This document shows, in pieces, positions 1-33,435 of a DNA stretch of 33,435 nt. This DNA is from Alphaproteobacteria bacterium. GTDB lineage: Bacteria; Pseudomonadota; Alphaproteobacteria; Micropepsales; Micropepsaceae. Both the position numbers and the translations under genes were made by a program. The stretch spans positions 1 to 33,435 of the forward strand of contig CANHNJ010000020.1 in NCBI GenBank assembly GCA_947462105.1, given 5' to 3'. Positions within the stretch are counted from its first letter, which is position 1. Every line of letters begins with the position of its first letter. Below the pieces are notes generated by a model. It did not search any database, was not told the DNA's origin, and was given only the letters and a program-made list of their open reading frames with translations.

Positions 1-255
1 ACCGGCTGGATGAAGGCGGTGGCGCTGGCCGAAACCTACGGCATCCGCGTCGCCAGCCATCTCTTCCCGGAAGTCAGTGCCCAGTTGATGAGTGTCACCA
101 AGGGGGCGCAACTGCTGGAATGGCAGGACTGGGTCGAGCCCGTGCTGGCTGAACCGCTGCAGGTGGTAAACGGCATGGCCCAGCCCAGCACGGTTCCCGG
201 TTCCGGCGTGTTGTGGAATGAATCCGCCATCGCCAAGTGCCTAGTCCAAGCCTAG
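1..255 (+). CDS. Enolase-superfamily (mandelate racemase/muconate lactonizing type) enzyme, C-terminal fragment
   Basis: The reading frame is already open at base 1 and ends at TAG 253-255, so only about 84 C-terminal residues are visible. The pattern TGWMKAVALAE, then SHLFPE, then LLEWQDW, then a PGSGVLWNE tail is that of the C-terminal barrel end of mandelate racemase-like enzymes. The His in SHLFPE and the Glu in LLEW match the positions of the family's catalytic His and Glu on the last barrel strands. Family members abstract a proton alpha to a carboxylate on sugar acids or mandelate-like substrates with Mg2+. The substrate cannot be read from this fragment. The metal ligands and the capping domain lie upstream of the window. 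Confidence 0.8.
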   Translation, partial: TGWMKAVALAETYGIRVASHLFPEVSAQLMSVTKGAQLLEWQDWVEPVLAEPLQVVNGMAQPSTVPGSGVLWNESAIAKCLVQA

Positions 256-281
256 GCTGGCAGCGACCGGAGGAATCTTCG

Positions 282-1163
282 ATGCGCACCGCCCGTCTTG
301 CCGCCCTTGTTTCGCTGCCCCTGTTGCTGGGCGCGACGCCGACGCCCGAGGCGGTGTGGAAGCAGGGCATTGCCGACCAGAACAGGGCCTATGCCCAGAC
401 GCCGCACGCCATGCTCAAGATCCAGGACTCGGTCTATCTGGGCGAAGGCGAGACGGCGGTGCTGGAAGGCCGCAAGGGCGCGCCGGGAAGCTGGCGCTGG
501 AATAGCAAGCCAGGCGGCAAAGGCCCGCTGACGCTGGCGATCCGCAAGGGCAAGATCGTCATCAGCCATGACGGCAAGACAGTCGCACCCGCGCAGTTGC
601 AGAAAAGCGTGGTGGTGGATGCTGGCATCGATATTGCCGGCCAGCCCACCCAGGTTGGCGCAGGCGTGGAGGGCTGGCGCATCTTTGTCTTCAACCAGAT
701 GCATCCGGCGGCGCGCGGGTTCAAGAGCGTGTCCTATTTCGCTTATGACCCGGCCTTCCGCGTCAGCGCCCGCTTCGTGCCCGACGCCAAATTGCCGCCG
801 CGCATCTTCAAAACCTCGCGCGGCACCGACAAGCAGTTCTACCAAGCGGGCGAAGCGGTCTTCCGCCTGAAGGGCAAGGATGTGCGGCTGCCGCTCTATA
901 CCGGCGACCGTGATGCGAAGAAGATCGCCGACATGTCGGCCTTCTTCAACGACGAATTGAGCAACAAGGGCGTCTATGGTGCGGGCCGCTATGTCGATGT
1001 GACCGATTTCGGCGCGTTCCCGCCACGCGCCGTCACCATCGATTTCAACAACGCCTACAACCCAAATTGCGCGCTGTCGCCACACTTCACCTGCCCGCTG
1101 GCGGTGGATGCAATGCCATTGGCGATGACGGCGGGCGAGCGCGACCCGCACTTCAAGCACTAG
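282..1163 (+). CDS. Secreted DUF1684 family protein
   Basis: I place the start at ATG 282, preceded by a CGGAGG ribosome-binding site at 268-273. An upstream in-frame TTG at 237 would put residues before the signal peptide. The 293-residue product begins with a signal peptide (MRTARLAALVSLPLLLGA). The C-terminal signature VTIDFNNAYNPNCA followed by FTCPL and a late AGERD is diagnostic of DUF1684, as is GRYVDV about 35 residues earlier. The family has no established reaction. The conserved Tyr-Asn-Pro-x-Cys and Cys-Pro-Leu segments suggest a fixed core near the C-terminus. It sits 26 bp after the enolase-superfamily gene on the same strand and converges on the glycosyltransferase gene, so co-transcription with the upstream gene is possible. 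The family call is firm and the function is unknown. Confidence 0.8.
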   Translation: MRTARLAALVSLPLLLGATPTPEAVWKQGIADQNRAYAQTPHAMLKIQDSVYLGEGETAVLEGRKGAPGSWRWNSKPGGKGPLTLAIRKGKIVISHDGKTVAPAQLQKSVVVDAGIDIAGQPTQVGAGVEGWRIFVFNQMHPAARGFKSVSYFAYDPAFRVSARFVPDAKLPPRIFKTSRGTDKQFYQAGEAVFRLKGKDVRLPLYTGDRDAKKIADMSAFFNDELSNKGVYGAGRYVDVTDFGAFPPRAVTIDFNNAYNPNCALSPHFTCPLAVDAMPLAMTAGERDPHFKH

Positions 1164-1190
1164 CCTGGGGCCCTGCGGCGCTGTAGGGAA

Positions 1191-3461
1191 TTACGGGACT
1201 GCAAAACCCTGCGGCGCGCGGCCGGCGCGGCTGGTTTGCGCCATGATGTCATAGGCGGCTTCCAGATCGCGGGTGAAGCGCGCCGTGTCGAACAGGGGGC
1301 TGGTGTCGCGCGCTGCCGCCAGCCGCGTGCGGATATCGGCCAGGCGTGCGGTATCCTGCGCCAGTAGCGTTGCCAGCTTTTCGTATTCCGCCAGGCTCCC
1401 GGTGATCAGCTCCGGCAGCGCCATTGCCGTCAGCAGGCTGGCGGCGACGCGGCCCGCAAAGGCGGTACCACGGCAGGTGAGCAGCGGCACGCCCGCCCAC
1501 AGCGCATCACTGGCGGTGGTGTGTGCGTTGTAGGGCAGGGTGTCGAGGAAGAGATCGGCCAGCGCCAATCGCGCCAGGTGCTGGTCGAGCTCCAGCGGTT
1601 CCGCAAAGATCAGCCGGTCCGCTGCGATGCCCTGTTCCTCTGCAACGCGCCGCAGGTTCGCCACGGCGACATCATTGTCGCGCAGCAGCCAGAGCACGCT
1701 GTCGTCACGGCTTTGCAGCAGCTGCAGCCAGATCGCGAAGATTTCCGGCGTCAGCTTGTAGAGCTGGTTGAAGTTGCAGAACACGAAGCCCTGCGCCGGC
1801 AGCCCCGCCGCTTCGCGCGTGGCGGCTGCGGGCCGGGCGCGGCGGGCATCGTTGGCCTGGTAGCTATGCGGCAGCCAGGCCACGGCTTCATCGTAAAAAT
1901 GGCGTTCGCCTTCGGGGATCACGCTGCGGTCTGCGATTATGTAATCCATCCAGGGCGCGCCCAGCGTGGCGGGAAAGCCCAGATAGTTCACCTGCACCGG
2001 GGCGGGCCGCTGCGCGAAGACGCCGCTGCGCGGGCGGCCGAAATAGCCGTTGAGATTGACCAGGATGTCGATGCCGGCCTCGCGCATAGCGGCAGCGGCC
2101 TGCGCGTCGGAAAGCGCGGCGATGTCGGTGAAGCCGCCAAAGGCCTGCGCCAGCCGCGTCCGCATCGGGCTGCCATCGTCAAAGCCGTTGTCGAAGGCGG
2201 TGATCTCGAAGCGCGAACGGTCATGCGCTTCATAGACGCCCGCCATCAGGTAGGCGGTGGCCTGTTCGCGGAAATCGGCCGAGACATAACCGATGCGGAT
2301 ACGTTCGCGCATCGGCATCGGCCAGCGCGCGGGCGACGGGGTGGGAAACTGGTCCGCCGCGAACAGGCGTGAGCATTGCTGCAGCGAGGCGGGATCGGCG
2401 CTGATCGCCTGCCAGGCGAAGGGCCGCACCACGCGCTGGCCCGCCATGATGTCCGCCGCCAGGGCGGCATGGCCGGCGTCGCGGCCGTCCCAGTCCGCGC
2501 CCTGCATCTTCAGATAGGCCAGCTCGCCCTTGAGCCAGGGCATCTGCGGCTCCAGCACCAGCGCCCGGGCGAGATCGGCCTTGGCCTCGTCATGGCGCCG
2601 TTCCACCGCCCAGCGCAGGAAGCCGCGATTGTTCAGCGCGGTGGCGAAATCGGGATTCAGGCGCAGGGCGGTGTCGAAACTCTCCAGCGCTTCGCTCTCG
2701 CGGTCCAGCGCCCGCAACGTCGCGCCGCGCCGGTTCCACATCTCGGCGTCATTGGGCGCCAGCACCAGCAGCCGCTCGTAATCGGCCAGGGCTTCGGCGG
2801 CGCGACCGGTTTCGCCTAGCACCAGGGCGCGATTGGTCAATGACGGCGCATGGCGCGGGTCTGACGCCAGCGCCCGCGTCCAGTCGGCAAGGGCGGCATC
2901 AGCATCGCGCCGGGCCCATGCCAGCAGGCCCCGGTTGCTCAGCGCTTCGACATGGCCGGGCTGCAGCATCAGCAGGCTGTCATAGCTGGCGCGGGCTTCG
3001 TCGGGCCGCCCCAGGTCGCCCAGCAACAGGGCGCGGTGGAACAGGGCGCCGATATGCTGGGGATGCAGCGTTACCGCGCGGTCATAGGCCGCCAGCGCTT
3101 CTTGCGGGCGCGCGGTTTCCCCAAGCGCCAGGCCGCGCTGGAAATGGGCATCCGGCATGGCGGGCGCGGCAGCAGCGGCGCGGTCGAAGCTGGCCAGCGC
3201 TTCCACGGTGCGGCCCAGCAGGCGCAGTGTCATGCCGTGATTGACCAGCGCCGGGGCCTCGAAAGGATTGCGGCGCAGGGCTTCCTCCAGCAACGGCACC
3301 GCCTCGGCAAGGCGGCCCTGCTGCATCCGGATGACGCCGATATAGTGGTAAGGCCCGGCTTCGTCCGGCGTCTGCGCCAGCACCTGCCGGTACAATGCCT
3401 CGGCTTCCGCCAGGCGGCCCTGCTGATGCAGGGCAATGGCTTGCTGCACCAGTTGCGACAC
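1191..3461 (-). CDS. TPR-repeat protein with O-GlcNAc transferase-like (GT41/SPINDLY) catalytic domain
   Basis: This 756-residue protein has TPR repeats across about residues 1-310, with many copies of the ALxNRGxxL and AxxDRAxxLxP pattern. A GT41-type domain follows from about residue 384 to 740. Recognisable blocks are RIRIGYVSADF, ILVNLNGYFGRPRSGVFAQR, APVQVNYLGFPAT, FVFCNFNQLYKLTPEIFAIW and LFLDTLPYNAHTTASDALWAG. GT41 enzymes transfer a sugar from a nucleotide sugar to Ser/Thr of proteins chosen by the TPR superhelix, and bacterial members are often linked to flagellin or cell-surface glycosylation. The Lys in NQLYKL matches the UDP-contacting Lys of human OGT. The position of the conserved His after GYVSADF (usually REH) is REQ here. 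The start is GTG 3461 with a CGGGGA motif just upstream. It lies 30 bp after the stop of maeB on the same strand. Confidence 0.88.
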   Translation of the reverse strand: MSQLVQQAIALHQQGRLAEAEALYRQVLAQTPDEAGPYHYIGVIRMQQGRLAEAVPLLEEALRRNPFEAPALVNHGMTLRLLGRTVEALASFDRAAAAAPAMPDAHFQRGLALGETARPQEALAAYDRAVTLHPQHIGALFHRALLLGDLGRPDEARASYDSLLMLQPGHVEALSNRGLLAWARRDADAALADWTRALASDPRHAPSLTNRALVLGETGRAAEALADYERLLVLAPNDAEMWNRRGATLRALDRESEALESFDTALRLNPDFATALNNRGFLRWAVERRHDEAKADLARALVLEPQMPWLKGELAYLKMQGADWDGRDAGHAALAADIMAGQRVVRPFAWQAISADPASLQQCSRLFAADQFPTPSPARWPMPMRERIRIGYVSADFREQATAYLMAGVYEAHDRSRFEITAFDNGFDDGSPMRTRLAQAFGGFTDIAALSDAQAAAAMREAGIDILVNLNGYFGRPRSGVFAQRPAPVQVNYLGFPATLGAPWMDYIIADRSVIPEGERHFYDEAVAWLPHSYQANDARRARPAAATREAAGLPAQGFVFCNFNQLYKLTPEIFAIWLQLLQSRDDSVLWLLRDNDVAVANLRRVAEEQGIAADRLIFAEPLELDQHLARLALADLFLDTLPYNAHTTASDALWAGVPLLTCRGTAFAGRVAASLLTAMALPELITGSLAEYEKLATLLAQDTARLADIRTRLAAARDTSPLFDTARFTRDLEAAYDIMAQTSRAGRAPQGFAVP

Positions 3462-3491
3462 GCATTTCCCCGAAATATTAGCGGTGTAAAC

Positions 3492-5771
3492 TTATAGCTT
3501 CTGCGCCTGATCGGCCTGCGCCACGGCCAGCGCCGTCATGTTGACGATACCGCGTGCCGTGACGCTGGGCACCATCACATGGATCGGCTGGGCCACGCCC
3601 AGCAGCAGCGGACCCACCAGCAGCGCCTCGGTCGCCGCCGACAGCAGCGTCAGGGCGATATTGGCGGCATCCAGGTTGGGCATGATCAACAGGTTGGCGG
3701 AGCCGCTAAGCGGGCTGGACGACACAAAGCGCCCGCGCAGCACATCGCTCAGCGCCGCGTCGGCATGCATCTCGCCATCGACCTCGAAATCCGGACTGGC
3801 GGCGCGGATCAGCTTCAGCGCCTTGCGCATCTTGCGGGCATTCTCGGAGTCCGAGGTGCCGAAGCTGGAATGCGACAGCAGCGCGGCCTTGGGCGCCAGC
3901 CCGAAGCGGCGCACGCTTTTCGCGGCCAGAAAAGTCATTTCCGCGATCTGCTCGGCGGAAGGGTCCAGGTTGAGATGGGTGTCGCAGAAGAACAGCGCGC
4001 CCTTGGGCAGGATGAGCGCCGACAGCGAATACAACCGGCTGACGGCAGGATCGCGCGGGATGATCGGCAGGATGTTGGCGAGCTGGCGCGTCCAGTCGCC
4101 CAGGCCGCCGCACAGCGCCGCATCCGCTTCGCCTGCTTCCAGCAGCATGGCGGCGGCGATGCCGTGGCGGCTCTTGATCCAGCGCGCCGCCGATTCCGGC
4201 TGCACGCCCTTGCGTTCGACCAGGCGCTGGTAGCGTTCGCTCAAGGGCGCGAAGACGTCCTTGTCGAGCTGGGGATCGAGCACCCGCACCTGGCGGTCCA
4301 GGTCCAGGCGCAGGCCCAGCTTCTTGCTCTTTTCTGCGATGACCTCGCGCCGCCCGATCAGGATGGGATGGGCCAGGCCTTCATCGACCACCGTCTGCAC
4401 GGCGCGCAGGACGCGGTCTTCCTCGCCTTCGGCATAGACGACGCGGCGCGGGCGCTGGCGCGCGACCTCGAACACGGGCCGCATCAGCTGGCCGGAGCGA
4501 TAGACGAATTTTTCCAGCTCGATTTCATAGGCGTGGAAATCGGTGATGGGACGCCGCGCCACGCCGGTCGCCATCGCCGCCTTCGCCACGGCGGGGGCGA
4601 TGTGCAGGATCAGACGCGGATCGAACGGCTTGGGAATGATGTATTCGGGGCCAAAGCCGGTGAGCGAGCCGCCATAGGCCTGGGCCACGACATCGCTGCC
4701 TTCGGCGCGGGCCAGCGCGGCGATGGCTTCGACCGCCGCCACCTTCATCGCCTCGTTGATGGTGGTGGCATCCACGTCCAGCGCGCCCCGGAAGATGAAG
4801 GGAAAGCACAGAACGTTGTTGACCTGGTTGGCATAGTCGCTGCGGCCGGTGGCGATGATGGCGTCGGGGCGCGCCGCCTTGGCCGCTTCCGGCGTGATCT
4901 CGGGATCGGGGTTGGCCAGCGCCATGATGATGGGCTTGTCCGCCATCTGCGGCAGCCATTCCGGCTTCAGCACGTTCGGGGCGGAAAGGCCCAGGAAGAC
5001 GTCCGCACCCACCAGCACTTCGCCCAGCGTGCGCGCATCGGTGGCCCGCGCATAGCGCGCCATGTTGGCCGGCATCTCGTCGCCGCGATTCTTGTAAACC
5101 ACGCCCTTGATGTCGGTGAGGGTGACGTTGGCCACCGGCAGGCCCATCTCGACCAGCAGGTCGACACAGGCCAGCGCCGCAGCGCCGGCACCGGAAGTCA
5201 CCAGCTTGACGTCGGCCAGGGTCTTGCCCTGCAGCACCAGGCCGTTGCGGATGGCGGCGGCGCAGACGATGGCGGTGCCGTGCTGGTCGTCATGGAAGAC
5301 CGGAATCTTCATGCGCTCGCGCAGCTTCTTCTCGATGATGAAGCATTCGGGCGCCTTGATGTCTTCCAGGTTGATGCCGCCAAAGGTCGGCTCCAGCGCC
5401 GCCACGATATCGACGAAGCGGTCCACTTCCAGCGCGTCGATTTCCAGGTCGAAAACGTCGATGCCGGCGAATTTCTTGAACAGGACGGCCTTGCCTTCCA
5501 TCACCGGCTTGGACGCCAGCGGGCCGATATTGCCCAGCCCCAGCACGGCGGTGCCGTTGGTGATCACCGCCACCAGGTTGGCGCGGGCGGTATAGTCACG
5601 CGCCAGCGCGGGATCGGCGGCGATGGCCAGGCAGGGCGCGGCGACGCCGGGCGAATAGGCCAGCGCCAGATCGCGCTGGTTGGCCATGCGCTTGGTCGGT
5701 TCGACCGACAATTTTCCCGGCCGCGGGCTGCGGTGATATTCCAGCGCGCTCTTGCGAAAACTCTCATCCAT
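3492..5771 (-). CDS. maeB: NADP-dependent malic enzyme with C-terminal phosphotransacetylase-like domain
   Basis: The 759-residue length and two-part architecture are typical of MaeB. The malic enzyme domain (about residues 15-425) shows the [13 protein letters not shown] motif, [18 protein letters not shown], the metal-binding stretch [12 protein letters not shown] with [10 protein letters not shown], and the nucleotide loop [15 protein letters not shown]. The C-terminal third (about 430-759) resembles phosphate acetyltransferase. In studied MaeB enzymes it is not catalytic but binds acetyl-CoA as an inhibitor. The enzyme oxidatively decarboxylates malate to pyruvate and CO2 in the cytoplasm and yields NADPH. 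ATG 5771 is the natural start for an N-terminus reading [20 protein letters not shown]. It is divergent from gnd across a 166-bp gap, so the two NADPH/pentose-linked genes could share a control region. I did not find a clear promoter there. Confidence 0.95.
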
Positions 5772-5937
5772 TGTCGCGAATTTTCCCTATTGTCGCTGCT
5801 TGTTTTTGGCTGGGAACTTGGCCGTGGCGGGGGGCGAAAGCAAGCTTTTTGCCTGCCGTTCCGCAAATCGTTTGCGCAGGGCATACTGCGGCGGAATCGG
5901 CGCGGTTTGCCGTCCAAAAAGATCATCGGGAGCGCCA

Positions 5938-6933
5938 ATGCAGATCGGGATAGTCGGCCTGGGCCGCATGGGCGCCAATATCGCGCGCCGCCTGATGCGG
6001 GACGGTCATGCGGTGGTGGGCTATGACGCGGTGCCCGATACGCGCGTGGAGGGTGCAGCGTCTGCCGCCGACCTCGCCGCGCTGGTCAAGGCGCTGGCGC
6101 CGCCCCGCGTGGTCTGGGTGATGGTGCCGGCGGGCAAGATCACCGAGACGGCGATCGAGACGCTGGGCGGCCTTCTATCCAGCGGTGATACCATCATCGA
6201 TGGCGGCAACGCCTACTACAAGGACGATGTCCGCCGCGCCAAGGCGCTGGCTGCGAAGGGCATCGCCTATGTCGATGTCGGTACCTCGGGCGGCGTCTGG
6301 GGGCTGGAGCGCGGCTATTGCATGATGATCGGCGGCGACAAGGCGGTGGTGGAGCGGCTGGACCCGATCTTTTCGACGCTGGCGCCGGGCGCGGGCGATA
6401 TCGCCGTGACCCCGAACCGCGAGCGCCGCGATCCACGCGTGACGCGCGGCTACATGCATTGCGGCCCGGCGGGCGCGGGCCATTTCGTCAAGATGGTGCA
6501 TAACGGCATCGAGTACGGCTTGATGCAGGCCTATGCCGAAGGCTTCGACATCATGCGTGGCCGCAATTCCGATACGCTGGCGGAGGATGAGCGTTTCGAC
6601 ATCAATGTCGCCGATGTCGCCGAGGTCTGGCGGCGCGGCAGCGTGGTGGCCTCCTGGCTGCTCGACCTGACCGCCATCGCGCTGTCGGAATCCGAGACGC
6701 TGGAGGAGTTCAGCGGCAAGGTCGGTGACTCCGGCGAGGGCCGCTGGACCATCCAGGCAGCGGTCGACGAAGCGGTGGCCGCGCCGGTGATCACGGCGGC
6801 GGTCTTTGCCCGCTTCCGCAGCCGCAGCGACAACACCTTCGGCGAGAAGATGCTGTCGGCGATGCGCCGGCAGTTCGGCGGCCATCTGGAAAGCATCGTG
6901 CCGTCACACAAGGCCAAGGATCCCGATAAGTGA
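5938..6933 (+). CDS. gnd: 6-phosphogluconate dehydrogenase (decarboxylating), short YqeC/GndA-like type
   Basis: The protein is 331 residues, the short form of the family rather than the 470-residue form. [13 protein letters not shown] (residues 7-19) is the Rossmann dinucleotide loop. [19 protein letters not shown] carries the catalytic Lys185, and Glu192 lies in the same helix. [16 protein letters not shown] is the conserved late block. The enzyme oxidatively decarboxylates 6-phosphogluconate to ribulose 5-phosphate. The second beta strand ends in GYD, and an acidic residue there usually favours NAD+ over NADP+; that is inference. ATG 5938 is chosen because it starts directly before the Rossmann fold, although the frame is open back to 5752. 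Its stop overlaps the GTG of pgl by 3 bases, indicating translational coupling. Confidence 0.92.
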
Positions 6934-7637
6934 CCAGTATCGCGGGCGAGATGATCGTGGTGAAGGACGCCGATGCGCTGGCGGCAGCCGCCGCAGCGCT
7001 GATTGCGCAGCGTATGACCGATGGCGCCACGCCCTTCCGCATGGTGCTGTCGGGCGGCACCACGCCGGTCTCGGCCTATCGCAGGCTGGCGCGTCTGCCC
7101 GGCCTGCCCTGGGACAAGGTCGAGCTTTTCCTCAGCGACGAGCGGTTCGTGCCACCTGACCATCACCACAGCAATTACCGCATGGTGCGCGAGACGCTGC
7201 TGGCCGATGGCGCCGTGCAGCCGCGCAAGCTGTTCGCCATTCCCACCGACGGCACACCGGACAGCGCGGCCACCCGCTATGACGAGATGCTGCGCCAGCA
7301 ATATGGCGCCGGCGAACTGGAAGCGGGCGTACCGCTGTTCCACCTGACCCTGCTGGGACTGGGCGATGACGGCCACACCGCATCGCTGTTGCCGGGCCAG
7401 CCCGTGCTGCAGGAACGCGGGGCCTGGGCCGCCGCCGTGCCGAAGGGCCGCGACGAACCGCGCATCACGCTGACCTATCCGGCGCTGGAGTCCAGCACCC
7501 TGATCCTGTTCCTGGTTTCCGGCACCGCCAAGCGCGAGGCGCAGGTGCAGGCGCGCAAGGGCCAGTTGCCCACGGGTGCCCTCAAGCCGCAGGGCAAAGT
7601 GATCTGGCTGGTCGATGACGCGGCGGCGGGTGGCTGA
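6930..7637 (+). CDS. pgl: 6-phosphogluconolactonase
   Basis: The 235-residue product is of the SOL/DevB type. Motifs are [17 protein letters not shown] near the N-terminus, [20 protein letters not shown] in the middle, and [16 protein letters not shown], where the Asp-Gly-His forms the active site. [12 protein letters not shown] follows. The enzyme hydrolyses 6-phosphogluconolactone to 6-phosphogluconate, the step before Gnd. The start is GTG 6930 in the sequence GTGA, which overlaps the gnd stop. ATG 6951 in the same frame is an alternative and would remove 7 residues. The stop TGA 7635-7637 shares one base with the next gene's ATG. No zwf is in the window, so the glucose-6-phosphate dehydrogenase must be elsewhere. 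Confidence 0.93.
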
Positions 7638-8497
7638 TGACGGCCCGCTATCGCCGCATCCTGGCTTTCGACATTGGTGGCACCGGCCTGAAGGCCGCCA
7701 TCGTCGATGCACAGCGAAAATTCCTCAGTGAAAAGGTGCGGGTGCTGACGCCGCATCCCTGTCCGCCAAAATTGATGGTCAAGCTACTGGTTGAACTGGT
7801 GCAGCCGCTGGGCCGCTTCGACGCCATCACCATTGGTTTCCCCGGCTATGTGAAGAACGGCGTCGTGCGGACCGCGCCCAATCTGGGCACGCGTGACTGG
7901 GCGGGTTTCGCGCTGGAAAAGGCGCTCGCCAAGGCCCTGGGAAAACCGGCGCGCCTGATCAATGACGCCGATGTGCAGGGGCTGGGCGCGATCAAGGGCA
8001 AGGGGCTGGAGCTGGTGGTGACGCTGGGCACCGGCTTCGGCACCGCCTGGTTCCGGGACGGCGAACTGCTGCCGCACCTGGAATTCGCCCATGTGCCGAT
8101 GCACCATCGCTACGATTTCGACGCCTATATCGGCGAGGTGCAGCGCAAGACGCTCAGCGCGCACATATGGAACAAGCGGGTGCAGCGGGCGCTGGAAATT
8201 CTGCGCGTGGTCTTCAACTATGATCATCTCTATATCGGAGGTGGCAATGCCAATCGCATCACGTTCAAGCTGCCGCCCCATGCCACGCTGATCCCCAACG
8301 AAGATGGCATGATCGGTGCGGCCTTTGTCTGGAACGTCAGGTTTTCTCCCCCGCGTGCGCGTCGCGCACCGGTGGGGGAGATGCCCGTAGCAGCGCTTGC
8401 GATGCAAAGGGCAAAGGGGGTTAAGAAGCCTTTCGGAACGAAGAAAGCGCCAGGCAGATCCAGCCCGCGATCAAAAGCACGCCGCCGGCCGGCGTGA
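7637..8497 (+). CDS. ROK-family sugar kinase, polyphosphate glucokinase-like, with an atypical C-terminal tail
   Basis: The first 235 residues are a complete ASKHA/ROK kinase. They show the phosphate loop DIGGTGLKAAIVD from Asp12, then GFPGYVKNG, NDADVQGLGA with the likely catalytic Asp110, the adenosine loop LGTGFGTAW and GGGNANR. The domain ends at the usual DGMIGAAFVW. It lacks the Cys-rich zinc motif of many ROK proteins, as PpgK-like members do. It would phosphorylate glucose with ATP or polyphosphate and so feed the pgl-gnd branch encoded immediately upstream (TGATG overlap). Residues from about 235 to 286 are Arg/Lys/Ala/Pro-rich and unlike the family. They begin where the frame enters a GC-rich hairpin at 8346-8380 and then run 77 bases into the convergent DUF423 gene. 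The natural stop appears to have been lost. Confidence 0.85.
   Translation: MTARYRRILAFDIGGTGLKAAIVDAQRKFLSEKVRVLTPHPCPPKLMVKLLVELVQPLGRFDAITIGFPGYVKNGVVRTAPNLGTRDWAGFALEKALAKALGKPARLINDADVQGLGAIKGKGLELVVTLGTGFGTAWFRDGELLPHLEFAHVPMHHRYDFDAYIGEVQRKTLSAHIWNKRVQRALEILRVVFNYDHLYIGGGNANRITFKLPPHATLIPNEDGMIGAAFVWNVRFSPPRARRAPVGEMPVAALAMQRAKGVKKPFGTKKAPGRSSPRSKARRRPA
8346..8380. repeat. GC-rich imperfect palindrome (dispersed-repeat-like hairpin) inside the kinase 3' end
   Basis: The arms CTCCCCC (8346-8352) and GGGGGAG (8374-8380) enclose GTGCGCG (8355-8361) and CGCGCAC (8363-8369). Together they form a long imperfect stem. Palindromes of this look are common as dispersed intergenic repeats in alphaproteobacterial genomes. 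Only one copy is in this window, so membership of such a family is inference. It sits exactly at the point where kinase homology ends. Confidence 0.55.
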
Positions 8498-8771
8498 CCG
8501 CGCCCAGCCAGGTGACGCCGCTCAACGCCAGCAGGTAGAGCGAGCCGCAGAACAGCACGATCCCGCCCAGGAACAGGCCGGGTGTCCAGCGGGCGCCCGC
8601 CAGCGCGGCAATGGCCATCGCCAGCGCATGCACCATGTGATAGCGCGCGCCGGCTTCGAACACCGCCAGCATGTCGGGCGACAGCATCGCCTTGAGGCCA
8701 TGCGCGCCGAACGCCCCAGCCGCGACGGCAAGGGCCCCATTGACCGCAGCAATGCCAAGCCATAAGCGCAT
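8421..8771 (-). CDS. DUF423 family small membrane protein
   Basis: The 116-residue protein reads MRLWLGIAAVNGALAVAAGA, then FGAHGLK, then a GARYHMVHALAM segment, then two more hydrophobic stretches. This is the DUF423 (YwdK-like) pattern with about four membrane helices. The conserved GAFGAHGL and YHMVHALA blocks are clear. No biochemical role is established for the family. The start is ATG 8771, 27 bp from the divergent hydrolase start. Its 3' end is overlapped by 77 bases by the extended kinase frame on the opposite strand, which is probably an effect of the kinase having lost its stop. The frame stays open upstream of 8771 antisense to the hydrolase; I do not regard that part as coding. 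Confidence 0.88.
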   Translation of the reverse strand: MRLWLGIAAVNGALAVAAGAFGAHGLKAMLSPDMLAVFEAGARYHMVHALAMAIAALAGARWTPGLFLGGIVLFCGSLYLLALSGVTWLGAVTPAGGVLLIAGWICLALSSFRKAS

Positions 8772-8798
8772 GGGCGGAGCATAAGCGGCGGATACGCC

Positions 8799-9578
8799 AT
8801 GACAACCGAATTCATCACGGCCGCCGATGGCGTGAAGATCGCCTGGGAAAGACTGGGCGTGGCGGGTGATGCGCCGCTGGCGGTGCTGGTGCATGGCTTC
8901 GGCTCCAGCCGGGGCCAGAACTGGAAATCCACCGGCTGGTATTCCACCCTGACCGAGGCGGGCTTCGCCATCGTGGCGATGGACCTGCGCGGCCACGGGA
9001 TGAGCGACAAGCCGCGCGATCCCGCTTCTTATGGCCATGAACGCATGGCCGGCGATGTGAGCGCCGTGATGGATGCGGCGGGTGCCGCGCGCGCCTTTCT
9101 CTGTGGCTATTCCATGGGCGGCTTCATCGCGCTGCGTCTGGCGGCGGCGCATTCCGGGCGTGTCGCCAAGCTGGCGCTCGCCGGCGTGGGGGCGCATTAC
9201 CTGCATGGCCCGCGCATCGCCGATCCAGCCTCGCGCGATACGCTGGCCGAAGCGCTGGAGACCGACGATCCTTCCACGCTCACCGACAAGCGCGCTATCA
9301 TGTTCCGCGCCTTTGCCGAGCAGCCGGGCAAGGACCGCTTTGCGCTTGCGGCCTGCATGCGTGCCATGTCGCCAAGATTGCCCAATGAGACTCTGGCGCA
9401 ATTTACGCAGGCGGTGCTGGTGGTTTGCGGTGACCGCGATGACATCTCTGGCAATCCCGATGAACTGGCGGCGCAGTTTCGCCATGGTTCTGCCGTGACC
9501 GTGGCAGATCGCGATCACATGAGCGCGGTGGGCGACCGCCGCACCCGCAACGCCGTAGCGGAATTTTTCCGCCGCTAG
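8799..9578 (+). CDS. Alpha/beta-fold hydrolase
   Basis: The 259-residue protein has all hallmarks of the alpha/beta hydrolase fold. HGFGSSRGQNW forms the oxyanion-hole strand turn, and DLRGHGMSDKP is the strand-6 loop. GYSMGG holds the nucleophile Ser105. VVCGDRDD holds the acidic residue (about Asp212-214), and DHMS holds His240. No signal peptide is present, so it is cytoplasmic. Members hydrolyse esters, lactones or C-C bonds, and the sequence does not settle the substrate. It is divergent from the DUF423 gene and precedes the truncated Crp-like gene by about 110 bp. Confidence 0.88.
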   Translation: MTTEFITAADGVKIAWERLGVAGDAPLAVLVHGFGSSRGQNWKSTGWYSTLTEAGFAIVAMDLRGHGMSDKPRDPASYGHERMAGDVSAVMDAAGAARAFLCGYSMGGFIALRLAAAHSGRVAKLALAGVGAHYLHGPRIADPASRDTLAEALETDDPSTLTDKRAIMFRAFAEQPGKDRFALAACMRAMSPRLPNETLAQFTQAVLVVCGDRDDISGNPDELAAQFRHGSAVTVADRDHMSAVGDRRTRNAVAEFFRR

Positions 9579-9691
9579 ACGGAACCCAAGTTCCGGCCCC
9601 GTTCGTTATCTCTGCATCACCACACCGGCGGACCGCAATATCGTCCGTAGGCGAGTATTGTCCGGTCTGTGGTTTGCGATGGAGATCTTGG

Positions 9692-10306
9692 ATGTGCCCT
9701 TCGACAGTCGAAGCACTTGATAGCAAAGATATGATTTCCGATCAGCCACGCGCCGGCATCCGCAACCGGCTGCTCGGCAAGCTGACGCAAGGTGACTGGG
9801 CGATACTGGCACCACACCTGGAAGCCGTGTCGATCCGCGAGCGTCAGGTGATCGAGGTGCCGCACAAGCCCATTGCGCATGCCTATTTTCTCGAGATCGG
9901 CGTCGCCTCGGTGGTGGCGGTGGACAATGCGGATCATCGTATCGAAGTGGGCGTGATCGGCTATGAGGGCGTCACCGGCGTGTCCCTGATCATGGGCGAC
10001 AACCGCGCCCAGCATTCTACCTACATGCAGACTCCGGGCAGCGGTCATCGCATCGGTGCCGAAAAACTGTGCGCTGCCATCGCGACCAGCGAAAGTCTGC
10101 GCGCTCTGATGTTGAAATCGGCACAGGGCTTCATGATCCAGACGGCGCAGACCGCCTTGGCCAATGGGCGCGCGAAACAGGAAGAACGGCTGGCGCGCTG
10201 GTTGCTGATGGCGCATGACCGCATGACCAGCGATGTCTTTTCCCAAGCCACGGTTAGGGCGTTTTGGGCTCCAACCACTCACAGCATGTTGGCATGTCGT
10301 GGTTAA
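9692..10306 (+). pseudogene. Crp/Fnr-type regulator lacking its helix-turn-helix domain
   Basis: I place the start at ATG 9692 with GGAG 8 bases upstream. The 204-residue product has the cyclic-nucleotide-binding-like barrel (RNRLLGKLTQGDWAILAPHL, VIEVPHKPIAHAYFLEIG, IGYEGVTGVSLIMGD) and the dimerisation helix (QEERLARWLLMAHDRM). In this Crp/Fnr subfamily the next block should be a winged HTH starting near TSDVFxLTHEFLA. Here TSDVF is followed by SQATVRAFWAP and a stop at 10304-10306. The opposite-strand CAP gene ends only 20 bp later, and I find no HTH in the other two frames. Either the DNA-binding domain was deleted and this is a remnant, or it survives as a sensor-only protein. I favour the remnant. 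Confidence 0.7.
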
Positions 10307-10325
10307 GCGGAAGTTACCGCCCCCG

Positions 10326-11000
10326 TTACTGCGCCGCACCACGCAGGGGAGCCGACTTCACAGGCGGGGCCGCGGCCGCTGCCGCCGGGCTGTCGAAATT
10401 GGCCACGGTGCCGGCGCCGCCGGTCCGGGTCGTGGTCGAGAAGAGCAGCGCGACATAGACGGTGTCGTCATTCACCGCCGCGCCCACGCCCGCGCGGTCA
10501 TAGTCAGGGAAGGCGAGGTTGTCGCGATGGGCCTGGCTGTCCAGCCAGGTTTCCAGGAAGCGCTCCGCGAACTGCTTCGGATCGACGCCGCTTTGCGTGA
10601 CGTAGTATTGCGCGGCCAGGTTTTCGCCCAGCAGGCCCTGATATTGCGCATCCGCATCCATCAGCAGCGTTGCCGAGGTCTGGCCGTTCGGCGACGCGCT
10701 GGCGAGGTATTTCTTCGCCGCCATGTCGGCGGCGCGGGCCCGCGCGATCTTCACCAGCCCCTCATCGAGGTGCAGCGGCTTGGCCTTGGGATCGATCTTC
10801 TGCCGCGCCTGCTCGACCAGCACGCCCAGCCGCGTTTCCAGTTCCGCCATCTGGGTCTTGGGGTCGGGCGGCGGCGGTGGCACATAGACCGCTGCCTGCG
10901 GCGCCGGTTCGGCAAGGCCCACGCGCTGCTTCATGGCGTCAACGGTCGAACAACCAGCCAGCAAGAGCCCAGCCAAGGCAATCACGGCAATTCTGTTCAT
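10326..11000 (-). CDS. CAP/SCP-domain lipoprotein
   Basis: The 224-residue protein starts with a lipoprotein signal, MNRIAVIALAGLLLAGCS, with the lipidated Cys at 17. A Pro-rich linker follows, then a CAP (cysteine-rich secretory/PR-1) domain from about residue 75 to 205. Recognisable are RARAADMAAKKYLAS, the GENLAAQYY block, the helix FLETWLDSQAHRDNL and YDRAGVGAAV. CAP domains in bacteria are exported and mostly of unknown activity; some bind lipids or peptidoglycan. It would sit in the outer or inner membrane facing the periplasm. Its start lies 4 bp downstream of the thiolase stop on the same strand, so it is probably the last gene of that transcription unit. Confidence 0.82.
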   Translation of the reverse strand: MNRIAVIALAGLLLAGCSTVDAMKQRVGLAEPAPQAAVYVPPPPPDPKTQMAELETRLGVLVEQARQKIDPKAKPLHLDEGLVKIARARAADMAAKKYLASASPNGQTSATLLMDADAQYQGLLGENLAAQYYVTQSGVDPKQFAERFLETWLDSQAHRDNLAFPDYDRAGVGAAVNDDTVYVALLFSTTTRTGGAGTVANFDSPAAAAAAPPVKSAPLRGAAQ

Positions 11001-11004
11001 GGGC

Positions 11005-12207
<1,203 letters not shown>

Positions 12208-12224
12208 GGCGTGGCCTCTTGACA

Positions 12225-12761
12225 TCAGAGCCGGTGCCCGGTGGCGTAGGCGGGATAACGCAGGGTGAAGGTGATGGCGGCGCCAAAGCCCAGCACCGAC
12301 ACGGCGATGGCGGGCCAGAGCGGCAGTGTCGTCACGAAGACCAGCAGCAGGTCCATCGCCGACATGGCCGCGAAGGCGGCGGTCCAGGCGGCTGACACCG
12401 CCATGTTGACGCGCAGGAAGATCGGCGCGGCGCGTTCCGTTGCGCTGGCATGGGCATATTCGATCGAGAAGGGCTTGCGGCGCACCAGCGAGGCGGCCAG
12501 CAGCAGGAAGAGCGCCAGTTCGGCAAAGGCGCGCACGATCACCAGCGACATGTCGGGTGCCAGGAAGCCGCGCGCCAGCGCCAGCAGGCCGAACACCGCC
12601 AGGTTGCCGACATCGAGCAGGCGTAAGGAGGGGCTTTCCACGAAGTCGCGGATGGTGACGACGAAGGCCGCTGCGAAGGCGGCCCACAGCGCCAGGTCGG
12701 CGGAAAGCCGCGACAGCACCGCGAAGAGTATGAAGGGGGAAAAGCCCAGGATCAGCGTCAT
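12225..12761 (-). CDS. Hypothetical integral membrane protein
   Basis: I do not recognise a named family. The 178 residues contain about five hydrophobic segments: [58 protein letters not shown] and a C-terminal pair around [19 protein letters not shown] and [18 protein letters not shown] charged loop, [18 protein letters not shown], sits in the middle. Its TGA shares one base with an in-frame ATG of the thiolase gene, so the two are very probably co-translated. That may link it to acyl-CoA metabolism, but nothing in its sequence shows a catalytic function. Confidence 0.65.
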
Positions 12762-12800
12762 GCGGTCAGCATTTTAGCATGGCCTTCGCCCATGGCGCGG

Positions 12801-12841
12801 ACAAAAAGAAACCGGGGCACACCCATCGGCGCGCCCCGGTT
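12801..12841 (-). terminator. Rho-independent terminator after the secreted TPR gene
   Basis: AACCGGGGC (12810-12818) pairs perfectly with GCCCCGGTT (12833-12841). Read on the minus strand, the stem is followed by TTTCTTTTTG. It lies 18 bp after the stop of the gene ending at 12859, and it insulates that gene from the membrane protein/thiolase unit downstream. Confidence 0.8.
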
Positions 12842-12858
12842 CTTGTCGGCAAAAGACC

Positions 12859-14166
12859 TTACGGGGCGGGCGCGGGAGCCGGCGCGGCAGAGGCGGTGGC
12901 CGTGCTGCTCTTGGTCTTGATGAAGGTGTTCCACAGGCGCGCGATGCGCGGCGTGGCGGCGCTGCCGCCCTGCACCTGCTCGAATGCGGTTGCGGCTTCC
13001 GGCAGCTTGCCTTGCTGGTACAGGGACATGGCAATCACCATCTGGGCCTCGGAGGTGTCGCCGCCGCCCTTGGTCAGGGCGACGCGGGCCGCCGCTTCGG
13101 CCTGCGGATACATGCCGTAGCCGTAGAGCGCATCGGCCAGCTTGACATTGAAGATGCCGTTCTGCGCGGTGCCCATCCGGATCTGCTCCGGCATCGAGGC
13201 CTTGTCGGCGGCGATGCGCGCCGCGTCGAGCTGCAGCGTGGCGCCCTTCTGCTGCGCCAGCTGGGCGTCGCCATACATGGCGAGCTTCTGCGAGGTCTGG
13301 CCGATCAGGTCGGCATTTTCCTTCGCCACGGGGATGCCGGTCGCGAAGAGCAGGCGGCCCAGCATTACCGCGTCGATGTCGCGTATGCCGCGCGTCGACA
13401 TGGTGACGTCGATCATTTGCGTCCAGTCCTTGGGTTCGTTGAACAGCAGCAGCGCCTGCTCCAGCGTCTGCTCGGCGCCCGGATTGTCTTTGGCCTTGAT
13501 GTGAGCATTGATCTTCATGTCGATCAGGTCGCGCGTGGGCTTCTGGCCGGCGGCGATGGTGGCGTCGATTCTCTTCTGGAAGAAGGCGATGGCCTCGGGC
13601 GCAGGCGCAGCGGCGTACATCGCGGTGCTGATGATCTGCTGGGTGCGCGGCTCATTGGCGTTCAGCGCGATCAGCTGGCGGGCATAGACGACCGCCTTTT
13701 CGTTATGCTTGGCGTTGAGCGCCAGCGCGGCGGCGTTGCGATAGACGTCCAGCTTGTCCTCGGCCGGGATCGAGGCTTCCGGCAGGTCGCCGGCGGCTTC
13801 GGCAGCGGCGGTGGCGGCAGCCTCGTCGTTCACGTTCATGGCGACGACGGTGGTGAACTGGGCGACCTTGAGCTTGTCATAGTCGGTGACGGCGGCGGTC
13901 TGCGCATCTTTCAGCGCGGTCATCGCCTCGGAAAACTTCTTTGCGACGACTAGCTTCTGCACATTGCCGAGGACGCGGCCAACCTGCGCGCTGAGCGAGA
14001 CGGCAGCAGGCTTGGCGGCGGGCTTGGCGGTTTCCGGACGGCCGCCGCGGGTGACGGGGCCGTCGCTGGCCTCGCGGCTCTGGGCGAAAGCGCCCGAGCT
14101 GAGCGCGATGCTGGAAGCGGCGAGCATGAGGGCCGCGAAGGCGGCGCGGGTGGTCTTGGTCGACAT
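12859..14166 (-). CDS. Secreted tetratricopeptide-like protein
   Basis: The 435-residue product begins with a signal peptide (cleavage probably after SGAFAQ) and ends in a low-complexity Ala/Pro tail (ASAAPAPAPAP). In between is a mostly helical, Ala-rich protein with TPR-like pairs, for example NAAALALNAKHNEKAVVYAR, LADALYGYGMYPQAEAAARV and IAMSLYQQGKLPEAATAFEQ. No catalytic motif is visible, so a periplasmic scaffolding role is the most that can be inferred. ATG 14166 has a GAGGA ribosome-binding site just upstream on the minus strand. A perfect terminator follows and a 200-bp non-coding gap precedes it, so it is a single-gene unit. Confidence 0.72.
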   Translation of the reverse strand: MSTKTTRAAFAALMLAASSIALSSGAFAQSREASDGPVTRGGRPETAKPAAKPAAVSLSAQVGRVLGNVQKLVVAKKFSEAMTALKDAQTAAVTDYDKLKVAQFTTVVAMNVNDEAAATAAAEAAGDLPEASIPAEDKLDVYRNAAALALNAKHNEKAVVYARQLIALNANEPRTQQIISTAMYAAAPAPEAIAFFQKRIDATIAAGQKPTRDLIDMKINAHIKAKDNPGAEQTLEQALLLFNEPKDWTQMIDVTMSTRGIRDIDAVMLGRLLFATGIPVAKENADLIGQTSQKLAMYGDAQLAQQKGATLQLDAARIAADKASMPEQIRMGTAQNGIFNVKLADALYGYGMYPQAEAAARVALTKGGGDTSEAQMVIAMSLYQQGKLPEAATAFEQVQGGSAATPRIARLWNTFIKTKSSTATASAAPAPAPAP

Positions 14167-14275
14167 TGAAATTCGTCCTCATAGGGGTCGGAGCAGCGGA
14201 CTGCCATTCGCTTAATTTCCCAAGCTTTGCAACTTTAGAATGGCGAAGTGGTGCGGCCAACATGAGAAAAGTGTT

Positions 14276-14292
14276 ATGTTGCAATGCAGCAT
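14276..14292. promoter_or_regulatory. Near-perfect 17-bp palindrome, candidate operator
   Basis: ATGTTGCA and TGCAGCAT flank a central A, with a single mismatch between the arms. It lies 110 bp upstream of the secreted TPR gene (minus strand) and 78 bp upstream of the SDR pseudogene (plus strand). On the minus strand it contains CTGC-ATT-GCAA, close to the CTGC-N3-GCAG type of site described for PhaR-like regulators. That match is inference. Confidence 0.35.
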
Positions 14293-14369
14293 GGCTGCCT
14301 AACGCTTTGTAAACAGCTTTTTTACCCTGAAATGACAGGTTGGGAGCGGGCTCTCACCTACGGCGCCGC

Positions 14370-15045
14370 ATGTTCCGCCTCGACGGCAAAACCGCCTTCA
14401 TTTCCGCCGCCCGGGGGCATCTGGGCCAGGCGATGACGCGCGCCCTGGCCGGTGCCGGCGCCCATGTCATCGTCAATGGCCGCGCTCACCACTTTCCTGG
14501 CGTCGTGTCCGCGCCTCGACGTGCTGGTGAACAATGCTGTTGCGATGCAGGTGAAAAGCTTCGACGCGCTGACGGCAGAGGATTTCGCCCGCACGTATCA
14601 AAGCAGCGTCACGGCCGCCTTCGAAGCGGCCCGCGCCGCGCTGCCTGCGCTCAAGGCGGCCGTGGCGGCCTCAGGCGGCGCCAGCATCATCAACATTGCA
14701 TCGATGTATGGAACGGTCGCGCCCGATGCGCGCCTGTAAGCCGATGCTGCGCAGCAGAGTCCTTTTCACTATGGTGCCGCTAAGGCGGGCCTGATCCAGT
14801 TGACCTGGCATCTCGCCGCCGAGTTCGGTCAGCACATTATTCGCATCAACGCCCTCGCGCCGGGACCTTTCCCCGCCGCCATCGCCGATCCGGCCTTTGG
14901 CGCGCGTTTGGTGGCCAAGACCATGCTGTGACGGCTGGGAAAACGCGATGAGATTGGCGGGCCGCTGCTCTTCCTCGCCAGCCCGTGCAGCATTTACGTC
15001 ACAGGCACCACGCTTGCAGTGGATGGCGGCTGGACCGCCTGGTGA
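14370..15045 (+). pseudogene. Short-chain dehydrogenase/reductase pseudogene
   Basis: The remains of an SDR (gluconate 5-dehydrogenase-like) are spread over two frames. The N-terminal piece from ATG 14370 reads MFRLDGKTAFISAARGHLGQ, where the cofactor loop is degenerate, and runs to VIVNGR. Then the frame shifts near 14480, with about 40 codons missing before LDVLVNNAVA. The second frame is interrupted by TAA at 14737-14739, where a Tyr codon would fit, and by TGA at 14929-14931, in the RLGKR region. It resumes each time in the same frame: HYGAAKAGLIQLT holds the catalytic Tyr and Lys, and TGTTLAVDGGWTAW is the usual SDR end, stopping at 15045. One deletion/frameshift and two nonsense changes mean it is dead. 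Confidence 0.88.
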
Positions 15046-15060
15046 GCTAGAAGACTCCTT

Positions 15061-16884
15061 ATGGCGTTTCTGTCTTCCTTCCGCGCCGGGGCTGAAACCA
15101 AATTCCCCGAAGCCTTGCGGGCGCGGCTGCGCGCTTTCCCGCTGCTGGAGAATGTCGGAGAAACCGGCTTCAAAGCGCTGCTGTCCGAGGCCAACTGGTT
15201 CGCGCTGCCGGGCGGCACCCTGCTCGACCGTGAAGGCGAGAATGATTCCGCCCTGTTCCTCGTCGTCACCGGCAGCCTTGGCGTCTTCGTCGAGGATGGC
15301 AAGGGCGGCCGCCGCCTGGTGACGCATGTGCCCGCCGGTGAAACGGTCGGCGAGATGAGCCTGATCGCCGGTTCCACCGGCCATTCGGCGCAGATCGTGG
15401 CGCTGCGCGATACCGAGTTGCTGCGCATCAGCCCGGCGACTTTCGAGGCGCTGGTGGCGCGCTATCCGCGCGTGATGCTGAACATCACCCGCTTCCTGGT
15501 GCGACGCCTGCAAAGCGCCACCAGCCGCCGCGACGGGGCGCGGCCCAAGACCTTCGCCATCGTGCCGCTGCAGGATGGCCTGGCCGACGCCGCCATCGCC
15601 CACCGCCTGGCCGGGGCGCTGCGCGAGATCGGAACGCGCGCCGCCGTGCTGGATAGCGGCGCCTCCGACCAGGATGCCGAATGGTTCAACACCTTCGAGC
15701 AGATGCACGATGTCGTGTTCTATCGCGGCGACGCGCCCGACAGTGCCTGGACACAACTCTGCCTGCGCCAGGCCGACCGCAGCTTCCTGCTGGCGCAGGC
15801 CGACCGGCCATTGCCGCCACGCCCGCTTGATCTGCCGGCCTTCAAGGCGTGCGCCTCCAGCCTGCCGGAGCTGCTACTGCTGCAGCCCGACACCGGGCCG
15901 TTGCGCCTGCCGGAGCATTTCGCCAGCCGCACCGGCCTGTTCGAGGGCCATCACCATGTCCGCGATGGCCATGCCAAGGACATCGCCCGGCTGGCGCGCT
16001 TCATTTCGGGGCGCGCCGTCGGCCTGGTGCTGGCGGGCGGCGGGGCGCGCGGCTTCGCCCATATCGGCATCATCAAGGCACTGATGGAAGCGGGCGTGCA
16101 CTTCGACCGGCTGGGCGGCACCTCGATGGGCGCGATCATCGCGGCGGGGCTGGCGCAGGAATGGAGCGTGGAGGAACTGACCGAGCGCATGCGCGCCGTC
16201 TTCGTCAGCGATAACCCTTTATCGGACTGGACCATCGTGCCCCGCATCGCACTGATCAAGGGCGGCAAGGTTTCCGCCAAGCTGCGTGAGCATTTCGGTG
16301 ATCTGTGCATCGAGGAGCTGCCGCGCAATTTCTTCGCGGTGTCCTCCGATCTCACCACCGGGCGCATCCATGTCCATCGCGATGGCAGGCTGTGGCGCGC
16401 GCTGCGCGCCAGCGTGGCGCTGCCGGGTATCCTGCCGCCGGTCGTCCACAAGGGGCACCTGCTGGTCGATGGCGGCGTGATGAACAATCTGCCGGTGGAC
16501 GTGATGCGTGACCAGGAAGCGGCGGCGGGCCCGATCATCGCCTGCGACATCACCGGCGAGATCGACCTGCAGGCGCGCGATCCGCGCTATGGCGAGCGGC
16601 CCTGGTGGCGGCAATTGTGGCAGGGCCTGCGCGGCGATCCTTCGATCATCAACATCCTGATGCGCTCCGGCACGGTGGGCTCGGAAGCGCAGCGCCGCAT
16701 CGTGCGCGAGCAGTGCGATTACCTGATCGAGCCGCCGCTACCCACCATCGGCCTGGGCGACTGGAAGAAGTTCGATCAGGCCATCCAGGAAGGCTATGAC
16801 GCCACGCGCGCCTGCCTGGAGAAGAACACGGTGCCGCTCACCCAGGCCGAGGCCGAGGCGCGGCGGCTGCACGGCAACGGATAG
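15061..16884 (+). CDS. Patatin-like phospholipase with N-terminal cyclic-nucleotide-binding domain
   Basis: The 607-residue protein resembles bacterial neuropathy-target-esterase (NTE) proteins. A Crp-type cNMP-binding domain lies at about residues 20-145 (LLDREGENDSALFLVVTGSL, VPAGETVGEMSLIAGS). A linker domain follows, then a patatin domain from about 318 to 500. In the patatin domain GGGARG (326-331) is the oxyanion hole, GTSMG carries the nucleophile Ser355, and DGG carries Asp470 of the Ser-Asp dyad. Such enzymes hydrolyse phospholipids or lysophospholipids at the membrane, with the nucleotide domain thought to regulate or target them. ATG 15061 starts 15 bp after the end of the SDR pseudogene. 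The ribosome-binding site is weak (AGAAG). Confidence 0.92.
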   Translation: MAFLSSFRAGAETKFPEALRARLRAFPLLENVGETGFKALLSEANWFALPGGTLLDREGENDSALFLVVTGSLGVFVEDGKGGRRLVTHVPAGETVGEMSLIAGSTGHSAQIVALRDTELLRISPATFEALVARYPRVMLNITRFLVRRLQSATSRRDGARPKTFAIVPLQDGLADAAIAHRLAGALREIGTRAAVLDSGASDQDAEWFNTFEQMHDVVFYRGDAPDSAWTQLCLRQADRSFLLAQADRPLPPRPLDLPAFKACASSLPELLLLQPDTGPLRLPEHFASRTGLFEGHHHVRDGHAKDIARLARFISGRAVGLVLAGGGARGFAHIGIIKALMEAGVHFDRLGGTSMGAIIAAGLAQEWSVEELTERMRAVFVSDNPLSDWTIVPRIALIKGGKVSAKLREHFGDLCIEELPRNFFAVSSDLTTGRIHVHRDGRLWRALRASVALPGILPPVVHKGHLLVDGGVMNNLPVDVMRDQEAAAGPIIACDITGEIDLQARDPRYGERPWWRQLWQGLRGDPSIINILMRSGTVGSEAQRRIVREQCDYLIEPPLPTIGLGDWKKFDQAIQEGYDATRACLEKNTVPLTQAEAEARRLHGNG

Positions 16885-16893
16885 GGGCGTCTG

Positions 16894-17232
16894 CTATTTC
16901 GCGTTGGCCGCCGCCACGGCGGCGTCGAGCGCATCCTTGATGCGGCGCATGTCGGCATTGCCATTGGCGAGATAGGCCTGGATGCAACCATTAAAGGCGG
17001 TCAGCCTGCCGTTATAATCGCGCATCGCGACGTTATAGGCATCCACCCGCTTGTTGTAGGCGATGGCCTGGTCGTCGTTGAATTTCTCCGGCGGCGGCTT
17101 GGGCTTCTGCTTCTCGTCCACCGCTGCCGGCTTGGTGCAGGTGGGCGCGGGATACTGGCTGATGCCGATATTGGAACCTTGCGCCAGCGCCGGCGTGGCG
17201 GCCAGCAACAGCAGGAAGAGCGTGCGTTTCAT
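16894..17232 (-). CDS. Small secreted protein of unknown function
   Basis: The 112-residue product has a signal peptide (MKRTLFLLLLAATPALAQ). Its mature region has a Lys/Pro stretch and then a repeating YNKRV-DAYNVAM-RDYNGRL-TAFNGC pattern, which looks like a helical hairpin with Tyr-Asn at regular spacing. Two Cys residues (in APTCTKP and FNGCI) could form a disulfide in the periplasm. It resembles in layout the small secreted protein at 19934-20305, which also has two Cys, a short helical body and an Ala/Lys-rich C-terminus. It follows the Coa1-like gene by 8 bp and is probably in an operon with it. I do not recognise a named family. Confidence 0.65.
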   Translation of the reverse strand: MKRTLFLLLLAATPALAQGSNIGISQYPAPTCTKPAAVDEKQKPKPPPEKFNDDQAIAYNKRVDAYNVAMRDYNGRLTAFNGCIQAYLANGNADMRRIKDALDAAVAAANAK

Positions 17233-17240
17233 GATGCGCC

Positions 17241-17711
17241 TCAGATGGTGTCGCCCAGCGGCGGATTGCGCGCCGGGTCGCCCGGCAACGGCGTGGCGGT
17301 CAGCAGGTCGTAACGCTGCCCGTCCGGGCCGGTCAGGATCATGCTCTCGATCTTCGGTTTCGCGCCCTGGCTGCTGGAGCCGACATCAAGCGTGCCGGCG
17401 CCTTTGGGCCCTTCGACCCGCAGGCGGTATTCATTGCGCGTGCCCATGCCCGGCATATAGCTGAAGGCATTGCCCTCGAGCCCTGTCACGGTGAGCGGTG
17501 CGCCCAGCACGCGCTGCGCCAGGCCGTCGCGCTGGGTCATCTCGACGATGGTGCGCATCAACGGGCTTTCGCGGAAGCCGCTGGCGAGAAACCAGGTGCT
17601 ATAGCCCCAGGCGAAAAGCAGCGGCGCCAGCACCAGCGCCAGCACGATCAGGCAACCCCACAGGCAGCCGCTGCGGCGGGGACGTTCGACATAGGCAATG
17701 CGCTCGGTCAT
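17241..17711 (-). CDS. Membrane-anchored Coa1-like (cytochrome oxidase assembly factor fold) protein
   Basis: I take ATG 17711 (MTERIAYVERP) as the start, giving 156 residues; the open frame upstream of it lacks a good initiation site. One membrane helix (CLIVLALVLAPLLFAWGYS) near the N-terminus anchors a periplasmic domain. The spacing of LGAPLTVTG, NEYRLRVEGPKGAGTLDVGS and ILTGPDGQRYDLL matches the Coa1/Tim21 type of small domain, which in mitochondria and bacteria is linked to cytochrome c oxidase assembly. The fold assignment rests on this pattern only. It is divergent from the MaoC gene by 50 bp and followed by the small secreted protein gene. Confidence 0.6.
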   Translation of the reverse strand: MTERIAYVERPRRSGCLWGCLIVLALVLAPLLFAWGYSTWFLASGFRESPLMRTIVEMTQRDGLAQRVLGAPLTVTGLEGNAFSYMPGMGTRNEYRLRVEGPKGAGTLDVGSSSQGAKPKIESMILTGPDGQRYDLLTATPLPGDPARNPPLGDTI

Positions 17712-17761
17712 GACGGCATGAGAGCATGGCGCGCGGCGCGATGCCAAGGTAAAGTCGGCGC

Positions 17762-18637
17762 ATGCCCATCGACTATGACGACATGATGCAGTCCGGCGCG
17801 ACCAGCCTCGCGGCGTCCTATGACGAGAAGGACGTGATGCTCTATGCCCTGGGCGTGGGCTTTGGCCGTGATCCGCTCGATGCCAATGAGTTGCCCTTCG
17901 TTTACGAGAATGCCGGCCTCAAGGTTCCGCCCACCTTCGCCAGCGTCATCAGCCGCGGCGAGGCCCCGGCGGAACGCCAGCGCATGCCGCAAAAATCGCA
18001 GATCAATTTCATGATGGTGGTGGATGGCGAGCGCCGCATCACCATCCACAAGCCCTTGCCGCCGCGCGCCCAGATCCTGGCCGATGAGCGTTATCTCGAT
18101 ATCCTGGACAAGGGCGAGGGCAAGGGTGCCGTGCTGATCCAGGAACGCGTGGTGCGCGAGGCGGCGACGGGCGAAAAGCTCTTCACCATCGTCAGCTCGA
18201 TCTTTGCGCGCGGCGATGGCGGTTTTGGCGGCAAAGCCCAGGGCGGCCCGGTGCTGCACGAAATTCCCGGACGCGCCCCTGACCTGGTGAAGGAATGCGA
18301 CACGCGTCCCGACCAGGCGCTGCTCTATGCCCTGTCGGGCGACCGCAACCCGCTGCACCGTGATCCGGAATTTGCGAAGTCGGTGGGCTTTGCCCGCCCC
18401 ATCCTGCACGGGCTCTGTTCCTATGGCACCGCCTGTCGCGCCATTATTTCTGCTGTCGCCGCCTATGTGCCGGAGCGCATCACCCAGTTCGATGTCCGCT
18501 TCTCCAAGCCGGTCTTTCCTGGCGAGACGCTGGCGGTGGAAATCTGGGCCGACGGCAACACCATCTCCTTCCGCGCCAGTGTGAAGGAGCGGCCGGGCAC
18601 GGTCGTTCTGAACAACGGCCTATGTCTTCTGAAATGA
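17762..18637 (+). CDS. MaoC-type 2-enoyl-CoA hydratase (hydratase 2)
   Basis: The 291-residue protein is a double hot-dog enzyme like peroxisomal hydratase 2. The N-terminal half (about 1-150) is the degenerate hot-dog. The C-terminal half carries the motif ALSGDRNPLHRDPEFAKSVG, with Asp194 and His199 as the catalytic dyad, followed by FARPILHGLCSYG. The enzyme adds water to trans-2-enoyl-CoA to give (R)-3-hydroxyacyl-CoA, acting in beta-oxidation or in the supply of hydroxyacyl-CoA for polyester synthesis. A thiolase is encoded about 6 kb away. The TPR methyltransferase gene follows with almost no gap. The start is ATG 17762, with only a weak ribosome-binding site. Confidence 0.9.
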   Translation: MPIDYDDMMQSGATSLAASYDEKDVMLYALGVGFGRDPLDANELPFVYENAGLKVPPTFASVISRGEAPAERQRMPQKSQINFMMVVDGERRITIHKPLPPRAQILADERYLDILDKGEGKGAVLIQERVVREAATGEKLFTIVSSIFARGDGGFGGKAQGGPVLHEIPGRAPDLVKECDTRPDQALLYALSGDRNPLHRDPEFAKSVGFARPILHGLCSYGTACRAIISAVAAYVPERITQFDVRFSKPVFPGETLAVEIWADGNTISFRASVKERPGTVVLNNGLCLLK

Positions 18638-18646
18638 AGCGCATCC

Positions 18647-19693
18647 TTGCTGGACGGTGATCCCATCGAAGCCGCCGAGGCGCTGATCGCGTCCGGCCGT
18701 GCCGCCGAAGCCGCCCAGGCCTTGCGCGAGCGCCTGGCCGCCGGGCGCGGCGGCGCGCTGGCGCAGATCACGCTGGTGAAGGCGTTGCTGGCCGCAGGCG
18801 ATCTGCCCGGCGCCTTGGCCGAAGCGCGTGAGGCTGTCTCGCTGCATCCCAATCTCGCGCCGGTGGTGACCATGCTGGGCGAAGCCTTGCTGGCGGCGGA
18901 ACATCTGCCCACCGCCATCGCCGAACTGCAGCGGGCGCTGCGTCTGGATCCGGACGACATGCGAGCGCGGTACTTGCTGGCGCAAGCCTGGCTCGCGGCG
19001 GGCGAGGCCGACAAGGCGCTGGAAGCGGGCAGCGATGATGCCGTGCTGGCCGCCCGCGCCGCAGCGATCAAGACGGCGCAACGTTCCGATCCCGGCTATG
19101 TCCGCCACCTGTTCGACCAGTTCTCCGCCGATTACGACCTGCGCATGCGCCAGCACCTGCACTATGCCGCCCCGGAAATCCTGCTGGGGCTGGCCGTCAT
19201 GGTGATGCCGGGGCGTGAAAATCTCGCGATCCTGGACCTGGGTTGCGGCACCGGGCTGGCGGGTGAAGTCTTCAAGCCGCTGGCAGCAAGGCTGGACGGC
19301 ATCGACCTTTCGCCCGCCATGATCGACAAGGCCAAGGCGCTGGGGCTTTATGATCATCTGGCCGTTGCCGACCTGGAAACCGCCTTGGCCGCGCCGGGGC
19401 CATCCTATGATCTGGTCCTGGCGGCCGACACGCTGGTCTATCTGGGCGATCTCGCGCCGGTGTTCCGGGCTGCGGCGCAGCGGCTGGCGCCGGATGGTTT
19501 CTTTCTCTTCACCGTGGAAAAGGCCGCTGGCGGCTTTGAGCTGGGGCCCAAGCGCCGCTGGCGGCACAGCGAATCCTATCTGCGCGAAACCGCACGGCGC
19601 GCGGGCCTGTCGGTGGCGGGCCTGCTGGAAGCGGCGCCACGGCGGGAGAACAACCAGCCGGTGGAAGGTTTCGCGGTCGCATTGACGCTTTGA
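18647..19693 (+). CDS. TPR-containing class I SAM-dependent methyltransferase
   Basis: The product has about 348 residues. The N-terminal 120 form TPR-like helices (AEALIASGRAAEAAQALRER, AIAELQRALRLDPDD). The C-terminal part is a Rossmann methyltransferase: motif I ILDLGCGTGLAGE at about residue 195, then GIDLSPAMIDKAK, YDLVLAADTLVYLGDL and LAPDGFFLFTVEK. This TPR-plus-methyltransferase layout is that of COG4976. The substrate is unknown. The start is uncertain. The frame opens right after the MaoC stop and the best codon in it is TTG 18647. An ATG at 18634 overlaps the MaoC stop but is in another frame and gives only MKRILAGR. Removing one base after ATC at 18643-18645 would join that ATG to the gene. 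Confidence 0.85.
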   Translation: MLDGDPIEAAEALIASGRAAEAAQALRERLAAGRGGALAQITLVKALLAAGDLPGALAEAREAVSLHPNLAPVVTMLGEALLAAEHLPTAIAELQRALRLDPDDMRARYLLAQAWLAAGEADKALEAGSDDAVLAARAAAIKTAQRSDPGYVRHLFDQFSADYDLRMRQHLHYAAPEILLGLAVMVMPGRENLAILDLGCGTGLAGEVFKPLAARLDGIDLSPAMIDKAKALGLYDHLAVADLETALAAPGPSYDLVLAADTLVYLGDLAPVFRAAAQRLAPDGFFLFTVEKAAGGFELGPKRRWRHSESYLRETARRAGLSVAGLLEAAPRRENNQPVEGFAVALTL

Positions 19694-19731
19694 TTTGGGC
19701 GCTTTGACGGGGATGAAATGCGGCATTTTCC

Positions 19732-19753
19732 GGGCTGGTCATATCACCGGCCC
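19732..19753 (+). other. Hairpin downstream of the methyltransferase gene
   Basis: GGGCTGGT (19732-19739) pairs with ACCGGCCC (19746-19753) around the loop CATATC, with one G-U pair. It lies 38 bp after the stop. No T-run follows, so it is not a standard rho-independent terminator; it may stabilise the mRNA 3' end. Confidence 0.35.
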
Positions 19754-19933
19754 ACACCGCCACGACGTCTTTTATAAACTAAGCGTAATCTTGATGGTGG
19801 TGGTGCTAATGGCCCGATTTGCCGACAGATTCTTCGAGTCCGGGAACCGTCCGGCGCTGGCGGTCTGGCTGGCCTGCCTGTGACGGATGTGCTTCACTCC
19901 GGACCGTTTGGGGTTCAGTGAGGAATGGAAAAT

Positions 19934-20305
19934 ATGTCGAAGAAACTTGCCGTCATTGCCGCTTGTCTGCTTGCCGGCGCCACGCCCGCGTTCGCCCAGA
20001 ACGCCACCTGCAATGAGCCCGTCGCGCCCGCCATGGTCGATGGCGCCACGGTGGCCCAGCCGCAGTTGGTCGCCGCCATTGCCCAGGTGAAGGATTTCAT
20101 CGCCAAGTCCGACATCTACCAGAGCTGCATCGCCGAGGACCTGGAAGCCAAGAAGAAGGCTGCCACGGCTGCGAGCACGCCGTTCGACAACCAGTTGCAG
20201 CAGGTTGCCCTGGCCAAGGTCGCCGCCAACCAGGCCGCCAAGGACAAGACCGCCAAGGACATCAACACCCAGATCGCCGCCTTCAAGGCGAAGGCCGCCA
20301 AGTAA
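19934..20305 (+). CDS. Small secreted helical protein of unknown function
   Basis: The 123-residue product starts MSKKLAVIAACLLAGATPAFAQ, a clear signal peptide. I choose ATG 19934 because GAGGA at 19919-19923 is spaced well for it but lies only one base before ATG 19925. The mature protein begins with NATCNEPV, has a second Cys in YQSCIAEDLEAKKKAA, and ends in a Lys/Ala-rich helix with repeated AAKDKTAKD-type spacing. It would be periplasmic, with one possible disulfide. No family is recognised. It looks like a distant relative of the protein encoded at 16894-17232. A strong terminator follows, so it is expressed alone. Confidence 0.7.
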   Translation: MSKKLAVIAACLLAGATPAFAQNATCNEPVAPAMVDGATVAQPQLVAAIAQVKDFIAKSDIYQSCIAEDLEAKKKAATAASTPFDNQLQQVALAKVAANQAAKDKTAKDINTQIAAFKAKAAK

Positions 20306-20326
20306 GGCGATCCGTCAGGCAGAACC

Positions 20327-20360
20327 GAAAAGGCGGTCCGCAAGGGCCGCCTTTTTCTTT
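20327..20360 (+). terminator. Rho-independent terminator after the small secreted protein gene
   Basis: AAAAGGCGG (20328-20336) pairs with CCGCCTTTT (20347-20355). The stem closes further through TCC/GGG and is followed by TTCTTTT. It begins 22 bp after the stop at 20305. Confidence 0.85.
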
Positions 20361-20364
20361 TGGC

Positions 20365-20389
20365 TCGCCGGATTCAGTTGTTCCGGCGA
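20365..20389. promoter_or_regulatory. Inverted repeat upstream of the TetR gene, candidate autoregulatory operator
   Basis: TCGCCGG (20365-20371) and CCGGCGA (20383-20389) are perfect inverted arms with an 11-bp spacer. The right arm ends 19 bp before the ATG of the TetR-family gene. Position and symmetry suit binding by the TetR dimer; binding itself is inference. Confidence 0.45.
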
Positions 20390-20408
20390 ATCACCTAAGA
20401 TTCCGCGC

Positions 20409-20987
20409 ATGGCAGAAGCGGCGATCCAGAAAAGACAGACAGGGGGCCGCGCGGCGGCCAAGGCCGCGTCACGCACCGCCATCCTCGATGCCGCCCGCCG
20501 CGTGGCGGCCCGCGACGGCGCCCGCGATCTCTCGCTGCGCGGCGTTGCCGCCGAAGCGGGTTTCGCGCCCGCCGCGCTCTATGGCTATTTCAGTTCCAAG
20601 GACGACCTGCTGCTGGCGCTGGCCGCCGACGATCTGGGCCGCCTGGCCCGCGTCATGAAGGAAGCAGGCGGACTTTCCGGCGCCACCGCTGCGGCCCTGA
20701 CGCTGCTCAAGGGCACCGAGACCATCGCCGCCGCTTCCAGCGCGCTGAGCGAAGGCGGCAACAGCGATGCCGAACGCCTGTTCAACGGCCGGCTGATCGC
20801 GGCGCTCAAGGCGCTGTCTGATGCCAGCGGCCTGCCTTCCGACAGCCGCCAGAGCCAGTGCGATATCGTGCTGGTGGCAGCAGCCCTGTCGGGCTTGGCG
20901 ATGTTCTCGCGCTCCGGCCGGCTGAGCGCGCTTGGCTTCACGCCAGAGGAAATCCTCTCCCGGCTCGACGCCCGCTTCACGCGCTAG
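20409..20987 (+). CDS. TetR-family transcriptional regulator
   Basis: The 192-residue protein starts at ATG 20409 after a Lys/Ala-rich leader. The N-terminal DNA-binding domain (about residues 20-65) reads ILDAARRVAARDGARDLSLR, GVAAEAGFAPAALYGYFSSK and DDLLLALA. This is the standard TetR helix-turn-helix with the Tyr-x-Tyr-Phe segment of the recognition helix end. The C-terminal ligand domain is shorter than usual and has no feature that tells the ligand. Its stop overlaps the stop of the convergent GDT1-like gene by 3 bases. An inverted repeat just upstream may be its own operator. A target gene cannot be assigned. Confidence 0.9.
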   Translation: MAEAAIQKRQTGGRAAAKAASRTAILDAARRVAARDGARDLSLRGVAAEAGFAPAALYGYFSSKDDLLLALAADDLGRLARVMKEAGGLSGATAAALTLLKGTETIAAASSALSEGGNSDAERLFNGRLIAALKALSDASGLPSDSRQSQCDIVLVAAALSGLAMFSRSGRLSALGFTPEEILSRLDARFTR

Positions 20988-21262
20988 GCACCTTTGTAGT
21001 GCTGCAACACCGTCATCGCGCCGATGGCGATGAAGCCAAGACCCGCGATCAGTTTCAGGGGCACGCCGGACAGGTACTTGCTCGCCACCGTGCCAAGCAG
21101 CGTGGCGATGGCCGCCGACAGCAGCAGCGCCCCGCCGGACGCGGCGAACACCAGCAGCGGCGGCGCCTTTTTCTCCGACGCGAACAGCATGGTGGCCAAT
21201 TGCGTCTTGTCGCCCAGCTCGGCGAGAAAGACCGACACGAACATGGTGATGAAGGCTGCCAC
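20984..21262 (-). CDS. Half-size GDT1/UPF0016 family cation transporter
   Basis: From GTG 21262 the product is 92 residues, with three hydrophobic segments and a single copy of the family signature, AELGDKTQLATML (Glu15, Asp18, Lys19, Thr20). Full-length GDT1/TMEM165 proteins have two such halves in about 190-220 residues and move Mn2+ or Ca2+ against H+. One half alone would have to dimerise with itself or with a partner not encoded here. The GTG lies 2 bp after the stop of the copper-chaperone fusion; ATG 21244 is an alternative that would cut into the first helix. It is the last gene of the metal operon, and its stop overlaps that of the convergent TetR gene. Confidence 0.82.
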   Translation of the reverse strand: MAAFITMFVSVFLAELGDKTQLATMLFASEKKAPPLLVFAASGGALLLSAAIATLLGTVASKYLSGVPLKLIAGLGFIAIGAMTVLQHYKGA

Positions 21263-21264
21263 GA

Positions 21265-22107
21265 TCAGCGGCCCGCCGCGTTGCGAACGGCGAAATCCGC
21301 CGTCACTTTCGCGCCGCCCTGGAACAGCAGCGTCACCGGCACGGTATTGCCCGGCTTGATCTGCGCCTTGGGCTCCATGCACATCAGGTGATAGCCGTTG
21401 GGCGAGAAGCTGACGCTGCCGCCCGCCGGCACATCCAGGCTGGGCACATGCCCCATCGAGGCCAGGCCATTGCCGCTGCTGGAGCGATGCAGCATCAGCA
21501 TGCCGCAGCCGGGGCTTTCGGCGCCGGTCAGCACCGCCTTGTCCTTGCCGCCATTGCGCAGGGTGAAATAGCCGCCTGCCGGAACGTTGGCGGGCAGGGC
21601 GCGGAACCAGCCCGCACTCACCGTGAGCGCCGCCGCAGCAGACGGCGCATTGGCCGCCGCCAGCGTCAGCAGTGGCGCGGGCTTCTCCAGCTTGGCGCCG
21701 CCACCTGGCAATTGCGTCCATTCCGACTTCTGCGCGCCGCAGAATTGCACCGCCGGGAAAGCGAGCGTGCCGCTGCCGCTCTTGGGCACGGTGAAGGATA
21801 GCGGGAACTGCATCACCTGGCCTTCCTTCACTTCGTCGCCCTTCCAGGTGACGGCGCTGACGCGATTGCCCGCGCGCACCACCGTGACTTCCCAGCCCGG
21901 CGGCGCCACCGGCTCCACGCCGGTGAGCAGCAGCGGAATCTCCACCTGCAGCGCCGTGGAAACGGGCGCGGTGGCACCGCAACCATGACCGATGCGGAAC
22001 TGAGCGTTGACGCGCGTGCCGGGCGGCGCGGCGGTGGGCGTGATGGTGACATGCGCCAGCGCCGGCGTCGCCAGCAGGCAGAAAGCGGCAGCGAGGTTAC
22101 TGCGCAT
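21265..22107 (-). CDS. Periplasmic DUF1775 (YcnI-like) and PCu(A)C copper chaperone fusion
   Basis: The 280-residue protein joins two copper-handling domains. After the signal peptide (18 residues) the mature N-terminus is His19 in HVTITP, the position that binds copper in YcnI/DUF1775 proteins, and that domain runs to about residue 150. Residues 155-275 are a PCu(A)C domain with the exact ligand spacing H207-X10-M218-X21-H240-X-M242. PCu(A)C proteins deliver Cu(I) in the periplasm, for instance to cytochrome oxidase. Fusion of the two domains in one chain fits a joint copper-transfer role. The ATG lies 11 bases inside the 3' end of the TonB receptor gene, so translation is coupled to it. The half-size GDT1 gene follows by 2 bp. 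Confidence 0.92.
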   Translation of the reverse strand: MRSNLAAAFCLLATPALAHVTITPTAAPPGTRVNAQFRIGHGCGATAPVSTALQVEIPLLLTGVEPVAPPGWEVTVVRAGNRVSAVTWKGDEVKEGQVMQFPLSFTVPKSGSGTLAFPAVQFCGAQKSEWTQLPGGGAKLEKPAPLLTLAAANAPSAAAALTVSAGWFRALPANVPAGGYFTLRNGGKDKAVLTGAESPGCGMLMLHRSSSGNGLASMGHVPSLDVPAGGSVSFSPNGYHLMCMEPKAQIKPGNTVPVTLLFQGGAKVTADFAVRNAAGR

Positions 22108-24385
22108 AATGGATCTCCATCAGGAAAGTGCGCTGCGGGAAGGGGTGGAAGAGAAAGTACTTGTCGTTGTTGAGGTTGTCGATGCCGGCGGAAACGGTCC
22201 AGTTCTCGTCCAGGCGATACTGGATGCGGGCATCGACCACGAAATAGCCGGCAAAGCCCTGATAGGTCTGGGAGACCGTGTCGGTATTGTCGATGGTGCC
22301 GAAGCTGCGGTCGCTGTAGCGCGCGCCCAGCGTGAAGGACCAGTCTGCATCCGGCCGGTAGGTTGCCAGCGCGTTGGCCCGCCATTTGGGAATCTGCGGC
22401 AGGAACTTGTTCACCGAGACCGGCAGCACGTGATTTTCAACGATGCGGCCATCGGCATAGGTGATGCTGCCCTGCAGCTCCAGTCCGTCGAAGATGACGT
22501 CACGCTGGCTTGCGACCAGCTCGAAGCCGCGGGTGCGGACGCGAGGCACATTCTGCACATAGCTGAACAGGGTGGTGGAACCCGTCACCAGTGGCGCCGA
22601 TTGCGAGATCAGCGCGTTGGTGATGTCCTGCTGGAATAGCGACAGGCGGATCAAGCCATCCTCGTCGCGCCGCTCCGCCGAGACTTCATAGTCGTTGCCA
22701 TGCTCCGGCTTCAGGTTGGGATTGGGCACGGTCAGCGTCGCACCCGTGGTGATGGCCTGGTAGAGTTCCGTCACCGTCGGCATGCGGTAGGCCACGCCCC
22801 ACGACGCTGTCAGCCGCCAGGCCTCGCTGGCCTGCCATGCCAGTGAAACCTTTGGCGAGAAGGTACTGGCCGAAATTTCCGGCTGGTTGGTGTTCAACGC
22901 GGGTGTGGCGGAGAAATTGTTGCCGTTATAGGCGCGCCAGTCTTCATAGCGTCCGCCAAGCGCCAGCTTTACATCGTCTGTGATAGACCAGATGTCCTGC
23001 AGCCAGACGGCATTGGTGGCGGTGCGGCCGCGTGCCGAACTGGCCACCGTGGTGACGGGCCCGGCGATCCAGTCCGTCATGCTGCTGCGGATCTGGCTAA
23101 AGGTTTCGACATCGCGATGCAGGCCGGCACTCAGTTCATGGCCGTCCCAGCCGCGCCACAGGACATTGGCGTCGAAGGTCATCCAGCCGGTGCCGTTGAG
23201 CCGGTTCACCGTGCCGGTGCCACCGGTGAAAGCGGCGGGCAGCACCGTTGTCGGCACGCGCTGCTTGTCGGTGAGATAGTCGAAGCGGCTGACCGTCAAC
23301 TCCCAGGCGAAATCGCCGTCGCGGGCGGAGGCCAGCGTCAGCCCCTGCGCCAGCTTGGTTTGCTGGGTGTTGTAGACATTGTTGGAAAAGGTGCTGGCGG
23401 CAATGTTGTAGTTGTAGCCGTTGATGTTGCTGTTGCTGTTGCCGCTATACACCATCGCGCCGCCTGCATTGCGCAGATAGCTTTCCACGCCGCTGTCATT
23501 GTCCTGGTGAAAGACGCTGGCGAGATATGACAGCCGCATCCCGTCCGCGAAATCATAGGCCAGCTTGAGCGAGACGGTGTCCTGCACCTGTTCCTCGATG
23601 CCGGTGGCGCCCACCACCACGATGGCGGCCGCTGTGCGGTTCAGGTCGTTGAACGCGCCGGTCAACACCGTGCCCGCCGCGCTGCTCGCGGCTGGACGCG
23701 CCAGCGTGGCATAGGCCAGCGGCTGGCCTTTCGAATCGAGGTGGTTGGCCGAAAGCCGCCAGGAGAAATCACCGATGCGGTCGCCGATGCCGCCCGACAA
23801 CTGGTACGTTCCCACCGTCATGTCGCTGCCATACTGCTCGAAGGTCTGCACCGCGCCGGTGGCGTTGGCGTAAAACTCGAACGACTCGGGCATGCGGGTG
23901 CTGATGTTGATGGTCGCGCCCATCGAATTGCCCGCGTAGCGCGCCGCAAAGGGACCGTACAGCACATCGACACGGCTGATATCGTGTGGCGCGGCAACGC
24001 CGAAATTGGGCGTAGCGCTGGTGTTGTTGTTGCCGATGGGCGCGCTGATCATGATCCCGTCGACAAAGATCAGGTTGCGCGCCGAGGCGCCGACGCCGGA
24101 GGTGCGGGTGGCGACCGGGTCCTGGGTGTCGCCGTAATGGCGTTTGCGCACCAGCAGCGAGGGCGCGAACTTCAGGATGTCCTCGGTATTGACCGTGTTG
24201 ATCTGCTCACGCGCCTGGGCGGCGGTGATGCTGGTGTCGGCGCGTGCCGGGTCCGCGTTGTCGCGGTCGGCATTGACGATGACATATTCGGGCTGCAGGC
24301 CGGCGCCGATGGTCTGGGCGATGGCCGGCGTAGCGGCAAGAACGGCAAGAGATGCGCAGGCGCGCAACGATAAACGCAAAGACAT
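22097..24385 (-). CDS. TonB-dependent outer membrane receptor, probably for copper
   Basis: The 762-residue protein has a signal peptide (cleavage near TPAIAQ). A plug domain spans about residues 45-170, with NTEDILKFAPSLLVRKR, RNLIFVDGIMI, DISRVDVLYGPFAARYAGNS and MGATINISTR. A beta barrel follows and ends FPQRTFLMEIHYAQ. Late barrel signatures include AYRMPTVTELYQ, NPNLKPEHGNDYEVSAERR and GIDNLNNDKYFLFHPFPQR. Such receptors import a bound ligand across the outer membrane using TonB energy. The ligand is inferred to be copper because the next gene is a DUF1775-PCu(A)C fusion and the previous one is a DUF2946 protein; the sequence alone would also allow another metal chelate. No TonB box was confidently identified. 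Confidence 0.92.
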   Translation of the reverse strand: MSLRLSLRACASLAVLAATPAIAQTIGAGLQPEYVIVNADRDNADPARADTSITAAQAREQINTVNTEDILKFAPSLLVRKRHYGDTQDPVATRTSGVGASARNLIFVDGIMISAPIGNNNTSATPNFGVAAPHDISRVDVLYGPFAARYAGNSMGATINISTRMPESFEFYANATGAVQTFEQYGSDMTVGTYQLSGGIGDRIGDFSWRLSANHLDSKGQPLAYATLARPAASSAAGTVLTGAFNDLNRTAAAIVVVGATGIEEQVQDTVSLKLAYDFADGMRLSYLASVFHQDNDSGVESYLRNAGGAMVYSGNSNSNINGYNYNIAASTFSNNVYNTQQTKLAQGLTLASARDGDFAWELTVSRFDYLTDKQRVPTTVLPAAFTGGTGTVNRLNGTGWMTFDANVLWRGWDGHELSAGLHRDVETFSQIRSSMTDWIAGPVTTVASSARGRTATNAVWLQDIWSITDDVKLALGGRYEDWRAYNGNNFSATPALNTNQPEISASTFSPKVSLAWQASEAWRLTASWGVAYRMPTVTELYQAITTGATLTVPNPNLKPEHGNDYEVSAERRDEDGLIRLSLFQQDITNALISQSAPLVTGSTTLFSYVQNVPRVRTRGFELVASQRDVIFDGLELQGSITYADGRIVENHVLPVSVNKFLPQIPKWRANALATYRPDADWSFTLGARYSDRSFGTIDNTDTVSQTYQGFAGYFVVDARIQYRLDENWTVSAGIDNLNNDKYFLFHPFPQRTFLMEIHYAQ

Positions 24386-24441
24386 GGGAATCTTCCCTGA
24401 AAGAATGATCGGTCGCGCTTGCGGCGCGGCTCAGATGGTCT

Positions 24442-24789
24442 TCAGGCGAAGAGAGGTGGCGCGCGCGGGGCCTGCGGCGTACGGGCCGCGTCGGGAACAG
24501 GCGCGGTGGGCGCGATGACACTGGCGATGACCAGCGCGGTGGCGGAGGGCGGCGCAATGGCCGCGGCCTCCGGCATGTCGAACAGCGGGGCCGCAGCGGC
24601 AAAGGCGCAGGGCTGGTGCGGCTTGGCGTCGTCACTTTTGCCCGGCGTGCCGTGCTGCAGCGTGCCGTCGGCGGCGCAGATAATGAAGGCGGCTTCGCCC
24701 AGCTGGGCCGTGCCCGGCATCCAGCCCAGCGGCACGAAGGCGCGCAGCAGCAGCGCGGCGAGCAGGATGTGGCGGAAGGCGGCCTTCAT
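24442..24789 (-). CDS. DUF2946 family protein
   Basis: The 115-residue protein has the DUF2946 pattern: an N-terminal hydrophobic helix ending in LLLRAFVPLGWMPG, then FIICAADGTLQ with a Cys, then PHQPCAFAAAA with a second Cys, and a low-complexity Ala/Pro C-terminus containing a second hydrophobic stretch. Genes of this family often sit beside TonB-dependent receptors and copper chaperones, as here. Their role is not established; the Cys and His residues suggest metal contact. The start codon overlaps the stop of the DUF2585 gene in an ATGA arrangement, and 56 bp separate it from the receptor gene, so it belongs to the same operon. Confidence 0.78.
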   Translation of the reverse strand: MKAAFRHILLAALLLRAFVPLGWMPGTAQLGEAAFIICAADGTLQHGTPGKSDDAKPHQPCAFAAAAPLFDMPEAAAIAPPSATALVIASVIAPTAPVPDAARTPQAPRAPPLFA

Positions 24790-25424
24790 GGCCGCTTTGT
24801 CGGACGCCGCTGCCGCCCCGGCAAGGGGAGGAATGTCGCAGTCAGGGCAAAACCGGCCTGCCAGCGCTCGATAAAGGGGATGGGATGGATGAAATTCAGG
24901 ATGTTCAGGACCAGTCCGTCCCGGATCGCTACCGCCGCCAGCGCTTCCAGGGCGATGCCCGCCGCCACCGTCACCCAGGCGGGCGCGCGGCTGGCGAAGA
25001 GAAAACCCATCGCCATCATCGCCGTATCCATCAGCGAATTGAGGATGCTGTCACCGGCATAGCCGATGGCGAGCGCCTGCTTGCGATAGGCTTCGATCAC
25101 CATCGGCGTGTTCTCGGCGATCTCCCAGCTGATCTCGATCCCCATCGCCAGCAGCAGCCGCACGCCAAAGGGCAGCCGGGGGCAGGCCAGCTTCAACAGG
25201 CCGTAAAACAGAAAGCCGTGCACGATGTGCGAGAGGCTGTACCAGTCGGCGATCTGCTGCGAGGTCTCGGGGCTGAGCGGATTGTTGGCCCACAGCATCA
25301 GTTGGCCGCTGGCCGACATCCAGGGCTGGCCCAGCACGAACAACGCGCCGACCTGCAACGCCAGCAGCGCCAGGGCGAGGGCGATGTCCCGGTTGCCGCG
25401 CGAAATTGTCCAAGAGCCCCTCAT
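24786..25424 (-). CDS. DUF2585 (UPF0314) family membrane protein
   Basis: The 212-residue protein contains the family's invariant blocks DWYSLSHIVHGFLFYGLLK, MGIEISWEIAENTPMVIEAY, GYAGDSILNSLMD and AIRDGLVLNILNFIHP. About four to five membrane helices are visible. The family is known almost only from Alphaproteobacteria and has no assigned reaction. The His, Glu, Asn and Asp residues in the membrane-flanking blocks look like a metal or catalytic site, which is inference. ATG 25424 is preferred over a TTG two codons earlier. It appears to be the first gene of the operon that runs through DUF2946, the TonB receptor and the copper chaperone. The NHL gene starts divergently 115 bp away. Confidence 0.88.
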   Translation of the reverse strand: MRGSWTISRGNRDIALALALLALQVGALFVLGQPWMSASGQLMLWANNPLSPETSQQIADWYSLSHIVHGFLFYGLLKLACPRLPFGVRLLLAMGIEISWEIAENTPMVIEAYRKQALAIGYAGDSILNSLMDTAMMAMGFLFASRAPAWVTVAAGIALEALAAVAIRDGLVLNILNFIHPIPFIERWQAGFALTATFLPLPGRQRRPTKRP

Positions 25425-25465
25425 TGGCAAACGGTAACCTGAAATCCGCAGCAGGCAAACGCGCT

Positions 25466-25494
25466 TTGACGGACCACGGCGCCGGGGATAGCGT
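25466..25494 (+). promoter_or_regulatory. Candidate sigma-70 promoter for the NHL gene
   Basis: TTGACG (25466-25471) and TAGCGT (25489-25494) are separated by 17 bp. They lie 46 bp upstream of the GTG at 25540. The -35 is good and the -10 is weak. Confidence 0.4.
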
Positions 25495-25539
25495 CACATC
25501 CAACAAGCCGGATACCGGCGCTGTCTGGGGGATGATCTC

Positions 25540-26538
25540 GTGAAACGCAAAGCGGCTGCCATTCTGTCCTTGTTGCTCTGTTCCGTTGCCGCGCAGGCGC
25601 AGAACGGGCTCACCGCGCCCTATCCTGTGGTGGAGCGCCAGTGGGCGAAGCCGCCCACCGGCGAGACCTGGGGCGGCTCGGCGGGAATCGAACGCGGCCC
25701 CCGGGGTGAGATCTGGGCCATCGACCGCTGCGGCGTGAATAGCTGCGACGGTTCCGACCGCAACCCCATCGTCCTGCTCGATCCCGGCACCGGCAAGCCG
25801 ATCCGCAGCATCGGCGCGGGCCTGTTCGTCTTCCCGCACGGTCTTCATGTCGATCGGCAGGGCAACATCTGGGTGACGGACGGCGCCATTTCCAAGGATG
25901 GCAGCAAGGGCCTGCAGGTGGTGAAGCTGTCGCCGGAGGGCAAGGTGCTGCTGCGGCTGGGCACAGCGGGTCAACGCGGCGATGACGCGGCGCATTTCCA
26001 GTCGCCAAGCGATGTGATCACCGCGCCCAATGGCGATATCTTCGTGGCCGACGGGCATGGCGCCATCGCGGGGCTGGTGCCGGCGGGTGTCGGCATGCGG
26101 ATGATGAAGTTCGACGCCAGCGGCAAATTCATCCTGCAATGGGGCACGACCGGCGCGAAGGCGGGCGAGTTCAACACGCCGCATGCGCTGGCGCTGGATG
26201 CGCGCGGCCGTCTTTACGTCGCGGATCGCAGCAACAACCGCATCCAGATCTTCACCCAGGGCGGCAAGTTCATCGCCGACTGGAAACAGTTCGGCCGCCC
26301 GTCGGGCTTCTACATTGCGGGCGACCGGCTTTATGCCATCGACGCGGATTCCAGCCCGGCCAACCATCCCGGCGACTGGAAGAAAGGCGTGTGGATCGGC
26401 TCCATCGCGCGCGGTCTGCCCGACGCCTTCGTGCCTGACGAGAATGCGGGCGAAGGCGTGGTCGTGGCCCCGAACGGCAACATGTATGGCGCCGTCAACG
26501 CCGCGCCGCGCGGCATCACGCGATACTTGAAGCAGTAA
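25540..26538 (+). CDS. Secreted NHL-repeat beta-propeller protein
   Basis: The 332-residue product begins at GTG 25540, with GGGGGAT about 7 bases upstream, and has a signal peptide ending near VAAQAQ. The body is built of NHL repeats, for example FVFPHGLHVDRQGNIWVTDG, FQSPSDVITAPNGDIFVADG and FNTPHALALDARGRLYVADR. These fold into a six-bladed propeller like that of peptidyl-alpha-hydroxyglycine alpha-amidating lyase. DRCGVNSCDG holds two Cys that could form a disulfide. A lyase, a gluconolactonase-like hydrolase or a binding protein are all possible, and the catalytic residues cannot be fixed from the sequence. It is divergent from the metal operon and is followed by tRNA-Gln on the other strand. 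Confidence 0.82.
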   Translation: MKRKAAAILSLLLCSVAAQAQNGLTAPYPVVERQWAKPPTGETWGGSAGIERGPRGEIWAIDRCGVNSCDGSDRNPIVLLDPGTGKPIRSIGAGLFVFPHGLHVDRQGNIWVTDGAISKDGSKGLQVVKLSPEGKVLLRLGTAGQRGDDAAHFQSPSDVITAPNGDIFVADGHGAIAGLVPAGVGMRMMKFDASGKFILQWGTTGAKAGEFNTPHALALDARGRLYVADRSNNRIQIFTQGGKFIADWKQFGRPSGFYIAGDRLYAIDADSSPANHPGDWKKGVWIGSIARGLPDAFVPDENAGEGVVVAPNGNMYGAVNAAPRGITRYLKQ

Positions 26539-26583
26539 GACTGGCAGCCGGTCTGCTGCCCTGGGTTTTCCGGTCAAGCCGGA

Positions 26584-26658
26584 TGGCTGGGGCGGAAGGG
26601 ATCGAACCTTCGCATGCTGGAATCAAAATCCAGTGCCTTACCGCTTGGCGACGCCCCA
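26584..26658 (-). tRNA. tRNA-Gln (anticodon TTG)
   Basis: On the minus strand the 75 bases start TGGGGCG and end CGCCCCA-G-CCA, giving a perfect 7-bp acceptor stem with encoded CCA. The anticodon stem-loop is CTGGA-TTTTGAT-TCCAG with TTG at the centre. The T-arm GGTTCGATCC is standard. Confidence 0.95.
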
Positions 26659-26733
26659 ATCGTGCGGCCAACCAGGGCCGGCCGATGGCCGTCATAGCGG
26701 CTTGGGCGTGGGGATTCAACGCAGGCGGGCCGG

Positions 26734-26752
26734 GCCGGAAACCCGGCTTTTT
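26734..26752 (+). terminator. Terminator-like hairpin between the two tRNA genes
   Basis: GCCGG (26734-26738) pairs with CCGGC (26743-26747) around AAAC and is followed directly by TTTTT. No plus-strand gene ends close by (the nearest stop is at 26538), so its role is unclear. Confidence 0.4.
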
Positions 26753-26770
26753 GCCCGGATTTTCTCCCGG

Positions 26771-26799
26771 TTGCGGGGCCGGGGGTCCGTGGCTATAAG
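26771..26799 (+). promoter_or_regulatory. Promoter of tRNA-Pro
   Basis: TTGCGG (26771-26776) and TATAAG (26794-26799) are spaced by exactly 17 bp. They lie 43 bp before the first base of the tRNA, followed by a GC-rich discriminator and leader as expected for a stable RNA promoter. Confidence 0.65.
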
Positions 26800-26841
26800 G
26801 ACCGCCCGCGCGGGGGCGGTTTCGCTCCCATGACATGGCTT

Positions 26842-26918
26842 CGGAGAGTAGCTCAGCCTGGTAGAGCACTACGTTCGGGACGTAGGGGCCGGAGGTTCGA
26901 ATCCTCTCTCTCCGACCA
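26842..26918 (+). tRNA. tRNA-Pro (anticodon CGG), integration site of the adjacent element
   Basis: The 77 bases have the acceptor stem CGGAGAG/CTCTCCG with encoded CCA at 26916-26918. The anticodon stem-loop is CTACG-TTCGGGA-CGTAG with CGG in the centre, and the T-loop sequence TTCGAAT is standard. A tyrosine integrase starts about 100 bp downstream, and base composition falls right after the tRNA. Its 3' end is therefore the likely attachment core. The matching repeat at the other end of the element is not in the window. Confidence 0.95.
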
Positions 26919-27016
26919 TTTTTCATAACCGGTTCATACGGTTATCGATGGTTAGCTAAGTAAAAAACCTCAGCAAATCGACGCTTGTCACAGTTTTGGC
27001 ACAGCGGAGATCAGCA

Positions 27017-28081
27017 ATGGCGTCAATTAGGAGACGTGGAGAGCGTTGGCAGGCTCAAATCAGACGCTCCGGCTGCCCTACAGTCTCGCGCAGCTTCCGG
27101 CTTAAGGCCGACGCTGAACGATGGGCAGCGCAGGTCGAGGCTCAGGCCGATGGCCGGGGCCTTGTGTCCGATCTCCGCCCCCTTCGGACTCTCACGCTCG
27201 CCAACCTCATTGAACGCTATCGAGACTCAGTTTCAGCGACCCATCGCGGACACCTGAACGAGGTGATCATTCTCAACGCATTCCTCAGGCATCCCGTCGC
27301 CAGTACGAAACTGCATGATCTGCGTAGTCACCACTTGGCGGCCTACCGGGATGAGCGCCTAAAAAAGGTCCGGCCAACGACGATCAATCGAGAACTTGGT
27401 CTGATCCAGCATGCTCTAGAGATCGCTCGAAGAGAGTGGTCCATACCGCTACCTACAAACCCGGCCAAGGACGTCTCAAAGCCTTCGCCTGACAGGCCTC
27501 GTGAGCGGCGCTTAGAGGCGGGGGAATTAGACACACTGATGACTGCCATAAAGGATGCGCGAAACCCTGTACTTGGCCCACTGGTCCGTTTTGCGATTCA
27601 AACAGGAATGCGGCGGGGGGAAATGCTCAACGCTAAATGGCAAGACGTAAATTTTGCTGAAAGCACAATGAAAATTCCCGTAACCAAAAATGGAGAGCCG
27701 AGAACAATTCCTTTGACACCAGAGGCAAAGAATATCCTCAGGGAATTAAGTACATTCTGTAACGAAATGGACGATGAATTGGTGACGTTTGGTAACAAAT
27801 CTAACGGCGAGAGAATTTTCCAGACAACAATTGAAGCATTTAAGAAGTGCTGGAAACGGGCCGTGGATAGAGCCGGGATCAAAAATCTTCATTTTCATGA
27901 TTTGAGGCACGAAGCCGTCAGTAGGTTTTTCGAGATGGGGCTAACTGTTCCGGAAGTTGCGCTGATATCAGGACATAAAGATGTTCGTATGTTGTTCCGT
28001 TACACTCACTTGAAGTCTTCAGATTTGGCGCTGAAATTCCAAAAAATGGCAGAAGGCCCTTTCACAAAAGCGACTTTTTAA
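27017..28081 (+). CDS. Tyrosine recombinase/phage-type integrase
   Basis: The start is ATG 27017, with GGAG at 27006-27009 upstream. The 354-residue protein has an N-terminal arm-binding segment (MASIRRRGERWQAQIRRSGC), a core-binding SAM-like region (about 60-150), and a catalytic domain with all expected residues: Arg199 in TGMRRGEM, His294 and Arg297 in HDLRH, His320 in SGHKD and Tyr329 in RYTHL. It would catalyse site-specific integration and excision by a 3'-phosphotyrosine intermediate. It lies right beside tRNA-Pro and reads away from it, the standard layout for a tRNA-targeting element. Codon use and AT content shift strongly within the gene compared with the chromosomal genes to the left. 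Confidence 0.95.
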   Translation: MASIRRRGERWQAQIRRSGCPTVSRSFRLKADAERWAAQVEAQADGRGLVSDLRPLRTLTLANLIERYRDSVSATHRGHLNEVIILNAFLRHPVASTKLHDLRSHHLAAYRDERLKKVRPTTINRELGLIQHALEIARREWSIPLPTNPAKDVSKPSPDRPRERRLEAGELDTLMTAIKDARNPVLGPLVRFAIQTGMRRGEMLNAKWQDVNFAESTMKIPVTKNGEPRTIPLTPEAKNILRELSTFCNEMDDELVTFGNKSNGERIFQTTIEAFKKCWKRAVDRAGIKNLHFHDLRHEAVSRFFEMGLTVPEVALISGHKDVRMLFRYTHLKSSDLALKFQKMAEGPFTKATF

Positions 28082-28093
28082 GGTATAGTGAAT

Positions 28094-28180
28094 CCAGATT
28101 TGGTTGCCCCGTGATGAGGGCCGGCCTTAAAGCAAAGCTAAATCTGGAAAGCACAGCCCCGCGATTGAGGGCCATCCGGC
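28094..28180. repeat. Inverted and direct repeats between integrase and replication gene
   Basis: CCAGATTT (28094-28101) and AAATCTGG (28140-28147) are perfect inverted arms. A direct imperfect repeat follows the same layout: CCCCGTGATGAGGGCCGGCC (28107-28126) and CCCCGCGATTGAGGGCCATC plus CGGC (28157-28180). Such clustering next to an integrase could be a binding site for an excisionase or regulator, or an iteron remnant. This is inference. Confidence 0.4.
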
Positions 28181-28248
28181 TAATTCACTTCTGCAAAGCG
28201 CAGCAATTGAATTTCATGCCGTGTTCGCAACCAATTTCGGGAAAACAA

Positions 28249-28936
28249 ATGACCAATCTTCCTTGGTACCCATTTTATCCAAATTCTTACACTAGTAGAA
28301 CCAGTCATCTAACTATGTTGCAACATGGCGCACTGCGGTTGTTGCTAGATGAATGTTATCGGCGCAGTGGACCGTTGCCGCCCGATATTGCGGCGCTCAA
28401 TAGAATTTGCCGGGCTTCAAATAAATCTGACCGTGATGCCATCAAGTCGGTTCTGAAAGAGTTTTTTTCATCTCGCAGAGGATGGATACAGCAACGAACG
28501 AGCAAACATAGAAATTATAAAAAGATTGGATGTCAGTAGTAAAAGATCAGGTGCTGCTAGGAGCAGGCATGCAAAAGCACCTGCAAATGCCATTGCAAAT
28601 GCAGAGCAGAAATCCTCCATAAGCACTCACACTTTACAGAGTACAGTTACAGTTACAGATAAAGAAAAAAGTAGTAGCGGCGCTCCCGCGCCCGACCTCG
28701 CTTTTTCGGGGAGGGTGATCCGGTTGTCCCATGAGGACTTAGCGCGATGGAAAAAAACCTACTACGCCATCCCTGACCTTCGAGCAGAACTTGAGGCGGC
28801 GGACGCCTACTATTTCCAGACGCCTACAGCGGACGGGAAGTTGTTCTTTCTCGTGAGCAACTGGCTGAAGCGCGAACACGCCAAGCTGGTCAAGCAGGAG
28901 AAGGACGAGCGGGAAGAGCGGAACCGGATTTACTGA
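28249..28936 (+). pseudogene. DUF1376 replication-type protein, frameshifted at a T7 run
   Basis: The first part from ATG 28249 reads MTNLPWYPFYPNSYTSRTSH and LTMLQHGALRLLLDECYRR, the DUF1376 domain found in phage and element replication modules. After LKEFF the frame turns into SSRRGWIQQ and stops at 28539. If the run of seven T at 28462-28468 had six, translation would continue EFFHLAEDGYSNERANIEI, as the family does. It would go on through a Ser/Thr-rich linker and a C-terminal domain (SGRVIRLSHEDLARWKK, LFFLVSNWLKREHAKL) to TGA 28934-28936, giving about 228 residues. Either the gene is broken, or the T count is a sequencing error, or the two parts are joined by slippage. The downstream half keeps good coding character. 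Confidence 0.78.
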
Positions 28937-28939
28937 TCG

Positions 28940-28972
28940 CGCTCGGGCAGAAATTGTAAAATTCTGCGAGCG
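28940..28972 (+). terminator. Hairpin just after the DUF1376 gene
   Basis: CGCTCG (28940-28945) and CAGAA (28948-28952) pair with TTCTG (28962-28966) and CGAGCG (28967-28972), with GG bulged. It starts 4 bp after the TGA at 28936. There is no T-run, so it may be a processing or stability hairpin rather than a classic terminator. Confidence 0.45.
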
Positions 28973-29140
28973 TCTCAGAAATTGGACTAAATCCGGCTGC
29001 ATGACTGACGCAAAGCGGGGTGCCTAATTACTGGTTCCACAACTCAACGCCAGACGCTCCGATGTGCTGGGATATCTGAGCCGGTCTTAGCGCCTTTTCT
29101 AGCCTCCCCCAGCGGCTTTCGAGGCTGGCGGCTAGTCAGG

Positions 29141-29184
29141 GATTCAGCCGGGGCAAACGCCTGCCAGTGGACTTGCTAGAGTCT
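29141..29184 (+). repeat. 44-bp element repeat, copy A
   Basis: It begins GATTCAGCCGGGG and ends TAGAGTCT. It matches copies B (31921-31964) and C (33283-33326) over 44 bp with no gap, and is the most diverged of the three. It is preceded by GGCTAG, as copy B is, so the shared block may extend about 10 bp to the left. Confidence 0.8.
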
Positions 29185-29235
29185 CTGTCGGCCTAAACGC
29201 GCTAACCCTTTACATTCGTACTTGCCAGCGTATCC

Positions 29236-29250
29236 GTTCTCTATATGTTC
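29236..29250 (+). promoter_or_regulatory. LexA (SOS) box upstream of the umuD-like/umuC operon
   Basis: GTTC-TCTATAT-GTTC is an exact match to the alphaproteobacterial LexA consensus GTTC-N7-GTTC. It ends 13 bp before the ATG at 29264, so bound LexA would cover the promoter or the ribosome-binding region. This supports DNA-damage induction of the two genes that follow. Confidence 0.85.
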
Positions 29251-29263
29251 CAATCCCTTTCGT

Positions 29264-29653
29264 ATGGGGTCAAGGGTGTCTGGAGGCGAATATAACGGCG
29301 GGAATACAACGGGCTTCGCGTCACCAGCAGGCGATAGCCTCGAAGGCACCATAGACCTTTCGGCGGTTCTCGATCTGCGTAGCCCCAGTCGCTACCCGGT
29401 CAGAGTTCGCGGTGACGCCCTGAACCAGCGCGGCATCAGGCATGGTGACATCCTGATTGCGGACGCTGCTGCGCCGCCTATGCCCGGTCGTGTTGTCGTG
29501 GCGATGATCCATGGCGACGTTGTTGTCTGCGAACTCGCCTACAAAGACGCACAGTGGTGGCTACAGCCATCCCGCAGTAGTCCGGCTGTCTGTGTTGGCG
29601 ATGATGTTGAAGTCTGGGCGACCGTGTCTGGCCTTGTACGCACGGACGTCTAA
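29264..29653 (+). CDS. UmuD-like (S24 family) protein lacking the catalytic Ser and Lys
   Basis: I place the start at ATG 29264, downstream of the LexA box, giving 129 residues. The overall layout is that of UmuD: a short N-terminal arm, then [17 protein letters not shown] at the place of the self-cleavage site (UmuD has CGFPSPAADY), then [20 protein letters not shown] and a C-terminal [12 protein letters not shown]. The nucleophile motif Ser-Gly-Asp-Ser-Met is Arg49-Gly-Asp-Ala52-Leu here, so the catalytic Ser is Ala. The general-base Lys region (TVKKL in UmuD) is VVCEL, so the Lys is Cys89. It should therefore be unable to cleave itself or LexA-like partners. It is likely still a partner of the UmuC encoded 2 bp downstream. 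It is induced by DNA damage if the LexA box works. Confidence 0.85.
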
Positions 29654-29655
29654 CC

Positions 29656-30924
29656 ATGAAGCCCGTCTACGGTCTGATAGATGCCAATTCCTTCTATTGC
29701 TCATGCGAGCGGGTGTTCCAGCCACGCCTGCGGCGGCTGCCCGTAGTAGTCCTGAGCAACAATGATGGCTGCGCCATTGCCCGCACAGCGGAGGCTAAGG
29801 CGCTGGGCATCAAGATGGGCGATCCGTGGCACCTGATCCGCAAACGTCCTGAACTGGCAGCCGTGGAATGGTTCAGCAGCAACTATGCCTTGTATGGGGA
29901 TATGAGCCGCCGGATGTACCAAGTGCTGGCTGAACGGGTGCCTAGGGTCGAGCCTTACAGCATCGACGAGATGTTCTTGGACCTGACCGGCCTACCGGGC
30001 GATCTGACCGAGCGGTGCCGGTCCCTACGAGACGATGTTCGTCGTATTGCTAAAATACCGACCTGCATTGGCTGGGGGCCGACCAAGACCATCGCCAAGC
30101 TGGCTAATGGCATAGCTAAGGACAATCCCGATCTTGGCGGCGTATGTGATCTGACTGATCCAGCCATACGGGGCAGCTACTATGCAGCCCTGCCAGTAGG
30201 GGAAGTCTGGGGCATTGGTGGCAAGAGCGCAACGAAGCTGGAGAAGGCGGGATACAGAACCATCCAAGACTTCATTGATGCCCCTGTGCCTGAAGTGCGC
30301 GGGCTTCTGACCGTTGTTGGTGAACGCATACAGGCCGAACTGCGAAGCGTATCATGTCTGGCGTTCATAGACGCCCCCGCCGACCGCAAGAGTATTGCCT
30401 GTACGCGATCCTTCGGGCGGCCCATCACAGCGTGGTATGAAATGCGGGAGGCCATTGCCACCTATGCAGCCAGAGCCGCCGAGAAGCTACGCCAGCAGGG
30501 TCTGCAGGCAGGGCATATCTCCGTGTTCTTGCATACCAATCCCCACGCTAAAGGCGAGCCATGGCATAGCGGGCAGAAGGCCGCTCAGATCGAGCCAACC
30601 AATGACACGATGGCATTGATCACACAGGCAGTGCGAATGCTGAAGCCTCTATGGCGCGACGGTTACCGCTACGCGAAGGCGGGCGTGATGTTGAACGACT
30701 TAGAACCAGCCGTTGAACGCCCCAAGCAGCTATTCTTTAGCCTGTCGGATGGGCGATCAAAGCTTCTGATGCCAGCGATGGACGCAATCAACGCCCGCTA
30801 CGGGAAGAACGCCATCTCACCGCTGGCTGTAGGCATAGCGCGTCCATGGGCAGCGCGTAGTCGTCGATTGTCACGGCAGTACACGACGAAGCTGGAAGAC
30901 GTGTTGGCTGCTCAGGCTTGGTAG
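29656..30924 (+). CDS. umuC: DNA polymerase V catalytic subunit UmuC (Y-family)
   Basis: The 422-residue protein is a full-length Y-family translesion polymerase. Catalytic acids are present: Asp9 in [15 protein letters not shown], and Asp104-Glu105 in [11 protein letters not shown]. Other blocks are [34 protein letters not shown], the helix-hairpin-helix [20 protein letters not shown], and the C-terminal little-finger and UmuC-specific part. PKQLFFSL resembles a beta-clamp-binding motif. With a UmuD'-type partner it copies past lesions in an error-prone way. It starts 2 bp after the umuD-like stop and shares its LexA-controlled promoter. All catalytic residues are intact, in contrast to its partner. 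Its lower GC content agrees with acquisition on the element. Confidence 0.95.
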
Positions 30925-30939
30925 TGTGGGGCGCAGGGC

Positions 30940-31251
30940 CTATTCCCAGCGATCCTTCGCCTTTGCCTCGACGACGGTCTGCCATTGCATGTTCGCCGGG
31001 CTATCCGCCCCGCCGCGCTTCAGGGCGATCACATGGTCGATGATGTAGCCGGGGCATGGGCCTGTAGGCTTCTGGGTGGCTGGGCAAGGCTGCTCCCGCT
31101 TGAATGCTGCTCTGGCGGCTCCGCTACGCTCTATGCGCCCGTGGGCGTCGCGCTGGATGGCGGGGGCTGACGGCGTTGGTGCTGGCTGGACGGCCGTGCA
31201 AGCTGACAGCAGGGCGAAGGCTAGGATCAGCGAGAGTTTGAAACTCTGCAT
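30940..31251 (-). CDS. Exported HNH-motif lipoprotein
   Basis: The 103-residue protein starts MQSFKLSLILAFALLSACTA, a lipoprotein signal with Cys18. After a Pro-rich linker comes a compact domain with RDAHGRIERSGAARAAFKRE, PCPATQKPTGPCPGYIIDHV and IALKRGGADSPANMQWQ. Asp72-His73 and Asn87 match the Asp-His and Asn of HNH nucleases, and two Cys flank the first strand. The end EAKAKDRWE is typical of a small group of HNH proteins found on phages and mobile elements that carry a signal peptide. If folded it would be a membrane-tethered periplasmic or surface nuclease. It converges on umuC with 15 bp between stops. Nuclease activity is inferred from the motif only. Confidence 0.75.
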   Translation of the reverse strand: MQSFKLSLILAFALLSACTAVQPAPTPSAPAIQRDAHGRIERSGAARAAFKREQPCPATQKPTGPCPGYIIDHVIALKRGGADSPANMQWQTVVEAKAKDRWE

Positions 31252-31270
31252 TTATCTTATGAATTATAGA

Positions 31271-31807
31271 TCAGGGCTTATTCGGTCGCATAGTAAGGCT
31301 TACTCGAGCCAAGCGAATGCCAAACTTGGATACAGTGGCAGTATTCCGCACGGTCCCATCAGGCTCTAGATAGAGCAGGTCACGAAAGCGGCAATCGATT
31401 TTGCCAAGACTTGTATCGAGCGTAACCTTATAGTCGATACGAACAGAATTTCCATCTTGAAATACCGCCGCTGTGCCAATCACGTCTTCGCGTACGCCCT
31501 GAAAACGACCATTCCCCAAGCTTGTTAACTTCCAAGTCTTGCGCTCTTTTTTGCCATCTTCGTAATTGAAGTCCTCAACTAGCGTTAAGACGTTGCCGTC
31601 CCAATTGCCATTAATTTCAACCTTGAAACGCGTAATGCCACCAGTGATGTCATTAACCGTCCCGTCGCCATGTGTAAGCCCGTTTAGCGCCTGTTCCAGC
31701 ACCAATGTCTTAGACAAACGTGCTTCACTGGGTAGGATCGGTTCTGACGCACAGCCCGCGAGAACCAAAGCCGCGCCAAACGTTGCTGCAATCCATAGCT
31801 TGTTCAT
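31271..31807 (-). CDS. DUF3833 family lipoprotein
   Basis: The 178-residue product has a lipoprotein signal (MNKLWIAATFGAALVLAGCA, Cys19). The mature part matches DUF3833 in the order GTVNDITGGITRFKVEINGN, WDGNVLTLVEDFNYEDGKKE, RKTWKLTSLGNGRFQGVRED, VIGTAA and, near the end, VSKFGIRLARVSLTMR. The family is a lipocalin-like outer-membrane lipoprotein of unknown function in Proteobacteria. GAAGGG just upstream of ATG 31807 is the ribosome-binding site. The HNH lipoprotein gene lies 19 bp downstream on the same strand, so the two are probably co-transcribed. Codon use is more AT-rich than in the left chromosomal part. Confidence 0.8.
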   Translation of the reverse strand: MNKLWIAATFGAALVLAGCASEPILPSEARLSKTLVLEQALNGLTHGDGTVNDITGGITRFKVEINGNWDGNVLTLVEDFNYEDGKKERKTWKLTSLGNGRFQGVREDVIGTAAVFQDGNSVRIDYKVTLDTSLGKIDCRFRDLLYLEPDGTVRNTATVSKFGIRLARVSLTMRPNKP

Positions 31808-31920
31808 CTTATTGCCCTTCGTGGCTGTTACAGCCCACTACACTTCTACTGCTCTACGGCAGACAGTGGCACATCGGCAAGATAGCACACAGGAGATGCT
31901 CCGCCCGCCCGGCTAGGCAG

Positions 31921-31964
31921 GATTCAGCCGGGGAAAATGCCCGCCAGCGGAGTCCGCAGAGTCT
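31921..31964 (+). repeat. 44-bp element repeat, copy B
   Basis: It begins GATTCAGCCGGGG and ends AGAGTCT. I count 37 of 44 bases identical to copy C. It lies 114 bp upstream of the DUF3833 start and directly left of the IS3 remnant, which may have cut its right flank. Confidence 0.8.
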
Positions 31965-31978
31965 TGGCCGCCCCCCTT

Positions 31979-32090
31979 TGAAGTGGTCCGACCTGAATTA
32001 TGGGTTTGACCACGGAGGAGAAGAGGAATGGCTAGAAAACGGCATAACGCTGAAGAGATATTTGGGAAGCTACGGCAGCTTGCCTTGACG
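31979..32090 (+). mobile_element. IS3-family insertion sequence remnant (left end plus orfA start)
   Basis: From ATG 32028, preceded by GAGGAGAAGAGG, the frame reads MARKRHNAEEIFGKLRQL and then stops after a few unrelated codons. This is the N-terminus of the OrfA transposase of IS3-family elements (usual form MARKRHTAEEIVAKLRQ). Only about 17 codons remain, and no right end or OrfB is present. TGAAGTGGTCC at 31979 is a probable left inverted repeat start. The remnant stops inside the 3' end of the amine oxidase gene. Confidence 0.72.
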
Positions 32091-33153
32091 CTTCTATAGC
32101 GCCCGCCAGATAGCCCGGCTCGGTTGCACTTGTTTCACTTCCAGCCAATACCAATCGCTCTGCCCATGGCCCCAGAACCCAGCCCCCCCTAACGGATGAC
32201 GGGTGGCCGGAAGCAGACCTGTCTGCAGGTGTTGAGGTCCGTTCATCTGCGGTCCAATCTTTCATAAACGTGGCGCGGGGTAGAGCGGCCTCTGGGCCAA
32301 ACAAGCGCGTCAATTGCTGGATCGCGGCGCGGATGAGGGGCTGCTCGCCAACGCTCGCTCGCTGTGCAGCGGAGATTCCGACGAAGCCGAACAGCGCAGC
32401 CTGCCCTTGGGCCGTGGTCGCATCATGGATTTCTCCAAGCGGTCCAACCATGCTCTGCGCGGCCCCGGACAGGCCCGTCTCCCGCCAGAAGTGGCGGTCA
32501 TAGAGAGCGACAAATTTGGCGTGGGGGGCCATCCAAGTTGGGGTGGATTGCCAAAGATTGAGCGAAGCTGCCGCTGGCGCAGGGTCGAACCTGATGGCTG
32601 CTGCAAGAAGGCGCGGCGGTAGAGCGGCAATCACATGCCTGAAACTGTCCCGTTGCGGCGGCTTGCCGGGACGCTCACACGTCAGTTCTATCCCGGCTTC
32701 TATCAAGCGCAAATCGGTCACTGCGGTACCAAGGTGCAGCGCGTCTTTCGGGAGGTTTTTTGCCAGCGCGTGAATCAACGAGACACAGCCGCCGGTCAGT
32801 CGCATGGAGCGCAGTTCCTGCCCCATGCCGCGCATGCGATGGGGGCGTTCGCGGAGACTGCCTTCGTAGAGCATGTCGCCGTCAGTGTGCTGTGCAAAGG
32901 TTTCAAGGCAGAGTTCGTCTATGAGATTCCCAAGGGCGGGTTGCATGTCGGGCCAGAACCATGAAGGGCCGAGATCAAAACCAACCCGGTCGGCGCACCC
33001 TGCTTCATCTACTGTTAGGATGCGCCCGCCGAGCCGATCACGCGCCTCAAACAGTTGAAACGAAACACCTGCGCGATGCAGCAGATAGGCAGCGTGAAGC
33101 CCGGCGAGGCCGCCGCCGATAATTGCCACCTGAGTTTGAGAGATGTTGGTCAC
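32032..33153 (-). CDS. Flavin-dependent amine oxidase (monoamine-oxidase-like)
   Basis: The 373-residue protein has the FAD Rossmann loop VAIIGGGLAGLHAAYLLHRA with a second-strand FEARDRLGGRI, then FDLGPSWFWPDM. A late flavin block is WAERLVLAGSETSATEPGYL, and AGAIEASRQAA closes the family homology. It would oxidise amines or an amine-like substrate to imine with H2O2 release; the covalent-FAD Cys of eukaryotic MAO is not evident. The start is GTG 33153. The last 13 residues (VASQISLQRYAVF) are encoded by the antisense strand of an IS3 orfA remnant, so the original C-terminus has been replaced or trimmed. At 373 residues it is shorter than most MAO-like proteins, which have about 420-460. Confidence 0.85.
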   Translation of the reverse strand: MTNISQTQVAIIGGGLAGLHAAYLLHRAGVSFQLFEARDRLGGRILTVDEAGCADRVGFDLGPSWFWPDMQPALGNLIDELCLETFAQHTDGDMLYEGSLRERPHRMRGMGQELRSMRLTGGCVSLIHALAKNLPKDALHLGTAVTDLRLIEAGIELTCERPGKPPQRDSFRHVIAALPPRLLAAAIRFDPAPAAASLNLWQSTPTWMAPHAKFVALYDRHFWRETGLSGAAQSMVGPLGEIHDATTAQGQAALFGFVGISAAQRASVGEQPLIRAAIQQLTRLFGPEAALPRATFMKDWTADERTSTPADRSASGHPSSVRGGWVLGPWAERLVLAGSETSATEPGYLAGAIEASRQAAVASQISLQRYAVF

Positions 33154-33175
33154 ATGAATCTGTTCAAAAACAGAT

Positions 33176-33253
33176 TTACTTACCCCGCCGGAGCCTCAGC
33201 GCGAAATAGCTTAACGCGTCACACGCCATGACAGCGATCCAGCTTAACCACAT
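33176..33253 (-). CDS. Possible 25-residue membrane peptide
   Basis: From ATG 33253 a short frame reads MWLSWIAVMACDALSYFALR and ends LRRGK before TAA at 33176-33178. One hydrophobic helix followed by an Arg/Lys tail is typical of a real small membrane protein, and the same frame stays hydrophobic for 8 codons upstream (IIGGWAVP). It ends 22 bp before the amine oxidase start. There is no clear ribosome-binding site. It could be the remains of a longer gene. Confidence 0.3.
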   Translation of the reverse strand: MWLSWIAVMACDALSYFALRLRRGK

Positions 33254-33282
33254 AGGGACCGCCCAGCCGCCGATGATGGCAG

Positions 33283-33326
33283 GACTCAGCCGGGGCGAAT
33301 GGCTGTCAGCGGAGTCCGTAGAGTCT
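33283..33326 (+). repeat. 44-bp element repeat, copy C
   Basis: It begins GACTCAGCCGGGG and ends TAGAGTCT. In this copy GACTC (33283) and an internal GAGTC (33312) are inverted complements, and CAGCC/GGCTG can pair, so it can form a small hairpin. It lies between the stop of the partial gene at the window edge and the amine oxidase unit. Confidence 0.8.
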
Positions 33327-33334
33327 GTGTCCAC

Positions 33335-33435
33335 CTACCAGCGATAGGCGACGTTACCCGTTCCTTGGAGGATGGTCGTCCCAGAGCCGACCTGACTGTC
33401 TAGGCGAACGCCGAAGGACAGCCCCGTGGCTTTCT
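33335..33435 (-). CDS. C-terminal fragment of an unidentified protein
   Basis: On the minus strand the frame is open from the window edge for 32 codons to TAG at 33335-33337. The end reads SFGVRLDSQVGSGTTILQGT and then GNVAYRW. The alternating hydrophobic/polar pattern and the terminal aromatic Trp are like the last strands of an outer-membrane or surface beta protein. Too little is visible to name a family. Confidence 0.35.
   Translation of the reverse strand, partial: KATGLSFGVRLDSQVGSGTTILQGTGNVAYRW

Follow-up and report, generated by a model that had tools for sequence, protein, structure and literature searches.

UmuD normally must cut itself to switch on its polymerase, and this self-cleavage acts as a delay: Pol V stays off unless damage persists. 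One arm of UmuD' reaches, in a published Pol V model, into the UmuC cleft close to the active site, and UmuD' without its arm has been described as inactive (PMC11791011). The idea of a pre-activated UmuD' is already known from phage P1, whose HumD has been described as a shorter form of UmuD that is activated from the start (PMC7092418). The B. subtilis proteins YqjX/YolD, subunits of YqjW/UvrX, are also small non-proteolytic partners of a UmuC-like polymerase. Models place the arm of these small subunits into the polymerase (PMC12926913), and they have been assigned to a different family with the SH3-type core alone in common (PMC6511836).

The window analysed here is the whole 33,435-nt stretch of an alphaproteobacterial contig (CANHNJ010000020.1, Micropepsaceae). 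It carries a umuD-like gene that has the S24/LexA fold, the G-F-x-S-P-A arm, the position directly before umuC and the LexA-type box in common with E. coli UmuD/UmuD', but differs from E. coli UmuD in lacking the Ser-Lys dyad and in having T-G for C-G. The locus is laid out as follows:

29236-29250, + strand: LexA-type box, an exact match to GTTC-N7-GTTC; relatives and the host lexA and recA carry the pattern too
29264-29653, + strand: umuD-like gene without the Ser-Lys dyad, assigned from its translation, Pfam, a PDB sequence match and an AlphaFold model with the UmuD'/LexA fold
29291-29317, + strand: codons of the arm's conserved motif, Y-x-G-x-x-T-T-G-F, which spans the old cleavage site (29-member alignment)
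29417-29419, + strand: GCC codon of Ala52, at the position of Ser60 (aligned clade members: Ala 18, Thr 9, Gly 1, Pro 1 of 29, plus one Ser in L144)
29528-29530, + strand: TGC codon of Cys89, at the position of Lys97 (Ala 16, Cys 12, Gly 1 of 29)
29656-30924, + strand: umuC, a Y-family polymerase gene with D9, D104 and E105 intact and a DUF4113/RecA-NT tail (Pfam IMS, IMS_C, DUF4113)

The product of the umuD-like gene is 129 aa long, with residues numbered from the ATG at 29264. As a first-pass annotation had claimed, both catalytic residues are replaced: in the phmmer alignment against PDB sequences, Ala52 pairs with catalytic Ser60 of E. coli UmuD and Cys89 with the position of catalytic Lys97. 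The same annotation had read T-G-F instead of C-G or A-G at the old cleavage site and an intact umuC 2 bp away; the translation confirms the former, and the latter agrees with a umuD stop ending at 29653, a umuC beginning at 29656 and the presence of all three catalytic residues. Translation of umuD perhaps starts at GTG 29276 rather than at ATG 29264. The box begins 28 nt before the ATG and 40 nt before the GTG, and 32-45 nt before the start in relatives with a box directly upstream, whose start codons were assigned by rule (nearest ATG at least 7 residues before G-F).

The window protein matches PF00717 (Peptidase_S24) at 41.2 bits (cut-off 23.3), and UmuD chains rank first among PDB sequences in phmmer (8gmt, E=1.8e-11; 1umu, E=6.7e-11). 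An AlphaFold model whose input was 28 sequences, those of the window and of loci found in the contig scans, has high confidence over residues 41-129 (block means 86-95) and poor over residues 1-40 (pLDDT 43-62). Foldseek places UmuD' first for this model (1umu, E 9.1e-07). In VIA-align 2 the model aligns with UmuD' 1ay9 at Z 13.9 (97 residues, rmsd 8.2), and its residues 40-126 fall on residues 48-136 of UmuD 8gmt at Z 12.6 (86 residues, rmsd 2.3), in a ranking where lambda repressor and LexA domains tie with the UmuD structures. All three curated models score below their cut-offs: NF007621 PRK10276 for UmuD at 67.9 bits (cut-off 110), NF051876 for HumD at 29.8 bits (cut-off 120) and TIGR00498 for LexA at 33.5 bits (cut-off 110.95), the last with a match limited to model positions 94-200. 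Since the dyad was looked for and is missing, we do not class this protein as a UmuD; it most likely works like UmuD'. Databases label these proteins 'S24 family peptidase', a misleading name where the catalytic residues are gone.

P1 HumD is a natural UmuD-like protein without need of self-cleavage, as is proposed below for the window protein, and it has a LexA site upstream, as does the window umuD. However, HumD starts exactly at the cleavage-site Gly with Ser and Lys still aligned, whereas the window protein has an arm and no dyad; either 12 residues (GTG start) or 16 (ATG) precede its Gly, in place of a HumD-type start. No umuC is annotated alongside HumD, whereas the window protein is paired with one. 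If the pre-activated reading is right, the two proteins arrive at the same end by different routes. YqjX/YolD differ in another way, the window protein being an S24 homologue. Separately, a UmuD-like protein on a Paracoccus plasmid (L147, 386-757) has Ser and Lys present; its annotated start, possibly HumD-like, precedes A-G-F by only a few residues.

Relatives of the window protein were collected from genomes, plasmids and viral contigs. Searching the window's family (96 genomes, E 1e-5) gave matches in six: its own genome, two near copies (98 and 97% identity; G075 and G007), a remnant in G082 and two distant UmuDs. The contig scan gave three near copies, two of them on the same contigs as G075 and G007. 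Plasmid relatives are the best 18 of at least 5,000 records (H1-H18; 15 intact, 3 broken) plus H27 (broken), with four lower-ranked plasmid rows as controls. The viral contig scan gave 46 loci, 17 in the window's clade and 16 of these intact. The set of 35 intact clade members thus comprises the window and its three near copies, 15 plasmid loci and 16 viral-contig loci, with L021, L024, L025, L072 and L145 excluded as broken or odd. In these searches the clade turned up mainly on Acetobacteraceae plasmids and IMG/VR contigs.

Lys is retained in none of the 35 intact members and Ser in one. Beyond the 29 aligned members, whose residues are given above, six remain; among these L144 (Acetobacter pasteurianus) has Ser at the first position and Ala at the second, and Lys occurs in none. 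By contrast, both residues are present in 28 of 29 UmuD-like control loci from other genomes of the class (29 taken from a longer list of matches, which came from 70 of 387 genomes; the exception, L054, has neither) and in all four more distant plasmid controls. A check on homologues proposed at the outset therefore came out on the side of conservation, with the dyad absent across the clade. We also considered a substitute Ser-Lys pair elsewhere in the protein and rejected it: among the 129 positions, Lys is the commonest residue only at the variable position 128 (10 of 29 aligned members), so there is no conserved replacement Lys. Our searches of the open-access PMC literature turned up nothing describing a naturally dyad-less clade of UmuD.

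Selection on the window umuD-like gene is purifying. Against its three near copies, silent/replacement changes number 16/2, 16/3 and 19/4, with dN/dS of 0.038-0.063; the ratio lies between 0.038 and 0.516 in 18/19 pairs with a defined value, the highest values coming from two divergent pairs (L057-L071, 0.516; L019-L056, 0.267). The first-pass annotation would have given way to a recent point-mutated pseudogene had close homologues carried Ser and Lys. No intact member (0/35) has both, and the selection test together with the dyad-less clade rules such a pseudogene out. It is also very improbable that the gene is decaying and functionless, kept beside a working umuC. Some clade copies are indeed broken: L021 and L025 are frameshifted, L145 is truncated, L024 is fused and G082 holds an N-terminal remnant. 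The two divergent pairs also have raised dN/dS, but the number of intact members, the low near-copy ratios and the maintenance of LexA-type boxes across the clade all count against decay.

Two of these loci are described here for their structure. In L024 (3998-4669; pDS5 of Sphingomonas sp. DS-9), umuD breaks off halfway and continues in frame into the beginning of umuC, with a stop after 223 codons. In L104 (13450-13592; G082), only the first part of umuD is left, with 31 aligned residues; a DUF3833 gene nearby has 90% identity to that of the window.

The earlier claim that umuD is still LexA-controlled is likewise favoured by the exact LexA-type box upstream of the gene and its upkeep in relatives. 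Since GTTC-N7-GTTC occurs three times in the window (0.55 expected), the window box is weak evidence alone and the argument rests on the relatives. In a first set of 30 rows, 24 of the 29 testable ones carry an exact box no more than 230 nt upstream of the G codon (L060, which starts at a contig end, is untestable; L024 and L025 were excluded, L024 also having the box), and an exact box is found in all seven further clade rows, over 160 nt searched. The five rows without a near box (L014, L019, L056, L057, L071) show none with one mismatch close to umuD, and each has an exact box before or overlapping the start of the adjoining upstream gene. Together, all 36 testable members have an exact box before umuD or the adjoining upstream gene, the last five coming from a later, wider search; a shuffle control gave 0.003 boxes per stretch (four upstream stretches, one strand). 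The host genome holds 44 copies of the pattern against 20 of a reversed control, and single copies are therefore weak evidence. Host copies stand upstream of lexA (C4:48239), of recA (C7:99357; the gene lies at 99569) and of a further Y-family gene (C30:9497; the match lies at 9569).

One subclade has a conserved gene of about 115-135 codons directly before umuD and behind the LexA-type box (L019 3323-3697, L056 2587-2937, L057 2637-2996, L071 about 669-1070), a possible third operon member; the L019 frame as annotated (3338-3694) has no Pfam match at E 0.01. In L014 (3160-3990; Lichenicola), a gene annotated as 'damage-inducible mutagenesis protein', ImuA-like and joined to umuDC, overlaps umuD and has a LexA-type box at its start.

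The arm that precedes the Gly of the former cut site, overlooked in the first-pass annotation, sets the clade apart from E. coli UmuD. It measures 9-21 residues in the clade against 24 in E. coli, the clade lengths being estimates that depend on the start-codon rule. Typical arms have 9-11 residues and two members have 21; in L015, L017, L022, L057 and L059, among others, there is no start codon in the open frame for an arm longer than 16. The arm also has its own motif, with Y10, G12, T15, G17 and F18 invariant in all 29 aligned members and T16 in 28. A start at the Gly itself, which would yield exact UmuD', was considered and rejected, no start codon lying nearer than 9 residues in the 35 intact members. 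In E. coli, UmuD 18 (first 17 residues removed, 7 left before the cut) is described as giving low but detectable mutagenesis while uncleaved and as partly mimicking UmuD', whereas UmuD 8 (17 residues before the cut) behaves like UmuD and its S60A form shows greatly reduced mutagenesis (PMC5342242). The window arm falls between the two in length. Being short and carrying a conserved motif, the clade's arm speaks for a UmuD'-like state and not a UmuD-like one.

The partner polymerase appears intact. D9, D104, E105 and Tyr14 are present in all 26 clade UmuC rows, and umuC dN/dS between the window and L012 is 0.064. The window UmuC scores 385.3 with the NCBIfam UmuC model, under the cut-off of 431. 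Its DUF4113 match covers positions 3-49 of 51, and its tail retains L-M-x-x-M-D-x-x-N-x-R-x-G. DUF4113 has been reported to contain a motif homologous to the RecA N-terminus and expected to bind RecA (PMC6511836); the window UmuC retains this motif and would bind RecA through it. In the window UmuC, the first Q of the clamp motif Q-x-x-L-F of many relatives does not stand at its usual position. A post hoc scan found 12 clade-specific UmuC positions, several beside the active site (12, 15, 106), which are only suggestive of co-adaptation between arm and UmuC.

The host genome (2.17 Mb, 98% complete, 41 contigs) contains three Y-family polymerase genes. Searched with the window protein, it yields no second UmuD; a weak second match (E 0.035) is a 261-aa LexA-like frame with an intact dyad. 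Upstream of umuDC, two further features belong to the same block:

26842-26918, + strand: tRNA-Pro(cgg), a possible integration site of the carrier element, contiguous with the integrase and umuD in L011
26996-28081, + strand: tyrosine integrase (PF00589, 104.4 bits; phrog_1 integrase)

L011, a contig from another sample, shares the tRNA-Pro, the integrase, a DUF1376 gene and umuDC with the window (94.5% over 3,046 columns), whereas in G075 and G007 similarity begins only at 29214 and 29152 and that integrase is absent. Thus, the umuDC cassette occurs in more than one setting, and it is tempting to speculate that the integrase moves it. A duplicated tRNA-Pro end that could serve as an integration repeat was not found downstream in the window. 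A repeat of ~65 bp occurs at 29129-29195, 31900-31964 and 33278-33337 of the window and again in L011, L103 and L104. Upstream of clade umuDC on plasmids of Acidiphilium, Lichenicola and Acidithiobacillus, SOS response-associated peptidase (SRAP) genes lie on the opposite strand (L014 112-831, L015 3271-3945, L017 3231-3941, L139, L140), adjoining umuDC in all but L014.

We propose that the window protein serves a Pol V-like mutasome carried by a mobile element, as a permanently mature subunit of the UmuD' type for which no self-cleavage is needed; we put the probability of this at about 0.68. With the UmuD' fold and the conserved G-F-x-S-P-A arm retained, the dyad lost and the arm short, RecA-stimulated self-cleavage would be neither needed nor possible. 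By analogy with the Pol V model, the short conserved arm may dock uncut in the UmuC cleft, and the uncut protein would dimerise, bind UmuC and support translesion synthesis. The remaining controls would be LexA on transcription and RecA binding to the RecA-NT motif of UmuC. Across the clade, dyad loss goes with a short conserved arm, purifying selection, LexA-type boxes and intact UmuC residues. Counting against the proposal are the arm that is still present, the two members at 21 residues, the low confidence of the arm in the model and, in the window UmuC, the clamp motif without its first Q in place.

The first-pass annotation had offered an uncleaved form that is already active or a brake on Pol V. 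The absent dyad, the short arm, the intact UmuC and the lack of another UmuD in the host favour the former, and with it the dyad loss, the LexA-type box and the intact umuC stand; the brake has lost ground. As a brake, the protein would mimic uncleaved UmuD, bind UmuC (or RecA or the replicative polymerase) and hold Pol V in a non-mutagenic checkpoint state. Uncleavable E. coli UmuD S60A forms are described as giving little mutagenesis, and UmuD 8 S60A as sensitising cells to UV at raised dose (PMC5342242); the window arm is close to UmuD 8 in length. However, typical clade arms are nearer UmuD 18, the host has no other UmuD for the window protein to poison, the UmuC catalytic residues are intact, and a dedicated brake leaves the umuC directly behind umuD unexplained. 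We therefore regard a brake as unlikely, though it may act on its own UmuC alone. Somewhat more doubtful still is removal of the arm by a different protease or, in trans, by an S24 partner that is active, in which case control by processing would survive in altered form. UmuD S60A of E. coli is reported to be cleavable in trans when its partner has an active site (PMC5342242), the host has a LexA with intact residues, and one clade member (L144) keeps Ser without Lys. Against this stand the absence of a second UmuD in the host, the T-G at the scissile position and an arm motif that matches the domain in conservation. To our knowledge, LexA is not established as cleaving UmuD in trans, which also counts against processing of this kind. 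The permanently mature subunit remains our preferred reading.

Two further groups lack the dyad. In group B (L073, L074, L075, L092), Asp/Glu replaces Ser and Arg replaces Lys. Group C comprises 25 viral-contig loci, several identical (L076-L091 and L093-L101; contigs up to 321 kb), whose UmuD-like proteins have 99-105 aa, with Arg for Lys in all 25 and, by alignment, Ser in 6. Both groups were found via a motif shared with the query, and their counts do not give frequency in nature. Where umuC lies within a group C locus, its product is 35-40% identical to that of the window; the DUF4113 match starts only at positions 18-26 of 51 in all three scanned, and all 10 rows examined lack the stretch that aligns with the RecA-NT helix. 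When one group C protein was modelled with AlphaFold, its best match was UmuD' 1ay9 (Z 9.0, 69 residues, rmsd 3.2), with signal peptidase-type folds close behind. In the UmuC tree, whose outgroup is a very long branch and whose canonical rows are all alphaproteobacterial, the window's clade (group A, 26 rows) and groups B and C each form one clade (SH-aLRT 100), and the Ser-Lys row L039 adjoins A at SH-aLRT 98. Since AU tests do not reject A+B (p 0.334) or A+C (p 0.309; 54 of 67 rows), the tree is compatible with one dyad loss or several. Outside groups A-C, L054 (G457) is a UmuD-like protein with Val and Arg at the dyad, from a genome with four UmuD-like matches.

As a tentative extension, to which we give somewhat less than even odds, mobile elements may carry a cleavage-free Pol V that has become a stable form in evolution, perhaps on several occasions: self-cleavage would be gone in the window's clade, and in group C the dyad is absent, as is the RecA-NT motif in the UmuC rows examined. 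If so, the group C polymerase would be free of both known RecA inputs. If the helper works uncut, one safety step is gone from an error-prone enzyme on mobile DNA. A natural, conserved, dyad-less clade on elements that hop between bacteria offers a direct way to ask what the cleavage delay is worth, and lets one ask whether an uncut, short-arm subunit can activate UmuC.
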